Positions 1-64,000 of a stretch of 64,000 nucleotides of DNA are shown here, one piece after another. The notes under the pieces were generated by a model. It ran no database searches. It was not told the origin of the DNA and worked only from the letters and a program-made list of their open reading frames with translations. The first letter of the stretch is position 1. Each line of letters begins with the position of its first letter. The stretch comes from Bacteroidales bacterium (lineage in GTDB: Bacteria > Bacteroidota > Bacteroidia > Bacteroidales > WCHB1-69), in the NCBI GenBank assembly GCA_016285145.1, contig JAEEQE010000011.1, positions 1 through 64,000 of the forward strand. The letters are read 5' to 3'. A program made the translations under genes and the position numbers.

Positions 1-1077
1 ACCGTGAACAAGAAGGACGGCACGCCGCAGATTGAATACAAAAAAGAGTTTACCGACCCCTATAACCGTTTGGTCTATGGCATTCCACCTTACAGCAATG
101 GTGATTTTGCCTTCTTGCAGCACATTATCGCCTCGCTTGACCAGAAAGGCAAGGCAGGCGTGGTGTGCCCGCAAGGCGTGCTGTTCCGCGGCCAACCCGA
201 GAAGACCGAAGAGGAAGATGGACAGAACCGCAAGGCAGATGTGGAGTACACGATTCGGCGTGGTTTCCTGCAAGGTGTTGATTTCAAACAGCATATCAAC
301 ATCATTGATGCCATCGTGGTGCTGCCGGGCAACCTGTTTTATGGTACCACTATCCCAGGTGCCATTATATTCTTCGACAAGAATAAGCCCGAAGAGCGTA
401 AGAACAAGGTGCTGATGGTGTATGCCGCCAAGAAAGGCTGGTACCGCGAAGAGGCCAACATGAGCGTATTGGAGCCACAGGATGTGTTGCGCATTTCCAC
501 TATGCTCGAAAGCTGGGGCGATGTTGAAAAGGCTCAGAAATGGATTGCACAGCAAAAGAACAGGCTTCATAATCAGATTGACGAAGAACTCGTTTTTCAA
601 CTGTCTGAGGTAGAGAACGACACGGCGGAAGAGATGGCCAAGATGCGCGACAGATTGGCAAAAGCGGAATCAACCATAAAAGAGAAAGAGGCTTTAGGCA
701 AGAAAACGACGGCAAGTGAGAGAAAAGCAGTGGAAACAGCGCAGAAGGCTTTAGAAAAGCTGACTTCCGACAAGACTGCCCGCGAAACAGCCTTCCGGGA
801 AAAAGCTGAAAAAATTCGTCAAGCCATTGCCAATGTGGAGACCGAACTGCTACAGATGTTCGCCGACCCCGAACTGCGCAAGCGTTATTTCTCCATTGTG
901 GATATGGACGAGATTGAGGAAAACGAGTTCAACCTCAATATTCCGCGCTATGTGGATACCTTTGAGCCCGAGGAACAGATTGACCTGAAAGAAGCCATTG
1001 CCGATTTCCAAAAGGCGATGCAGACGGAATCGGATGTGGAGAAAGAGTTGGAGACACTGTTGAAGAATTTACAATGA
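1..1077 (+). CDS. hsdM: Type I restriction-modification DNA methyltransferase subunit HsdM, 3' part
   Basis: This is the C-terminal 358 codons of an N6-adenine methyltransferase subunit; the 5' end lies outside the window. HsdM pairs with HsdS to methylate a bipartite site and with HsdR to cut unmodified DNA. Visible family features are the segment IPPYSNGDFAFLQHI, the strand GVVCPQGVLFRG and LPGNLFYGTTIPGAIIFFDK near residues 105-125, all characteristic of the region after catalytic motif IV. The SAM-binding motif and the NPPF/Y catalytic motif are therefore expected upstream and cannot be checked here. Residues 185-285 are a charged, helical coiled-coil region, as usual for HsdM C-termini that contact HsdS. 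The next gene begins three bases after the stop, so both are likely in one operon. Confidence 0.93.
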   Translation, partial: TVNKKDGTPQIEYKKEFTDPYNRLVYGIPPYSNGDFAFLQHIIASLDQKGKAGVVCPQGVLFRGQPEKTEEEDGQNRKADVEYTIRRGFLQGVDFKQHINIIDAIVVLPGNLFYGTTIPGAIIFFDKNKPEERKNKVLMVYAAKKGWYREEANMSVLEPQDVLRISTMLESWGDVEKAQKWIAQQKNRLHNQIDEELVFQLSEVENDTAEEMAKMRDRLAKAESTIKEKEALGKKTTASERKAVETAQKALEKLTSDKTARETAFREKAEKIRQAIANVETELLQMFADPELRKRYFSIVDMDEIEENEFNLNIPRYVDTFEPEEQIDLKEAIADFQKAMQTESDVEKELETLLKNLQ

Positions 1078-1080
1078 ACG

Positions 1081-2901
1081 ATGATGCAGTACGATATACA
1101 TACTTTACAGTACCAGCCGGAGGGTCAGCAGTTTGACCGCAAGAGTTTTCGTGTTGAACCGAAAGCCTTGGCGGTGATTGCCGTGGCTTTTGCCAATGCT
1201 GACGGCGGCGATATCGTAATCGGCATTGAGGATGACGGACGAATCACAGGCGTTAATGGAAACGAAGACCATTTGAATGAGCTTTTGCGTGTGCCATTTG
1301 ACTTTTGTATTCCTTCGATCAATGCAGAAGCGCATTTTGTGGATTGTACGGATGATGGTGGAGATGCCAACCGCGTGTTAGTGATGCATATCGAACCCAG
1401 TATGCGCGTTCATGCCAACCAGTCCGACGAAGCTTATTATCGCGTTGGCGACAAGTCGAAAAAGCTGAACTTTGAGATGCGGATGCAGCTGTTCTATGCC
1501 AAAGGGGGACGCTATTTCGAGGACGAACCCGTGTATGGAGCTACGATGGACGACTTGGACCTTGATTTTGTAAAGCAGTATTGCGACAAGATTGGTTACG
1601 CCAAAGATGCCGAGACATACCTTCGCACCAACAAAGATTATGTTACCGCTGTAAACGGAGTGGATAAAGTTTCCGGGGCAGCTATCTTGCTGTTTGGCAA
1701 GGACCCGCAGAAGTTCTTCCAGCGAGCGCGAATCCGAATTGTACGTTATGATGGCGACGAGGAACGTTTCGGGCGTGAAATGAACGTGGTGAAAGATGTC
1801 TGGTTTGAGGGACGCATTGTAGAGATGACCCAAAAAGCCATTGATTTTGTGGATACACAGATCAAGGAGTACAGCTTTTTGGGGGAGGATGCCCGATTTG
1901 TCACCATTCCCCAATATCCACCGTTCTGCTGGACAGAGCTCATCGTGAATGCCGTGGCCCACCGCGACTACAGCATTTTGGGAACCGACATCATGGTGAA
2001 AATATTCGACCACCATTATGAGGTTGAAAGTCCGGGCATACTGCCGGGTATGGTGCGCATCGACAATATCCGCCAGATGCATTTTTCACGCAATCCCAAG
2101 ATTGTACAGTTTATGCAGCAGTACAAGTTGGTGAAGGAATTTGGCGAAGGTGTTGACCGTTTGTTCCGCGAAATGGCCGAGGCGGGAAATCCTGCGCCAA
2201 TATTTAAGCAGGTGGACTTTATGGTGAAGGTTAGACTTAATTCTGCGTTACGAGAAGACAATGTTACCAAAAAAAAGTATCATGATACTTTTTTGGACTC
2301 TCAAGAAAGTAACATGAAAAGTAACATGAAAAGTAACATGAAAAGTAACATGAAGAATGAGCTGCTCATTATCGAAACGATAAAGGCAAATCCATCTACT
2401 CCAATTCCCATCTTTCAAAAAATCACTGGATTATCACGAAGTGGTGTATGGAAGATTTTAAACAGACTGCGTGAAAAGGGACTTGTCAAGCGTGTAGGCT
2501 CCGACAAGGATGGCCGTTGGGAAGTGTGTGAATATGAGTTAAATGCAAAGTCGGGAAGTGGACCAAAAAGTACGCGAAATAGCAGGAGTAAAACCACAAA
2601 GACAAGCGACAAGCAAGCGATAAATTTAAAAACAGGCGATAAAGCAAGCGACAAACAGGCGACAAATTCAAAAACAGGCGACAAAACAAGCGATAAACAG
2701 GCGATAATATTAGAATACTTGTCAAAGAACACCGATGTTACAACGAATCAAATGTCTGAGGTTCTAAAAATAAGCCTGTCGAGAACGCGCTATTATCTAA
2801 ATTCCATGGTAAAATCCGGGCTAATAGTTGCATACGGTGCAAACAAGAACAGAACCTATAGAATTAACAATGAACAATGTACAATTGATAATGAACAATG
2901 A
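1081..2901 (+). CDS. AlbA_2 / HATPase_c_4 (Schlafen-like, COG2865) protein inside the hsd operon
   Basis: 606 residues. Residues about 10-140 form an AlbA_2 (Schlafen-type) domain with the typical FANADGGDIVIGIEDDG segment. Residues about 280-375 carry a HATPase-like region (ELIVNAVAHRDYS, then FGEGVDRLFREM). The C-terminal third has two winged-helix segments (about 420-470 and 540-595) joined by a low-complexity linker. The family is often found between hsdM and hsdS in type I systems, with unknown role; nucleic-acid binding or regulation is inference. Odd features: an A8 tract, four perfect 12-bp repeats encoding SNMK, and two 42-bp repeats encoding SDKQA..KTGDK. The last eleven codons (NNEQCTIDNEQ) come from an intergenic-type AACAATT repeat, so the C-terminus has probably been extended by readthrough into the repeat. 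The stop overlaps the hsdS start (ATGA). Confidence 0.85.
   Translation: MMQYDIHTLQYQPEGQQFDRKSFRVEPKALAVIAVAFANADGGDIVIGIEDDGRITGVNGNEDHLNELLRVPFDFCIPSINAEAHFVDCTDDGGDANRVLVMHIEPSMRVHANQSDEAYYRVGDKSKKLNFEMRMQLFYAKGGRYFEDEPVYGATMDDLDLDFVKQYCDKIGYAKDAETYLRTNKDYVTAVNGVDKVSGAAILLFGKDPQKFFQRARIRIVRYDGDEERFGREMNVVKDVWFEGRIVEMTQKAIDFVDTQIKEYSFLGEDARFVTIPQYPPFCWTELIVNAVAHRDYSILGTDIMVKIFDHHYEVESPGILPGMVRIDNIRQMHFSRNPKIVQFMQQYKLVKEFGEGVDRLFREMAEAGNPAPIFKQVDFMVKVRLNSALREDNVTKKKYHDTFLDSQESNMKSNMKSNMKSNMKNELLIIETIKANPSTPIPIFQKITGLSRSGVWKILNRLREKGLVKRVGSDKDGRWEVCEYELNAKSGSGPKSTRNSRSKTTKTSDKQAINLKTGDKASDKQATNSKTGDKTSDKQAIILEYLSKNTDVTTNQMSEVLKISLSRTRYYLNSMVKSGLIVAYGANKNRTYRINNEQCTIDNEQ
2269..2276 (+). repeat. 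A8 homopolymer in a palindromic coding segment
   Basis: Eight A residues lie in the linker of the AlbA_2 gene. They form the left arm of an interrupted palindrome centred on GTATCATGATAC (2277-2288), with six T and GG on the right side (2289-2296). Such runs are prone to replication or transcription slippage. Confidence 0.6.
2307..2354 (+). repeat. Four perfect 12-bp tandem repeats in coding sequence
   Basis: The unit AAGTAACATGAA occurs four times without change. The period is a multiple of three, so copy-number changes alter the linker length (SNMK units) without a frameshift. Confidence 0.95.
2605..2709 (+). repeat. 42-bp tandem repeats in coding sequence (two full, one partial)
   Basis: Unit 1 (2605-2646) and unit 2 (2647-2688) each encode SDKQA(I/T)N(L/S)KTGDK(A/T). 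The third copy (from 2689) begins SDKQAI and runs into the C-terminal winged helix. The repeats look like duplications of the leader of that domain. Confidence 0.9.
2862..2886 (+). repeat. AACAATT-family repeat, copy 1 (inverted partner at 5831-5855)
   Basis: This 25-bp segment matches the reverse complement of 5831-5855 at 23 of 25 positions; the shared core is ACAATGTACAATT. It lies in the tail of the AlbA_2 gene just before hsdS. Confidence 0.8.
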
Positions 2902-4184
2902 TGGAGAAACAGACTAAAATAGGAACTATTCCCGAGGGATGGAAAGTGAAGAAACTTAAAGAGGTTTTTCACATTAATGAATTGTCGTTGCCTTCGAACA
3001 CGGACGCAAATTATAAGTTCAAGTATATTCCAATTGAATTTGTTTCAACGAATCATATTGACTATGGGAATTGTGAAAGCTTTCGTTTTGTAGATGCGCC
3101 AGGAAGAGCAAGGCGTATTGTTAGAGAAAATGACATTCTCATTTCTGGTGTAAGACCAAATCTGAAGTCTTTTGCAGTATTTAAAAAGCCCGATGATAGC
3201 AATTGGATTTGTTCTACAGGTTTTTATGTGCTTACGGCAAAGGAAGAAAGTGACAATCTATTTTCCTATTATGAATTGTTAAGTGAAATCGGTGAAAGTC
3301 AATTTTATAGCTATGTGGCAGGTTCTAATTATCCTGCTATAGGAGATGGTGACATTCGCAATATGAAATTGATGTTTCCAAAGGACAAGTCCGAGCAATC
3401 CGCCATAGCCGCCATTCTCTCCAAGGTTGACGAGGCGATAGCAACAGTGCAAGCCAGCATATCCGCCGCCGAGCGGTTGAAGAAGAGCCTGATGCAGAAC
3501 CTCCTCACCGGCCGCATGAAACCCGACGGCACGCTTCGCAAAGAGGATGAGTTTTATGTGGATGAGAAGTTCGGAAAAGTGCCCGTGGGGTGGGAGGTGA
3601 AGAGGATTGATGAGATTGCTGATTTTGTGCAATATGGATTGAATCAAGCTTCATCTGAAACTGGCAATATCCCAATGTTTCGCATGAATAACATTGTGAA
3701 TGGTGAAATGCAAAACTATCCTTTGGTCTATGTGAACTTGAATGAAACCGCATTGTGTCAATACAAATTGGAAAAAGGGGATATATTGTTCAACCGTACC
3801 AATAGTATGGATCTTGTAGGCAAAGTGGGTGTCTTTAAATTGGACGGAGATTACGTATTTGCTTCCTATTTGATTAGAATTCGAGTCTCGAAAGATAACA
3901 ATCCGTATTTTGTCAATTATGCATTGAATTCATATCCAATTCAATGTTCGTTAAGGTCGAAGGCGACACCAGCTGTAAGTCAAGCAAATATTAATTCTAA
4001 AAGTCTTAGGAATACTTCTATCATTATTCCAACGAATAAGAAGGAACAAGACGAAATTGTTTCTAGAATAAATAATGTTGAAAACGAAATAATTAACAAA
4101 CAAAACAAAATCGTCGTCCTCGAAAGACTGAAGAAGTCATTGATGCAGAATTTGCTGACGGGGAAAGTGAGTATTAATAAATAG
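2898..4184 (+). CDS. hsdS: Type I restriction-modification specificity subunit HsdS
   Basis: 428 residues, a normal length for HsdS, which sets the DNA target of the HsdM2S methylase and HsdR2M2S nuclease. It has the expected two-half design: target recognition domain 1 (about 10-165), a helical spacer (about 165-210), target recognition domain 2 (about 230-380) and a second helical spacer (385-428). Both spacers carry the identical peptide ERLKKSLMQNLLTG (residues 192-205 and 409-422, bases 3471-3512 and 4122-4163); the DNA of the two copies has diverged in synonymous positions. The half starting 'VPVGWEVKRIDEIADF' mirrors the N-terminal 'IPEGWKVKKLKEVF'. It starts inside the preceding stop codon, implying translational coupling. 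The recognition sequence cannot be predicted. Confidence 0.95.
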   Translation: MMEKQTKIGTIPEGWKVKKLKEVFHINELSLPSNTDANYKFKYIPIEFVSTNHIDYGNCESFRFVDAPGRARRIVRENDILISGVRPNLKSFAVFKKPDDSNWICSTGFYVLTAKEESDNLFSYYELLSEIGESQFYSYVAGSNYPAIGDGDIRNMKLMFPKDKSEQSAIAAILSKVDEAIATVQASISAAERLKKSLMQNLLTGRMKPDGTLRKEDEFYVDEKFGKVPVGWEVKRIDEIADFVQYGLNQASSETGNIPMFRMNNIVNGEMQNYPLVYVNLNETALCQYKLEKGDILFNRTNSMDLVGKVGVFKLDGDYVFASYLIRIRVSKDNNPYFVNYALNSYPIQCSLRSKATPAVSQANINSKSLRNTSIIIPTNKKEQDEIVSRINNVENEIINKQNKIVVLERLKKSLMQNLLTGKVSINK

Positions 4185-4195
4185 TTTAAAATATT

Positions 4196-4390
4196 ATGGG
4201 AGACAGTTTTAAAATGAAATGCCCTAATTGTGGCGCATTATTAAAGATTAATGAAACAGGAGAGTTATTTCCTGGAGGAAAAGAACGGGAAGAAGCTTAT
4301 TGTCCAAAATGTCATCATGAAGTATATTCGGCAATGACATCCGGATTTGTAAAGGCATTTGAGATTTCTGAAGATGAGTTTAATGAATAA
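4196..4390 (+). CDS. Small zinc-ribbon protein paired with dGTPase gene
   Basis: 64 residues with CPNC at 9-12 and CPKC at 36-39, the two knuckles of a zinc ribbon, followed by an acidic tail. No family is recognised beyond that fold. It starts 11 bases after hsdS and ends 11 bases before the dGTPase gene. It shares that gene's AT-rich composition, unlike the hsd genes, so the two probably moved together. A role as partner or DNA/RNA-binding accessory of the dGTPase is inference. An internal ATG at 4214 is an alternative start, but the longer form is kept because nothing separates them. Confidence 0.75.
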   Translation: MGDSFKMKCPNCGALLKINETGELFPGGKEREEAYCPKCHHEVYSAMTSGFVKAFEISEDEFNE

Positions 4391-4401
4391 TCCTAATTGT
4401 A

Positions 4402-5754
4402 ATGGCTATGGATAAGTTTGAAACATCTATTATTGAACAGATTTCGAATATATATGAAAAACTCCAGAATCCTGAATGTAAGGGTCGTGAATATACTGAA
4501 GATAGTGCTGATGGCAGATCCGAATATGCGAGGGATTATGCAAGAATATTATATTCATCGTCGTTTCGTAGGCTTCAAGGTAAAATGCAGATATTAGGAA
4601 TTGAAACAACTGCATTTTATAGGAATCGATTGACTCATAGCCTTGAAGTGTCTCAAATTGCACGATCTTTGGCGAAAACATTAGCATTGAAATGCGGAAA
4701 AGAAAATGAAATGTATTGTGACGAGGAATTATATCTTTTAGATGCGGCAGCATTGGCACATGATATTGGACATCCTGCATTTGGACACAAAGGTGAACGG
4801 GTGTTAGATGAAATCGCAAGGCTCTACGGTCATAGGTTTGAAGGCAATGCTCAAAATTTTAGAGTTTTACGTAAACTGGATAGACATGGGTCATCTCCAA
4901 AAGGTCTTAACTTGACTCACAGAACATTACTCGCAATCAATAAATATATCATTGATGAAAATATTGAAAAGAAAGGTAATCCCAAAAAGTTCATGTATCA
5001 TGAAGATTATTGTTTTATGGATGAATTTCGTCAAAAGAATGATATAAAAGATCGAACTCTTGATGTCCAAATAATAGAAATTGCCGATGATATTGCTTAT
5101 GCTGTACATGATTTAGAAGACGGTTTGGCTCAAGGATTGTTTACAATTGACGAGATCACACATGAAATCAAGACATTTAAAGACGTAAAGGATAGAATAA
5201 AAAAAGAGGATATAGATAGAGCGGCAAATGAGTTTTGGGAGATTGTTAAAGGAATCAAAGAAGGTCTTGATAATGAAGAAAAGTCAACTACAATACAAGA
5301 ATACTCACACCTGTTCAGAAAACAATTGACATCGAAATTAACTGACGATTTTGTAAGAAGTATTGTATTTGAAAATTACGCAGATATAAATGAGAACGAA
5401 TTATGCATGGATTCAATGCATAGAGTATTATGCTCCATTTTGTCTAAAATTATATTCAAAGGAGTAACCCGTAACACATCAATTGCTTTGTATGAATTGA
5501 AAGGCGAAATAATTATCAAATCTTTGTTCAATATCTTTGTTGATAAGAATATAAATAAGAATTACTTGCTTTTACCACCTGATTACAGACCAAAAGAAAG
5601 CGACAGCCAAGAACAGATTGCTAGATGTGTTATTGATTATATTGCTGGTATGATGGATACTTATGCGATTTCAGAATTTGAACGTTTAACAGGGGTGTCT
5701 TACGATAGTATTGATGTAGCTAAAATTCCAAATGTTAATAGAAAATCCTCATAA
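4402..5754 (+). CDS. dGTP triphosphohydrolase (HD-domain dGTPase), island-borne
   Basis: 450 residues. The family hydrolyses dGTP (or other dNTPs) to the nucleoside and triphosphate. Diagnostic segments are YARDYARILYSSSFRRLQGK (about 42-61), the first metal-ligand His in NRLTHSLEV (His79), the HD pair in ALAHDIGHPAFGHKGE (His120-Asp121) and EIADDIAYAVHDLED (about 226-240) with the last Asp ligand; all four ligands are therefore present. The gene is markedly AT-rich compared with the hsd and Fic genes, a sign of separate origin. dGTPases that drain dNTP pools are known anti-phage defences; that this copy defends is inferred from its site inside an R-M locus. A housekeeping-type dgt that was captured is the alternative. 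Confidence 0.9.
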   Translation: MAMDKFETSIIEQISNIYEKLQNPECKGREYTEDSADGRSEYARDYARILYSSSFRRLQGKMQILGIETTAFYRNRLTHSLEVSQIARSLAKTLALKCGKENEMYCDEELYLLDAAALAHDIGHPAFGHKGERVLDEIARLYGHRFEGNAQNFRVLRKLDRHGSSPKGLNLTHRTLLAINKYIIDENIEKKGNPKKFMYHEDYCFMDEFRQKNDIKDRTLDVQIIEIADDIAYAVHDLEDGLAQGLFTIDEITHEIKTFKDVKDRIKKEDIDRAANEFWEIVKGIKEGLDNEEKSTTIQEYSHLFRKQLTSKLTDDFVRSIVFENYADINENELCMDSMHRVLCSILSKIIFKGVTRNTSIALYELKGEIIIKSLFNIFVDKNINKNYLLLPPDYRPKESDSQEQIARCVIDYIAGMMDTYAISEFERLTGVSYDSIDVAKIPNVNRKSS

Positions 5755-5765
5755 CTAAAAAATAT

Positions 5766-5825
5766 GTGTCACAACTGCACGAAAACAAGCCCGTAGAATC
5801 CAAAGTCACCGAATGGCTCACCCAA
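5766..5825 (+). pseudogene. Remnant of the 5' end of an hsdR gene
   Basis: Read from the GTG at 5766, this stretch encodes VSQLHENKPVESKVTEWLTQ, followed directly by AACAATT-type repeat sequence. Bases 5791-5825 match 8645-8679 of the intact hsdR at 34 of 35 positions and in the same reading frame (VESKVTEWLTQ). The first nine residues differ from the intact gene, so the scar comes from a related allele rather than a simple local copy. It marks a recombination junction. Confidence 0.85.
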
Positions 5826-5830
5826 ATAAT

Positions 5831-5855
5831 AATTGTACATTGTAAATTGTTAATT
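5831..5855 (-). repeat. AACAATT-family repeat, copy 2 (inverted)
   Basis: The reverse complement matches 2862-2886 at 23 of 25 bases. Together the two copies bracket hsdS, the zinc-ribbon gene, the dGTPase gene and the hsdR scar in inverted orientation. Confidence 0.8.
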
Positions 5856-5865
5856 GTCAATTGAA

Positions 5866-6738
5866 ATGAAAACTTCCATCCGCTTTTATAACGATCGCGA
5901 GGTGCGGGCTGTGTGGGACGAGAGCCAGAACAAATGGTGGTTCTCGGCTGTTGACATTGTTGCCGCCATCACCGAAAGCCCCAATCCGAGAAAATATTGG
6001 AGCGTGCTCAAAACCCGACTGAGAAAAGCCGGAAACGAGTTGACTACAAAATGTAGCCAACTCAAAATGACCGCTGCAGATGGTAAAAAATACGCTACCG
6101 ATTGCTTTTCTCAAGACGATATAACTGAATTGGTGAAACTTATCCCCAGCAAAAAGACTGCCGATTTCCTCGACTGGTTTACCTACAGCGACAACACCAT
6201 CGACGGGCAGAGCCGCAAAAAAGCATACGAACTGTGGGAAAGCCATCTAGTGGAGGATAGCGACGTGGGCTCCACCAAAGGCCTGCAACAAATCCATGCC
6301 TACCTGTTTGGCGGTTTGTACGATTTTGCGGGTCAAATCCGCACCAAGACCATTTCAAAAGGCGGATTCACATTCTGTGTGGCCCAATACCTGCCCCAAG
6401 CCCTGCAAACCATTGACAAAATGCCCGAAACCACCTTTGAAGAAATCGTGGACAAATACGTGGAAATGAACGTGGCGCACCCCTTTATGGAAGGCAACGG
6501 TCGCTCAACGCGCATCTGGCTCGACATGATCCTGAAAAAACGGCTGAAAAGTTGCATTGATTGGAGCAAGATCAACAAGAACGACTATCTCCATGCTATG
6601 GAACTAAGCGCCGCCGACACCACTCTCATCCGTCAGTTGTTAACCGGAGCCCTTACCGACAAGATTGACGACCGAGAATTGTTTATGAAAGGGATTGATT
6701 ATTCATATTATTACGAGGAAACAAATCGAATAGAATGA
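5866..6738 (+). CDS. Fic-domain protein with N-terminal BRO-N-like domain
   Basis: 290 residues from the ATG at 5866; a TTG at 5854 would add only repeat-derived residues and is rejected. The N-terminal ~105 residues (IRFYNDREVRAVWDESQNKW...FSAVDIVAAI) resemble BRO-N / phage antirepressor DNA-binding domains. The rest is a Fic fold with the complete active-site loop HPFMEGNGRSTR (205-216), which transfers AMP or another phosphate-containing group from a nucleotide to a target protein. The C-terminus holds SYYYEE (280-285), close to the class III auto-inhibitory pattern (S/T)xxxE(G/N) but with Glu instead of Gly/Asn at the last position. No separate antitoxin gene adjoins it. Target and toxicity are unknown. 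Its composition resembles the hsd genes rather than the dGTPase gene. Confidence 0.9.
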   Translation: MKTSIRFYNDREVRAVWDESQNKWWFSAVDIVAAITESPNPRKYWSVLKTRLRKAGNELTTKCSQLKMTAADGKKYATDCFSQDDITELVKLIPSKKTADFLDWFTYSDNTIDGQSRKKAYELWESHLVEDSDVGSTKGLQQIHAYLFGGLYDFAGQIRTKTISKGGFTFCVAQYLPQALQTIDKMPETTFEEIVDKYVEMNVAHPFMEGNGRSTRIWLDMILKKRLKSCIDWSKINKNDYLHAMELSAADTTLIRQLLTGALTDKIDDRELFMKGIDYSYYYEETNRIE

Positions 6739-6739
6739 T

Positions 6740-6747
6740 TATTTTTG
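6740..6747 (+). promoter_or_regulatory. Promoter -7 element (TATTTTTG) for second AlbA_2 gene
   Basis: A perfect TAnnTTTG match lies just after the Fic stop and 17 bases before the ATG at 6765, so the downstream gene can be transcribed on its own. Confidence 0.6.
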
Positions 6748-6764
6748 CAGAACAAACATAGCCT

Positions 6765-8414
6765 ATGACTATCGAAGATATAAGGAACAAATTTGAAGAA
6801 CTCCGTTCGACTTCGGAGAATGAAACGGTTGAGTTCAAGGAGGCCAAGGAAAACTTTGATTTCAATACACTTGGCAAGTATTTCTCCGCTTTGAGCAACG
6901 AGGCCAATCTGCAAGGTGTGCGTTGCGGTTGGCTTGTGTTCGGGGTTCACGACAAGAAGCGAGGAGTGGTCGGAACCTCCTACAGAAACGACCCAAAGAA
7001 ACTGCAATCGCTGAAACACGAAATTGCCCAAAAAACAACGGGAAATCTTACGTTTTCAAATGTTTTTGAATTAGAAGTGGAAGGCAAACGTGTTCTTTTG
7101 TTTGAGATACCCGCCGCACCGCAAGGCGTTCCGATTGCTTTTGACGGACATTTCTATGGGCGAGATGGAGAGAGTTTGGTTGCCCTCAACCTGCAAGAGA
7201 TGGAAACCATACGGAACCAGAGATCATTTGACTGGTCGGCTCAAGTTGCAGAAGGTGCTACCATGGATGATTTGGACAGCGAGGCATTGAACAAAGCCCG
7301 GTTTGAGTTCAGAAAGAAAAACCCCGACATTGCCGATGAAATCAACCACTGGAGCGATGCAACTTTCTTGAACAAGGCAAGACTGACAGTCAACGGCAAG
7401 ATTACCAATGCAGCCCTCATCCTTTTAGGGACACCCGAATCGGCAGTCCGTCTTATGCCTGCAATTGCACAAATGACTTGGATTTTGAAAGATGAAGATG
7501 GTATAGAAGTGGACTACAAGCACTTTTATCCGCCTTTCCTGATGTCGGTGGACAAGTTGCTCTCCCAAATCAGGAATATCACTTTCCGCTATCTTCCTGA
7601 CAACACTTTGTTTCCGGACGAAGTGATGAAATACGACAATTATGTCATCCGAGAGGCTTTGCACAATTGCATAGCCCATCAGGATTATTCGCTGAGTGAA
7701 CGAATCAATGTGGTGGAAACCCCAGATTCATTGTTGTTTTCGAATGGAGGTGCCTTTATTCCACAAACTATTGAAAATGTGATAGAAAAGGATGCTCCGC
7801 AAAGGTATTACCGCAACACCTTTCTATGTGTTGCAATGGTCAATTTGAACATGATTGACACCATAGGAAGCGGCATTAAAAGAATGTTTGTCTGTCAAAG
7901 GAAACGTCTTTTCCCATTGCCAGATTATACTATAACAGAAAAAGAGGTTTCAGTAACTATCTATGGCAAAGTTATTAACGAAAAGTATGTCAAGCTGTTG
8001 AAGGAAGACGAAAATCTTACACTTGCACACATTATTGCTTTGGATAAGGTTCAGAAACAACAGCCGATTGATGCTAAGATGGCAAAACTGTTGAAGTCAA
8101 AGACGTTGATTGACGGAAGGAAGGGAAATTACTTTTTGTCGGAAACAGCATCAGCACAAGTGGGAGAAATGGTAGAATATGTTCAGAACAAGGCTTTCAA
8201 CAAGAAATATTACATTGATTTGTCATACGAACTCATTAAGAAGCAAAATGCAAAAGGAACAACCAGAAAAGAGATAGATTCTCTTATCATTCCAAAATTG
8301 TCTAAGATCTTGAATGATGATCAAAAACGAAACTTTGTTAGAAATATGCTTCATCAAATGGTTGTAGAAGAGATGATTGTATCCAAAGAAAGACGGTATT
8401 ATTTAAAGACATAG
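6765..8414 (+). CDS. Second AlbA_2 / HATPase_c_4 (Schlafen-like) protein
   Basis: 549 residues. An AlbA_2 domain spans about 5-140 (NETVEFKEAKENFDFNTLGK, FGVHDKKRGVVG). A HATPase-like region spans about 290-385 (REALHNCIAHQDYSLSERIN, DTIGSGIKRMF). The C-terminal 150 residues look like winged-helix segments. It has the same domain plan as the gene at 1081-2901, but the sequences are clearly different, so it is not a recent duplicate. It is separated from hsdR by an 11-bp tandem repeat array. In type I loci this family is a frequent passenger; its task there is not established. Whether it is an effector or regulator of the R-M system is open. Confidence 0.85.
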   Translation: MTIEDIRNKFEELRSTSENETVEFKEAKENFDFNTLGKYFSALSNEANLQGVRCGWLVFGVHDKKRGVVGTSYRNDPKKLQSLKHEIAQKTTGNLTFSNVFELEVEGKRVLLFEIPAAPQGVPIAFDGHFYGRDGESLVALNLQEMETIRNQRSFDWSAQVAEGATMDDLDSEALNKARFEFRKKNPDIADEINHWSDATFLNKARLTVNGKITNAALILLGTPESAVRLMPAIAQMTWILKDEDGIEVDYKHFYPPFLMSVDKLLSQIRNITFRYLPDNTLFPDEVMKYDNYVIREALHNCIAHQDYSLSERINVVETPDSLLFSNGGAFIPQTIENVIEKDAPQRYYRNTFLCVAMVNLNMIDTIGSGIKRMFVCQRKRLFPLPDYTITEKEVSVTIYGKVINEKYVKLLKEDENLTLAHIIALDKVQKQQPIDAKMAKLLKSKTLIDGRKGNYFLSETASAQVGEMVEYVQNKAFNKKYYIDLSYELIKKQNAKGTTRKEIDSLIIPKLSKILNDDQKRNFVRNMLHQMVVEEMIVSKERRYYLKT

Positions 8415-8415
8415 C

Positions 8416-8569
8416 AGACGTTTTCCAGACGTTTTCCAGATGTTTTCCAGATGTTTTCCAGATGTTTTCCTAATGTTTTCCTAATGTTTTCCTAATGTTT
8501 TCCAGACGATTTCTAGACGATTTCTAGACGATTTCTAGACGATTTCTAGACGATTTTTAAACGTTTTCT
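8416..8569 (+). repeat. 11-bp tandem repeat array, 14 units, upstream of hsdR
   Basis: Fourteen contiguous 11-bp units fill the gap before hsdR. They fall in ordered blocks: AGACGTTTTCC x2, AGATGTTTTCC x3, TAATGTTTTCC x3, AGACGATTTCT x4, AGACGATTTTT x1, AAACGTTTTCT x1. All share the frame NNAYGNTTTYY. The block order suggests growth by slippage with successive point changes. There is no spacer structure, so this is not a CRISPR. Confidence 0.97.
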
Positions 8570-8619
8570 ATTGTAATAATTTGATATTCAAAGAAATATA
8601 ATAATACGTTTTTTTTGAT

Positions 8620-11600
8620 ATGGCAAAATTATCCGAATCCAAATCCGTAGAGTCCAAAGTCACCGAATGGCTCACCCAATTGGGTTGGGAGTATCGCTCG
8701 GCGGAGGATTTGAAACCCTATAACCGCTTGCAGATGAACGCAGTGGTGGAGCCGATACTGGTGGAGCAGGTGATGGCACTGAACAGCATCAGCCAGCAGG
8801 CGGCCAAGATGGCGGTGGAGACTTTGCTCAACAACCTGCGCAATCCCATCCCCATCGAGGGCAACGAGAAGTTCCTCAACCAGCTCTGCGACGGCGTCAA
8901 TATCACGATTGAACATAAAGACCGCACCATACGCTTCATCAACTTTGAGGATATATGGCAAAACAGCCTTATCGTCACCAACCAATACGCGGTGCAACAG
9001 GTTCGTGCGGATATCTGCCTGTTGGTAAATGGCATACCGTTAGTGCCCATCGAGGCTAAGCAGTGCGCACGGCGCGGCACCAATTGGCTTGAAGGTGTGC
9101 GTCAGTTCCAGACCTACGACCGCCGCAGCGAGAAACTGTTTATGTGCCATCTCTTTGGCGTTGCTTGCAACGGAAGGCTGAGCAAATACGGCATTCCGGG
9201 CGCGTCGTCGTCCTATTTCAACGAATGGAAGGATTCGGTCATCGCCGACAAATACGACAATCCGTTGTTGCACCCCGAAAACGAGTTGTGCCGTGTCTAT
9301 AAGGACGAAAACGATGGCCTGATGCACTTCGATGTAGAACGGCTGCCCAACGGACAGCTATTGGAGCAGATGAAGTTCGGCATCATCGGTTTGTTGCAAC
9401 CTGAGCGTGTACTCGACATCCTGCAACATTTCATCGTATTTGAGCGCGACGACAACAAGATCATCAAGAAAGTGGCGCGTTACCAGCAACTGCGTGCCGC
9501 CAACAAGATTGTGGATAGGGTAGTGCAGTCCGACAAGGCGCAAGGCGTGATTTGGCACACCCAAGGTTCGGGCAAGTCGCTCACCATGCTTTACACTGCC
9601 TACAAACTCCGCAAGACCGAAACCTTGAACGACCCGACCATTTTCATCGTGGTGGACCGCAAGGACCTGAAAGACCAGATGGACGACACCTTCTTCAACT
9701 GTGTGTTTCCGAATGCGAGGGTGGTGATGAGTATCGGCGACTTGAAAAGCATACTCCGAAACCAACCCGCTGGCGTGTTCATCACCACCATTCAGAAGTT
9801 CAAGGAGTTGGGCGAGATCAAGGACGAGCGCGACAATGTCATCGTGCTCATCGATGAGGCCCATCGTACGGAATACGGCGACTATCAGATGGAACTGCGT
9901 GCCGTGTTGCCTAACGCCAAGCGTTTCGCATTCACGGGAACGCCGATTCCCAAGACCCATCGGGAGTTTGGCATCAAGGATGAGAACGGCAAGATAGAGT
10001 ATTATTTGGACAAATACAGCGTCATCGATGCCATCAACGACGGGGCCACCAAGCCCATCCGCTACACTTTGGGCCCTTCGCAGTGGTTCTTGGACAAGGA
10101 AAACCTCAAACAAGGCTATGCCGAAATCACTGCCGAGTTGGAGGAAGACCAGAAACGCTTAGTGGAACAACGCGTGCAGCCCTGGAAAACCCTGATGAAA
10201 AAGCCTGAGCGCATCAAGACCTTGGCCGCCGACATCGCCAAGGACTTTCGCGAACGTTTGGAGCCGCAAGGCTTCAAGGCGCAAGTGGTGGCCATCGACA
10301 AGGAGGCATGTGTGTTGTATTACAACGAATTGCTCAACTATTTCGACCCATCGGAAATCCGCATCATCTTTTCCACAGGACAATACGAAACCAGTGAGCG
10401 TTACGACCTGTTTTCGCCGTTCTACATCGACGACAAGGAGCGCAAACGCCTGATCGACAACTTCAAGAAGCGGATTTCTGATGAAGAGATTGCCAAAGGC
10501 AACAACCTGAAAATCTTCATTGTCTGCAATATGCTGCTCACGGGATTTGACGCACCCATCGAGCAGACCATGTATCTCGACAGTCCTTTGCGCGACCATA
10601 ACCTCTTGCAAGCCGTGGCACGCACTAACCGCCCGTATGACTATGGCGAGGGCGAAAACAAACTCTCCAAAGAGTTTGGTCGCATCGTCGATTATGTGGG
10701 CGTATTCCAGAACTATAAGGAAGCCTTGAACTATGATCCCGAAGACATTGGTGAGTTTGAGGATGTGGATGCTTTATTGGAGGTATTCCCCAAGGAACTC
10801 GATGCTGCTTTTGAGCCTTTTGCCGAAATCAAGTTGGAGGACAGTTACGAGTGCGAAATAGCTATCATTCGCAAGTTGAGCGAGATTGACCACGGGCTGT
10901 TTGAAAATCGTTTCCATCGCGTAGTGCAGCTTTGGGAAGCTATCAGTCCCAATCCAGGTTTGCGTCCGTTCCGTACAAAATACCTGTGGTTAGTGACTAT
11001 TTACGAACTCTACATGGAGGAATTCCGTCGCGTGGATTTCGATGCCGAGTTCTATGCTGCACAGACGCGCAAGTTGTTGGAAGAGAGTGCCACCTTGCTG
11101 GATTTCCGAGGCCATTTGCCCGAAATCGCCATTGATGCGGACTATCTCGCCAAATTGCAGGAAACTCGGTTGTCGCCTTCCGACAAAGCCGAGAAGATTA
11201 TCCGCGACATTGAGACGATGATTCGCACCAACCAGAACAGTAGTGCCATCTATATCGAGTTTCAGGAACGCTTGGATGCGCTTATCCGCTTGAAGAACGC
11301 CAATGCCATTGAGATTGAGGGGCTTTTGAAGAAACTCAGCGAGCTTTACACCGAAGTGGATGAGGCGGTTGAAATCCCCAAAAAGATGGGTTTTGATGAC
11401 AAAGGCACTTTTGAAATTTATCAGATTCTCAAAAATGAACTTCCGCATTTCGATGAATCATTGGCAAGAGAATTTGCCAACGAATTGGCAGCCAAAATTC
11501 AGTCGAGAATTTATATCGGTTGGCAGGAAGTCACACAGGAATACAACCGTTTGTTGGGCGAGGTGGCTTTATTGGCGGCCAACGAAAAATATGATGCCTT

Positions 11601-11673
11601 GGACGTGTACGGAAAAGACATTTTACATGAGACCATCATGGATTCTATTGTGAGAAATTTCAGTTTGAATTGA
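8620..11673 (+). CDS. hsdR: Type I restriction enzyme HsdR (nuclease/translocase subunit)
   Basis: 1,017 residues, full length for HsdR. The N-terminal PD-(D/E)xK nuclease is seen as ADICLLVNG..PIEAKQ (about 130-148, Lys147 in the ExK pair). The superfamily 2 motor follows: Walker A QGSGKSL (315-321), Walker B DEAHR (412-416), motif III FTGTP (about 438-442) and motif VI VARTNRPYDYG (666-676). The C-terminal ~300 residues are helical and would dock on HsdM. It uses DNA translocation driven by ATP to cut far from the unmethylated site. All catalytic motifs are intact. It is separated from hsdM and hsdS by cargo genes, and the 3' neighbour starts one base after its stop. No consensus promoter is seen immediately upstream. 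Confidence 0.96.
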   Translation: MAKLSESKSVESKVTEWLTQLGWEYRSAEDLKPYNRLQMNAVVEPILVEQVMALNSISQQAAKMAVETLLNNLRNPIPIEGNEKFLNQLCDGVNITIEHKDRTIRFINFEDIWQNSLIVTNQYAVQQVRADICLLVNGIPLVPIEAKQCARRGTNWLEGVRQFQTYDRRSEKLFMCHLFGVACNGRLSKYGIPGASSSYFNEWKDSVIADKYDNPLLHPENELCRVYKDENDGLMHFDVERLPNGQLLEQMKFGIIGLLQPERVLDILQHFIVFERDDNKIIKKVARYQQLRAANKIVDRVVQSDKAQGVIWHTQGSGKSLTMLYTAYKLRKTETLNDPTIFIVVDRKDLKDQMDDTFFNCVFPNARVVMSIGDLKSILRNQPAGVFITTIQKFKELGEIKDERDNVIVLIDEAHRTEYGDYQMELRAVLPNAKRFAFTGTPIPKTHREFGIKDENGKIEYYLDKYSVIDAINDGATKPIRYTLGPSQWFLDKENLKQGYAEITAELEEDQKRLVEQRVQPWKTLMKKPERIKTLAADIAKDFRERLEPQGFKAQVVAIDKEACVLYYNELLNYFDPSEIRIIFSTGQYETSERYDLFSPFYIDDKERKRLIDNFKKRISDEEIAKGNNLKIFIVCNMLLTGFDAPIEQTMYLDSPLRDHNLLQAVARTNRPYDYGEGENKLSKEFGRIVDYVGVFQNYKEALNYDPEDIGEFEDVDALLEVFPKELDAAFEPFAEIKLEDSYECEIAIIRKLSEIDHGLFENRFHRVVQLWEAISPNPGLRPFRTKYLWLVTIYELYMEEFRRVDFDAEFYAAQTRKLLEESATLLDFRGHLPEIAIDADYLAKLQETRLSPSDKAEKIIRDIETMIRTNQNSSAIYIEFQERLDALIRLKNANAIEIEGLLKKLSELYTEVDEAVEIPKKMGFDDKGTFEIYQILKNELPHFDESLAREFANELAAKIQSRIYIGWQEVTQEYNRLLGEVALLAANEKYDALDVYGKDILHETIMDSIVRNFSLN

Positions 11674-11674
11674 T

Positions 11675-12328
11675 ATGCTGCCTGATAATTGCTCAGTCAT
11701 ACGTCGAGAAGTCAAGAATGCCCGTCTTCGTGTTCGCGAAGATGGCACTGTGCAGTTGTTTGTCCCTGTGGCGTTCACAGATGAGGATGTCGAAAAGCTT
11801 TTGGAGAAAAAGGCACAATGGATAGCCTCGAAACGGCAATTCTTTGAGCAGAAAACCAAGATCAAACTGCGACGCAACGAAATATTGCTTTTTGGCAACC
11901 GTTATGCCTATTTTTATTCGTCCCAATATCAGAATAAGGTGGTCGTCAATCACGAAAGCAAGACCATTCAGGCAAAACGTGACTTGTTGGATGCGAAAGT
12001 ACAGGAAAAATGGCTGAAATCGGTGGCACGGAAGTATATCTTATCACGAGTCGAGACGCTTTCCGAGGCGCTGCTTCTGCCTTACAACAAACTTTACATT
12101 CGCAGTCAGAAACGGAAGTGGGGGAATTGCTCGTCTGAAAAAAACATCTCTATCAATTGGCGACTGATTAAAGCTCCCGAGTTTGTCATTGACTATGTTA
12201 TCATTCACGAACTGTGCCATACTGTCATTATGAATCACAGTGCCCGTTTTTACACTTTGCTTCGTTCACATTGTCCAGATGGAGAGCAAGCACAGGCGTG
12301 GTTGGATAAGTATGGGAATAGTTTGTAA
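11675..12328 (+). CDS. YgjP-like zinc metallopeptidase (DUF45/WLM type)
   Basis: 217 residues. The family signature is seen at about 140-200: RKWGNCSSEKNISINWRLI, followed by the zinc motif HELCH (HExxH) and NHSARFY with the third ligand region. These proteins are predicted metal-dependent peptidases whose substrates are mostly unknown. They occur very often directly after hsdR in type I R-M operons, and here the start follows the hsdR stop by one base, so the two are surely co-transcribed. A role in turnover of the restriction complex (like ClpXP control of HsdR in enterobacteria) is a guess from context only. Confidence 0.88.
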   Translation: MLPDNCSVIRREVKNARLRVREDGTVQLFVPVAFTDEDVEKLLEKKAQWIASKRQFFEQKTKIKLRRNEILLFGNRYAYFYSSQYQNKVVVNHESKTIQAKRDLLDAKVQEKWLKSVARKYILSRVETLSEALLLPYNKLYIRSQKRKWGNCSSEKNISINWRLIKAPEFVIDYVIIHELCHTVIMNHSARFYTLLRSHCPDGEQAQAWLDKYGNSL

Positions 12329-12351
12329 ATAGTTGTTTCTCACATTTATCC

Positions 12352-13203
12352 TTATTCTTCCCCGAACTTCTCCATTACGCCAGAGTAGGGAAGGTGCATT
12401 CCGGCCACCACTTTGTGGTGGTCTTTGATGTATTGGTACATCTGCTGGCGCGTGGCGACGGCTTTCTTTTGGTCCATATCATAACGGGCGCAGTATTCGG
12501 GGTGCGGAATCTGCAACGCCGCCGCGTGGAGCAGGTCGCCCACAATGAGCACCGGTCCGATTTCGTAAATAGTGTGCCCCGGTGTGTGCCCTGGCGCATC
12601 AATGGTAGCAATAAATCCTAACAGCGTGTCTCCGGCGGTGAACCGGTGCACACGGTCGCCGTAAACCTTCAACATCTCTTGCGTGGTCTTGTCGCCCTGG
12701 AAACTCTTGAGTTCCTTGTCGGCACAATACACCTTCGCATTCGGGAAGGAGGCCTGCCCATTGGTCAGCATACCGCCGATATGGTCTCTGTGACAATGCG
12801 TAATACACACAGCTTCAATTTCTTCGGGCTTAATGTTGAGCATAGTGAGCTTGTCCAACAATGCTCCGCCCTTGTCCAAGCCAAGACCGCTGTCGAATAG
12901 AATATATTTGCCATTTTTTCTCAAAAGGAATCCGTTGATGGCGGATTCGGCCTCCCCGTTGGGCATCAGTTCGGCCAATATTTTTTTGTCCGCTGTCGGA
13001 AAAAGAGATGCGGACATCGTGTTTTGCTTGTCCTGAAGGGTCCAAAGGTCGAAATCATCGAAATGAAAATGATAGACACCGGCTATGATGGTGGTGTCTT
13101 TCGGCGGTTCGGGGGAGGTTGGAGAGGGGTTTTGTTTGCTGTTGGAATGGCATCCGGCAAGGCAGAATATCGCAAGGCAAAGAAGGAAAGCTGTTTTTTT
13201 CAT
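12352..13203 (-). CDS. Lipoprotein with metallo-beta-lactamase fold
   Basis: 283 residues. A lipoprotein signal peptide ends in the lipobox LAGC with Cys18 as the lipidation site, followed by a Ser/Pro/Thr-rich linker, so the enzyme is anchored in the envelope. The metal site is THCHRDHIGG (HxHxDH) near residues 135-144, with further ligands in APGHTPGHT and in the H of AGMHLPY near the C-terminus. Family members include lactonases and other hydrolases; the substrate cannot be assigned. It is convergent with the end of the R-M island (23-base gap) and divergent from the MFS gene. A -7 element at 13227-13234 precedes it. Confidence 0.85.
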   Translation of the reverse strand: MKKTAFLLCLAIFCLAGCHSNSKQNPSPTSPEPPKDTTIIAGVYHFHFDDFDLWTLQDKQNTMSASLFPTADKKILAELMPNGEAESAINGFLLRKNGKYILFDSGLGLDKGGALLDKLTMLNIKPEEIEAVCITHCHRDHIGGMLTNGQASFPNAKVYCADKELKSFQGDKTTQEMLKVYGDRVHRFTAGDTLLGFIATIDAPGHTPGHTIYEIGPVLIVGDLLHAAALQIPHPEYCARYDMDQKKAVATRQQMYQYIKDHHKVVAGMHLPYSGVMEKFGEE

Positions 13204-13226
13204 ATTGTTGTTTATTTTATAGGGTG

Positions 13227-13234
13227 CAAAAATA
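13227..13234 (-). promoter_or_regulatory. Promoter -7 element (TATTTTTG) for MBL lipoprotein
   Basis: On the minus strand a perfect TAnnTTTG sits 23 bases before the ATG at 13203. Confidence 0.6.
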
Positions 13235-13255
13235 AAATATTTAATCGTTAAACCG

Positions 13256-13263
13256 TACCTTTG
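13256..13263 (+). promoter_or_regulatory. Promoter -7 element (TACCTTTG) for MFS gene
   Basis: A perfect TAnnTTTG followed by CA lies 18 bases before the ATG at 13282. It overlaps any start further upstream and so fixes that ATG as the start. Confidence 0.7.
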
Positions 13264-13281
13264 CAGCCGAATTTTTCAGAC

Positions 13282-14481
13282 ATGCAAGAAGCGCAGGAAT
13301 ATCAGAATCAGGAACAGCTTTGGAACAGTAACTACTTGAAAATCTGGATTGCCAATTTCATGATTTTCTTTTCGTTCATGTTGCTCACACCGCTATTGCC
13401 CCTGTATCTGAATGAGACATTTGGTGCTGACAAGCAAATGATTGGCATTGTGCTTTCAGGATATACGCTGACGGCCCTGCTGATCAGGCCTTTCAGCGGT
13501 TTTTTTGTGGATAGTTTCCCCCGAAAGATAGTGCTGCTGATTTGTTATGGAGTATTCAGTCTTTTGTTTGGCGGATATCTTGTTGCCGGATCACTGCTTC
13601 TGTTTGCCATCGTGCGTACGCTGCACGGGGCTCCGTTCGGTGCGGTGACGGTGGCCAACAGCACGGTGGCTATCGATGTGCTGCATCCTACACGAAGGGC
13701 GGAAGGAATTGGTTATTATGGACTTAGTAACAATATCGCTTCGGCTATTGCTCCGGCATTTGCCATCTATGTGTTGAATATCACCAACAATTTCCCTTTG
13801 CTCTTCTGGATTTCTTTGGGCACGTCGGCAATTGGTTTTGCCATTAACAGCTCTTTGCAATTAGAAAAGAGGGAACTGGTAAAGGATAAGCCTAAGATTT
13901 CCCTTGACCGTTTCTTTCTCCTAAAAGGATGGAGCCAGGCAATGACCATGGCCTGTTTTGCCTTTTCGTATGGGGTGTTGTCCACATACGTGGCCATTTA
14001 TGGCAAGGAAGAGTTGGGAATCCGTGGCGGTTCGGCACTCTTTTTCATGTTGTTATCCATAGGCCTGATTCTTTCACGGCTGGTGGGCAGCCGGACATTG
14101 CGGCAGGGCAAAATCACCCAAAATGCGGCTGTGGGTGTGTTGGTGTCGTTGTGTGGATATATGGTGTTTGCCGCACTGCACAATCCCATAGGCTATTATG
14201 GGGCTGCGTTCATCATTGGTTTAGGCAACGGGCACATGTGGCCTGCGTATCAGACTATGTTCATCAACTTGGCCCCGCACACGCAACGAGGAACGGCCAA
14301 TTCCTCTATCCTTATCAGCTGGGATATCGGAATCGGATTGGGTGTCTTGGTCGGTGGGGTGATTTCCGAGCATATAGGATACCATTGGGCCTTTTGGGCC
14401 GCCTGGCTTGTGAATCTTGTCGGCGTATCCGCCTTTTTCGCGTATGTGCGGGGACACTATCTGAAAAACCGTCTGCGGTAG
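13282..14481 (+). CDS. Major facilitator superfamily transporter
   Basis: 399 residues from the ATG chosen because the promoter overlaps the upstream TTG. Twelve hydrophobic segments are visible. The first begins at about residue 20 (IWIANFMIFFSFMLLTPLLPLYL), and the A-motif-like loop SGFFVDSFPRKIVLL lies between helices 2 and 3. The protein looks like a drug:H+ antiporter or small-solute exporter of the MFS; its substrate is unknown. It stands alone, divergent from the MBL lipoprotein and convergent with metG only eight bases away. Confidence 0.85.
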   Translation: MQEAQEYQNQEQLWNSNYLKIWIANFMIFFSFMLLTPLLPLYLNETFGADKQMIGIVLSGYTLTALLIRPFSGFFVDSFPRKIVLLICYGVFSLLFGGYLVAGSLLLFAIVRTLHGAPFGAVTVANSTVAIDVLHPTRRAEGIGYYGLSNNIASAIAPAFAIYVLNITNNFPLLFWISLGTSAIGFAINSSLQLEKRELVKDKPKISLDRFFLLKGWSQAMTMACFAFSYGVLSTYVAIYGKEELGIRGGSALFFMLLSIGLILSRLVGSRTLRQGKITQNAAVGVLVSLCGYMVFAALHNPIGYYGAAFIIGLGNGHMWPAYQTMFINLAPHTQRGTANSSILISWDIGIGLGVLVGGVISEHIGYHWAFWAAWLVNLVGVSAFFAYVRGHYLKNRLR

Positions 14482-14489
14482 AGAAGAGG

Positions 14490-16538
14490 CTATTTTACTG
14501 TACTTCCCTCTTTGAGAGGTTTTTGCGGTTGCATCAGGCTGAGGCTGCCGTCGGCGTTTTCGGCCATCAGCACCATGCCGTGCGATTCCACGCCCTTGAT
14601 GTTCTTCGGGGCGAGGTTGATCAGCATCAGCACTTGCTTGCCGATGAGGTCCTGCGGCTCGTAATATTCCGCTATGCCGGACACGATTTCGCGAGTGTCC
14701 ACACCCGTGTTCACTTTCAGTTTGAGCAGTTTTTTGGTCTTCGCCACTTTTTCGGCTTCCAAAACGGTGACCACTCTCAAGTCCATTTTCTGGAAATCGT
14801 CAAAAGAGACATCGTCCTTGGCGGGAACGGCATCAGCAGCGGCAATCTCGTTGGCCTTCTTGGTGTCCTGCAACTTCTGAACCTGTCGTGCAATAGTTTC
14901 ATCATCAATTTTTTCAAACAGATATTCTGCCGGATTGAGCTGTCTGCCCACCTGAAGGAGGTCGGCACGGCCGCCATCTTTCCAGTTCTTGTTGTCGATG
15001 TTCAAGATATGTTGCAGTTTCTTGGCGGTGAAAGGCAGGAACGGCTCGCACAGCACGGATAAGGAAGCGCAAATTTGCAAAGAAAGGTGCAGAATCGTCT
15101 TTACGGTTTCCGGATCTTCTTTTTGTTTCTTCCACGGTTCAGTATCGGTGAGGTACTTGTTGCCGATACGGGCCAGGTTCATGAACTCCTGCAAAGCCTC
15201 ACGGAAGCGGAAATGTTCGATGGAATCGCCAATCAGTTTGGGGAATTCGGCCATCTTGGCCACGATTTCCTTCTCATAGTCGGAATATTCGCCGGGCGCG
15301 GGCACGATGCCACCGTAATATTTATGTGTGAGTACGACCGTTCGGTTCACGAAGTTGCCGAAGATGGCTAACAGTTCGTTGTTGTTGCGCGCCTGGAAGT
15401 CAGCCCATGTGAAATCAGCGTCTTTTGTTTCCGGCGCGATGGCGGTGAGTGTGTAGCGTAATACGTCCTGCTTGCCCGGGAAATCTTCCACGTACTCGTG
15501 TGCCCACACGGCCCAGTTGCGGGAAGTGGAGATCTTGTCTCCCTCAAGGTTGAGGAACTCGTTAGCGGGCACATTGTCGGGCAGAATGTAGGATCCGTCG
15601 GCTTTCAACATGCAGGGGAAAATGATGCAGTGGAACACGATGTTGTCCTTGCCGATGAAGTGTACCAGCTTGGTCTCGTCGTCTTTCCACCATTTTTCCC
15701 AATCGGTCTGATGCTCGGCGGCCCACTCCTTGGTGGCGGAGATATAGCCAATGGGAGCGTCAAACCAGACATAGAGCACCTTGCCATCGGCATCGGGCAG
15801 CGGCACTTTCACGCCCCAGTTGAGGTCACGGGTCACGGCGCGGGGTTGCAGGCCCTGATCAATCCATGATTTGCATTGGCCGTAAACGGTAGGACGCCAA
15901 TCGTCTTTATGGCCTTTGAGAATCCACTCGCGCAGCCAAGGATCGTATTGATCCAACGGAAGATACCAGTGTTTGGTCTCTTTCAGCACCGGTGTGTTGC
16001 CGCTGAGTGCCGACCGAGGGTTGATGAGGTCGGTGGCGTTGAGCGACGTGCCGCACACTTCACACTGGTCGCCATAGGCGTGCTCGTTCTTGCAGTGCGG
16101 GCATGTGCCGGTGATGTAGCGGTCGGCGAGGAACTGTTTGGCCTCCTCGTCGTAATATTGCATGGAGGTCTTCTCAATCAACTTGCCCTCGTCATACAGT
16201 TTCTTGAAATAGGCGGATGCCGTCTCGTGGTGCGTGGGGTTGGACGTCCGCGAGTAGATGTCGAACGAGATGCCGAGGTCTTCGAAGGACTTCTTGATAA
16301 TGTTATGGTAGCGGTCCACGATGTCTTGCGGGGTAACGCCCTCTTTGCGGGCCTTGATGGTGATGGGGACGCCGTGTTCGTCGGAGCCGCCGATGAAGAG
16401 TACCTCCTCACCGTTGTTGCGCAGGTAGCGCGCATAGATGTCGGCAGGGATATATACGCCGGCCAGGTGACCGATATGGACGGGGCCATTAGCGTAAGGA
16501 AGGGCGGAGGTAATCGTGTGACGGGCTATCTTTTTCAT
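14490..16538 (-). CDS. metG: Methionyl-tRNA synthetase
   Basis: 682 residues. Class I synthetase charging tRNA-Met. HIGH is at 21-24 ([11 protein letters not shown]), the KMSKS counterpart is KISTS in [13 protein letters not shown] near 335, and the zinc knuckle CPHC...CEVC is near 144-162. The C-terminal ~110 residues form an EMAP-II-like tRNA-binding domain ([20 protein letters not shown]), so this is the long, dimeric type. It starts 36 bases downstream of the LytTR gene on the same strand and could be read from that gene's promoter; no TAnnTTTG element is seen in the gap. Confidence 0.97.
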
Positions 16539-16574
16539 ATTTAATGTTTTAAATAATTGTCAAAAAATGAGAGA

Positions 16575-17429
16575 CTAAAGGTCGGAAAAACGTTTCATAA
16601 CCTCTTCCGCGTATGATTTGGAAATTGGTATCTTGCTGACTGCGTTGGTGTTAAAGGTTATATACAAACCGTCTTTCTCGTAATTGATCATTTTCACGTT
16701 TTGGAGGTTGACCATATAGGAGCGGTGGCATCGCACAATTGTGTTGGATGTGATGGTTTCCTCTAACGATTTCAGGTTGTTGCGCAGCATGGTGTAACCT
16801 ACCGTATCGTTATCTAAATAATAGATATTCACGTAGTTATCATTGGCACCCAAATACAGGAGGTTGTTTCTTTTGAGGGAAATACGTGCCTTTCCGTTGG
16901 TGTCGAAGAAGGTGAGGGTGTCGTCCAAACTGACATTGGGTGTTTTCACCTCGTTTTTCCCCTGTTCTATCAGTTGGTTGATGGCCGCATCCTTGGAGCG
17001 CAATCCCAGGAAAAGGTAGGAAACGAGGTAGGGGATGGTCAGGATAGCCGGCACGAAAATCAGAGCCCGCTGGAAGATGATGGAGGGGTTACGGGAGTCG
17101 TGCAGGAATACCTTGGTTATCAGGGTGTAAAGCATCACGATGACCATAATCTCCGCGGCTAACCACAATACGTATGAGATTAAGGAGATGAGCTCTTTTT
17201 TATTGACATAATACATAATGATACGGCTGATGATAAGCACCACCATACCGCCCAGAATTGTGCAGGTGGAGTAGAGGAAGTTCAGCGATTCGCTGTTGGA
17301 GTTGAACCAGGTGGAAAATTCAAAGGGTGTATAGACGTTTACAAAGAACATGGAGAAAATAAAGACAAAGACCAACAGGTTGATGTTGGTGCTTTTTTTC
17401 GCCAGGAATTCGGGTATTTTTTTCGTCAT
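16575..17429 (-). CDS. Membrane-anchored LytTR-domain transcription regulator
   Basis: 284 residues from the ATG at 17429; the longer reading from 17477 is rejected because the promoter at 17454-17461 lies inside it. Four transmembrane helices occupy about residues 15-150. A short linker is followed by a LytTR DNA-binding domain (about 180-284), recognisable from LLYLGANDNYVNIYYLDN and IVRCHRSYMVNLQNVKMI. LytTR domains bind direct repeats spaced about two helical turns apart, and exactly such repeats lie just upstream (17469-17520). There is no receiver domain, so the signal is probably sensed in the membrane segment. It is divergent from the acyl-CoA synthetase gene. Confidence 0.88.
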   Translation of the reverse strand: MTKKIPEFLAKKSTNINLLVFVFIFSMFFVNVYTPFEFSTWFNSNSESLNFLYSTCTILGGMVVLIISRIIMYYVNKKELISLISYVLWLAAEIMVIVMLYTLITKVFLHDSRNPSIIFQRALIFVPAILTIPYLVSYLFLGLRSKDAAINQLIEQGKNEVKTPNVSLDDTLTFFDTNGKARISLKRNNLLYLGANDNYVNIYYLDNDTVGYTMLRNNLKSLEETITSNTIVRCHRSYMVNLQNVKMINYEKDGLYITFNTNAVSKIPISKSYAEEVMKRFSDL

Positions 17430-17453
17430 AAAAGCCCTTTTTATTTTGGGGTG

Positions 17454-17461
17454 CAAAGATA
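17454..17461 (-). promoter_or_regulatory. Promoter -7 element (TATCTTTG) for LytTR gene
   Basis: A perfect TAnnTTTG followed by CA, 24 bases before the ATG at 17429. Confidence 0.7.
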
Positions 17462-17468
17462 CTAAAAT

Positions 17469-17520
17469 AATTTTCACCCCTGTATTTTAATTTTCACCCC
17501 ATATATTGAATTTTCACCCC
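17469..17520 (-). promoter_or_regulatory. Three phased direct repeats, probable LytTR operator
   Basis: The 12-mer GGGGTGAAAATT (minus strand) occurs at 17469-17480, 17489-17500 and 17509-17520, an exact 20-bp period. The array begins eight bases upstream of the -7 box of the LytTR gene. The position and spacing fit autoregulation by the LytTR protein; the divergent acyl-CoA synthetase gene may be a second target. Confidence 0.7.
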
Positions 17521-17628
17521 ATTTTGGCTTTGTTTCGCCACTTTTTTTTGATAAAAAGTTATAAAAAGTGTTCTTTTGCAAATTGATTGAAAACAACCAT
17601 TAATTCTAATAATAATCAAATTTTTTTT

Positions 17629-19431
17629 ATGAGTAAAAAACAAAAACCTTTTGCAAGGAACACGCGCGACATCTCAAGATTGTTTGATATCTTGACGTAT
17701 TATTCTGAAACTTTTCCCAAGCAAACAACGGCTTTGTCCATCCGAACCAGCAAAGGATGGGATTCCTATTCCCCTCAGGAATACAAAAGCATCACAGACA
17801 AATTAAGTTACGCATTCATAAAGCTCGGCATTGAGCAGGGTGACAAGGTGGGCATCATCTCCACCAACCGTCCCGAGTGGAACATGCTGGATATGGCCAT
17901 TATGCAGATCGGGGCCATCACGGTGCCGGTGTATCCGACCATCAGCGAGGATGACTATAAATACATCATCAACCATTCAGAGATGAAGTTGGCTGTGATT
18001 GAAGGTCATGAGGTGATGACGAAGTTCAGTAATATAATTTCCGAGACGCCCAACCTGAAGTTGGTCTATACGTTCAAGGACCGCAAGCGCTTCCCATATT
18101 TTGCGCAGTTGGTGCAGTTGGGCGAAGAGAATCCGAACCCGGAAGAGCTGAAGCGTCGGAGAGACAGTGTGAAACCCGAGGACTGCAGCACCATCATGTA
18201 CACGTCGGGCACCACGGGATTGCCCAAAGGCGTGATGCTGTCCCATTATAATATTGTAAGCCAGTTGATGAACCTGCGCCAGACGCCGGCCCTCTGGTCC
18301 GACAAGGCGTTGAGCTTCCTGCCTTTGTGTCACGCGTACGAACGTATGTTGGTGTTCTTGTACCAATATCTCGGCATGACGGTCTATTATGTGCAGAGTC
18401 TGGCCACGATAGGGGAGAACATCAAAGAAGTACAGCCCACCATGATGTCGGCCGTGCCTCGCGTGTTGGAAAAGATGTTCGACAAGATCATGAGTGCCAA
18501 GAAGAGCATGAAGCCCCTGCCGCGCAAGATTTTCACGTGGGCCATGGACCTGGCGCAGGAGTACAAACTGCAGGATCAGGACAGAACGGGCTGGTACAAT
18601 TTCCGTCATTGGTTTGCCGATAAGTTGATTTATAGAAAGATACGGAAGAATGTGGGTGGCAATTTCGACATTGTGGTGTCGGGTGCGGCCAGCATTCAGC
18701 CCAAGTTGGCTTCTTTCTTTTCCGCCATCGGGATGCCGGTGTTCGAGGGTTATGGTGCCACGGAGACCTCACCGGTGATTGCCGTCAGCTGCCGCGACCG
18801 CAACGGTCGTGAGGTGGGCACGGTGGGATTCCCGCTGCCGGGCGTGGAAGTGCGCATTGCGGAAAGCGGCGAGATCCTGTGCCGCGGGCACAATGTGATG
18901 ATGGGCTACTACAAGGCCCCCGACCTCACCGCCGAGGTAATTGATGACGAAGGCTGGTATCATACCGGCGATACGGGCCGCTTCACCAAGTACGGGCAAG
19001 TGGTCATCACCGGACGTATCAAGAACCTCTTCAAGACCTCCTTCGGCAAGTATGTGAACCCGCAGATCATTGAGGAGAAATTCTGCGAGTCGCCGTTCAT
19101 CGAAAATATGGTTGTGGTGGGCGAGAACCAAAAATTTGCCGCCGCCATCATCTCGCCCGACTTCGAGTATCTGAAATCCTGGTGCCGCCAGCAGAACATT
19201 ACCTGTGCCGACAATGAGGAGATGATACGGAACAGTGAGGTGGTGAAGGCGTTTGCCACGGAAATCGCCAAATACAACCCGCTTTTCGGTGCCGCCGAGC
19301 AGATCAAGAAGTTCGAACTGGTGCCGGAAGCCTGGACGCAACAAAACAACATCCTCACGCCAACGCTCAAGGTGAAACGCTTCATCGTGCAGCAACGGTA
19401 TAGTGATTTGATTGACAAGATTTACAAGTAA
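17629..19431 (+). CDS. Long-chain fatty-acid--CoA ligase (AMP-binding enzyme)
   Basis: 600 residues from the ATG at 17629. ANL-superfamily motifs are present: YTSGTTGLPKGVMLSH (P-loop, about 195-210), GYGATETSPVIA, YHTGDTGRF and the C-terminal hinge GRIKNLFKTS. The enzyme activates a fatty acid to the acyl-AMP and then the acyl-CoA; the FACL-type linker supports a long-chain substrate. The gene stands alone between the LytTR promoter region and a strong bidirectional terminator. The upstream TTCTTTTG at 17571-17578 is a weak -7 candidate (one mismatch). Confidence 0.93.
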   Translation: MSKKQKPFARNTRDISRLFDILTYYSETFPKQTTALSIRTSKGWDSYSPQEYKSITDKLSYAFIKLGIEQGDKVGIISTNRPEWNMLDMAIMQIGAITVPVYPTISEDDYKYIINHSEMKLAVIEGHEVMTKFSNIISETPNLKLVYTFKDRKRFPYFAQLVQLGEENPNPEELKRRRDSVKPEDCSTIMYTSGTTGLPKGVMLSHYNIVSQLMNLRQTPALWSDKALSFLPLCHAYERMLVFLYQYLGMTVYYVQSLATIGENIKEVQPTMMSAVPRVLEKMFDKIMSAKKSMKPLPRKIFTWAMDLAQEYKLQDQDRTGWYNFRHWFADKLIYRKIRKNVGGNFDIVVSGAASIQPKLASFFSAIGMPVFEGYGATETSPVIAVSCRDRNGREVGTVGFPLPGVEVRIAESGEILCRGHNVMMGYYKAPDLTAEVIDDEGWYHTGDTGRFTKYGQVVITGRIKNLFKTSFGKYVNPQIIEEKFCESPFIENMVVVGENQKFAAAIISPDFEYLKSWCRQQNITCADNEEMIRNSEVVKAFATEIAKYNPLFGAAEQIKKFELVPEAWTQQNNILTPTLKVKRFIVQQRYSDLIDKIYK

Positions 19432-19461
19432 AAAAAAGAGGCGCTTAAGCGCCTCTTTTTT
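19431..19461. terminator. Bidirectional rho-independent terminator
   Basis: A perfect 9-bp stem (GAGGCGCTT / AAGCGCCTC, 19438-19455) is flanked by A7 and T6. It serves the acyl-CoA synthetase gene on + and the mutase gene on -. Confidence 0.92.
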
Positions 19462-19479
19462 GCATTATAAAAAAATGGT

Positions 19480-21627
<2,148 letters not shown>

Positions 21628-21661
21628 AGTATTGAATCTTCTTTACATTATATTGGGGGTG

Positions 21662-21669
21662 CAAAGGTA
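21662..21669 (-). promoter_or_regulatory. Promoter -7 element (TACCTTTG) for methylmalonyl-CoA mutase
   Basis: A perfect TAnnTTTG followed by CA, 34 bases before the ATG. Confidence 0.65.
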
Positions 21670-21708
21670 CATATTTTTCAAAAACACGGACGGGTATTTT
21701 TGTTAGAT

Positions 21709-21738
21709 TGTAGAGACGCGCCATAGCGCGTCTCTACA
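21709..21738. repeat. 30-bp dispersed palindrome, copy 1
   Basis: Arms 21709-21721 and 21726-21738 (TGTAGAGACGCGC and its complement) pair perfectly over 13 bp around a CATA loop. The palindrome lies nine bases after the dipeptidase stop on its transcript. A second copy is at 58901-58930. Confidence 0.9.
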
Positions 21739-21746
21739 GGTTGTAT

Positions 21747-23498
21747 TTACTTCGCTTGGATGTTCTTGCCGCAGTCATCGACAATCATCTTGTACCATTC
21801 TTTGCGGTATTTCGGTTGGTCGGGGAAGGCGCATTGCGGAATTTTCGTGTCGGAGACCTGGAATTTGCCGTTTTCTTCCTTCTTGACATTTCCGTCATGG
21901 TATTTCACTAACAGGTAAATGAAGAGATCGTTCCAGTCGGCGCACACCTTCTTGGCGGCATCGTTGGAGTAGCGGTTGAGTTCCTTGCGGGCCTTGTCGG
22001 GGTTGTTTTCGCAAAGGTCCTTCATGGAGGATGCCATATTGTTGATGTCCTTCACGAATTTGCCTTCCCAGTAGGCCTGTTTTTCGTTCACATGCTTGAT
22101 CATGTCGCAGTAGCGGGAATAGACGAAGTTGCTGACTTTGGTAAAGGTCCAGAAGGCGGCGGTGTTGGAGTATTCCACCATGGAACCGTTGCCTTGGGCA
22201 TATTCCATCGGGATGTCGGTGATGCCGCAGAACATGGGCACGTAGCAGCAGCTTGCCGCATCGTCCACGCCGAACCAGAAGATGCCACCGAACCAGTTGG
22301 GCAGCCAGTTGCGGCATTGGGCCACGAAGGAGAAGCCGGTCTGCTGGGTGGCGGTGGCGCGCTCGTGGACGTATCCTTTGCCGTCATATTCCCAGGTCAT
22401 CGGACGCCAGCGGTACGGGCATTTGAACGGGCCGGCACCGAGATCCTTGGTCATGTCCATGGAGGTACCCTCGAAATGGTCGCGCATCATCTGCATCATA
22501 AACTGTGCGTCAATCTTGCTCTTGTCGGCAGGCTTGATCCACAGCGGGAAGCGGTGCTTGAGGTTATCGCCGCGAGCATAATCCTCATACTGAGCCATTT
22601 CGGCATGGTTGCAGTGGTTGAAGAAAGCCCATACGCGCGCTTCGCAGAAACGGGCACCGTCGAAGTTGATGGGATTGTAGGTGTCGCAGAAGCTGAAGTC
22701 GGCATCCGGAGCCTGTTTGGGGTCTTTCGGATAGAGCCCTTTCATTCTGGCAAACGAAATGACATCATAGGAATAGACAGTCTCCACAGATGGCAAGAAG
22801 ATCTTGTCCAGCTCCTTGCTGGTGATGGAGGTCTTGCCGTCACGCAGCGGGAAAGTGGAGATGCGTGATTGGTTGGCGTGGCCGCTGATGTATCCGTCGG
22901 GGATGCGACGGGCCACCCACACGGCGCCGTTGCTCCAGCCTTTCACGATTTTGCCTTTGGCATCCAGCATCTTCTCGCCCTTGCCGATGAGGTCCATGAC
23001 CCACGCCTCGTTGGGATCCACGATGGAGAACGACTCGCCCTCGCTGGCGTAGCCGTAGGTGTCCATCAGTTCGGCAATGACCTTGATGGCCTCACGGGCG
23101 TTCTTGGCCCGTTGCAACGCGATGTATATCAGGGAACCGTAGTCAATCATGCCCTGGCCCTGTTCCAGTTCTTCGATGCCGCCGTAAGTGGTCTCGCCGA
23201 TGGCTAACTGCCATTCGTTCATGTTGCCGATGACCGAGTAGGTGTGGGCCACCTGCGGAATCTGACCCAGCAGCTTGCCAGTGTCCCATTCGATGACGTC
23301 CATCATGGTGCCGGCGGGATAATCTTTAGCAGGACGGTAATAGAGTTCGCCGTACAGCTGGTGCGAATCGGCGGCGTAAGTGAGGAAGCAGGAGCCGTCT
23401 TTGCTGGCACCCTTCGTCACGATGAAGTTGGTGCAGGCCATCGAGGTGGTGAATGCCATCAGGCCCAGCACAAGGGTGAGGAGAAAGGATTTTTTCAT
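21747..23498 (-). CDS. Secreted C69-family dipeptidase
   Basis: 583 residues. A signal peptide ends at MACTNF, which exposes Cys22 as the N-terminal nucleophile of peptidase family C69 (Ntn fold). Further family segments are SHQLYGEL, GMIDYGSLIYIALQRAKNA and SFSIVDPNEAWVMDLIGKG. It would cleave dipeptides in the periplasm, in line with the peptide-fermenting lifestyle of many Bacteroidales. It lies 43 bases downstream of the GreA-family gene; no terminator or clear -7 element is seen in that gap. Confidence 0.92.
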   Translation of the reverse strand: MKKSFLLTLVLGLMAFTTSMACTNFIVTKGASKDGSCFLTYAADSHQLYGELYYRPAKDYPAGTMMDVIEWDTGKLLGQIPQVAHTYSVIGNMNEWQLAIGETTYGGIEELEQGQGMIDYGSLIYIALQRAKNAREAIKVIAELMDTYGYASEGESFSIVDPNEAWVMDLIGKGEKMLDAKGKIVKGWSNGAVWVARRIPDGYISGHANQSRISTFPLRDGKTSITSKELDKIFLPSVETVYSYDVISFARMKGLYPKDPKQAPDADFSFCDTYNPINFDGARFCEARVWAFFNHCNHAEMAQYEDYARGDNLKHRFPLWIKPADKSKIDAQFMMQMMRDHFEGTSMDMTKDLGAGPFKCPYRWRPMTWEYDGKGYVHERATATQQTGFSFVAQCRNWLPNWFGGIFWFGVDDAASCCYVPMFCGITDIPMEYAQGNGSMVEYSNTAAFWTFTKVSNFVYSRYCDMIKHVNEKQAYWEGKFVKDINNMASSMKDLCENNPDKARKELNRYSNDAAKKVCADWNDLFIYLLVKYHDGNVKKEENGKFQVSDTKIPQCAFPDQPKYRKEWYKMIVDDCGKNIQAK

Positions 23499-23541
23499 AA
23501 AATGCTTTTTTTATTGATTATTAATGATGATTCGTATTTTG

Positions 23542-24030
23542 TCATTCTACTGATAGAATCTTGATGGTCCGCATTCCGGCGGGGAGCTGTATGTCGAAGA
23601 TGTCGTTCGGACGGTGGCCGAACAGAGCCTTGGCCATCGGAGAGGTGAAGGGGACCTTGCCTTTGGTGGCGTTGGCCTCGTCCACGCCGGTGATCTGGAT
23701 GCGTATCTCCTGCCCGTTCATGCGCATGGCCACGGTGGAGCCGAACGCGATTTCACCCGTTTTTTTGGGTTCCATCACTTTTGCGATTTTGATGCGGTTT
23801 TCTAGTAGTTCCAGTTTGGCGTTGAGGAAGTTGCGGGTCACGCGGGCGTCGGTTTCCTGCCCGTCGGCGCGGATGCCGTCACGCTCGTTCAGCAGATCTT
23901 CCCGTTCTTGCAGCAACTGCTCCATGCCGGCGGGCGTCACATAGTTGACGACTCCTGCAGGCAGGAAAGCACGCGGCGGTACCAACGGGACCTCTTCCTG
24001 GTCTCCTTCTTTTACAAATCCCCTGCTCAT
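23542..24030 (-). CDS. GreA/GreB-family transcript cleavage factor
   Basis: 162 residues. The N-terminal coiled-coil region (about 30-90, with LLQEREDLLNERDGIR) should reach into the RNA polymerase secondary channel. The C-terminal FKBP-like domain shows FGSTVAMRM and GKVPFTSPMAKALFGHRPND. The ~30-residue leader ahead of the coiled coil is typical of the divergent Bacteroidota paralogue rather than canonical GreA. It starts six bases after the preceding gene, hence one operon. Confidence 0.88.
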   Translation of the reverse strand: MSRGFVKEGDQEEVPLVPPRAFLPAGVVNYVTPAGMEQLLQEREDLLNERDGIRADGQETDARVTRNFLNAKLELLENRIKIAKVMEPKKTGEIAFGSTVAMRMNGQEIRIQITGVDEANATKGKVPFTSPMAKALFGHRPNDIFDIQLPAGMRTIKILSVE

Positions 24031-24036
24031 AACCTG

Positions 24037-25122
24037 TTACATGAATTTCCGACGTAAAAGGTCGCACAAGGCCAGATAGGCGGTGGAGGTGGAATCCCAG
24101 AAATACTGCTTTTTGTAATTCTCCAGACAGTCGAATGCCGCCTCCAAGTTGGGGCACTGGTTGAGTTTCTGGATGGCCGCGCTGAACTCTTCGCCCCGGT
24201 TTTGGAACAGTTCTTTGATAAAGGTGAACTTGTCGTTGATGGAGATGGCCTTCGTCAGGTCGTGGACTTTCGCGTGCTGGTATTGCGCGCTCAGGGAGCG
24301 GTCCTCCTTCTGCTCGTTGAACAGGTCGTTCAGTGAACGTTGGGGGGCGGCTGCCGATATGGAGGGCTTCTCCGCCGGTTTGACCGGTTGTGCGGGTGTT
24401 GCGGGTTCGGGTCTTGACGGAGCTGCAGGGGCCGGTTGGGCCACGGGAGCCTTGGGGGCCGCTTCGGGCTGCTCATGCCGTTTGGGACGTGGAATGAATT
24501 GCAGCAAATCATCCTCTTCGTTGGAGAACAAAGATTCCGGCTCTATCTGGTCGTCGCGTTTGGGCTTGGAGGTGGGCACTCGCTCGGCGATTGAGGGGCG
24601 CGCGGGCTCAGAAATCACTTTTTTCTCTTCCTGTTGCGGCGCTGGCGCTTCCTGCTGGACAGGTTTCTCCTCGGGTTTCGGCATTTCTTTCTCGGGTTCT
24701 GCCGGTTTCGCTTCCGGTTGCGGCGTTTCAGCCACTGGTTGCGGAATATCCTCAGCTACATCATCCACAATCTGCACGTCAACGGGCTCTTCTTCCTTCG
24801 GTTGGTAGCTTTCGTGTTCCGTGTCAAAAAAGAGGTCCACATCCTCCGTCAAGCCCGGGTGCACGGCATATTCGCGGGGCTCTTCCTGCGCTTGCGGTTC
24901 CGGTTCGGGCTTTTGCGGCGTGGCCGGAACGGGAGAATCCACAGCAGTTTCCGGCTCCGATGATGTCCCCTGAACGGGCTTTTTCGTCTGCAATTCTACA
25001 TAGATGTGACGGAGTCGTTCCAGAACGGCATCCCGTTCAATGGGGGGCATGACGGATGTTTCGCCACATATAAGTTCAAGGTTGTCAAGAATTTCGATGA
25101 TTTGTGCAAAACTATTCTGCAT
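24037..25122 (-). CDS. Proline/glutamate-rich protein, function unknown
   Basis: 361 residues from the ATG at 25122 (MQNSFAQIIEILDNLELICG); a longer reading from 25191 would run into the tdk promoter region. The N-terminal ~60 residues are helical. The middle (about 70-270) is a low-complexity Pro/Glu/Ala/Gln linker. The C-terminal ~100 residues (DLFNEQKEDRSLSAQYQHAK, INDKFTFIKELFQNRGEEF) form a conserved-looking helical domain. It has no signal peptide and no transmembrane helix, so it is probably cytoplasmic. Co-transcription with the GreA-family gene suggests, but does not show, a link to transcription. Confidence 0.8.
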   Translation of the reverse strand: MQNSFAQIIEILDNLELICGETSVMPPIERDAVLERLRHIYVELQTKKPVQGTSSEPETAVDSPVPATPQKPEPEPQAQEEPREYAVHPGLTEDVDLFFDTEHESYQPKEEEPVDVQIVDDVAEDIPQPVAETPQPEAKPAEPEKEMPKPEEKPVQQEAPAPQQEEKKVISEPARPSIAERVPTSKPKRDDQIEPESLFSNEEDDLLQFIPRPKRHEQPEAAPKAPVAQPAPAAPSRPEPATPAQPVKPAEKPSISAAAPQRSLNDLFNEQKEDRSLSAQYQHAKVHDLTKAISINDKFTFIKELFQNRGEEFSAAIQKLNQCPNLEAAFDCLENYKKQYFWDSTSTAYLALCDLLRRKFM

Positions 25123-25162
25123 TTTAGTAAGAATTAATGGTTGTTGGAAAGACAAATTATTA

Positions 25163-25170
25163 TAATTTTG
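25163..25170 (+). promoter_or_regulatory. Promoter -7 element (TAATTTTG) for tdk
   Basis: TAnnTTTG with TTG 17 bases upstream (25144-25146). It rules out an upstream start for tdk. Confidence 0.6.
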
Positions 25171-25223
25171 CCGTTCCGAAAAAACGGACAAAAATACAAA
25201 ATTCTTTTAATCGAAACAGGCGC

Positions 25224-25817
25224 ATGTTTTTAGAAAATAAAGCGAGTAGAAATAATCAACGGGGATGGATTGAGGTGATATGCGGGTCAATGTTTTCCGG
25301 CAAGACGGAGGAGTTGCTCCGGCGCATCCGCCGTGCGGAGTTTGCCAACCAGCAGATCGAGCTTTTCAAGCCCGCCATCGACACCCGCTACGACGAGGTG
25401 GATGTGGTGTCGCATGACGAGGCCTCCAGGGTCTCCACGCCTGTCCATAACTCCTCGGAGATCCTTCTGTATGTGAATATGGAATCGGTACAGGTGGTGG
25501 CCATTGATGAAATCCAGTTTTTCGATGATGGTATCGTGGATGTGTGCAATACGTTGGCCAATGCGGGTATCCGTGTGATTGTCAGTGGGTTGGATATGGA
25601 CTATTTGGGCAATCCTTTTGGACCGATGCCGAAGCTGATCGCGGTGGCGGAGTATGTGAGCAAACAACACGCCATCTGCACCCACTGCGGCGACCTGGCC
25701 CAATATTCCCACCGCATCGTGGCCGGCGACGGACAAGTGCTTTTAGGCGAGAAAGAGGCGTATGAGCCCCTTTGTCGCCATTGTTTTAATGAAGCTTTGA
25801 AAAAAGAGAACCGCTAA
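25224..25817 (+). CDS. tdk: Thymidine kinase (type II)
   Basis: 197 residues from the ATG at 25224 ([15 protein letters not shown]), the first ATG after the promoter. It phosphorylates thymidine with ATP in the salvage pathway. The P-loop is [14 protein letters not shown], the Mg/base region is [10 protein letters not shown], and the structural zinc site is made by CTHC and CRHC near the C-terminus. The stop is one base from the end of purC on the opposite strand. Confidence 0.95.
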
Positions 25818-25818
25818 C

Positions 25819-26766
25819 CTATCGGTTGTTCAGCCACTGCATCACATTATGGTAAATCCGGTCGGCGGCGTTCTCGGTGTCAGCTGGCACGAATTTCTCC
25901 CCGGTGATGTTTTCATACAATTCTATATAACGTTCCGTGATTCCCTTCACCACTTCGGGAGTCATATCCGGCACCTGTTGTCCCTCCTGACCTTGGAATC
26001 CGTTGGCCATCAGCCACTCACGCACAAACTCCTTTGACAATTGCTTTTGAGGTTTGCCTTGGGCAAAATTCTCTTCGTATCCTTTCGCATAGAAATAACG
26101 GGAAGAGTCGGGGGTGTGGATTTCGTCGATGAGGTAGATTTTGTCGCCGGCCTTGCCGAACTCGTATTTGGTGTCCACCAGGATGAGGCCCTGCTTGGCA
26201 GCCATTTCCGTGCCGCGCTGGAAGAGCTTCATGGTGTAATCTTCAATGATGGCATAATCTTCGGGACTGACAAGACCTTTGGCCAGTATTTCCTCCTTGG
26301 AGATGTCGGCGTCGTGTTCGCCTTGTTCAGCCTTGGTGGTGGGGGTGATGATGGGAGTGGGGAATTTCTGGTTCTCGCGCATCCCTTCGGGCAGGATATT
26401 GCCGCACAGGTTGCGACCGCCGTTCTTGTAGAAACGCCAGGCGCTGCCGCACAGATAGCCACGCACAATCATCTCCACCGGAAAACCTTGACAAAGAACG
26501 CCCACCGTTACCATCGGATCGGGAGTGGCTAACTTCCAGTTGGGGCAGATGTCGGCCGTGGCATCTAAGAAACGGGCGGCAATCTGATTCAGAATCTGAC
26601 CCTTGCAGGGAATGCCCTCGGGCAGGATGACGTCAAAGGCGGAGATGCGGTCGGACGCGACCATGGCCAGCACTTCGTCATTGATATTATACACATCGCG
26701 GACTTTGCCGTGATAAACACTTTTCTGATTCGGAAAATTGAATTCTGTATGGGTAATAGCTGCCAT
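25819..26766 (-). CDS. purC: SAICAR synthase (phosphoribosylaminoimidazole-succinocarboxamide synthase)
   Basis: 315 residues. It joins CAIR and aspartate with ATP in purine synthesis. Visible motifs are [11 protein letters not shown] (glycine-rich start), [29 protein letters not shown] and [14 protein letters not shown]. It is of the longer (~300 residue) type. The promoter at 26792-26799 is divergent from alaS. Confidence 0.95.
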
Positions 26767-26791
26767 TGTGTAAGGATTTTAAAGACGGGCG

Positions 26792-26799
26792 CAAAGATA
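26792..26799 (-). promoter_or_regulatory. Promoter -7 element (TATCTTTG) for purC
   Basis: A perfect TAnnTTTG followed by CG, 25 bases before the purC ATG. Confidence 0.7.
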
Positions 26800-26811
26800 C
26801 GATTAAAATTG

Positions 26812-26819
26812 TATCTTTG
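26812..26819 (+). promoter_or_regulatory. Promoter -7 element (TATCTTTG) for alaS
   Basis: A perfect TAnnTTTG, 23 bases before the alaS ATG; it is back-to-back with the purC promoter. Confidence 0.7.
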
Positions 26820-26842
26820 CGCCTCTTAAAACCAGCAATTTT

Positions 26843-29446
26843 ATGACTTCTTCCGAAATTCGTAACGCATTTTTGCAATTCTTTAATTCCAAAGAACATA
26901 CCATCGTTCCTTCCGCCCCGATGGTCATTAAAAACGACCCCACACTGATGTTCACCAATGCCGGCATGAACCAGTTTAAGGATATCTTTTTAGGGAATCA
27001 GAAACCGGAACATCCCCGCGTGGCCGACTCGCAGAAGTGTCTGCGCGTGTCGGGCAAACATAACGATCTGGAAGAGGTGGGCCGCGACACGTACCACCAT
27101 ACCATGTTCGAGATGCTCGGCAACTGGTCGTTTGGCGATTATTTCAAAAAAGAGGCTATCGCCTACGCGTGGGAGTTTCTCACCGAGGTGATGAAACTGG
27201 ATAAAAACCGCCTCTATGCCACTGTTTTCCAAGGTGATGAAAAAGACGGTACCCAATTTGACCAGGAGGCTTATGACTTTTGGAAGGAACATCTTCCTGA
27301 AGACCGCATCTTGAAAGGCAACAAGAAAGACAACTTCTGGGAAATGGGCGACACCGGTCCTTGCGGCCCTTGCTCGGAAATCCACATCGACCTGCGCGAT
27401 GACAGCGAGCGGGCCAAGGTGCCCGGCCACGAGTTGGTCAACAAGGACAATCCGCTGGTAATTGAGATTTGGAACCTTGTGTTCATGCAGTTCAACCGGA
27501 TAGCCTCCGGTGAGCTGAAACCCTTGGCTGCCAAGCATGTGGACACGGGCATGGGCTTCGAGCGCCTCTGCATGGCGGTGCAGAACAAGAAGTCAAACTA
27601 TGATACGGATGTGTTTCAGCCCATTATCCAAAAAATCGCCGCCAGCGCTAACGTCCGCTATGGTGACAAGACAGAGACGGACATTGCCTTGCGCGTGGTG
27701 GCCGACCATCTGCGGGCCGTGAGTTTCGCCATTGCCGACGGTCAGTTGCCCTCTAACACGGGAGCCGGCTACGTCATCCGCCGCATCCTGCGCCGTGCTA
27801 TCCGCTACGGCTTCACCTTCTTGGGCTTCAAAGATCCTTTCATGCACAGTCTTGTTCCTGATTTGGTTGCCCAAATGGGACACCAGTTCCCCGAGTTGCA
27901 GCGGCAGCAGGAGCTCATCCAGCGCATCATGCTGGAGGAAGAACAGTCATTCCTGAAGACCTTGGCCAAGGGCATCAATCGCTTTGAAGAGTATGTGGCC
28001 AAATCCAATAACGACCAAATTGACGGCGACTTCGCCTTCGAATTGTTCGACACATACGGCTTTCCGGTGGACCTTACGCAACTGCTGGCCTCCGAAAAAG
28101 GTAAAACGGTGGACATGGAGGGCTTCCAACGCGGTCTGCAACAGCAAAAGGAACGTTCTCGTGCCGCCGCCACCGTCACCACCGATGACTGGGTGGAGCT
28201 AATCCATACGGATACACCGACTCAATTTGTTGGTTATCATGAAAATCAATGTGAATGTCACGTGGTGAAGTACCGGAAAGTGTCCGCCAAAGGCAAGACC
28301 TATTTCCAGGTTGTGTTAGACAAAACGCCCTTCTATGCCGAATCTGGTGGTCAGGTGGGCGACACAGGGATCTTGGAAGGTGTAAATGATGCCGTTGAGG
28401 TTTACAACACCACCAAAGAGAATAATCTGACCATTCATCATACTGCCCGTCTGCCTGAAAACATGGAGGCTCCGATGACCGCCAAGATTGACGTGGTCAA
28501 GCGGCAGATGACGGCTAACAACCACTCTGCCACGCACTTGTTGGACCATGCGTTGCGCGCTGTGCTCGGTACCCATGTGGAGCAGAAAGGTTCGATGGTG
28601 GCTTCCGACCGTCTGCGTTTCGATTTCTCGCATTTTGCCAAGATGACGGAAGAGGAGATCATCCAGACTGAAAAGATGGTTAACGCCTTGATTCGTAAGA
28701 ACCTGCCATTACAGGAGCATGTGGACATCCCCATTGAGGAAGCCCGTGCCAAGGGGGCCATCGCTTTGTTTGGCGAGAAATACGGCAAATTCGTGCGGGT
28801 AATCCAGTTTGGCGATGCCGTGGAGTTGTGCGGGGGCACACACACGTCCGCCACGGGCAATATCGGCTTCTTCAAGATTGTGTCTGAAGGGGCCGTGGCC
28901 GCCGGCGTGCGCCGTATCGAGGCCGTCACCGGCACCGCCGCAGAGGCCATCGTGTATGCCAATCAGAACCTCATCAAGCATATCAAGGAGATGCTCGGAT
29001 CCAATAACCTTGAACAAGCTGTACAGAAACTCACCGACGACAATCTGCAATTCCGTCATAAAATTGAAGATTTCGAAAAACAGAAAGTTTTGGAGTTTTG
29101 CAAGGAATCCGAAGAGGCAGCTCAATGCATCAATGGTATTCAAGTGATTGCGCAGACGACCACGTTTAGTCCTGACATCCTGCGTAATGCGGCTTTCATG
29201 TTGCGTGTGAGGCCCAACCGTATCGTGGTGTTAGGCAGTGTGTTTGACAACAAGCCGAATTTGGCGGTGGCGGTTTCCGATGACCTGGTGGGCCGTTTTG
29301 AGGCTCCGAAGTTAGTGCGTGCCGCTGGCAAACTCATACAAGGTGGCGGCGGCGGACAACCTACGCTCTCCATGGCAGGCGGCAAAAACCCTGCTGGCGT
29401 GCCTGATGCCGTTCAGGAAGTGTTACGTCTTATTGAGGAAGGCTAA
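26843..29446 (+). CDS. alaS: Alanyl-tRNA synthetase
   Basis: 867 residues, full length. Class II catalytic core (TNAGMNQFKDIFLG, CLRVSGKHNDLEEVG, MGDTGPCGPCSEIH), helical tRNA-recognition region, editing domain with NNHSATHLLDHAL and the Cys-His metal site CGGTHTSATGNIG, and a C-Ala domain ending GGGGGQPTLSMAGGKNP. It charges tRNA-Ala and clears mischarged Ser/Gly. Its last 17 bases overlap the 3' end of the convergent TetR-like gene. Confidence 0.97.
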   Translation: MTSSEIRNAFLQFFNSKEHTIVPSAPMVIKNDPTLMFTNAGMNQFKDIFLGNQKPEHPRVADSQKCLRVSGKHNDLEEVGRDTYHHTMFEMLGNWSFGDYFKKEAIAYAWEFLTEVMKLDKNRLYATVFQGDEKDGTQFDQEAYDFWKEHLPEDRILKGNKKDNFWEMGDTGPCGPCSEIHIDLRDDSERAKVPGHELVNKDNPLVIEIWNLVFMQFNRIASGELKPLAAKHVDTGMGFERLCMAVQNKKSNYDTDVFQPIIQKIAASANVRYGDKTETDIALRVVADHLRAVSFAIADGQLPSNTGAGYVIRRILRRAIRYGFTFLGFKDPFMHSLVPDLVAQMGHQFPELQRQQELIQRIMLEEEQSFLKTLAKGINRFEEYVAKSNNDQIDGDFAFELFDTYGFPVDLTQLLASEKGKTVDMEGFQRGLQQQKERSRAAATVTTDDWVELIHTDTPTQFVGYHENQCECHVVKYRKVSAKGKTYFQVVLDKTPFYAESGGQVGDTGILEGVNDAVEVYNTTKENNLTIHHTARLPENMEAPMTAKIDVVKRQMTANNHSATHLLDHALRAVLGTHVEQKGSMVASDRLRFDFSHFAKMTEEEIIQTEKMVNALIRKNLPLQEHVDIPIEEARAKGAIALFGEKYGKFVRVIQFGDAVELCGGTHTSATGNIGFFKIVSEGAVAAGVRRIEAVTGTAAEAIVYANQNLIKHIKEMLGSNNLEQAVQKLTDDNLQFRHKIEDFEKQKVLEFCKESEEAAQCINGIQVIAQTTTFSPDILRNAAFMLRVRPNRIVVLGSVFDNKPNLAVAVSDDLVGRFEAPKLVRAAGKLIQGGGGGQPTLSMAGGKNPAGVPDAVQEVLRLIEEG

Positions 29447-30005
29447 AAAGATAAGCCATATCCACATCATTCAACAACTCCATTCCGCGCTCCGTAAGCA
29501 GGGGAAGGAGCAAATAGCGGATTATCTGTTCTTGATTCACCCCCCAGTCTTCTTCCACACATACATTGTGCAGGAAAAAGATGGAATATAAGGGTATATT
29601 GATATTCTCTTGGAAATGATATTGTCGTATTCCCTTTTGAATCAATGTGTTCAAAATGCTCATAAAGGGTGAGTCGTTTGTGGTGAAGAGCTTGTGCTGT
29701 AGCGCATGTTGGAAAAAGGTACTTTCTGTTTCCCGGATATTGCGCATCTCCCATACAAACAACAGCAGTTCTTCCACCGGATGGTTGCATTCAAGGCTCT
29801 TCTCCCGGATGCGTTCCTGAATGCACGTGTGCCAGAACCGCCGCGCGATCTCCACCGACTGGGCTTTCCCCTCATAACGGTTGAAAAAGGTTTTCCGGCT
29901 GATGCCCATGCCGGCTACAATCTCATCGGTCGTATGGTCGAAACCGTTTTTGAGATAATAGTGGAAAATATCGAACGTCTTCTGTTGATTCAGTGGTCGT
30001 TTCAT
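29430..30005 (-). CDS. TetR-like transcription regulator
   Basis: 191 residues. The N-terminal ~50 residues form a helix-turn-helix (TTDEIVAGMGISRKTFFNRY) of TetR type; the rest is an all-helical ligand or dimer domain without recognisable family. It is the last gene of the run ABC ATPase - MauE/thioredoxin protein - regulator, and starts 11 bases after the middle gene. It may control this operon. The convergent overlap with alaS leaves no room for a terminator. Confidence 0.8.
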   Translation of the reverse strand: MKRPLNQQKTFDIFHYYLKNGFDHTTDEIVAGMGISRKTFFNRYEGKAQSVEIARRFWHTCIQERIREKSLECNHPVEELLLFVWEMRNIRETESTFFQHALQHKLFTTNDSPFMSILNTLIQKGIRQYHFQENINIPLYSIFFLHNVCVEEDWGVNQEQIIRYLLLPLLTERGMELLNDVDMAYLFSLPQ

Positions 30006-30016
30006 GGAGGATGTCT

Positions 30017-31012
30017 TTAGTTGGGCTTTGAAAGATGTTTCACCACCTCGGATTCCACCATGCTGTGAAGGTCGACAGCCTTAACTTGTTTTCCATCATG
30101 TATATAAAGGAAGGTGGGGAATTTCCCGTTCACCACTTCAATAGCAGTGAAAGGGTCAATGGTGACATACCGGAAATGGGTGGCGCCGCTCTCTTCCTTG
30201 AATTTTTGGATGCTCTCATCCTTGCCCCAGATGAAGAATATGACCTTGTTGGTGTCCAAATGGTTGTTTTCAACGATGGAGTTGAGTTTTTTGCCGCTGG
30301 TTTTGCAATATTTGCATCCGGCAGCCACATATCCTAAGATATAATTGCCGTCATCAATATCCAGAGATAGTGCAATGGTATCCTGCATGAATTCTTCAAA
30401 ACGTGGTTCGTTTATGGATTGACCGTCGCGGTCAAAAAGATTCCATACGGAGTCCATGGGAAACAGGGCGAAGGGCGCGGCGAAGGCGGCCACGGCTAAC
30501 ACAATCCCAACGGCTTTCCAACCCTTGAACCGCGCAGTTTCCTCTTTCCGTATCAGCAGCATCAACGCCATGGTTATGATGTTCTTGAAGATGGACCAAG
30601 TGGGGTTCAGTTCCACTAACTCGCCCATACAATGGCAGTTGGCATCTTGCCGGAAAAGGGCCACATAAATCAGAAGGAGGGTGAAACCCACCAGCATGGC
30701 CATCGTTGTCCACCAGACGGGTTTGTACAGGATTTTCAGGATGAGGAAGGCACCAAGCAGCAGTTCAGCCATAATCACCAGGCGGGCTATCACGGTGCAT
30801 AGTAAATAGTTGAACAGATGGAAACTGTAAATGTACAGTTCGAAACTGTCAAGGGAGAGCAGTTTCAAAATACCCGTGGTGATGAAGAAGGCACCAATCA
30901 GCAGGCGGAGTATAAGCTTCAGCACGCGCACTGGCTGCCAGCGACGGGTTACCTCTTCGGGTTGATTGTTAAGGTCATATTCGGTTACGGGTTCTTGGAT
31001 AATTTCATTCAT
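30017..31012 (-). CDS. BT_3928-like membrane protein: MauE/DoxX region plus thioredoxin-like domain
   Basis: 331 residues. Residues about 28-170 contain four to five transmembrane helices of MauE/DoxX type, with the paired cysteines CHC in RQDANCHCMGEL. After a further helix the C-terminal ~130 residues form a periplasmic thioredoxin-like domain with the redox motif CKYC (GCKYCKTSGKK). This layout suggests transfer of reducing equivalents across the inner membrane to periplasmic disulfides. The exact partners are unknown. It sits four bases downstream of the ABC ATPase gene. Confidence 0.82.
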   Translation of the reverse strand: MNEIIQEPVTEYDLNNQPEEVTRRWQPVRVLKLILRLLIGAFFITTGILKLLSLDSFELYIYSFHLFNYLLCTVIARLVIMAELLLGAFLILKILYKPVWWTTMAMLVGFTLLLIYVALFRQDANCHCMGELVELNPTWSIFKNIITMALMLLIRKEETARFKGWKAVGIVLAVAAFAAPFALFPMDSVWNLFDRDGQSINEPRFEEFMQDTIALSLDIDDGNYILGYVAAGCKYCKTSGKKLNSIVENNHLDTNKVIFFIWGKDESIQKFKEESGATHFRYVTIDPFTAIEVVNGKFPTFLYIHDGKQVKAVDLHSMVESEVVKHLSKPN

Positions 31013-31016
31013 AACT

Positions 31017-32762
31017 TCAGATAATATCGGGTTCTATTCCTTTGGGGATGGCCCCAATCAGTTTTTTGGTGTAATCCGTCTGCGGATGGTCGCAGATGGC
31101 GTCGGCGTCATCCATTTCCACGATGCGTCCGTTCTGCATGACGGCAATGCGGTCCGACATGAAGCGGACCACGGAGAGGTCGTGCGAGATGAAAATATAG
31201 GTGAAATGGTATTCCTGCTTCAGTTCGTTCAGCAGGTTCAGCACCTGGGCTTGTACTGACACATCAAGGGCGGAGACTGATTCGTCGCAGATGATGAAGC
31301 GCGGGTTGACGGCCAGGGCGCGGGCGATGGAGATGCGCTGGCGCTGGCCGCCGGAGAACTCGTGCGGATAGCGGTAGAAGTGCGATTCGTTGAGGTTCAC
31401 CCGTTCCAATAGGGCGATGGCTTTCGCGCGCCGCTCTTTGTCGTTGTGGCCAATACCGTGTACCCGCATGGGCTCAATGAGCGCATCGCCAACGGTAAGC
31501 CGCTGGTTCAGCGATGAATAAGGGTCTTGCAGGATGATCTGCAATTCTTTGCGCATCCGACGCATATCGGCGCTGTTGAGGCTCATCAGGTTGGTGCCGC
31601 GATAGTGGACCTCCCCGGAGGTGGCCTCTATCAGTCGTATCATGCAGCGTCCCAAGGTGGTCTTGCCGCAGCCGGATTCGCCCACCAGTCCGAGCGTTTC
31701 CCCCTCATAAACATCGAAGGTGATGTTCTCCAAAGCCTGCACATATTGTCTTTTCTCAAAGAGCTTCCGCTTGCGCACAGGGTACAGTTTGGAGATGTTG
31801 CGGATGGAAATAAGCGGTTTTTCAGCATACAACTTGGTGTGAAACGCCTGACGCTCGTCGGCGGACACGCACAGTTTTTCGAAGGTTTCGCGGATGCCCT
31901 CCTGCCTGTGCTGCATGAAGTCGTCCACCGTGGGCAGCTGGCGCAGGCGCACGCGCATGGAGGGCCTGCACGCTAAAAGCCCTTGTGTATAAGGATGTTT
32001 TGGATTTAAGAACAGGTCTCTCACGGAGCCTTCCTCCACAATGTTCCCTTTGTACATCACCAGGACGCGGTCGGCGATCTCCGCCACCACGCCCAAATCG
32101 TGGGTGATGAACAGGACACTCATGCCGTATTTGGCCTGCAGTTTGCGGATGAGTTCGAGGATTCCCTTTTGCACGGTTACGTCCAAGGCGGTGGTCGGCT
32201 CGTCGGCAATCAGCAGGTCGGGCTGGCAGCTCATGGCCATGGCGATCATCACGCGCTGCTTCTGCCCGCCGGAAAGCTCGTGCGGGTAGGAGTCGAAAAT
32301 CTGCTCCGGGCGCGGGAGCATCACCTCCTTGAAGAGCTCGATAACATGCTTGCGGGCGGCCTCCTTGTCCATACGGGTGTGCAAAAGCATCTGCTCCGTG
32401 ATCTGCTGCCCGCACCGGATAACCGGATTTAGCGAAGTCATCGGCTCCTGGAAAATCATGGCGATCTTGTTGCCACGGATGCGTTCCATCTCCTTTTCCG
32501 TGCAGCGCGACAGGTTGACCGTCGTGTCGGGCTGGGCGGGGTCGTGGAACAGAATCTGCCCGTCGGGATAGCGCGCGACGGAAGCGTTGAGCAAACGCAT
32601 CACCGACAGCGCCGTCACCGACTTGCCGGAACCCGATTCGCCCACCACACCAAGGGTCTCGCCTCGTCCGATGTGGAATGATAGACCGTGAAGAATGGGA
32701 TTCCATTCCTCATCCCGCTTCATCTCCAGCGCCAGATCCGTAATTTCGAGCAGTTTTTCCAT
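31017..32762 (-). CDS. Oligopeptide-type ABC transporter, fused tandem ATPases
   Basis: 581 residues containing two complete ATPase domains. Domain 1 has Walker [11 protein letters not shown] and signature LSGGQKQR; domain 2 has Walker [12 protein letters not shown] and signature FSGGQRQR. Both have Walker B ([24 protein letters not shown]; the second has Ser in place of Pro-Thr). After domain 1 lies the Opp/Dpp cap region. The order corresponds to an OppD-OppF fusion energising peptide or nickel uptake. Permeases and binding protein are not in this window. Promoter at 32771-32778. Confidence 0.92.
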
Positions 32763-32770
32763 AGAAAGCG

Positions 32771-32778
32771 CAAAAGTA
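32771..32778 (-). promoter_or_regulatory. Promoter -7 element (TACTTTTG) for ABC ATPase operon
   Basis: A perfect TAnnTTTG, eight bases before the ATG; the transcript would have almost no leader. Confidence 0.65.
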
Positions 32779-32806
32779 CAAAAAACATTTGGTTTGCAAA
32801 GGACAT

Positions 32807-32836
32807 AAAAAAAACAGGCAGCAAATCTGCTGCCTG
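32807..32836 (-). terminator. Terminator of tRNA-Lys transcript
   Basis: Stem CAGGCAGCA / TGCTGCCTG (32815-32823 with 32828-32836) followed on the minus strand by T8. It begins two bases after the tRNA CCA end. Confidence 0.88.
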
Positions 32837-32838
32837 CC

Positions 32839-32914
32839 TGGTGTCTCAGCTGGGATTCGAACCCAGGACCCCATCCTTAAAAGGGATGTGCTCTACCTGC
32901 TGAGCTACTGGGAC
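32839..32914 (-). tRNA. tRNA-Lys (anticodon UUU), CCA encoded
   Basis: The minus strand folds into a full cloverleaf: acceptor arm 32908-32914 with 32843-32849, D arm GCTC..GAGC, anticodon stem CATCC/GGATG around loop CTTTTAA (anticodon TTT), and T arm CTGGG-TTCGAAT-CCCAG. The discriminator is A (32842) and CCA is encoded (32839-32841). The acceptor stem has one C-A mismatch at pair 4-69. Promoter and terminator are both present, so the gene is probably expressed. Confidence 0.95.
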
Positions 32915-32936
32915 ATCCTTTCGCTTTTAGCGGCTG

Positions 32937-32944
32937 CAAAAGTA
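32937..32944 (-). promoter_or_regulatory. Promoter -7 element (TACTTTTG) for tRNA-Lys
   Basis: A perfect TAnnTTTG, 22 bases before the mature 5' end of the tRNA. Confidence 0.7.
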
Positions 32945-33075
32945 CGATTTTTTCATTACACTCTATTCATTCTCGGTAATTTTTTTGGTATAATATTTTA
33001 TCTTACTGATAATCATTCTGTTAATTATAATTTTTAATAAAAACTAAAAACAAACCATAGAGTGCGAGTTTTTTC

Positions 33076-33083
33076 TATATTTG
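33076..33083 (+). promoter_or_regulatory. Promoter -7 element (TATATTTG) for small basic protein
   Basis: A perfect TAnnTTTG in the AT-rich 287-base gap between tRNA-Lys and the small gene. The rest of that gap shows only the palindrome at 33086-33116. Confidence 0.5.
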
Positions 33084-33085
33084 TG

Positions 33086-33116
33086 TTTTAACATATTGGA
33101 TATAAATATGTTAAAA
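33086..33116 (+). promoter_or_regulatory. Palindrome over predicted transcription start (operator-like)
   Basis: Arms TTTTAACATATT (33086-33097) and AATATGTTAAAA (33105-33116) are perfect inverted repeats of 12 bp with a 7-base spacer. The site begins two bases after the -7 box, where a repressor would block initiation; the transcript could also form a 5' hairpin. Confidence 0.6.
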
Positions 33117-33243
33117 ATGTTGTTCTATTTTTTGCAACCGATTGTGGGAAAACAGGGCATTTGTGTCGGAGATGAGAGGAAAAATGTAATTTTTCAAACA
33201 AATGACACCGAAAAACTGCAATCATAAATGTCTCTTAAAACAG

Positions 33244-33483
33244 ATGAAAAAACTAATCCTAACTCCGAAAAAAGACACATTGACCATTTGCCTGCCGCCG
33301 GACTGGGTAGGCAAACCGCTTGTCTGTATTTTGAAGGATCCGGACGAACAAGACGAGGGGATGATCTCGTATGTAAGTGATGTGTCCATCGGTTACCAGG
33401 CGGAACGCTACCGGTGGGCCAAGCGTGGTCGTCGTCCCCGTCGGCACCGTTTGCGTAAAAAGAGTGTCGATGTGATTCTCTAA
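33244..33483 (+). CDS. Small basic protein, function unknown
   Basis: 79 residues from the ATG at 33244 ([20 protein letters not shown]); an in-frame ATG at 33202 would give 93 residues with an unlikely Cys-rich leader. The first half looks like a small beta unit (a swapped-hairpin or AbrB-like start is conceivable but unproven). The second half ends in a strongly basic tail, [16 protein letters not shown]. It could bind nucleic acid. Its stop overlaps the folE stop tail-to-tail. No family is recognised. Confidence 0.55.
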
Positions 33484-34091
33484 TGCAGGTCTGCTCCGAT
33501 GAGGTGCATGAATTCCTGACGGGTGTTTTCGTTTTTCAGGAAGGCCCCGGTGAATTCCGATGTGGTGGTCACAGAGTTCTGTTTCTGGATGCCCCGCATG
33601 GACATGCAGAGGTGCTGGGCTTCGATGACGACGGCCACTCCCAGAGGGTTCAAGACCTCTTGGAGGCAGTCCTTGATTTGAGTGGTGAGGCGTTCCTGCA
33701 GTTGCAGACGGCGGGCGAAACACTCCACCACGCGGGGAATCTTGCTCAGTCCCACGATGGTGCCGTTGGGGATGTATCCGATGTGCGCTTTTCCGAAAAA
33801 TGGCAATAGATGATGCTCGCACAACGAGTATATTTCGATGTCTTTCACCACTACAATCTGTTTGTAATCCTCATGAAACAAGGCACTTTTCAAGATGGCC
33901 TTGGGATCCAGTCGATAGCCGTGGGTGAGGAAGTCAAGGGATTTGGCGGCCCGCATCGGCGTCTTGATCAGGCCCTCCCGCTTGGGGTCTTCGCCAATAT
34001 TTTGCAAGAGCGAACGATAGCTTTCGGAGAGCGCTGTCAGATTGTCTTCCGATAGCTTGGGTATCACATTGATAGAGTCGGTGATTTTCAT
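33480..34091 (-). CDS. folE: GTP cyclohydrolase I
   Basis: 203 residues. It converts GTP to dihydroneopterin triphosphate, the first step of folate synthesis. The zinc/active-site segment is [20 protein letters not shown], followed by [20 protein letters not shown] and the C-terminal QHLCMSMRG. Cys and His ligands are all present. It is last in the operon YwqK-like - MBL hydrolase - folE, five bases after the hydrolase gene. Confidence 0.96.
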
Positions 34092-34096
34092 ATTTT

Positions 34097-34795
34097 TTAT
34101 ACTAAGTAAGGATTATACAGTTTCTCATCGCCGACCGTGGTGAGTCCGCCGTGGCCGGGATATACCGTTGTGGTGTCCGGGAGGGTTAGGATTTTGGTTT
34201 TGATCATCTCGATCAGCAGCCGTCCGTTGCCGGTAGGCAGGTCGCTGCGGCCCACGCTGCCTTCGAAGAGCAGGTCGCCGCAGATCACATACCCGTTGGC
34301 GGCATCGTAGAGGGAGATGCTGCCGTCGCAATGGCCCGGCGTGTACAGCACTTGCAGGGCCTGCTTCCCGAAACGCACCTCGTCGCCCTCGTGCAGATAG
34401 CGGTCCGGCTGCGGCATCTCATCCACCGATAGCCCGAACGCCATCGCGTAGGCGTATGACTTGTTGTAGATGGGCATGCCTGCCTCGTGGCACCAGACGG
34501 GAGCCTCAAAGGTTCTGTGGCACCAGTTGTTGCCGGCAATATGGTCGATGTGCGGGTGCGTGTTCACGATGGCTTTGACGGACAGCCCGTGCTGCCGCAC
34601 GTACTCCTCCAACTGGGCATCCTCGTACGACTGGCAGTTGCCAGGATCCACAAGGATGGCCTCCCCTGTGTCATCGTGCAGCACCAACGTGTTGACTTGT
34701 ATGGGGTTGAAATGGAATATCCGTATGTTGATGTTCTCCATGTTCTGGTTTAGCGCGTTCATGAATTCCGAAATCGAGATGTGTTTCTTCCCCAT
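34097..34795 (-). CDS. Metallo-beta-lactamase-fold hydrolase, glyoxalase II-like
   Basis: 232 residues (an ATG at 34741 would give 214 and also fits the family start). Metal ligands are in [11 protein letters not shown] (HxHxDH), [20 protein letters not shown] and the C-terminal YPGHG, the complete set of a glyoxalase II/MBL hydrolase. The likely job is thioester hydrolysis (for example of glyoxalase products), but the substrate is not defined by sequence. No signal peptide is seen, so it is cytoplasmic. It follows the YwqK gene by one base. Confidence 0.88.
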
Positions 34796-34796
34796 G

Positions 34797-36113
34797 TTAG
34801 AAAGTCTTGGACTTGGGGTCGGAAACGTAGAGGTCTTTCACTTTGTTGCCGTTTTCAAACAAAGCGCTGTAGTGGAGGGTGCCGTCGGGTTTCCAGCACG
34901 ACCACTTGCCCTCGCGCAGATGATTCTTGAACTGGCCTTGGAAGTGCTTCTTACCATTATTATAATATTCGATGAAGGTGCCGTTGGGGATGTCGTGCAC
35001 GAAATTCTGCTCCCGCACCTTGACCTCCTGCACATTGTAAAACACCCATTTGCCCTCTTTCAGGTCGTTGACATATTTGCCTTTGGCCACCGCTTTCCCG
35101 TTCTGTGCGTAATCGGTCCAGGGTCCGTTTTTGAGATTGTCCTTATAGGTGCCCTTGTGTGACATTTTCCCGTTTTCCTCCCAGAAATAGGTGTACGGGC
35201 CGTTCCATTTGTTCTGCTTATAGGTGATGATGTATTTCTGTTTGCCGTCGTCGTACCATCCTTGCCACTGGCCGTCCATCTCACCATCCTTGAATGTGCC
35301 TTTGTCTTGGGTTTGGCCGTTGTGGTAATAGGAGGTCCAAAGACCGTTTTCCTTGTCGTGGGCAAAAGGCCCTTCACGCTGCAGGCGGCCGTCCTCATAC
35401 CAGGCTTTCCAAATGCCTTCCCGCTTTCCGTTTACATAACTGCCTTTCTTCCATACTTTCCCGTTTTCATAATAATAGGTCCACTCACCCTGTTGCAATC
35501 CTTTTTCGAAAATGCCCCGGCTGCCGAGTGTGCCGTTCTCATGGTAGAATTTCCATTCGCCCTGTTGCAATCCTTTCACCGACGAGCCTTCCATGTCTTT
35601 CTGGCCGGTGCGGGTCCACCAGCAGGCATAGCCTTCTAATTCGCCCATTTGGTAAGTGCCTTCAAAATATTTGGCTCCGTCGTCAAAGTATTCTGTCACA
35701 TGCCCGTCCACGCTGTCGGCTACATAAGTTACCTCTTTGAAAATTTTGCCGTTGGTGTGGTAAAATGTCCAGTTGCCACTGCGTTTGCCGTTGGCGAACT
35801 GGCCTTTCGATTCCACTTGGCCCGATTGGTACCAGCTGGTGAAGGGACCGTTTTCGGCGTTGTATTCCTGGGCCAGTTTACCGTTGTCGAACCAGACTTT
35901 CCAGACACCGACCTTTTTCCCGTCGCGATAGTCGCCTTCGGTCCATTTCATCCCATTGATGTGATAATAGACCCAGCGGCCCTGTTCCAGGCCTTGGGCT
36001 TCCACGCCCACCGACATCAGTTTGTTGTTTTTCCAATAGGTCTTAACCGTATCTTGGGCACTGGCGGTCAAGCATATCCATGCCAGGAGGATTACAAGAG
36101 ATAAGTTGCGCAT
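34797..36113 (-). CDS. Exported MORN-repeat (YwqK-like) protein
   Basis: 438 residues. An N-terminal signal peptide (LSLVILLAWICLTASAQ) is followed by about fifteen repeats of 23-24 residues with the pattern YxxNGKxxxxGxxxxGxxxGxW, the MORN-like repeat named after the YwqK family. The repeats form an elongated beta sheet on the cell surface or in the periplasm. Despite the database label 'antitoxin component', no toxin gene adjoins it, and such proteins are common in Bacteroidota without toxins. Binding or scaffolding is the best guess. First gene of an operon with an MBL hydrolase and folE. Confidence 0.85.
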   Translation of the reverse strand: MRNLSLVILLAWICLTASAQDTVKTYWKNNKLMSVGVEAQGLEQGRWVYYHINGMKWTEGDYRDGKKVGVWKVWFDNGKLAQEYNAENGPFTSWYQSGQVESKGQFANGKRSGNWTFYHTNGKIFKEVTYVADSVDGHVTEYFDDGAKYFEGTYQMGELEGYACWWTRTGQKDMEGSSVKGLQQGEWKFYHENGTLGSRGIFEKGLQQGEWTYYYENGKVWKKGSYVNGKREGIWKAWYEDGRLQREGPFAHDKENGLWTSYYHNGQTQDKGTFKDGEMDGQWQGWYDDGKQKYIITYKQNKWNGPYTYFWEENGKMSHKGTYKDNLKNGPWTDYAQNGKAVAKGKYVNDLKEGKWVFYNVQEVKVREQNFVHDIPNGTFIEYYNNGKKHFQGQFKNHLREGKWSCWKPDGTLHYSALFENGNKVKDLYVSDPKSKTF

Positions 36114-36135
36114 ATTCTCATTTATTAAAAGCGTG

Positions 36136-36143
36136 CAAAGATA
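36136..36143 (-). promoter_or_regulatory. Promoter -7 element (TATCTTTG) for YwqK-MBL-folE operon
   Basis: A perfect TAnnTTTG followed by CA, 22 bases before the ATG at 36113. Confidence 0.7.
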
Positions 36144-36159
36144 CTACAAAATCCGATAT

Positions 36160-37512
36160 TTACCCTATAATACCGGAAATGATGATGATAATGAGGGCCA
36201 ACGGGGACAAGTAGCGCAGCACGAAATAGTACAGTTCGAATGCCTTGGCCTTGATGGCTCCGCCGTTGGAAAGCTCGTCGCGCACTTCCGCCTTCGGGAA
36301 GAACCAGCCCAAGAAAATGGTCATCATCAGTGCCCCGATGGGCATCAGGTAAGAGGCGGTGATGAGGTCGAAGAGGTCGAAGATGGTGCGGCTGAAGATG
36401 TGGAAATCTTTCAGGATGCCGAATGAAAGGGTGCAGAATATGCCGATGACGAAGACCAGCAGCGTGCTGACAAAGGAGGCTGTGCGCCGTTTCCAATGGA
36501 GTTCCTCCACGCCAAAGGCCACCAAGATTTCCAATAGGGAAATGGTGGAGGTGAGTGCGGCAATGCCCAGTAACATGAAGAAAATGACGGCAAAGAGCGT
36601 ACCCGCCGGCATACTGTTGAACACGTTGGGCAGTACAATATAGACGAGTTCCGGACCGCTGGCCGGGTTCATCCCGAAGGCAAACACCGCCGGAAAGATG
36701 ACGATGCCCGCTAAGATGGCCACCAGAGAATCACAGCCGGCAATCCAAAGACTGGTGGGGAAGAGCTTGTCCTGCTTGCGGATGTAGGATCCGTAGGTCA
36801 CCATGGCGCCCATGCCGATGCTGAGAGAGAAAAAGGATTGTCCCAAGGCGGATAGAATGCAGGTGCCATTGAGTTTGCTGAAATCGGGTTTGAACAGGAA
36901 ACGAAGGCCTTCAGCGGCTCCGTCGAGGGTGACCGAGCGCACGCACATAAGCAGAAGGAGCAGGAAGAGTATGGGCATCAGCACTTTGCTTACCTTTTCA
37001 ATGCCTTTTTGCACTCCCATGGTGATGACGGTGGCGGTTAGCGACAGAAACAACAGCTGATACAACAACGGCCAGAAAGAGCCTTGCGTGAAGTCGGAGA
37101 ACAGGGTTGTGATGGCTGTCGGGTCTTTGCCGGCAAGGCCGCCGCTGCAGGAGAGCACAATGTAGTTGAGCGTCCAGCCGGCCACCACGCTGTAAAAAGC
37201 ATATATAAGGAAGGCGGCCACAATGCCGAACACGCCCAGCAACATCCAGCCTTTGCTGCCGTTGCTCAGCTTGCGGTAGGCGCCCACCACGTTGCTCTGC
37301 GAACGGCGCCCGATGATGAACTCCGTCATCATCAAAGGCACCCCGATGAGTAGGACGAAGAAAACATAGACGAGCAGGAATGCGCCGCCGCCGTTTTGCC
37401 CTAACATGTAGGGGAAGCGCCAGATATTACCCAAACCGACAGCCCCACCGGCCGCCGCCAAAATCGCACCAAGGTTGGAGGTAAAACCTCTTTGAGTGTT
37501 TGTTGTTGCCAT
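36160..37512 (-). CDS. Sodium:neurotransmitter symporter (NSS/SLC6) family transporter
   Basis: 450 residues from the ATG at 37512 (MATTNTQRGF); a longer start at 37542 lies upstream of the promoter and is rejected. Helix 1 carries the family signature GGAVGLGNIWRFPYMLGQNG, which lines the substrate and Na+ sites. About eleven to twelve membrane helices follow, as in LeuT-type transporters. It imports an amino acid or similar amine with sodium; the specificity is not readable. It is a single-gene unit. Confidence 0.93.
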   Translation of the reverse strand: MATTNTQRGFTSNLGAILAAAGGAVGLGNIWRFPYMLGQNGGGAFLLVYVFFVLLIGVPLMMTEFIIGRRSQSNVVGAYRKLSNGSKGWMLLGVFGIVAAFLIYAFYSVVAGWTLNYIVLSCSGGLAGKDPTAITTLFSDFTQGSFWPLLYQLLFLSLTATVITMGVQKGIEKVSKVLMPILFLLLLLMCVRSVTLDGAAEGLRFLFKPDFSKLNGTCILSALGQSFFSLSIGMGAMVTYGSYIRKQDKLFPTSLWIAGCDSLVAILAGIVIFPAVFAFGMNPASGPELVYIVLPNVFNSMPAGTLFAVIFFMLLGIAALTSTISLLEILVAFGVEELHWKRRTASFVSTLLVFVIGIFCTLSFGILKDFHIFSRTIFDLFDLITASYLMPIGALMMTIFLGWFFPKAEVRDELSNGGAIKAKAFELYYFVLRYLSPLALIIIIISGIIG

Positions 37513-37529
37513 AATTTCAATTAAGGCGG

Positions 37530-37537
37530 CAAAGATA
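37530..37537 (-). promoter_or_regulatory. Promoter -7 element (TATCTTTG) for NSS transporter
   Basis: A perfect TAnnTTTG, 17 bases before the ATG at 37512; it decides the start. Confidence 0.7.
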
Positions 37538-37579
37538 AACAAAACAAACTTTGGATGCGACCTTTCTTGTTTTTTTTGC

Positions 37580-37587
37580 TATTTTTG
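37580..37587 (+). promoter_or_regulatory. Promoter -7 element (TATTTTTG) for lipoprotein-purN
   Basis: A perfect TAnnTTTG followed by CG, 34 bases before the ATG at 37622. Confidence 0.7.
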
Positions 37588-37621
37588 CGCCTCTATAATT
37601 TTGAAATAAAACTCTTTAAAA

Positions 37622-38032
37622 ATGAAAAAGTTAATGATTCTGATGGCGGTATGTTGCCTCGTGTTCGCATCTTGTGACAACAAACAGAAGGAAGAACCCG
37701 CCCTCACCCCGGAACAACAGGAAATGGCTGAAAAGCAAAAACAGTTCATGAAGGACCGCGAGGATTGGAACAATTGGGAGAATCAGACTGATGAGCGTAA
37801 GGCCGAGCTGCTGAACAAGAGCAAAACGGCTTATGAAAAACGTAAAGCCGCCCAGGAGGAGAAAGAGGCCCGCAAGGCCAAATTTGAAGAGGCTCTGGCC
37901 AATTGGGACAACCTCTCCCTGGATGAACGAAGAGCCGCCTTCGACCTCTTGGCTCCAGCCAAGCCCAATAGCAAAAGTGAGGTCAAAAGTTCTGACGAAG
38001 GCGACGAAACCACTGACAAAGACAAGAAATAA
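37622..38032 (+). CDS. Small charged coiled-coil lipoprotein
   Basis: 136 residues. Lipobox FASC with Cys18, then a highly charged helical body (Lys/Glu/Gln/Ala rich, about 30-105) that would form a coiled coil, and an acidic tail. No family is recognised. The stop overlaps the purN start by one base, so both are translated from one message. Confidence 0.82.
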   Translation: MKKLMILMAVCCLVFASCDNKQKEEPALTPEQQEMAEKQKQFMKDREDWNNWENQTDERKAELLNKSKTAYEKRKAAQEEKEARKAKFEEALANWDNLSLDERRAAFDLLAPAKPNSKSEVKSSDEGDETTDKDKK

Positions 38033-38598
38033 TGCATACAATCGCAGTTTTCGCTTCGGGCTTCGGCTCCAACTTCCAAGCCTTGATTGAGGCGGTGCAG
38101 CAGCATACGCTGGATGCCCGCATCGCTCTTTTAGTTACCGACAAGCCAGGCTGCAAGGCCGAGCAAAGAGCTGTCAGTCACGGAATTGATGTGTTTGCCT
38201 TCTCCTCGAAGGATTACAACGGCAAGGAGGCATACGAGACGGCTATCTTGCAGGAACTCCGCCAGCGGGGGGTTGAATACATTGTCTTGGCCGGCTACAT
38301 GCGTTATATCGGCAAGGTGCTTTTGGAGAACTTCCCGATGCGCATCATCAACCTCCATCCGGCACTGCTGCCTTCGTTCCCGGGCGCGCACGGCATCGCC
38401 GACGCCTATCATCACGGCGTGAAGGTGTTCGGCATCACCATCCACTTTGTGGATGAAGGGGTGGACACTGGCCGTATCATCGACCAGTTCGCCTTCCACG
38501 CCGATGGCAACGAAACGCTGGAGGAAATCGAGACCAAAATACATCAGTTAGAACACCAATATTATCCGATTACCGTCAACAGGGTTGTGAACGGGTAG
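38032..38598 (+). CDS. purN: Phosphoribosylglycinamide formyltransferase
   Basis: 188 residues. It transfers a formyl group from 10-formyl-THF to GAR in purine synthesis. The N-terminal loop is FASGFGSNFQALIEA and the catalytic segment is INLHPALLPSFPGAHG, with the Asn, His and Asp residues (N in INLHP, H in GITIHFVDEGVD, D in DEGVDTG) in place. It is followed by a terminator. Confidence 0.95.
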   Translation: MHTIAVFASGFGSNFQALIEAVQQHTLDARIALLVTDKPGCKAEQRAVSHGIDVFAFSSKDYNGKEAYETAILQELRQRGVEYIVLAGYMRYIGKVLLENFPMRIINLHPALLPSFPGAHGIADAYHHGVKVFGITIHFVDEGVDTGRIIDQFAFHADGNETLEEIETKIHQLEHQYYPITVNRVVNG

Positions 38599-38620
38599 TT
38601 GTTCTTTGCTAAAAACATAT

Positions 38621-38654
38621 AGGCTGCTTCATTATGAATGGGGCAGCCTTTTTT
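38621..38654 (+). terminator. Rho-independent terminator after purN
   Basis: AGGCTGC (38621-38627) pairs with GCAGCCT (38643-38649) across a 15-base loop; T5 follows. Confidence 0.8.
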
Positions 38655-38670
38655 AATGCCTAATACGCAA

Positions 38671-38697
38671 AAGAGGGCCTAAAAAGCCCTCTTTTTT
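38671..38697. terminator. Bidirectional terminator between purN and ftsZ
   Basis: AAGAGGGC (38671-38678) pairs with GCCCTCTT (38686-38693). T-rich on the right and, on the minus strand, a T-rich loop and tail end the ftsZ transcript. Confidence 0.75.
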
Positions 38698-38723
38698 ATA
38701 TATTGCAATTGTATCGCGGCAAA

Positions 38724-40187
38724 TTAGTCCGCCAAGTCGCTGAAGAACTCGCTGAGATCGTTGGCCACCTCGTACATGGGGGTGTATTCCATGGTGGGCG
38801 TGGCGGGCGTGGCAGTGGTCTGCAGCGTGCTTACGCGCTGCTGTGTCTGGCGCAGGATGGCGGGGGTCTCTATCTTGTATTGGAAATCTTCTTCATCGTG
38901 GAACAGCGGGTCAACGGGTTCTTCAATGCGTTGGGGACCGCTTCCCGGGGTGAAGAAGGATTGCGGTGCGGGTTGCACCTGCGGCTCCATGGCAACAGCT
39001 GGCTCCTGATAGTCGAAAATGGATACATTCGGAGTCTGCTGTACGTTGGCCTCCTCACGAGGGGTGGTCAGGGTCTCATAATCATCCGCCTTGGGCGCAG
39101 CGGGCGCGTTGTTGGCTTCCACTTTCGTGCCCATCTGGATGTCGGTCTTGAAAATATCATCCTGCTTTTTGTCGTCGGTAACGACCGTGGTGAGCTCCTT
39201 CTCCAAGATTTCGCGGGCCTGGGAGTTGAAGTTGGTCACGATGACCGACAGCTTGAGGGCGTCGCCAAGGCTCTCGTCCACGCCACGGCCCCAAATGACT
39301 TCCGCTTCCGGACTCTTGACGGCTTCGAACTTCTCGGTAAGGGCTTCCAGTTCGGAAACCTTAAGCTCGTTGTCGGGACCGTAGCTGATGAAGAAGAGGA
39401 AGTTCTGGGCGTCGGCGATGACGGGGTTGTCCAACAGCGGGCAGCGCAGGGCGTCGTCCACCACACGTTCCACACGGTCGGCACCGCTGGCCACGGCTAA
39501 GCCCAACATGGCCTTGCCGCTCTCCTTCATGATGGTCTCGATATCGTGGAAGTCCACATTCTGCTCGTAGTTGACAGTGATAAGCTCGGCGATGCACTTG
39601 ACGGCATTCTTCAGCACGTCATCGGCATAGCTGTAGGCTTTGCTCAAAGTGTCTTCCTGATAGAATTTGAGGATGTTCTGGTTCTTGACCACAATCAGGG
39701 AGTCCACGTATTTGTCCAGTTCGGCGATTCCCCTTTCGGCTTGTTTGATACGGGCGGACCCTTCGAACTTGAAGGGGGCGGTAACCACACCGATGGTGAG
39801 GATGCCCATCTCATGGGCGATTTCAGCAATCACCGGGGAGGCTCCTGTACCGGTACCCTTGCCCATACCGGCAGTGATGAACAGCATCTTGGTCTCCCGA
39901 CCGATGAAGTCCATGATCTTCTCCTTGCTGTCCAAAGCATATTGGCGGGCGATTTCGGGTTTCGCGCCGGCTCCGAGGCCGGTGCCCAACAAAAGCTTCT
40001 CGGGAACGGGGCTCTTGCTCAAATGCCCCTGGTCGGTGTTGCACACCAGAAAGTCCACACCCACAATGCCTTCGCTGTACATGTGCTTGACCGCATTGCT
40101 GCCGCCGCCGCCGACACCGATAACTTTGATGATGGAGGAGTTCTCTCTTGCGCCGTAATCCGCTGTAATGTCAATTCTGTCTGTCAT
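38724..40187 (-). CDS. ftsZ: Cell division GTPase FtsZ
   Basis: 487 residues. Tubulin-like GTPase that builds the division ring. GTP-binding segments: VGGGGSNAVKHM (near 25-35) and the tubulin signature GMGKGTGTGASPV (near 107-120), then the T7 loop region with NFNSQAREI. The C-terminal ~170 residues are a variable linker; the conserved tail peptide appears as ETPAILRQTQQRV, with a further ~45 residues after it, as in many Bacteroidota. It follows ftsA by 66 bases. Confidence 0.97.
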   Translation of the reverse strand: MTDRIDITADYGARENSSIIKVIGVGGGGSNAVKHMYSEGIVGVDFLVCNTDQGHLSKSPVPEKLLLGTGLGAGAKPEIARQYALDSKEKIMDFIGRETKMLFITAGMGKGTGTGASPVIAEIAHEMGILTIGVVTAPFKFEGSARIKQAERGIAELDKYVDSLIVVKNQNILKFYQEDTLSKAYSYADDVLKNAVKCIAELITVNYEQNVDFHDIETIMKESGKAMLGLAVASGADRVERVVDDALRCPLLDNPVIADAQNFLFFISYGPDNELKVSELEALTEKFEAVKSPEAEVIWGRGVDESLGDALKLSVIVTNFNSQAREILEKELTTVVTDDKKQDDIFKTDIQMGTKVEANNAPAAPKADDYETLTTPREEANVQQTPNVSIFDYQEPAVAMEPQVQPAPQSFFTPGSGPQRIEEPVDPLFHDEEDFQYKIETPAILRQTQQRVSTLQTTATPATPTMEYTPMYEVANDLSEFFSDLAD

Positions 40188-40253
40188 ATCTGTTTATGTT
40201 CTTAATTATCTTAAAAAAGGTTAATGATTCGGTTTGGTTTGGATGATATGGGG

Positions 40254-41573
40254 TTAGGAGACGTTTTCTAACATCTCCTTCAGATAGTCATGTACTTTTT
40301 TGAAGAGGCCCCACCGTGAAGCACCATCGGGTTTCGGATCTGAGTCCGGACCTGGGTTTTGAATGGGTGTGGTGCCGCGTTCCGAGGTGGTCAGATGCAG
40401 GTTCTCTTCGGTCTCGATGCCGTATTTGAGCAAGCCGAGGGCTGTGGAGAAGGCCGGCTGCTTCAATTCCGTGGGGATGGAGTGTGCGAACCCGTTGTCG
40501 GGGATGCCGATGCGGGTGGGCATCTGGAGCATGTATTGGCACAGCTCCTTGATGTGGCGGAGGTTAGAGCCGCCACCCGTGAGGACGAGGCCTGCGAAGA
40601 GGCGATCCTTATAGCCGGAGTTGTCAATCTCTTTCTGGATGGCGCTGAGAATCTCGCCCTGCACGCGGCTGTTGATGATCTGCGCCAAATAGTTTTCGTT
40701 GATCTGGATGGGCTCCTGGCCGTGCGGCTTGGGGATGGTGATGAGGTTGTTGGAATGGCTCTTCTCCACAATGCAGGTGCCGTAGGAGATCTTCAGTTTC
40801 TCGGCCACATCCTCGGAGATTTTGCATACCTGCGCGATGTCGCGGGTGATGACGTTGCCGCCCATGGCGATGACTTTGGTATAAACGGGATTTCCGTCCA
40901 CGAAGATGATAAGGTCGGAGGTGCCGCCGCCGATATCGACCAGTGCCACGCCATGGCGTTTCTCCTCCTCGGTGAGGCAGGCTATGCCGGAGGCGATGGG
41001 CTCCAGTATAATGTCGTTCAGATGAATGCCCGATTCTTCACCGCACATTTTGATGCGGTCGATTTCGGAGATCTTGCCTGTGATGAGCTGGTAGGTTCCA
41101 ATGACTTCGTTGCCGAGCTCACCCACGGGTTCGAAGGTGACACGATCCTTGTCAATGAGATATTTCTGCGGAATAACGTCGATGATCTCTTCGCCGGGAG
41201 GCACGGTGGCGTGGAAAACCTCGTTCTTCAGGTTCTCAATCTCTTCGCTGGTGATGGGCGTCTTCTTGCCCTGGCGGAAAAGGTGGTGGTTGTACCGGCT
41301 GGTCTTGATGTGATGGCCGGCAATGCCCACATACACGCTTTTGATCTCCTGGTTGGAACGCTGGCTGGCCATGCTGGTGGAGAGCGTTATGCCGGTGACG
41401 GTTTTGTTGATGTTGCGGATCTCGCCGAACTCCACACCGGTGGACTCGCTTTTGCCGTAGCCGATAATGTCAATCTGACCGTTCTCGTTCCGATAGCCGA
41501 TAACGGTGGCGATCTTGGTGGTGCCGATGTCCAGACCGACAATCATGTTGTCATTGTTGTAAACGTTCTCCAT
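40254..41573 (-). CDS. ftsA: Cell division protein FtsA
   Basis: 439 residues. Actin-fold ATPase that tethers FtsZ to the membrane. Phosphate-binding segments GLDIGTTKIATVIGY (near 13-27) and VDIGGGTSDLIIFVDG, the SHS2 insertion with SVYVGIAGHHIKTSRY, and the adenosine loop VLTGGGSNLRHIKEL. The C-terminus ends in the amphipathic stretch WGLFKKVHDYLKEMLENV, the expected membrane-targeting helix. It is between ftsQ and ftsZ. Confidence 0.96.
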   Translation of the reverse strand: MENVYNNDNMIVGLDIGTTKIATVIGYRNENGQIDIIGYGKSESTGVEFGEIRNINKTVTGITLSTSMASQRSNQEIKSVYVGIAGHHIKTSRYNHHLFRQGKKTPITSEEIENLKNEVFHATVPPGEEIIDVIPQKYLIDKDRVTFEPVGELGNEVIGTYQLITGKISEIDRIKMCGEESGIHLNDIILEPIASGIACLTEEEKRHGVALVDIGGGTSDLIIFVDGNPVYTKVIAMGGNVITRDIAQVCKISEDVAEKLKISYGTCIVEKSHSNNLITIPKPHGQEPIQINENYLAQIINSRVQGEILSAIQKEIDNSGYKDRLFAGLVLTGGGSNLRHIKELCQYMLQMPTRIGIPDNGFAHSIPTELKQPAFSTALGLLKYGIETEENLHLTTSERGTTPIQNPGPDSDPKPDGASRWGLFKKVHDYLKEMLENVS

Positions 41574-41585
41574 AGACAGTTGAAT

Positions 41586-42338
41586 TTATTTTCGTTTTGC
41601 TATTATCCTGTTCTTAAAACGCACATCCAGTTGCGCATACGTGTCAAATCCCTTCCGCGTCAATCCCTCCTGATAGACCAGTTTGAGGTTTTCTAACTTC
41701 TCCTCTATGTTTTGGTCGTCCCCGAAAAGCACCACATGGTTCCCTACTGACGGCACCAACTCTATCTGGTTGTGTTCGTTGAGGTAGAGCTGTTGGAACT
41801 GCGCTTGGCAGAACTCGTCCTTTTGGATGGCGTTGGCAATGTTCACCATCTCGGCGAGCCGCCCGCGGGCAGTATCTCCCTGCTTGTAATGCTGGTGGAT
41901 GTGGCCGTTGGCGATGGGCAGATCGTCCTGCATCTTGGCGGTGAAGGGCAGAAGACAGCCGCTGTCGTCCACGAAATACTGGTCCCCGTCCTGGCTGAAG
42001 GCGTGCAGGATGATGTGCTTCAGCGTGTAGTCAATCACTAAACGGCTGCCTGAGAAGTGGATGAAGTTCACCTCCTCCACGTACGGGTTCGCTGACAGCA
42101 AGTGGGTGATGGCCGCCACGTCAATGTCCTTCATCGGCATACCGAGAATGGCGATGCTGTCCGCCGACAACATCCGATCCACCTCCGCCTGACCGAGCAC
42201 CAAGCTCTCATTCTGCGTGTGCGGGGCTACGGTTATGCTCTCGCATTGGTGTTTCGGTACAGATACAATAGCCCAAATGATAATTATCAATACGCTGATA
42301 ATCAAAATAATACGGGTAATTGCTTTAACGTATCTCAT
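41586..42338 (-). CDS. ftsQ: Cell division protein FtsQ
   Basis: 250 residues from the ATG at 42338 (MRYVKAITRI), chosen because the promoter at 42368-42375 lies within the longer reading that starts at 42410. A single transmembrane helix (about 8-27) is followed by a periplasmic POTRA-type domain (HLLSANPYVEEVNFIHFSGS) and the FtsQ beta domain. Weakly conserved as always; the assignment leans on its place directly before ftsA-ftsZ. Confidence 0.85.
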   Translation of the reverse strand: MRYVKAITRIILIISVLIIIIWAIVSVPKHQCESITVAPHTQNESLVLGQAEVDRMLSADSIAILGMPMKDIDVAAITHLLSANPYVEEVNFIHFSGSRLVIDYTLKHIILHAFSQDGDQYFVDDSGCLLPFTAKMQDDLPIANGHIHQHYKQGDTARGRLAEMVNIANAIQKDEFCQAQFQQLYLNEHNQIELVPSVGNHVVLFGDDQNIEEKLENLKLVYQEGLTRKGFDTYAQLDVRFKNRIIAKRK

Positions 42339-42367
42339 TTGGCTGCTATAATACTGTAGAATAGCTA

Positions 42368-42375
42368 CAAAAATA
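42368..42375 (-). promoter_or_regulatory. Promoter -7 element (TATTTTTG) for ftsQ-ftsA-ftsZ
   Basis: A perfect TAnnTTTG, 29 bases before the ftsQ ATG at 42338. Confidence 0.6.
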
Positions 42376-42449
42376 GCATTTAGCGGCGAGACATAAAAGG
42401 CCGTCCGCATAAAAAATAAACAAAAAAGTGTTGATAATGTAAAAAAATG

Positions 42450-43316
42450 TTAGGCGTTGCGTTTGTCCAATCCCCACAACAATTTTTCCCGTATAATGTT
42501 GTAAAAGTTGTTGTTATGGAAAAGGACCGTCTGGATTTGGAAATCCTCCTGCCGGATGCTCAGTCGGGTCCGGTTATCCACAATGACCTTGCGGGTGTCG
42601 GTGCAAAGGGTGAACCGTCCGTTACGGCTTTCCACCTCGATGGTGAGCGTCGTGTCGGACGGGATGACTAACGGGCGTACACTCAGCGAGTGCGGAGCGA
42701 TGGGGGTCAGCACGTTGACCTGCGACTGCGGATGCAGGATGGGTCCGCCACAACTCATCGAGTAGGCGGTGGAGCCCGTGGGGGTGGAAATGATCAGCCC
42801 GTCGGCCCAGTAGGTGTTGACCTTCTGGCCGTCGGCCCACACGGTGATGGCACTGATGGAGTCCGTGTCGGTGGCCCGGATGGTGATGTCGTTCACGGCA
42901 AACGTGCCCGACAAGGCCATCGGCTCGCTGCTGTCCACATGCAGCAACGACCTCTGTTCAAGTGAGTAACGACGCTCCTTCAACATCTGGAAACACTCTT
43001 TGAAGTTATCCTTCTTGATGCCCGAGAGGAAGCCTATACGCCCGGTGTTGATGCCCACTAACGGGATGTTCAGATTCCCGACTAAATTGGCGGCGTCGAT
43101 GAAGGAGCCGTCGCCCCCGATGGAGACCATGAAGTCGATGGGCAGATGGCGGGAAAGCTCCTCATGATTGTGGAAAAAAGCATGGCAACCGCCCACCTCC
43201 GGGCAGTTGCCATGAATGATTAAGTCGAATTGCTGCGATTGCAGATGTTCGATGACCGTGCAGATGAAAGCCTGTTCCTCCGCACCATTCTGGCGGCTGT
43301 AAAGCGCGATTTTCAT
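42450..43316 (-). CDS. nadK: NAD kinase
   Basis: 288 residues. It phosphorylates NAD to NADP. The nucleotide site is VSIGGDGSFIDAANL (GGDG motif), followed by GINTGRIGFLSGI and the C-terminal domain with STPTGSTAYSMSCGGPI, all diagnostic. The ATG overlaps the butyrate kinase stop (TAATG), so the two are translationally coupled. Confidence 0.96.
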   Translation of the reverse strand: MKIALYSRQNGAEEQAFICTVIEHLQSQQFDLIIHGNCPEVGGCHAFFHNHEELSRHLPIDFMVSIGGDGSFIDAANLVGNLNIPLVGINTGRIGFLSGIKKDNFKECFQMLKERRYSLEQRSLLHVDSSEPMALSGTFAVNDITIRATDTDSISAITVWADGQKVNTYWADGLIISTPTGSTAYSMSCGGPILHPQSQVNVLTPIAPHSLSVRPLVIPSDTTLTIEVESRNGRFTLCTDTRKVIVDNRTRLSIRQEDFQIQTVLFHNNNFYNIIREKLLWGLDKRNA

Positions 43317-44386
43317 TAGACGTAGTCTTGCACTTCCACTTCGCTGTTCAGGATCATGTTGGCATTGAGGGCCATGGCGGCCATCTCGTCCTCGCCGGGA
43401 TATACGGCCACCGGGGCAATCCAGTCGATGTAGCGTTTGATGCGGGCGATGACAGGCTTTCCGTAGGCGATGCCGCCCGTCAGGATGATGGCGTCGATCT
43501 TGCCCTTGAGCACCACGGCGTTTTCGCCGATCTGCTTGGCCACCTGATAGGCGAAAGCCTCCTCTAATAACTCGGCTTTCGGGTCGCCGGCGATGGCTGC
43601 CTTCTCAACCGCCAAGGCGTCGTTGCTGCCAAAATAACCGACATATCCACCTTTGCCCACTAATATTTTCTGCATGTCTTCCTGGGTGTATTTGCCGCTG
43701 AAACAAGCTTTTAAGAACTGGTTCATCGGCAGGCTTCCGGAGCGTTCCGGAGAGAACGGGCCTTCGCCGTCCAAGGCTTGGTTTACGTCGATGACGCGGC
43801 CCTGACGATGGGCACCCACGCTCACGCCGCCGCCCATGTGGCAGACAATGAGGTTCAGCTCCTCATATTTCTTGCCGCTGTCTTTGGCGTACATGCGGGC
43901 GATGGCCTTCTGGTTCAGGGCATGGAAAATGGACTTGCGCTCGAAGTCGGGATGGCCGGTGATGCGGGCCACCTCTTCCATCTCGTCCACAATCACAGGA
44001 TCGGCGATGTAGGCTTCCTTCAGACCGATGAACTTCGCGATGCTGTCGGCGATGAGGCCGCCCAAGTTACAGGCGTGCTGGCCGTTATAGCCCATCATGA
44101 GATGCTCTTTCATGAGCTCGTTGATGCGGTAAACGCCGGATTTCAAGGGCTTGATCAAACCGCCACGACCCATGACTAAGTCGATGGAGTGCAGGTCTAT
44201 GTTTTCGGCTTCCAGCACCGAAATGATGACGTCGCGGCGGAACTCGTATTGGTCAGCAATCGTGGCGTAGCCGGAAAGCTCTTCTGTGGAATGTTTGATG
44301 TTCTTGACGAATTTCTGTTCGTTACCCTCGAAAATGGCTATCTTCGTGGATGTTGAACCGGGGTTGATGGCAAGTATTTTTTTCAT
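43316..44386 (-). CDS. buk: Butyrate kinase
   Basis: 356 residues. ASKHA-fold kinase; butyryl-phosphate + ADP to butyrate + ATP (branched acyl phosphates are also possible). Segments: AINPGSTSTKIAIFEGN at the start, VMGRGGLIKPLKSGVY, CHMGGGVSVGAHRQGRVIDV and ILTGGIAYG. The ~355-residue length and 'GRGG' rather than the acetate kinase pattern favour Buk. The usual partner phosphotransbutyrylase (ptb) is not adjacent; nadK is. Confidence 0.93.
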   Translation of the reverse strand: MKKILAINPGSTSTKIAIFEGNEQKFVKNIKHSTEELSGYATIADQYEFRRDVIISVLEAENIDLHSIDLVMGRGGLIKPLKSGVYRINELMKEHLMMGYNGQHACNLGGLIADSIAKFIGLKEAYIADPVIVDEMEEVARITGHPDFERKSIFHALNQKAIARMYAKDSGKKYEELNLIVCHMGGGVSVGAHRQGRVIDVNQALDGEGPFSPERSGSLPMNQFLKACFSGKYTQEDMQKILVGKGGYVGYFGSNDALAVEKAAIAGDPKAELLEEAFAYQVAKQIGENAVVLKGKIDAIILTGGIAYGKPVIARIKRYIDWIAPVAVYPGEDEMAAMALNANMILNSEVEVQDYV

Positions 44387-44410
44387 AAAACAAATTATTG
44401 GTTATAGACT

Positions 44411-44433
44411 AAAAAAGCCGTGTCAAACACGGC
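44411..44433 (-). terminator. Terminator overlapping the buk promoter
   Basis: On the minus strand GCCGTGT-TTG-ACACGGC is followed by T6. It ends transcription from the immunity-like gene and coincides with the predicted buk transcription start. Confidence 0.8.
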
Positions 44434-44434
44434 T

Positions 44435-44442
44435 GCAAATAT
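44435..44442 (-). promoter_or_regulatory. Promoter -7 element (TATATTTG) for buk-nadK
   Basis: A perfect TAnnTTTG followed by CA, 48 bases before the buk ATG. The hairpin at 44417-44433 begins one base downstream of it. Confidence 0.55.
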
Positions 44443-44492
44443 AGGGAAAAAAGTTCAATAATCAAAGGGGAGAATGTCGAATCATTTGGAAA

Positions 44493-44930
44493 TCATTCTT
44501 CCGCTTCAACAAGCCAGTGTTTTTTCAAGATGGCATCCTCTACCGGAAACCAGACAGCCATGCTGTCAAATTCGTGGGAAAATATGATCATCGCTTGATA
44601 GTGACAAGTAAGGTCATAGTAGTTATCGCCAGATCGCAATAAAAGGTATTGCGATGCGGCTGCTTTGTCATGGTCATTTTCAATATAGGCACATTTGATG
44701 GAGTCTCTAAGTTGTTTGGCATTTATAATAAAAGCCTTGAATGCCGAATCATTTTGTCGAATCATTTCAAGCTCTTCAGCAGTAAAATCGGTGTTGTTGA
44801 TTGTACTTGCATGGTTGGTTTTATTATTGCATCCTACAAAAACCAGACAGCAAAAACTAATCAGAATACAATTCTTCAGCTCTTTTAAGCATTTCCTTGT
44901 TTCTTCCAAGAGGTTCTTTTGAAATGACAT
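44493..44930 (-). CDS. Lipoprotein, probable immunity protein of lysozyme-like toxin
   Basis: Up to 145 residues from the ATG at 44930. A lipoprotein signal is clear: NCILISFCCLVFVGC, so the mature protein begins at that Cys and lies in the periplasm. The signal would sit perfectly at the N-terminus if translation began at the CTG at 44879 (LKNCILISF), which suggests a lost or non-standard start. The mature ~115 residues match no family I recognise. The gene overlaps the 3' end of the toxin fragment in another frame, the usual toxin-immunity order, and a periplasmic lipoprotein is what immunity to a cell-wall-degrading toxin requires. Function is inferred from these two facts only. Confidence 0.6.
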   Translation of the reverse strand: MSFQKNLLEETRKCLKELKNCILISFCCLVFVGCNNKTNHASTINNTDFTAEELEMIRQNDSAFKAFIINAKQLRDSIKCAYIENDHDKAAASQYLLLRSGDNYYDLTCHYQAMIIFSHEFDSMAVWFPVEDAILKKHWLVEAEE

Positions 44931-45414
44931 TTCCATTTTTGTCTCTTTTAATCTCATAACGCAGACTTTCATTCTTTATTGATTCAACATCCTTCTTGAA
45001 CATAGCTTTCATCAGATTCGGGAATGTGGCGACACCCCCTTTGACATTATATTCAAAATCCATCAGGTAGGCCTTTTCTTTTGCATTTAATTTATCCCAT
45101 GCATTATATTCCCCAAATGTTTCCTTTATTATTCGATTGTATGCCGTTTTTGAATTGTCATAGTCAATGCTTAGCCTCTGATTTATTGCATTGTCTTGTT
45201 GCTCTTTTGTGATGTAGTGCAATCCTCTTCCGTCAGTTTGGCTATTATATATTTTTAGTAGTTTCGGATTTGCGGTTTCTGTGAGCTTCAGTCCATCACC
45301 TATGTCTAAAGTGAAGAAATCCTCTATAGCTGAATAAGCGTAATATCTCTGGAATAATGAATCATAAGAATACCTTAATTTAAGACATGAAGAGAATCCA
45401 TAAGGAATAACACA
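44857..45414 (-). pseudogene. 5'-truncated lysozyme-like toxin tip
   Basis: An open frame of 185 codons runs from just after the TGA at 45415-45417 to the TAG at 44857, with no ATG near its beginning (the first candidate, a TTG at 45220-45222, is deep inside). The part GRGLHYITKEQQDNAINQ, then LNAKEKAYLMDFEYNVKGG, ATFPNLMKAMFKKD and a final GRNKEMLKRAEEL follow the order of T4-type/phage lysozymes (ITKxQ, the 'DFxYNVGG' helix, FPxLxKA, GRN). The catalytic Glu segment is degenerate: the nearest match is IGDGLKL for DEGLRL. It looks like the orphan C-terminal tip of a polymorphic (Rhs-like) toxin. Family call is moderate. Confidence 0.5.
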
Positions 45415-45713
45415 TCATATTACTACCTTGGCCTACGGCCACTCCTTCTATATAACTTATTTTAACTCGCTGTTTCATAAATCTTTGTTTCAGATTGTCT
45501 GCGGTGGTTGTTATTTTCTATTTATTATAGGTATGGCCGATTCGGTACTTCTAAAATAGAAGGGGAATTAATCCTGCGTGGCACCAATGTGCCACGAGTT
45601 TAATTAGCAGTGGTGTATGCTTGTCATTATGGAAGCAACTTCTATATTTCGCCAAAACTGATTTCTAGAATTATGGCGACGGATACATGGACGTGATACG
45701 GGATTCCTTGCCC
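45415..45713. other. Gap of about 300 bases without a recognised gene
   Basis: Between the toxin fragment and rimM. It contains a hairpin CGTGGCAC-CAAT-GTGCCACG at 45577-45596 and otherwise AT-rich, stop-filled sequence. No Rhs core, transposase or RNA gene is recognised in it. Confidence 0.6.
45577..45596. repeat. Small perfect hairpin in intergenic pocket
   Basis: An 8-bp perfect stem with loop CAAT. No T-tract follows on either strand, so it is not a standard terminator. Confidence 0.6.
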
Positions 45714-46235
45714 CTACGACAGATACACGTCAATAAGCCCTTCCGGGGCGTTGATGTGCAGCGTCTTGTTGTCGCGGTCCACGCGCGCGATGAACTGGTG
45801 GTTGGCGGGGATGAGGATGTCGGTGCCGTCGTGGTCCACCACCATGATGGGGTTGTTGCTGACTTCCAAGAACTCGCGGCATGTGCCGATGTCGCCTTTT
45901 GCGGCATCCGTCACGGTGAAGCCGATGACTTCATGGAAATAGAAGCGGTTGTCGGGCAGCTTGGGGAGGTCGCTGAGGGGCAGGTACAGCTCTGTGCCCA
46001 CAAAGTCGCGGGCCTCGTTGACGCCCACACCCTCGAACTGGAGGATGAACTGGTTGTTGCCGCGGCAGATGATGCTTTCGATGGTGTAGGGGATTTTCTC
46101 GCCGTCGATGTCGAGGAACACGGCGGGGAGGTTGAGGTAGTTTTCAGGGTTGTCGGTATCAAAAAAGGCACACAAACCGCCTTTCAGTCCGAAAGGTTTG
46201 GTCAGTGTGCCTAAATAGAAGAATTCGTCTTTCAT
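45714..46235 (-). CDS. rimM: Ribosome maturation factor RimM
   Basis: 173 residues. It binds S19 and assists 30S head assembly. N-terminal RimM domain: YLGTLTKPFGLKGGLCAFF; C-terminal PRC-barrel: FHEVIGFTVTDAAKGDIG and PIMVVDHDGTDILIPANH. The ATG overlaps the rpsP stop (TAATG), giving the common rpsP-rimM pair. Confidence 0.95.
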   Translation of the reverse strand: MKDEFFYLGTLTKPFGLKGGLCAFFDTDNPENYLNLPAVFLDIDGEKIPYTIESIICRGNNQFILQFEGVGVNEARDFVGTELYLPLSDLPKLPDNRFYFHEVIGFTVTDAAKGDIGTCREFLEVSNNPIMVVDHDGTDILIPANHQFIARVDRDNKTLHINAPEGLIDVYLS

Positions 46236-46828
46236 TATGCTTCAGCGGGAGCGGCTTCTTCAGCGGCCGGAGCCTCTTCGGTTTGGGCTTCAGCTTCAGC
46301 GTTTGCGGCAGCCTCTGCGGCAGCGGCTTCGGCGGCTTCCTGAGCGGCCTTGGCGGCGGCAGCGGCCAGTTCGGCGTTGTGGGCGGCTATCTTGGCAGCC
46401 ATGGCTTCCTTGACCTTGGTCTCGGCAGCCAGACGCTCCTTGACGATGGCGCGTTTCTTGTCGCGCTCTTCAATAGCCACATTGTTCAACTTGCTGTCTT
46501 TCTCCTTCTTCCAAGCCTCGAACTTCTGCTGGGCCTGAGCTTCGGAGAGAGCACCCTTGGCGATACCGCCTCTGAGGTGCTTCATCAAATAAACGCCTTC
46601 ACGTTTGAGAATCGCACGGGCCGTATCCGTAGGCGTGGCACCGGTCTCCAACCAATAGAGGGCGCGGTCAAAATTGATGTTAAGCGTTGCCGGATTGGTC
46701 AGGGGATTGTAAGTACCAAGATCTTCGATAAAACGTCCGTCACGTGGTGCACGACCATCCGCAATTACAAGGTGGTAGAAAGGTTGGTTCTTTTTACCTC
46801 TTCTCTGTAATCTGATTCTTGTTGCCAT
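46235..46828 (-). CDS. rpsP: 30S ribosomal protein S16 with Ala/Glu-rich tail
   Basis: 197 residues. The first ~85 are the S16 fold (ATRIRLQRRGKKNQPFYHLV, ADGRAPRDGRFIEDLGTYNP). A helical lysine/glutamate-rich stretch follows, then a ~55-residue Ala/Glu tail (AAAKAAQEAAEAAAAEAAAN). Canonical S16 is about 80-90 residues, and such extensions are normal in Bacteroidota. Promoter at 46897-46904. Confidence 0.96.
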   Translation of the reverse strand: MATRIRLQRRGKKNQPFYHLVIADGRAPRDGRFIEDLGTYNPLTNPATLNINFDRALYWLETGATPTDTARAILKREGVYLMKHLRGGIAKGALSEAQAQQKFEAWKKEKDSKLNNVAIEERDKKRAIVKERLAAETKVKEAMAAKIAAHNAELAAAAAKAAQEAAEAAAAEAAANAEAEAQTEEAPAAEEAAPAEA

Positions 46829-46896
46829 AAAATTTTAATTTTTAGATAATTATGTTAATAATAATCCCTGTAAAGAACTCGTCTTTTTTGGGGCGA

Positions 46897-46904
46897 CAAA
46901 AGTA
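46897..46904 (-). promoter_or_regulatory. Promoter -7 element (TACTTTTG) for rpsP-rimM
   Basis: A perfect TAnnTTTG with TTTG 15 bases upstream (46920-46923 on the minus strand). The leader of about 60 bases could hold a regulatory structure, but none is evident. Confidence 0.7.
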
Positions 46905-46995
46905 CAAAAATTTTGTTATCAAACCGTTGGGGATGTTGATAATTTTTTGAAAGGGATGATGGGAAAAAATCGGAGCGCTTTCTTCTTCCGTTGGT

Positions 46996-47574
46996 TTAAA
47001 AATCAAAGCTGTTGATTTCCCCGCGTGGGTGAATGATGATGTATTTGGTAAAATGCTCGTCGGCGGTGAACCCGTCGCCGTAATTAACGGATCCGTCGGC
47101 TTTCTTCTGCTTCACCAACACATTGGAATAGATGGTCTTGGTGCGCTGGTCCCAATTGATTTCCTCCGTTTCCAATGTGTCGCCTTGTATCACATCGCAG
47201 ATGACAACATTTTTGGAGGCCTTATAAATAGCGTTGTTGATAGCACAGGCATATCCGGCAGTGAGGATGGCCTGCTTCCGACCCATCTCGTTGAACGAGA
47301 TGATGGTAACGCCTTTCGGACAGTCCATATAGGTGGAGTCCCCCGAATAGCTGTTCATCAGCGGGGCTTTGACGATGAAGCTGGTTCTTCCCGAATCGCT
47401 GGTGGTGATTACCATGTTCTCCGCCGACTCGTCGGGGAAGCGGCCGTTGTATTCCAGCAACTGTTTCTCCTTGGACGAAGAACTGCAACCAACAAAAAAC
47501 ATCATAAGGCATAAAGCCGTTATGATGTTTTTTGTGATTGGACTTGTTTGTCGGGAAAGAGACCAAGCCGTCAT
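46996..47574 (-). CDS. lptC: LPS export protein LptC
   Basis: 192 residues. A lipobox-like FFVGC at Cys30 (a lipid or membrane anchor) is followed by an OstA-like beta-jellyroll (MVITTSDSGRTSFIVKAPLM, YMDCPKGVTIISFNEMGRKQ, YSNVLVKQKKADGSVNYGDG). LptC bridges the LptBFG ATPase and LptA in lipopolysaccharide transport. Bacteroidota LptC often carries a lipobox. It is last in the operon MGMT-coaX-barrel-TPR-lptC. Confidence 0.85.
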   Translation of the reverse strand: MTAWSLSRQTSPITKNIITALCLMMFFVGCSSSSKEKQLLEYNGRFPDESAENMVITTSDSGRTSFIVKAPLMNSYSGDSTYMDCPKGVTIISFNEMGRKQAILTAGYACAINNAIYKASKNVVICDVIQGDTLETEEINWDQRTKTIYSNVLVKQKKADGSVNYGDGFTADEHFTKYIIIHPRGEINSFDF

Positions 47575-47580
47575 ATCTGA

Positions 47581-49056
47581 TTATCTGACAGTGGTGTTTT
47601 CCTGAATCCAGCAACCAACATGGTAAGAAGAACCTGCGTTGAGACCGCGTTTGAAGAGTTCTTCCTTGCTCGGGAATCTCAGCTTGGCGCGTTGCTGGTT
47701 GGCCTTTTCAGCGCAACTCGGGTCAACGGCAGCGGCTCTGGCGTATTTGTCGGCAGCGGCCCATGCGCAGGCGGCCGGGATTTCCTCACCACCGCATCTT
47801 CCGTAAGAATTGGCATAAAGGTCGCCAATCAGGATATAAGCTTTGCCCATGTTGGGTTGTGCCTTGAGGGCAGCCAGAGCGGCGGAACGGGCCTCGGCGT
47901 AAGAGTTTTTCAGCTGATAGGCCAGGGCAAGCATGTAGTTGGCATCGCCTTTCTGCTCGTTGGTTTCGCTCAGTCTCACAGCTTCCGTGAAGTAGTTGAT
48001 GGCAGCATCCAATTCGGCCGGGTCTTTTTCTTTCGTGAAACTTCTCAAAGAGAGGTTACCCATCCAGTAGGCGGAACTGCGGTTCGGGTTGGACTTGTGC
48101 AGGATTTCCAAAGCTTCCTTGAAGACAGGGCTGGTAACGCATTCGCCATTGTTGCTCTTCGACATGGTGATGACGATCTTGTTGACAGCGGAAAGGTCAT
48201 CTTTGATTTGCGGCAATTTCTTACCGTAAACATCTTCCAGCACCTGGCAGGAAGCATACGGCGTGATGGACTTTTCAATCTTGCTCAACGATTTCCTGTA
48301 GTTCACGATGTATTTCATCTGACGGGCCGTGTCTTTGCCCAAAGCCTTGGTCTGACGATCGTAGTTGACACCGTCCAGCTGGCCTTTGTTGTAGAGTTCC
48401 GTAAGACTGTCGATTTCTGCGACGGCCTTCTCGTACTGCACTTGGGCGTTGTCGATGGAGATACCCAGATAGTCGGTGGCACGACCGTATGATTCAATCA
48501 CGATGGAGGTGTCCTTGGTGGCCTTGGTCACCTGCTCGGCCAAGCGGAAATAGGCATCCCAGATGGCGGGTTGCGTCTTTTCCTTTTCCAATTCAACTGA
48601 TTGGATGAACAGGTTCAGGTTCTCTTGGATGAGATTGAAATCTTTGGATAATTGTTTTCCTCTGTATTTCAATGTGTTGTATGCCTTGAATCCCATGCAG
48701 TAACCTTTGCTGAACTTGTTCGGGAAGTAGTTGTTCCGCGTGTCAAACGTGGCCAACAGGTCATCGATCAGCTGCTCTTTCTTCAAGGAGTCTTTTTCGT
48801 TCTTGATAAGAGCATCGAAAAGCGTTTGGGCGTTGGTGAAAATGCCGTCCCATGCGCAAGGGCATTTTTGAACGATATACTGCCAGGCCTCGTAGGCATC
48901 GGTGTAGTTTTTAGCCTTGTAAAACATGTTGAAATTAGTCATCTGTTCCAGACATTTCAACGAGTCTTCTTCCGTAGCACCGTATTTGTACGGGCATTGG
49001 GCAAACAAGGAAGTGCTGGCTAAAAGCAAAAATGCGGCTACAATTAATTTTTTCAT
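47581..49056 (-). CDS. Exported tetratricopeptide-repeat protein
   Basis: 491 residues. The signal peptide ends at LFAQ, and Cys-containing leader segments follow (CPYKYGATEEDSLKC, QKCPCAWDG). The body is helical with TPR units, clearest near the C-terminus (AINYFTEAVRLSETNEQKGD, NYMLALAYQLKNSYAEARSA, AYILIGDLYANSY). It probably acts as a periplasmic or outer-membrane scaffold. It is seven bases upstream of lptC and downstream of a beta-barrel gene, so an envelope-assembly task is likely. Confidence 0.82.
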   Translation of the reverse strand: MKKLIVAAFLLLASTSLFAQCPYKYGATEEDSLKCLEQMTNFNMFYKAKNYTDAYEAWQYIVQKCPCAWDGIFTNAQTLFDALIKNEKDSLKKEQLIDDLLATFDTRNNYFPNKFSKGYCMGFKAYNTLKYRGKQLSKDFNLIQENLNLFIQSVELEKEKTQPAIWDAYFRLAEQVTKATKDTSIVIESYGRATDYLGISIDNAQVQYEKAVAEIDSLTELYNKGQLDGVNYDRQTKALGKDTARQMKYIVNYRKSLSKIEKSITPYASCQVLEDVYGKKLPQIKDDLSAVNKIVITMSKSNNGECVTSPVFKEALEILHKSNPNRSSAYWMGNLSLRSFTKEKDPAELDAAINYFTEAVRLSETNEQKGDANYMLALAYQLKNSYAEARSAALAALKAQPNMGKAYILIGDLYANSYGRCGGEEIPAACAWAAADKYARAAAVDPSCAEKANQQRAKLRFPSKEELFKRGLNAGSSYHVGCWIQENTTVR

Positions 49057-49102
49057 CTCTTTATGTTTTAAAATAGGTTTATATTCAGTTTGTTTTTGTC
49101 TT

Positions 49103-50383
49103 TTAATCCATTTTCAACCGTTGGTACCATCTCTCCTGCAAGGTGAAGTTCAAGGTGCATCTGAAGTAGTTCTGCCGAATCAAGTTGTTGACCAAAGTTC
49201 CCATCTTTCCGTATTCTAATGCAATATTGATAGATGAATGTGTATTGAAGGTGGTCAGGGGGAATCCAACGCCGAGAGAGACTGCAAATTCGGTGACAGG
49301 TTTATTGCGTATCATAAAAATACCGGTGGAATACTTGGCACCCAAGCGGAACGACATCCGCTGTACGAATTTGGTGGACTGGGCGTTGGGCACATATTGG
49401 ACCCCCACGGAGGATATGATGGCGTTTTTGGTGGAGTCGCCACGACCCATCAGGCTGTATTTGGCCCAATTCTGCCAAGTCACATCGGCGGCCACGGTCA
49501 GCTTGTCCTTATAAGTATAGGAAAGTCCGCCGCCGATGGCCTGCGGGAGGACAAGTCTGCCCCCCTTATGCTCGTCCAAAAGGAGTGTGTCGTACGTGGT
49601 GGTAGTGCTGTAATCGCCTGTGTAATAGTTGATAAACGTCTTTTCCTTGGCCCAGATATAAGCGGAGTTGCTATAAGTGGCACCCAAGCCAAGGGTGTGG
49701 TTGTCCTTTATTTTCACCAGATATTGCAAGCCTCCGGAAAGATAAATGCCGTCAATATTGTAAGAATGGAGTATATATGTGTTGAAGTAGTTGCTGCCAT
49801 CGAAAGAGGTGTTACTGGAATAGTAGAGCGAGCCGAACATATAGGAGGCGTTCAAGCCAATGGAGAGGCCTTTGCAGATGCGGAATGCATTGCCCCAATA
49901 GAGTTGATTGAGGCCGCCCTTGCCCGTGTAGTTGTAGGAAACTCCGCCCACGTCCTCGAGGGTCTGCTTGTCGGCAATGTCGTATCCTACGGTGCTGTAG
50001 GGCACAATGCCGACAGATGTCCGCCAATGTTTGGTTACCGGCAGTCCGATGGTGAGGTAGCCGGCTTTGGCGAATGAGTTCTTCTGGGTGAGGTTTCCCT
50101 GCCGGATATTGGACACATACAGGGAAGCTGCGGCGTCGGCTACAAACGAGAGCGAGTCGAAAGCGGCGTATGAGGCGGGGTTCCTGAAATTGATGCGGTA
50201 GGGGTTCTGCATGGCGTAGGAAACACCGCCCATGCCATCCAGATGGCCATTGGAGGTTGTGTTCAGCAATCCCACCCCGAAGCTCGAATAGGGCATACTG
50301 ATTTCGTTTTGCGCCCGAAGAACGGAGGCAATGCCCAGCAGAAGCAAGATCGTAAATATGAACCTATTGTGTTTCAGAAACAT
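49103..50383 (-). CDS. Outer-membrane beta-barrel protein (FadL/PorV-like)
   Basis: 426 residues. A signal peptide (IFTILLLLGIASVLRAQ) precedes SMPYSSFGVGLLNTTSNG and MGGVSYAMQNPYRINFRNPASYAAFDS, a start typical of Bacteroidota outer-membrane proteins of FadL/PorV fold. Alternating amphipathic strands run to the end, closing with the aromatic strand FRCTLNFTLQERWYQ. The first 20 bases of the gene overlap the 3' end of coaX. The transported molecule is unknown. Confidence 0.85.
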   Translation of the reverse strand: MFLKHNRFIFTILLLLGIASVLRAQNEISMPYSSFGVGLLNTTSNGHLDGMGGVSYAMQNPYRINFRNPASYAAFDSLSFVADAAASLYVSNIRQGNLTQKNSFAKAGYLTIGLPVTKHWRTSVGIVPYSTVGYDIADKQTLEDVGGVSYNYTGKGGLNQLYWGNAFRICKGLSIGLNASYMFGSLYYSSNTSFDGSNYFNTYILHSYNIDGIYLSGGLQYLVKIKDNHTLGLGATYSNSAYIWAKEKTFINYYTGDYSTTTTYDTLLLDEHKGGRLVLPQAIGGGLSYTYKDKLTVAADVTWQNWAKYSLMGRGDSTKNAIISSVGVQYVPNAQSTKFVQRMSFRLGAKYSTGIFMIRNKPVTEFAVSLGVGFPLTTFNTHSSINIALEYGKMGTLVNNLIRQNYFRCTLNFTLQERWYQRLKMD

Positions 50384-51098
50384 TTAAAATCAAGGTTTTA
50401 AACAAACCCAAAAGAACTAAATTTGGGGCGGCAAATATACGATTTTTTATCATTCCCGAAAGCATTGGAGCATCACCACCTGTCAGGAGTGTGATTAAGT
50501 CGGGATATTGGGTCTGATACTGATGAATGAAGCCTTCGATTTCAAACAGGAACCCGTTGACCGTGCCGGAAAGGATGGACTCCTCGGTGGTTTGTCCCGT
50601 GATGGGCGTGGGCAGGATAGGTTCCACCAGCGGTAGCCGGGCGGTGAAGTGCGGCAGGGCGGCGCAGCGCATCCGCAAACCCGGGGAGATGCTGCCGCCC
50701 CGGTATTCGTTGTCGCGACTGACGAAATCCGTCACCAGACAGGTGCCGGCTTGGATGACAAGAACGGAAGTGTTGTTGTACAATGAGTTGGCTCCGATGG
50801 CGGCGGCAATACGGTCGGTGCCGAGAGTTTCGGGCGTATGGTATCCAATAGTCAGAGGCAATCTCAGGCGGGTAGAGAATGTAAGGGTGTTCACTTGGCC
50901 AGCGAGCCATTCTGAGAGTTGCGGATGTGGGTTCCCCACGGAGGAGAGGATGGCGGCCTGTACCGCATGACGGGCAAGCAAGGGCTGCAGCTCCTCGGGA
51001 GAAAGCAGCGTACTTTGGTATAATTCCACAACCTCGCCGTGTTTGTTGAAGATGGCGGCTTTCTGCCGTGTGTTGCCTATGTCAATTACTAAAAACAT
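50364..51098 (-). CDS. coaX: Type III pantothenate kinase
   Basis: 244 residues. It phosphorylates pantothenate, the first step of CoA synthesis. ASKHA-fold motifs: LVIDIGNTRQKAAIF (phosphate 1), TLGTDRIAAAIGANSLY and VIQAGTCLVTDFV with the acidic catalytic region, then GGSISPGLRMR and LLTGGDAPML. It overlaps the barrel gene by 20 bases and follows the methyltransferase gene by 34. Confidence 0.94.
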   Translation of the reverse strand: MFLVIDIGNTRQKAAIFNKHGEVVELYQSTLLSPEELQPLLARHAVQAAILSSVGNPHPQLSEWLAGQVNTLTFSTRLRLPLTIGYHTPETLGTDRIAAAIGANSLYNNTSVLVIQAGTCLVTDFVSRDNEYRGGSISPGLRMRCAALPHFTARLPLVEPILPTPITGQTTEESILSGTVNGFLFEIEGFIHQYQTQYPDLITLLTGGDAPMLSGMIKNRIFAAPNLVLLGLFKTLILNVSETQ

Positions 51099-51132
51099 GT
51101 GTCAATAACGGAATAATGAGCGTTTTAGTATA

Positions 51133-51744
51133 TCAGAAAAGAGTGGGTTCCCAATGAGTTTTTCCGTCGGTCCGAATGAAAGCGCGGGCCTCCTGGTTGA
51201 GGAATTTGATTTTCCGGTTGATGCCCCAGCGGTAACCGCCCAGATTGCCGTTGGAACAGATGACGCGGTGGCAGGGGACGATGTACATCACGGGGTTGCT
51301 ACCGACAGCCCCACCCACAGGCCTTGCCGCCTTGGGCATCCCGATGCGGCGGGCGATGTTCAAATACGTGGTGACCAAGCCAGAAGGAATCGTCAGAAGA
51401 TCGCGCCAGACGGCCAATTGGAATCCGGTGCCCCAAAGGTGCAGGTCCAAATGTCCCGCCTTTTCGGGTTTCCGTTTCAGCATCCAGACCGCCTTACGGT
51501 GAAACTCCACCTGCCGGCATCGGAACTGGGCGTGCGGGAAATGCCGTTTCAACTGCTCGATAGGCTCCCAACGCATCTCGCCGGGCATGAGGTAGCAGAT
51601 GCCCTTGGAGGTGGAGGCAATCAGGTATCGATGGGAGGCAACATTGATCAGACAATAGTTGATGGTCAGCCGCTTCTCCTTGCCGGAAAATTCGCCCTTG
51701 GTCATCGGAATTATCCGGATGGGACAGGATGTGTTTTGTTCCAT
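51133..51744 (-). CDS. ogt: Methylated-DNA--protein-cysteine methyltransferase
   Basis: 203 residues from the ATG at 51744 (MEQNTSCPIRI), set by the promoter at 51764-51771. It repairs O6-alkylguanine by moving the alkyl group to its own cysteine. The active site is VPCHRVICSNGNLGGYRWG, preceded by the arginine-finger helix region FQLAVWRDLLTIPSG. The N-terminal ~85 residues form the Ada/Ogt ribonuclease-like domain (LINVASHRYLIAST). It lacks the Ada regulatory zinc domain. The symbol follows the usual short form and is approximate. Confidence 0.9.
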   Translation of the reverse strand: MEQNTSCPIRIIPMTKGEFSGKEKRLTINYCLINVASHRYLIASTSKGICYLMPGEMRWEPIEQLKRHFPHAQFRCRQVEFHRKAVWMLKRKPEKAGHLDLHLWGTGFQLAVWRDLLTIPSGLVTTYLNIARRIGMPKAARPVGGAVGSNPVMYIVPCHRVICSNGNLGGYRWGINRKIKFLNQEARAFIRTDGKTHWEPTLF

Positions 51745-51763
51745 AACAATGTGAAATAGAATG

Positions 51764-51771
51764 CAAAAATA
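51764..51771 (-). promoter_or_regulatory. Promoter -7 element (TATTTTTG) for MGMT-coaX-lptC operon
   Basis: A perfect TAnnTTTG followed by CA, 19 bases before the ATG at 51744. Confidence 0.7.
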
Positions 51772-51800
51772 ATAAAAAATGTGATTTTGCGCTTTTTTTG

Positions 51801-51808
51801 TATTTTTG
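51801..51808 (+). promoter_or_regulatory. Promoter -7 element (TATTTTTG) for PepSY-like-prmA operon
   Basis: A perfect TAnnTTTG, 26 bases before the ATG at 51835; divergent from the MGMT promoter. Confidence 0.7.
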
Positions 51809-51834
51809 CCCTCCAATTGTAAAATATTGAAAGT

Positions 51835-53514
51835 ATGAAAAAATTAGGTCGACTGTTACTTTTACTATTTGTTTTACAGGTAGTTATCTTATCAAACAAT
51901 ATTCTTTCCGCCCAAAAACTGAAGCCTTCGGAAGTGCCTGCGGATGTGACGCAAACGTTGGAATTCCAATATCCGTACGTCAAAGTGACAGGTTGGGTAA
52001 AAGATGGCGGTAATTATGTGGCCAACATCAAAGATGAAGGATCTGCGGGGAAAGTCTATATTTCTTCCAATGGTACTTGGCTGCGCACCACCTTCAATGT
52101 GCCACAATCCGAACTTCCCACTACCATTTGGGATTATGTGAAGACCAATTATCCCGACTTCATCATTGCTGTTTCCTGTTTGGAGGAAAAGGAGAATGAG
52201 AAGACGCGTTATTATCTGGAAGTGAAACCGGACGGTGTGGGACAGCAGGCATCTGTGCTGACGTTCAGCACAACGGGCAAGAATGAGCTGATATCGCGTA
52301 AGGATCCGGATAATTTCAAAGACCCGTTGGCTCCTGCGGAGAAACCCGCTCCGAAGCCTGTTGCCGCCAAGGAGAAAGACACCAAGCCGGCTCCCGCCAG
52401 CACTGCTTCCACAAAACCTGCTACTCCTGCCAAGCCTGCCCAGACCAAGCCGGCTACGCCATCGAAACCGGTTGCAGAAAAACCCGCTCCGAAACCCGAA
52501 AACAAAAAGCCGGAGGCCAAACCCGAACCCAAACCAAAGCCGGTAGCCGCCAAGACAGAAGAGCCTAAGCCCCAAAAAGAGGCCAAACCTGAAAAGCCCA
52601 AAAAAGAGAAACCAGAACCGGTTATCACAGACGAACATGGCAATGTGGCCCTCAAACCCAATGTTGTACCTGAGCTTGTGAAGAAGTCGCTGGCGAAGAA
52701 AATCATGCACCCCGAGGAACTGAACTGGTACCTTATTGACAGCATGTATGTGGCCAAGTGCCTGAACACCGGCAAGAAAACGGCCTGCTACATCACCCCG
52801 CAGGGTATGTGGGAGAAAACCCTAACGGCCCTTACTGAAGAATCAGTGACAGGCCCGATGCTGAAACATCTGAACGACTACTACAAAGGATGGAAATTCA
52901 AGTCGGCCATGAAAGAGCAGCGCGCCGACAAGAACGACAAGACGATGGTGGAGTTTTATGAGAAGGCCAATTACAAGTCCAAGCTGGTGACCACTGCCCT
53001 GTTTGACAAAACCGGCAAGCTTATCCGCACTATCGATCCCGACTACGAATTGGGTGGAGGCAAAGCTGGTGGCAATGGCGAGGATGAAGATCTGATCAAG
53101 TACTATGAAAAGATGAACATGAGTTTGGAGAGCGACGATGCACACAGTGTGCCCGAAAATGTGGTGGCGGTGTTCAAACTCAAATATCCCAAGGTGGCCA
53201 ATGTGGAATGGAAAGAGGACGATAATATGAACTATCAGGCTGTTTATTACAGCGCGAGAGGAAAAGAGATATGCGTCATCAACAGTTATGGCGAGATTGT
53301 GGAGACGATGGTGATGGGTAAGTTGGACAACCTTTCCACTACGATTCAGGACAACATCAAGAAGGACCATAAGGGATTCAAGGTGGTGGAATATTACTCC
53401 GTAAAGAAAATTGCCGAAAAACTGAATTTATACAAAGTGTTGATTCAGAATAAGAAAACCGGTGAAGAGGATGTCTTGTGGTTCAACCTGTCGGGGAAAC
53501 CGGTAGAATACTAA
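51835..53514 (+). CDS. Exported protein with PepSY-like domains and Pro/Lys linker
   Basis: 559 residues. A signal peptide ends near LSAQ. Three similar ~120-residue segments of PepSY-like (BLIP-like) type can be seen: about 30-150 (VPADVTQTLEFQYPYVKVTG), 285-400 (NVVPELVKKSLAKKIMHPEE) and 440-559 (SVPENVVAVFKLKYPKVANV), each opening with a helix and the pattern FxxxYP.(V/A). A ~130-residue linker of Pro, Lys, Ala and Glu separates the first two. Such domains are common in Bacteroidota envelope proteins and may bind peptides. It begins the operon that contains prmA. Confidence 0.8.
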   Translation: MKKLGRLLLLLFVLQVVILSNNILSAQKLKPSEVPADVTQTLEFQYPYVKVTGWVKDGGNYVANIKDEGSAGKVYISSNGTWLRTTFNVPQSELPTTIWDYVKTNYPDFIIAVSCLEEKENEKTRYYLEVKPDGVGQQASVLTFSTTGKNELISRKDPDNFKDPLAPAEKPAPKPVAAKEKDTKPAPASTASTKPATPAKPAQTKPATPSKPVAEKPAPKPENKKPEAKPEPKPKPVAAKTEEPKPQKEAKPEKPKKEKPEPVITDEHGNVALKPNVVPELVKKSLAKKIMHPEELNWYLIDSMYVAKCLNTGKKTACYITPQGMWEKTLTALTEESVTGPMLKHLNDYYKGWKFKSAMKEQRADKNDKTMVEFYEKANYKSKLVTTALFDKTGKLIRTIDPDYELGGGKAGGNGEDEDLIKYYEKMNMSLESDDAHSVPENVVAVFKLKYPKVANVEWKEDDNMNYQAVYYSARGKEICVINSYGEIVETMVMGKLDNLSTTIQDNIKKDHKGFKVVEYYSVKKIAEKLNLYKVLIQNKKTGEEDVLWFNLSGKPVEY

Positions 53515-53544
53515 GTAAGCCAAACCAAAACCATTAACCAACCC

Positions 53545-54390
53545 ATGCAATACAACGAGATCAAACTCACGATCACGCCAGCCGATCCGTGGAAGGATAT
53601 TTTCACCTCCATGATGGCCGATGCCGGCTGTGACAGTTTTATGGACGGGGAGAGCGACAATGAGCTTCTCTGTTATATACCAGTGAAAGATTACGATGAG
53701 GCGGTCATCCGCAGCATTGTGGAAGAGCACGGCTTCGACGGCGTGCAGGTGACCTGTGCGGTGCAGGCTATGCCTGACAAGGATTGGAACGCCGAATGGG
53801 AGGCGAATTACACCCCGGTGCTGATTGACGACCGTTGCTATATTCGCGCCCCGTTCCACCCCGCCATGCCGGAGAGCGAATACGAAATCATCATCGAGCC
53901 CAAAATGTCGTTCGGAACGGCACACCACGCCACCACCTTCCAGATGGCACAGTACGTGATGGAGACCGACGTGGAGGGCAAGTCCCTCTTGGATATGGGC
54001 TCGGGGACGGGTGTGCTGGCCATTCTGGCCCGTATGAGGGGCGCGTCGCCGGTGACCGCCATCGACAATGACGAGTGGGCATACCGGAATGCATTAGAAA
54101 ATGTGGAGCACAATCATTGTACGGACATCAAAGTGTTTTTGGGCGATGCATCTTTGCTTGGCACCGAAAACTACGACATCATTTTGGCCAATATCAACCG
54201 GAATATCCTGCTGAACGACATTCCCACATACGTGAAATGCCTGAATCCGAAAGGATTGTTGTTTATGAGTGGCTTTTATGACGGTAACGATTTGGAAGCC
54301 ATCCGGAAATGTTGCGCCGCAAACGGCATGGAATATGTCTCCCACAAAGTGAAAGACCAATGGGTGGCGGTCAAATTCATTAAAGCATAA
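53545..54390 (+). CDS. prmA: Ribosomal protein L11 methyltransferase
   Basis: 281 residues. SAM-dependent methylation of L11. The SAM loop is LLDMGSGTGVLAILARMRGA (near 150-168), followed by AIDNDEWAYRNALENVEHN and the NxxPxx-type position filled by ILANINRNILLNDIP. The N-terminal domain (DWNAEWEANYTPVLIDDRCY, KMSFGTAHHATT) matches PrmA. Two bases separate it from the next, very long gene. Confidence 0.94.
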   Translation: MQYNEIKLTITPADPWKDIFTSMMADAGCDSFMDGESDNELLCYIPVKDYDEAVIRSIVEEHGFDGVQVTCAVQAMPDKDWNAEWEANYTPVLIDDRCYIRAPFHPAMPESEYEIIIEPKMSFGTAHHATTFQMAQYVMETDVEGKSLLDMGSGTGVLAILARMRGASPVTAIDNDEWAYRNALENVEHNHCTDIKVFLGDASLLGTENYDIILANINRNILLNDIPTYVKCLNPKGLLFMSGFYDGNDLEAIRKCCAANGMEYVSHKVKDQWVAVKFIKA

Positions 54391-54392
54391 GT

Positions 54393-57300
54393 ATGAAAAA
54401 ATTAGCGCTGTTATTCGTGCTGTTGTGCCCGGTTTTATGGAGTCAGGCGCAGCGTTTCACCTCTTTTTCCACGAATCCCGAACAGACGGTGGAGGAGATG
54501 AAAACCTTTTTCTCTTCCGTACCCAAAGAGCGTCAGAAGGAGGCCTCCGCCCTGTTGGATGAGTTCACCCTTTTCTGGACCACCTCAGTGGATTATGAGA
54601 CCCAGGAGGCTTTCATTGAGGCGGCCAACAAGATGGTGAAGAAGAAAATGCGTCCCATTCCGCACTTCCAGGCTCTCATCCATGCTTATTCGGCGTTTGT
54701 GCACAGCGATTTTGCCACTGAAACGGAAACGTGGAACAAGATCGTGGATTATCATGCCACGCACAATGTGACGCAGTTTCAAACGAAAATGCAGCTGTAT
54801 GTGCTGTTCTTTAAGGATAATGTATTAAACAAAGAGGATAATGTACGGTGGGTGTCGCAAGGATGGCCGGAAGCCATCGGTTTTGACAAGGAACCGTACG
54901 TGGACTTCAAAGATGTGGATTTAGTGGGCTATTCCAACAAAGACAGTCTGATCATCCAGAATGTTTCCGGTCGATATTTCCCAGGCACCTTGAAATTCCA
55001 GGCACGTGGTGGCAAGACCTATTGGGAGCGTGCCGGCCTTGGAGAGGATGTGTATGCCGAATATGGTCAGTACACCATTGATTTGCGCTTCCCGCACGTG
55101 ACGGTGGAGCATGCGCTATTCCATTACCCACAGCTCTTCTCAACCCCCATTCGGGGACGGGTGGAAGATAAGGCTATGTTGCCAGTTTCCGAAGAGAAGG
55201 CTGTTTATCCCCGTTTTTTAAGTGATGATAAAACCTTGACAATCAAAAATCTGTATAAGGATGTGGACTATCAGGGCGGTTTCGACCTGCGTGGCGCGTC
55301 CATCTATGGCACTACCACTGGCGATACGTTAGCCTATGTGACCATTTTCCGTGAAGGGAAACCGATTATCAGCGCCTCCTCTCACAGCTTCCTTATCAAG
55401 CCCACCAACCTCCTGTCGGAAGATGCCAAGGTGAGCATCTACTTGGGCGAGGATTCCATTTACCATCCTGCTGCCAATTTCAAATATGATAATGAAAAAA
55501 AGAACCTGTTGATTTCCAGACCCAAACAGGGTGTGGGACGTTCGCCGTTTTTCGATTCTTATCATAAATTGGATATTACGGTTGAATCCGTGCAGTGGAA
55601 CACGGAGGAGGCCCGCATCGAATTCAAGCCCATCGTGGGTAAGACCAGCGAGCAGCCTGCATTCTTCGAATCTCAAAACTATTTTGACAAATCGGTGATG
55701 CATGAGATTGAAGGCTACAACAATGTGAACCCGCTTTACACGCTCTGGCAGTTGTTCAACAGTGCCGGCTACGAGGATCTCACCATCGAGGATGTGATCC
55801 GTTGGTTCAACAAGCCGCCGTTGGACATCAAGGCCATGATGATTGACTTTGCCGCCAGGGGTTTTGTGGAGTACGACATCAACCAGAACCATATCCGTTA
55901 TCGTAGCAAAATCGCCCGTTATCTGAACAATCAGGTGAAAAAGAAAGACTACGACTACATCAAATTGGAGTCCAAGACCCATTATGCCTCCATGGATTTG
56001 CTTACCAACGATTTGAAAATCACGGGATGTGACTTTTTCGTCTATAGCGATCCGCAGATTGTGAACGTTTATCCGAGTAACGAGGTGGTGACCGTCAAGA
56101 AGAACCGCGACATGACCTTCTCGGGTCGGGTGATTGGTGGATTGTTCGATTTCGTGGCCCACAACTGCTATTTTGACTATGACCGTTTCCAAGTGGATAT
56201 GAAGGTCATTGACACGCTCATCATGTATGTGGAGGACAAAAACGGCCCGCAGGATATGTACGGCGACTACCAGTTGCGGCGCGTGCGCAGCGCCATCGAG
56301 GAGATCTCCGGTATCCTCTACATCGACGCGCCGGGCAATAAGAGCGGCATGACCGACTACCCCGAGTATCCTATCTTCGAGGCCCGCAAAGGCGGCAAGG
56401 TCTTCTATGACCAGCCTTACGTGCTGAACGGCGTTTACAATCGCGACCGCTTCTACTATGCGGTGAATCAGTTCAGGGTGGTGAATCTCGACAACTTCGA
56501 AATCGACTCTATGAAATTCACCGGCGCTCTCGTCTCCGGCGGCATCTTCCCCGACATTGCCGAGCCCTTGCAGGTACGTCCCGACTTCTCGTTAGGCTTC
56601 CGTCACAGGACCGCCGGACTGCCGATGTATGCCGGTCGTGGCAACTATCAGGGTCTGGTGGACTTGAGCAACCGTGGTCTGCGCGGGCGGGGCAACATCG
56701 ACTACGTGACCTCGCACACCACATCCGACAGCATAGTCTTCTATCTGGATTCCACCAACGGAAGCGCCGACAAGCATATTGTGGATGAGCAGGTGGCCGG
56801 CACGGAATTCCCGCCTGCCTCTGTGAACGACGCCTATCTGCACTGGGAACCGTACAAAGACAGGATGTTCATCCACTCTGTTTCGGAACCAGTGGACATC
56901 TTCAAGGAGACCAAGTTGGCCGGCAACACGGAAATCACACCGCACGGCATGTACGGTGCCGGCACGCAGACCTTCGGACGGGCCGACATCACCTCCAAGC
57001 GATTCTCGTACAAACATCATGAGCTGCTGGCGGACACAGCCGACCTGCGAATCTACGATATCAGCAATGGCAATGACAACATTGCCTTCTCTACCGACAA
57101 CTACCGCTCTCACATCGACTTCGAAACCCGCAAGGGTAATTTCAAAGCCAATGGCGAGGCTTCAGAGGTCTTCTTTGTGAAAAACGAGTTTAAGGCCAAA
57201 GCCCATGAGTTTGACTGGGATCCCATCGACTCCACCTTGTTACGTTTCAAGTGGGACGATCCTTACAAGGATGTGGATATCAACAACACGCCCTCGCGGG

Positions 57301-58892
57301 AGTTGGTGGACATGCGGAGCCAGGGCAACGAACTTTATGCCTCCGACCCATCCAAAGGCTTCCGTTTCACCGCGCTGAGTGCGGAATTTGATTTCACGAA
57401 AAATGTCATCTATGCTCATGGTGTACGCTATATCAATGTGGGCGATGCGGCGGTGATTCCCCACGACGGTGAGGTGGTCATCCGGAAGAAAGCCACCATC
57501 GACCTGCTGCAAAAATCGAGGATTCTTGCCGGTCGCGAAAACAAATACCATGAATTGTACGACTGCAACGTGCGTCTGCAGACAGCCACCAAGTTTTATG
57601 GCAACGGCTATTACGATTATGTGGATGAGAACAAACTGGTGCAGCAGCTTTATTTTGACACCGTATATTTTATGAAGGAGACCTTCGGTGAGGCGAAAAT
57701 CCCTCGGGAGAAGGACTTCCAATTCAGCGACCAGTTTGGCTTTGACGGTCGGGCGGAGCTGCACAGCACGCAACCATTCCTTTCCTATTTCGGTGGCGTG
57801 GAAATCCGTACAGGCTGCGACACGCTCCGTCACGCACGCATGAAGATCCTGCAGCAGGTGGACCCCAACAACATCATGCTTCAGGTGCATGAGCGCACCA
57901 AGGACATGGACGAACGCAAGGTGGTGGTGGCCATCACCTCCTCCAACCAGACCGGACGCATCTATACGGCTTTTGGCGTGGCCAAGGACCAATTCAACGA
58001 TGCTGAATACATCAACGTGTTCGGATATATCACTTACGACAAGGAAACGCATGAGTTCAAGGCGGCCTCCAAAGAGAAGCTGATGGATCCCACCGTGCCG
58101 GGTAATATCATCACTGTAAACAAGGACAACTGTGTGGCCACCGGTACCGGAAAAATTGACATGGGTACCAAATTGGGCCGTGTGGATTTTGTGACGAATG
58201 GTACTATTGTGAATTACATCACCGCCGACTCGGCAGAAATGCACCTCACCACCTCCATCGATTTCTTCTTCAATGAAGAGTCCATGAGGCTTATGAACAA
58301 GGCATTGGAAAACACCACCACCTTGGATTTTGTGGATGTCTCCAACGATGAGGCTTACGACCAAGCTTTGTACAACATATTAGGGAAGACGGAATACGAG
58401 CGCTATACCCGTAATGTGGCGTTGGGTAACCAGCGTCGTCTGCCTGAAAAATTGCAGGTCCGTTTCCTGTTTTCCAATATCGATTTCGAATGGGACAAGG
58501 ACAAATCCACGTTCAAATCGCAAACTATTTTGCCTTTGATTATTTGTGGGTCCAAAACGGTATATAAGATGGTCCCTGGTCGTATCGTGATTGAAAAACG
58601 TGGTTCCCGCAACAAGTTGTATCTATACTTCGAGTTTGACGAGCAGTTCTACTATTTCCAATTCGACAACAATGTCGTGTCGGCTTTCTCTTCTGACAAG
58701 AACTTCAACGATGCCATCAAGAACACCAAGCCCAAGAACAAATCATTAGCTCCGGACAATACCAAAGGACTTCCGTCGTTCTCCTACAAGTTGGGCAACC
58801 GTGGATGGAAGAACAAATTTGTGAAGAATTATTTTACCAACATAGATAAAGAGGAAGAGGAAGACGAACCCGAAACCGAAACCAACGAATAA
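54393..58892 (+). CDS. Giant exported protein, function unknown
   Basis: 1,499 residues, the longest gene here. The signal peptide is LALLFVLLCPVLWSQAQ. The first ~130 residues are helical; the rest is predominantly beta with repeated short units in which Asp-rich and aromatic residues alternate (MTFSGRVIGGLFDFVAHNCY, FGRADITSKRFSYKHHELLA). This appearance is reminiscent of a long beta-solenoid or OstA/LptA-like jellyroll stack, but no motif proves it. It ends in an acidic tail (DKEEEEDEPETETNE). There is no type IX secretion tail. Co-transcription with prmA is likely from the two-base gap. I do not recognise a family. Confidence 0.78.
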   Translation: MKKLALLFVLLCPVLWSQAQRFTSFSTNPEQTVEEMKTFFSSVPKERQKEASALLDEFTLFWTTSVDYETQEAFIEAANKMVKKKMRPIPHFQALIHAYSAFVHSDFATETETWNKIVDYHATHNVTQFQTKMQLYVLFFKDNVLNKEDNVRWVSQGWPEAIGFDKEPYVDFKDVDLVGYSNKDSLIIQNVSGRYFPGTLKFQARGGKTYWERAGLGEDVYAEYGQYTIDLRFPHVTVEHALFHYPQLFSTPIRGRVEDKAMLPVSEEKAVYPRFLSDDKTLTIKNLYKDVDYQGGFDLRGASIYGTTTGDTLAYVTIFREGKPIISASSHSFLIKPTNLLSEDAKVSIYLGEDSIYHPAANFKYDNEKKNLLISRPKQGVGRSPFFDSYHKLDITVESVQWNTEEARIEFKPIVGKTSEQPAFFESQNYFDKSVMHEIEGYNNVNPLYTLWQLFNSAGYEDLTIEDVIRWFNKPPLDIKAMMIDFAARGFVEYDINQNHIRYRSKIARYLNNQVKKKDYDYIKLESKTHYASMDLLTNDLKITGCDFFVYSDPQIVNVYPSNEVVTVKKNRDMTFSGRVIGGLFDFVAHNCYFDYDRFQVDMKVIDTLIMYVEDKNGPQDMYGDYQLRRVRSAIEEISGILYIDAPGNKSGMTDYPEYPIFEARKGGKVFYDQPYVLNGVYNRDRFYYAVNQFRVVNLDNFEIDSMKFTGALVSGGIFPDIAEPLQVRPDFSLGFRHRTAGLPMYAGRGNYQGLVDLSNRGLRGRGNIDYVTSHTTSDSIVFYLDSTNGSADKHIVDEQVAGTEFPPASVNDAYLHWEPYKDRMFIHSVSEPVDIFKETKLAGNTEITPHGMYGAGTQTFGRADITSKRFSYKHHELLADTADLRIYDISNGNDNIAFSTDNYRSHIDFETRKGNFKANGEASEVFFVKNEFKAKAHEFDWDPIDSTLLRFKWDDPYKDVDINNTPSRELVDMRSQGNELYASDPSKGFRFTALSAEFDFTKNVIYAHGVRYINVGDAAVIPHDGEVVIRKKATIDLLQKSRILAGRENKYHELYDCNVRLQTATKFYGNGYYDYVDENKLVQQLYFDTVYFMKETFGEAKIPREKDFQFSDQFGFDGRAELHSTQPFLSYFGGVEIRTGCDTLRHARMKILQQVDPNNIMLQVHERTKDMDERKVVVAITSSNQTGRIYTAFGVAKDQFNDAEYINVFGYITYDKETHEFKAASKEKLMDPTVPGNIITVNKDNCVATGTGKIDMGTKLGRVDFVTNGTIVNYITADSAEMHLTTSIDFFFNEESMRLMNKALENTTTLDFVDVSNDEAYDQALYNILGKTEYERYTRNVALGNQRRLPEKLQVRFLFSNIDFEWDKDKSTFKSQTILPLIICGSKTVYKMVPGRIVIEKRGSRNKLYLYFEFDEQFYYFQFDNNVVSAFSSDKNFNDAIKNTKPKNKSLAPDNTKGLPSFSYKLGNRGWKNKFVKNYFTNIDKEEEEDEPETETNE

Positions 58893-58900
58893 CCTTTCCT

Positions 58901-58930
58901 TGTAGAGATGTGCCATGGCGCGTCTCTACA
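58901..58930. repeat. 30-bp dispersed palindrome, copy 2
   Basis: It differs from copy 1 (21709-21738) at three positions. The two arm changes (GATGTGC for GACGCGC) turn two G-C pairs into G-U pairs in RNA, so the 13-bp stem is kept. It lies eight bases after the stop of the giant gene. Confidence 0.88.
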
Positions 58931-58969
58931 TCTCATTTTTAAAACATAAACCTAAAAGAATACAACCCT

Positions 58970-59998
58970 ATGTCTCATCCCATCCTCATAGCTGGACCTT
59001 GCGCCGCGGAGAGCGAGCAGCAGTTGAACAGGACTGCGACGCAGTTGTATGATGCGGTGCAGGCACGTGGGCGACGCTTGGACTTCTTCCGGGCTGGCGT
59101 TTGGAAGCCGCGCAGCCATCCCGACAGCTTCACCGGCTTGGGGGAGCAGGCACTTCCCTGGTTGGCGGAAATACACCGGCAGTTCGGATTTGACATCTGT
59201 GTGGAGGTGATGACGGCACAGCAGGTGGAATTGTGCGAAAAGCATGGCATCACCGCTTTTTGGGTGGGTGCGCGCACGGGCGTGAACCCCTTGGATGTGC
59301 AGAAGATTGCCGACGCGGTAAAAGGCAAGCCTTTCACGGTAATGGTGAAAAACCCGTTGGTGGCGGATTTCAAACTGTGGGTTGGCAATGTGGAACGCTT
59401 CCTGAATGCCGACATTGCCGCCGTGATGGCCATCCACCGGGGCTTCTCCGACCGCAATGAGAATGTGTATCGGAATGCTCCCTGCTGGGAGATTCCCGTG
59501 GAGCTGAAAATCCGCTATCCGGAATTGCCTATTCTCTGCGATCCCTCGCACCTCTGCGGCGATGTGCGCTATATCCCGCAGATGGCACAGCTGTCGCAGG
59601 TGTATGGCTTCAACGGACTGATGGTGGAGTGTCATTGCGATCCCACACACGCACTCAGTGATGCCGCGCAGCAGATGACACCCGCACAGTGGGGAGAAAT
59701 GCTTGACGGAATCCAATTCACGACCAATGCACCCAACTTGGATCTGGTACGGCAGCGGGCCATTTTGGAAAACATTGATACCCAGCTTAGTGCTCTCTTG
59801 GAACAACGAATGCAGGTGGTGGACGATATTTCCAAGATAAAACAGGAAAACCATCTGCCGGTGGTCCAACCGATGCAGTGGCAAAAAGTGGTGGAACGCT
59901 ATCGCAAACCCTCCCAAGATGAAGCCTATCAAGCATTTATACAGCGGTTCTTGGATCTTCTGCACCAGGCATCCATCTCCCGCCAACAACACGATTGA
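58970..59998 (+). CDS. Bifunctional DAHP synthase / chorismate mutase
   Basis: 342 residues. The N-terminal ~250 residues are a DAHP synthase of the KDPS-like (type Ibeta) group: ILIAGPCAAESEQQL, FRAGVWKPRSHPDSF, MVKNPL and ILCDPSHLCGDVRY. The C-terminal ~90 residues are an AroQ chorismate mutase helix bundle (RQRAILENIDTQLSALLEQR, KIKQENHLPV). The fusion combines the first step of the shikimate pathway with the branch to Phe/Tyr and allows feedback control; it is widespread in Bacteroidota. Confidence 0.94.
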   Translation: MSHPILIAGPCAAESEQQLNRTATQLYDAVQARGRRLDFFRAGVWKPRSHPDSFTGLGEQALPWLAEIHRQFGFDICVEVMTAQQVELCEKHGITAFWVGARTGVNPLDVQKIADAVKGKPFTVMVKNPLVADFKLWVGNVERFLNADIAAVMAIHRGFSDRNENVYRNAPCWEIPVELKIRYPELPILCDPSHLCGDVRYIPQMAQLSQVYGFNGLMVECHCDPTHALSDAAQQMTPAQWGEMLDGIQFTTNAPNLDLVRQRAILENIDTQLSALLEQRMQVVDDISKIKQENHLPVVQPMQWQKVVERYRKPSQDEAYQAFIQRFLDLLHQASISRQQHD

Positions 59999-60040
59999 TT
60001 CGACTATACCATATATTATTAATAACAAAAACATAATTCC

Positions 60041-61645
60041 TTGGCTACTAAACAATACAACGGTTGGATTCTGTTCCTCTATCTGCTTATCGCATTCTTA
60101 TTCGGAGTGTCGGTAGCGGTGAACTTTTTACCTTCCAAAAAGCAGACATACGCACATCGTCAGCTAAGCAAGCTGGATGAGGTGTTGCATTATATTGATG
60201 CTTATTACGTGGATTCGGTGGATATGGATTCGGTGTATGACTTGGCCATCAGCACAGTGTTGCAAAGTCTGGATCCGCACTCCGCCTATTCCTCTTTTGA
60301 AGATAATAAAACCATGATGGAATCGCTGAACGGGGCGTTTGAAGGAGTGGGCATACAGTTCAACATCATGAACGACACGGTGATGGTGATAGCCACCATT
60401 TCGGGCGGACCTTCGGAGAAGGCGGGTGTGCGCGCCGGCGACCGCATCGTGAGTGTGGACGGAAAATCCATGATAAAAGCAACAAACGAACAGGTTTTTA
60501 AAATGTTGCGTGGCAAGAAGGGCACCAAGGTGAAGATGGGTATCCGGCGGCCCGGATTTTCAGAGACCTATACATACGAGGTGAAACGCGACGTAATTCC
60601 GACGTATACTGTAGATGTGGCGTATATGTTGGACAAGCAGACGGGATACATCCGGCTGAATGAGTTTGGAGCCACCACGACGGAAGAATTCCGGAAGGCC
60701 ATTACCAAGCTGCAGCGCAGTGGGATGCGGCAGATGGTGCTGGACCTGCGTGGCAATGCGGGCGGGTTTCTGGACGCGGCCATCGGTGTGTGCGACGAGC
60801 TGCTTCCCAACCAGCAGCGCATCGTGTCGGTAGAGGGGTTGAAAGTGCGGCCCGAAATCTTCAAAGCCACCCGCAGGGGCAGTTTTGAACAAGGCGCGGT
60901 AGTGATCCTCATTGATGATTTCAGCGCCTCGGCCTCCGAGATTGTGGCAGGTGCCGTGCAGGACAACGACCGCGGCTATGTGGTGGGTCGCCGTTCCTTT
61001 GGCAAGGGGTTGGTGCAGAGACAATTCGACCTGTCCGACAAATCCACCATACGGCTTACCACAGCCCGTTATCATACGCCCAGTGGACGATGCATCCAGC
61101 GCGATTACCGCAAAGGCATCGAAGCCTACTATGAGGAACTTTATGAACGGTACTTGCGCGGCGAGATGGAAAATGCCGACAGTATTAAGATGGATAAAAC
61201 ATTGGAGTACAAGACTGTGGGTGGTCGTAGCGTGTATGGCGGCGGCGGTGTCATGCCTGACTATTTCGTGCCCCTTGACCGCGGCAACGCCTTGGACGGC
61301 TATTACCAGGTGGCCAACACCGCCGCCCTCAACCAGTATTCCTTCCATTATACGAACAGTCACAAAGAATCGTTGACGAAAGCTTATCCGAATGCCGCTT
61401 CTTTTGTGTCTAAAATGACCGTCACGGATGCGCAAATCAGCGAACTGCTGCGGTATTATCAAACCTTAAGCAAACAACAGGCTCCAACGCTCTCCACAGA
61501 ATCCAGAAAGGAACTGAAAGTGTGGTTGAAGGCTCTTATCGGGCGCAACCTCTACGGCAACGATGCCTTCTATCCCGTTATCAACCAATCCGACAAGACC
61601 ATAGCCAAGGCTTTGGAGGTGATAGGGGATGTGAAGACGGAATAA
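60041..61645 (+). CDS. S41-family C-terminal processing protease (CtpA-like)
   Basis: 534 residues, starting at TTG (60041); the in-frame stop at 60020-60025 excludes any earlier ATG. An N-terminal membrane anchor (ILFLYLLIAFLFGVSVAVNF) places the enzyme in the periplasm. A PDZ domain covers about 90-165 (GVGIQFNIMNDTVMVIATIS, SEKAGVRAGDRIVSVDGKSM). The protease domain has the Ser of DDFSASASEIVAGAVQD and the Lys of GRRSFGKGLVQ, the S41 Ser-Lys dyad. It trims C-termini of envelope proteins. Followed by a strong terminator. Confidence 0.93.
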   Translation: MATKQYNGWILFLYLLIAFLFGVSVAVNFLPSKKQTYAHRQLSKLDEVLHYIDAYYVDSVDMDSVYDLAISTVLQSLDPHSAYSSFEDNKTMMESLNGAFEGVGIQFNIMNDTVMVIATISGGPSEKAGVRAGDRIVSVDGKSMIKATNEQVFKMLRGKKGTKVKMGIRRPGFSETYTYEVKRDVIPTYTVDVAYMLDKQTGYIRLNEFGATTTEEFRKAITKLQRSGMRQMVLDLRGNAGGFLDAAIGVCDELLPNQQRIVSVEGLKVRPEIFKATRRGSFEQGAVVILIDDFSASASEIVAGAVQDNDRGYVVGRRSFGKGLVQRQFDLSDKSTIRLTTARYHTPSGRCIQRDYRKGIEAYYEELYERYLRGEMENADSIKMDKTLEYKTVGGRSVYGGGGVMPDYFVPLDRGNALDGYYQVANTAALNQYSFHYTNSHKESLTKAYPNAASFVSKMTVTDAQISELLRYYQTLSKQQAPTLSTESRKELKVWLKALIGRNLYGNDAFYPVINQSDKTIAKALEVIGDVKTE

Positions 61646-61677
61646 AAAAAAGGACGCGGAAACCGCGTCCTTTTTTT
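61644..61677. terminator. Bidirectional rho-independent terminator
   Basis: GGACGCGG-AAA-CCGCGTCC (61652-61670) is flanked by A7 and T7; it serves the S41 protease gene and, on the other strand, serA. Confidence 0.93.
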
Positions 61678-61695
61678 CAGTGAAATCATGAACTG

Positions 61696-62613
61696 TTATT
61701 TGTTCACTTGGAATTTCTTGTCACCGTTGACGAAGAAGTTCACAATCTGGTTGGCGGCGGCCAAACCGGCGTTGATGTTGGCCTCGGCGGTTTCGGCACC
61801 CTGTTTTTTCGGGGTGGCGAAGAAGCGTTTCTCAAACTTGCTGAACTCTTCCATGGCATCGGGAGCGATGTCGGTGCAGTATTTGAGGTCTTCGCGCTCA
61901 GCCATCAGGGCGATGAGTTCTTCCTCGTTGATGACTTCCTTGCGGGCGGTGTTGATCACGCAGCCGCCTTTCGGCATCAGACCTACCAGAGCCTTGTTGA
62001 TGGACTTCTTAGTCTGGTCGTTGGCCGGGATGTGCAGGGAAATGTAATTGCAGTTCTTGTACATCTCTTCGAGGGTAGCCGGAACGACAACGCCTTCGGC
62101 TTCCATCTTCTCTTTCGGCACAAACGGGTCGAAGGCCCAGACTTCCATACCGAGGGCGCGGGCCTTTTCAGCCACGAGGCGACCCACGTTGCCGTAAGCC
62201 TGGATACCGACTTTCTTGCCCTTCAGCTCGGCGCCGGTGCCGGGTTTGAAAGTGTTGCGGGCCATGTAGATCATCATGCCGAGGGCGAGTTCGGCCACGG
62301 CGTTGGAGTTTTGGCCGGGGGTGTTCATCGCCACGATGTTGTTGGCGGTGCAGGCGGCAAGGTCGAGGTTGTCGAAGCCGGCGCCGGCGCGCACGACCAC
62401 CTTGAGATTCTTGGCGGCATCAATCACTTGGGCCGTCACTTTGTCGGAGCGGACGATCATAGCGTCCACGTCGGCGACAGCGGCGTAGAGTTCTTCGGGA
62501 GTCTCGTATTTCTCCAGCAGAACTAATTCATAACCCGCTTTTTCCACGATAGCGCGAATGCCATCGACAGCGGCTTTTGCAAAAGGTTTTTGGGTTGCAA
62601 CTAATACTTTCAT
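61696..62613 (-). CDS. serA: D-3-phosphoglycerate dehydrogenase
   Basis: 305 residues, the short form without ACT domain. First step of serine synthesis. Substrate loop VVRAGAGFDNLDL and NAD loop IQAYGNVGRLVAEKARALGM (near 130-150) are clear, as is NTARKEVINEEEL. The segment that usually reads TPHxGA and supplies the catalytic His is ATPKKQGAETAEAN here, so the His is replaced by Lys. I recall the same change in other Bacteroidales SerA proteins, so it is likely a lineage trait rather than a defect. Paired with serC, but another gene separates them. Confidence 0.92.
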   Translation of the reverse strand: MKVLVATQKPFAKAAVDGIRAIVEKAGYELVLLEKYETPEELYAAVADVDAMIVRSDKVTAQVIDAAKNLKVVVRAGAGFDNLDLAACTANNIVAMNTPGQNSNAVAELALGMMIYMARNTFKPGTGAELKGKKVGIQAYGNVGRLVAEKARALGMEVWAFDPFVPKEKMEAEGVVVPATLEEMYKNCNYISLHIPANDQTKKSINKALVGLMPKGGCVINTARKEVINEEELIALMAEREDLKYCTDIAPDAMEEFSKFEKRFFATPKKQGAETAEANINAGLAAANQIVNFFVNGDKKFQVNK

Positions 62614-62640
62614 TATTCTGATTATTAAATTGTTAAATCA

Positions 62641-63072
62641 TTAAGATATTAAATTATTTTTTGCCTTTTTCTATTTCGAGATTGTTTTTTGCTGTTTTTA
62701 AACTTTTTGTGAGCATATTAATAATGAAATTCAATTCTTTTATCAATTCATCATACTCTTCCAAAGTTATTAAACCGCTATCCTTCAACAATCTTAACCA
62801 GTAATTTGATTCCCTTGCTTCTTTCAGTGATATATGAAATTTCGCAATGAAGTCATTAGTTGACTGTGCTCCAGATGCCTCTTCTATATTGGCTCCTATT
62901 GATGTTCCGGATTTGGCAAGTTGCTTTGAAATGATATATTCCTTTTCTTCAATCTGCAATTTTCTGCATAAAAGAATGATTTTTAGAGCAAATTGATAAG
63001 AATTATCCTTCAAAGCATCCTTCTTGCCATCTTCAGACATTATAGTTTAATATTTAATAATTTAATATCTTA
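62641..63072. repeat. 18-bp perfect inverted repeat flanking the four-helix-bundle gene
   Basis: 62641-62658 (TAAGATATTAAATTATTT) is the exact reverse complement of 63055-63072. The pair brackets the small gene in the serC-serA interval, giving a 432-bp cassette. Confidence 0.85.
62654..63040 (-). CDS. Four-helix-bundle protein (S23 / 23S rRNA IVP family)
   Basis: 128 residues. The family pattern is unmistakable: SYQFALKIILLCRKL, SKQLAKSGTSIGANIEEASG, AKFHISLKEARESNYWLRLL. Such proteins are encoded in rRNA intervening sequences or as free cassettes in many Bacteroidota, and form a pentameric helical bundle of unknown purpose. Here the gene is AT-rich compared with its neighbours, sits between serC and serA on their strand, and is enclosed by an 18-bp perfect inverted repeat, all of which suggest a mobile cassette. 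Confidence 0.9.
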   Translation of the reverse strand: MSEDGKKDALKDNSYQFALKIILLCRKLQIEEKEYIISKQLAKSGTSIGANIEEASGAQSTNDFIAKFHISLKEARESNYWLRLLKDSGLITLEEYDELIKELNFIINMLTKSLKTAKNNLEIEKGKK

Positions 63073-63079
63073 GTAAATA

Positions 63080-64000
63080 CTATTTATTTGCCTTCTCAAA
63101 CTCTTGCATACAAGCGACGAGAGCTTCGACATCTTCCACAGTACAGGCGTTGTAGAGGGAGGCGCGGAAACCGCCCACGGAACGGTGACCCTTGATGCCG
63201 ATCATGCCGCGCTCTTTGGCGAAAGCCATGAAAGCATCCTGCTTGTCTTCGTAACCGGGAGCCATCACCCAGCAATGGTTCATGATGGAACGGTCGGCTT
63301 TGTCGGCCACGGTGCCCACGAACATGCTGTTGCGGTCGATTTCTTCGTACAGGAGGTTGGATTTCTTCATGTTGATTTTGTTCATTTCCTCAACGCCGCC
63401 GATGGTGTTCTTCAGCCAGGTGAGGGTTTCATGCATCACGAAGATGGGCAGCACAGGAGGTGTGTTGAACATGGAGATGTTCTTGGCTTCCTCTGCGGCG
63501 TGCGTGCGGTAGTCCACCATGGTGGGCAGCGGGTTCATGTAAGCGCGGTCGCCGATCTGGCCGAGGATGTCCTTGCGTACAATGACAAAGGTAACGCCGG
63601 CAGGACCCACGTTCTTCTGCGCACCACCGTAGATGAGACCGTATTTGGTCACGTCAACGGGACGGCTCATGATATCGGAACTCATGTCGGCCACGAGCAT
63701 CACATTGTTGCACTCTTCAGCGGTGAAGTCTTTGCGGATCTCGGTACCATAGATGGTGTTGTTGGTTGTGATGTGGAAATAGTCGGCATCAGCGGGAACG
63801 GTCCATCCTTTCGGGATGTAGTTGTAAGTCTTGTCTTCGGAAGAGGCGATGATCTCCGTTTTACCGAAATTCTTGGCTTCTTTGGCGGCTTTCTTAGCCC
63901 AAACGCCGGTCTGCAGATAGGCGGCTTTGGTCTTCATCAGGTTGGCAGGCACCATGAAGAACTGGGTGCTGGCACCACCACCGAGGAAGAGCACCTCGTA
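63080..64000 (-). CDS. serC: Phosphoserine aminotransferase, 3' part
   Basis: 307 codons are in the window; the 5' end lies beyond it (the frame remains open to base 64000, reading [11 protein letters not shown]). PLP enzyme converting 3-phosphohydroxypyruvate to phosphoserine. The Schiff-base lysine is in [20 protein letters not shown]. Other family segments are [29 protein letters not shown] and the C-terminal [20 protein letters not shown]. With serA it forms the serine pathway pair; the order is serC, four-helix cassette, serA. Confidence 0.96.

Follow-up and report, generated by a model that had tools for sequence, protein, structure and literature searches.

A 20-codon fragment of the start of hsdR, lying upstream of the intact gene in a Bacteroidales genome, is probably a recombination scar in a type I restriction-modification locus whose hsdS-hsdR gap turns over its cargo, anti-phage genes included, in units that end inside the start of hsdR. 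This fragment, the stub, occupies positions 5766-5825 of the forward strand of the window, by which we mean the whole 64,000-nucleotide stretch of DNA that was analysed.

The stub and its locus

The presence of hsdM, hsdS and hsdR together, as predicted by Pfam and PADLOC, identifies a type I restriction-modification locus. The contig starts inside hsdM, and the 3′ part of this gene (1-1077, forward strand as are all genes given here; Pfam N6_Mtase) is followed by a first cargo gene, which encodes a SLFN/AlbA_2 protein with a HATPase_c_4 domain (1081-2901; Pfam), by hsdS (2898-4184; Pfam Methylase_S), by a 64-residue zinc-ribbon-like ORF with matches below the Pfam cut-offs (4196-4390) and by a dGTPase with an HD domain (4402-5754; Pfam, and dGTPase in PADLOC). 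The N-terminal part of hsdM, cut at the start of the window's contig, opens contig C64. Beyond the stub lie genes for a Bro-N and Fic protein (5866-6738; Pfam), which matches PDC-S04, a candidate defence system of PADLOC, with an E-value of 5.3e-150, and for a second SLFN/AlbA_2 protein (6765-8414; Pfam). The latter gene has 89.4% nucleotide identity to the gene directly before an SQLHENKP-type hsdR in a related locus, L046. Then come the intact hsdR, with the leader MAKLSESKS (8620-11673; Pfam HSDR_N), and a YgjP-like metallopeptidase gene that closes the locus (11675-12328; Pfam). With predicted defence genes in a gap whose content varies among relatives, the locus would be classed as an hsdS-hsdR embedded defence island. 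Pfam revealed no recombinase domain among the nine window proteins scanned, and we therefore rejected an integrase-driven genomic island, the presence of a 35-nt direct repeat notwithstanding.

The 20 codons of the stub (VSQLHENKPVESKVTEWLTQ) and the beginning of the intact hsdR at 8620 form an alignment without gaps. A repeat search of the window paired 5764-5825 with 8618-8679 (62 nt, 81%), and a 33-nt core had two copies in the window and none in 100 shuffles. The first-pass annotation of this DNA had named the segment an hsdR start, and its coordinates, its match of 34 of 35 bases between 5791-5825 and 8645-8679 (one difference) and the shared codon frame were all correct. It had also described the first nine residues as different, which is true of the leaders as wholes (VSQLHENKP in the stub against MAKLSESKS in the window's hsdR), although three residues (L, E and K) agree. 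After codon 20 (CTCACCCAA) the stub breaks off, as had been described, into a 7-base repeat, an array of ATTGTNA on the forward strand at 5831-5862, of a kind dispersed in the genome. Homologous to the intact start, truncated, and with intact copies elsewhere, the stub is a pseudogene remnant of hsdR. Its start codon is GTG, where three related loci (L046, L047 and L054) carry ATG; one substitution, or two bases added after an ATG at 5764 (AATATGTGTCACAA against AATATGTCACAA), would fit equally well. Together, stub and array form a 32-residue reading frame (5766-5864, forward strand), which leaves 1 nt between its stop and the start of Fic at 5866.

An opposite heptad array, on the reverse strand at 2862-2900, covers the 3′ end of the first AlbA_2 ORF and reaches the hsdS start, and its part 2862-2886 is an inverted repeat of 5831-5855. 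The two arrays (AACAATT and ATTGTNA), in opposite orientations, flank the stretch that begins with hsdS and ends with the stub; a heptad array also encodes the first AlbA_2 protein's NEQ-rich end. Elsewhere in the genome such arrays (L118-L132) often lie right after stop codons or in the 3′ parts of ORFs of about 700 residues. Fifteen were placed, out of 20 stretches fetched (the other five failed a stricter array pattern): seven inside the 3′ parts of such ORFs and eight in intergenic sequence, six of these at or right after a stop. Array-like matches are dispersed across the family genomes, and the idea that heptad arrays mark cargo only was rejected.

Other repeats occur in the locus and its relatives. 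The first AlbA_2 gene contains in-frame 12-base and 42-base repeats (SNMK repeats, 2306-2353 and 2603-2686), possibly a length-variable region. Between the second AlbA_2 gene and hsdR a repeat search found an 11-base tandem array (approximate limits 8409-8579, forward strand) with T-tracts about one helical turn apart, which may bend the DNA upstream of hsdR; in L046 the related AlbA_2 gene has a shorter array of this kind behind it (8062-8177). REP-like palindromes stand directly after Fic or Fic stubs in L054 (9300-9520), L044 (9860-9960), L165 and L166, and those of L054, L165 and L166 adjoin a gene whose start we take to resemble that of a GIY-YIG nuclease.

Changing cargo and leaders at the hsdS-hsdR gap

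One scan of genome contigs with hsdR as the query gave 39 loci, in which hsdR was accompanied by hsdM in 33, hsdS in 35 and YgjP in 38, several of the misses being contig ends. Some gaps between hsdS and hsdR measure only a few bases and others several kilobases. Among the 39 loci only the window's own and L076, a copy of it, have the dGTPase and the zinc-ribbon ORF; Fic is found in four other loci, and four other loci have relatives of the second AlbA_2 gene. The PADLOC calls cover the window and the cargo of relatives was judged by Pfam, which matched 12 of the 20 cargo proteins; caspase-like proteins, a metallophosphatase with a STAND NTPase, a kinase, AAA_15/AAA_21 and AlbA_2 proteins are among them. 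A bare hsdS-hsdR junction, the ancestral form proposed by the first-pass annotation, exists in L049 and L073, and other loci hold cargo at the same junction. The precursor hsdS-dGTPase-hsdR, which it had suggested looking for, is another matter: searches of 104 family and 393 order genomes with the dGTPase as the query brought up no uninterrupted dGTPase-hsdR, the surroundings of the gene having been read in the window's tract and its copy in G025. The gene itself is present in two family genomes, the window's own and G025, where it lies in the same tract, and in two order genomes, the second of which (G384) has a copy only 43% identical.

The tract common to the window and G025 (contig C58, which holds L076 and L142) spans positions 1-9571 and is 99.94% identical over these 9571 bases, the first 9026 without a difference. 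Between G025 and the window's genome, G000, metG is 77% identical, the sequence beside the G025 locus is 74-81% identical to its counterpart in G000, and the N-terminal part of hsdM (via C64 in G000) is 91% identical. The G025 locus follows ribosomal protein genes (rplQ and rpoA). In G000, provided that contigs C6 and C64 are truly joined at their 78-base overlap, TolC- and MacB-like genes precede it; all four genes were named by eye, and the two chromosomal sites look different. The tract fits a recent exchange of the whole locus centre, through hsdM and hsdR. Since the left end of the tract is where contig C6 starts and the right end is where C58 stops, it is possibly an assembly effect of draft contigs instead.

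Comparison of 35 hsdR starts, one of them from L076, showed that the intact gene begins with MSQLHENKP in five loci (L039, L046, L047, L054 and L073). Over its 60 bases the stub has 3 mismatches to L046, its nearest relative, 4 each to L047 and L054, and 12 to the window's own hsdR, and it therefore derives from another leader allele. This agrees with the first-pass annotation, which had both attributed the stub to another hsdR allele and predicted related hsdR genes with an SQLHENKP leader.

The leader is not tied to the body of hsdR. A quick tree was made of 26 hsdR proteins, starting at codon 41; on it the leader type (LHE or LSE) changed at least seven times, and the well-supported branches alone force five to six changes. 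Changes were as few in 83 and in 162 of 500 shuffles, which means that the leader labels are about as scattered on the tree as shuffled ones. The tree took 26 of 36 sequences, the others being L076 and nine distant ones, none with an LHE leader; the shuffle comparison depends on this sampling, in that the nine left-out sequences would make LSE look more clustered, but the number of changes would not fall. The tree pairs the window (LSE) with L054 (LHE), and L039 (LHE) with L068 (LSE). We also rejected a bond between leader type and one particular cargo gene: the hsdR behind Fic is of the LSE type in L068 and L070 and of the LHE type in L052, and the one behind the second AlbA_2 gene is LHE in L046 and LSE in the window. 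Nor does the start of hsdR appear to be a DNA site conserved for its own sake, as synonymous conservation in codons 10-20 is only mildly raised (in group A, with 14 loci, the identity is 0.71 there and 0.57 overall, and 25 of 989 intervals along the gene are at least as high; in group B, with 7 loci, 86 of 989 are).

The clearest evidence for our proposed mechanism comes from L068 and L070. Their hsdR, hsdM and YgjP genes have diverged at about 19-24% of sites (hsdM is 78.6% and YgjP 76.0% identical), and Fic is 95.0% identical. No base differs in the 60 nt before hsdR, 12 of the 20 nt upstream of the Fic start differ, and the first 99 nt of hsdR have 4 mismatches against 19.6% in the remainder (P = 6.8e-6, in a test picked after viewing the alignment). 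Among 2953 segments of 99 nt along hsdR only three are as low, all at the start. In loci that are otherwise about 80% identical, this argues that Fic and about 33 hsdR codons have a more recent history in common than their surroundings.

Truncated genes at the proposed joints

Stubs recur at these loci. Among 36 sequences upstream of hsdR, an hsdR stub is present only in the window, in its copy L076 and in L052, whose hsdR is 80% identical to that of the window. L052 has the order hsdS, 27-codon hsdR stub (leader MSKLHESIP), Fic and intact hsdR with a different leader, and its stub frame runs right up to the ATG of the Fic frame. A further hsdR stub lies in G005, of the window's genus, in the order Fic, metallo-beta-lactamase-fold gene, LSE-type hsdR stub and Fic 5′ stub, with no match to the window's hsd proteins within 14 kb. 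The G005 Fic gene has 94.4% nucleotide identity to that of the window over 857 bases, and the metallo-beta-lactamase-fold gene is 40% identical to the gene directly before hsdR in L042. This stub has two stop codons and breaks after codon 20, as in the window, and the junction from hsdR codon 20 through the spacer to Fic (5791-5925 of the window) has 80.1% identity to G005 over 136 positions. In the scan of 104 family genomes, matches spanning the hsdR stub and the Fic start came from G000, G025 and G005 only, among the candidates scored (at most eight of each genome, many genomes having more). Since the junction in G005 stands behind a different cargo gene and has another leader, it may have reached the window ready-made; the joint of hsdR and Fic may predate its arrival there, and crossovers in codons 10-20 would later have exchanged the leader side. 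For the same reason the stub is a weak basis for dating the dGTPase and Fic as separate insertions, as the first-pass annotation had done.

Fic 5′ stubs are found in eight places (L043, L044, L045 with two, G005, G082, G063 and G074), and those of L043, L044 and L045 sit in hsdS-hsdR gaps. The two of L045 (7546-7590 and 9509-9553) are separate stubs in a single gap, and those of G063 and G074 look like one event. The stubs break at about codons 12-21 and run into a REP-like palindrome (L044, G063 and G074) or heptad-like sequence (L045 and G082), and in L043 the Fic-AlbA_2 spacer is kept after Fic codon 19. An L045 Fic stub passed at an E-value of 0.003 in an earlier search of 23 intervals, with hsdR queries cut at 1000 codons, and fails the 1e-3 cut-off of its repeat on 35 intervals, from which L076 was dropped as a copy. 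The latter search (150 queries, whole hsdR) found no 3′ stubs in the 35 hsdM-hsdR intervals; the 104-genome scan used a 5′ query only and thus has no bearing on them. In both searches the hits of two queries, an hsdS N-terminus (L042_4478_4768) and an ORF inside hsdS (L072_257_793), were discounted as hsdS paralogy.

We propose that cargo is exchanged in units ending within the first 20-33 or so codons of hsdR, and the leader would therefore travel with the cargo and not with the hsdR body. In the window, a Fic-led unit with its own hsdR start would have joined just inside an older hsdR start, with the right joint made via homology in hsdR codons 10-33 and the left joint imprecise, at a heptad array. 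This would leave a whole hsdR downstream and a 20-codon stub upstream, which may pass ribosomes to Fic. The stub, the switching of leaders, the one unit of Fic and hsdR codons 1-33 and the recurrence of stubs are observed; the order of events, and the joining by homologous recombination, are what we infer. The first-pass annotation had likewise envisaged an interrupted junction, a block joined to it and another allele, for which L052 (hsdS, stub, Fic, hsdR) is a parallel, but a lost full-length second hsdR, though possible, need not be assumed. Against reading the stub as a scar stand the failure of the genome searches to bring up a dGTPase-hsdR precursor, the rarity of hsdR stubs, 5′ stubs such as that of L043 that resemble plain deletions, and the mildness of the synonymous conservation in hsdR codons 10-20; the shuffle comparison moreover depends on its sampling, and the 99.94% tract on draft contigs.

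Plain deletion probably made some of the Fic stubs and is for this reason the main rival. Two whole hsdR genes, or stacked cassettes, would once have stood in the window's locus, and the first would have been lost from codon 21 to the array before Fic. The Fic 5′ stubs seem to be deletion products, most clearly in L043 with its surviving Fic-AlbA_2 spacer, and the two L045 stubs and that of G082 run into heptad-like sequence as the window's stub does. We nevertheless consider this origin unlikely for the hsdR stub: two long hsdR genes occur in none of the 39 loci (L072 has one hsdR, matched in two pieces), a 3-kb duplication followed by near-complete loss would be needed, the stub and the intact hsdR have different leaders, which makes a simple tandem duplication unlikely, and L068 and L070 show that exchange with an hsdR start does happen.

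A Campbell-type capture would make the 35-nt copies the ends of an insertion. A circular or concatemeric unit (array, Fic, AlbA_2 and hsdR codons 1-20) would have entered by one crossover in codons 10-20, and the two copies could recombine it out again. Such a single crossover gives the old leader, the core and a break at codon 20 on the left, and the new leader, the core and the resident body on the right; the copies agree at 34 of 35 bases, and G005 has the same break point with another leader. A G005 junction of common descent, with its leader exchanged afterwards, also accounts for these facts, though, the break in L052 is at codon 27 and not 20, and neither a circular form nor, in the nine proteins scanned, a recombinase domain was seen, all of which makes the capture rather improbable.

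It is very doubtful that the stub works as a short gene, with its 32-residue frame translated and maintained because it couples translation of the dGTPase to that of Fic. Five stubs were examined and are free of internal stops, their extended frames end after 20-45 residues, the stops of the window and L052 lie 1 and 0 nt before the Fic frame, and 5′ stubs were found where 3′ stubs were not (the 35 hsdM-hsdR intervals). Yet the distances to the next start are 41 nt in L044 and 31 nt in L045, the homologous stub of G005 carries two stop codons, the window's stub starts with GTG instead of ATG, or has a displaced start, and no intact diverged copy of the frame exists on which selection could be gauged. 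An assembly artefact is scarcely credible: the close loci do come from draft metagenome genomes and the window's contig begins inside hsdM, but the same arrangement is found in a contig deposited for another genome (L076 in G025, although the assemblies may share reads), and G005 has a related, diverged junction.

A broader, speculative version of our preferred reading, exchange of units ending inside hsdR, would make the first 20-33 or so hsdR codons an attachment site without a recombinase. Cassettes of cargo and an hsdR start would enter by short homology and could leave via the direct repeat, hsdR and Fic 5′ stubs would be empty or left-hand ends, and heptad arrays and REP-like palindromes would be the other joint.

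Relation to known systems

How defence genes enter and leave restriction loci is often deduced from lists of genes. In these loci the actual joints are visible, as a named boundary (the hsdR start), a unit of Fic and hsdR codons 1-33 with both ends mapped (L068 and L070) and stubs recording past exchanges, and this opens the hotspot to tests, by a search of any hsd locus for stubs and by an excision assay on the 35-nt repeat. Homology-facilitated illegitimate recombination combines one homologous with one imprecise joint, and its product would be an intact gene with a 5′ stub next to it; at the window's locus it is deduced from the sequence, never having been seen in action. Among the literature matches listed, no title or abstract opening mentions hsdR stubs or leader exchange.

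Proteins of the RloA type are similar to AlbA_2/AAA_4 proteins. The hsd region of Campylobacter jejuni holds the extra genes rloA and rloB, and is in this respect like the window's locus; it differs in that no stub is described in the available part of the report (PMC2928727). In EcoprrI/prrC, as described in the accessible text, an effector gene is likewise embedded in a type I locus, but it is a single effector tied to its enzyme, whereas the cargo of the window's locus differs between relatives (PMC12707154). The closest layout is that of the E. coli RptR-RMS-DarTG-M48 island, where DarTG2 lies between hsdS and hsdR, an M48 peptidase lies downstream, and the site has been called a potential recombination hotspot (PMC12255303). 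In layout, the only feature compared, both have defence genes between hsdS and hsdR and a closing metallopeptidase gene, M48 there and YgjP-like here. The E. coli island belongs to other bacteria and has other cargo, and the available part of its description includes no hsdR stub, leader exchange or unit of cargo and hsdR start (PMC12255303).
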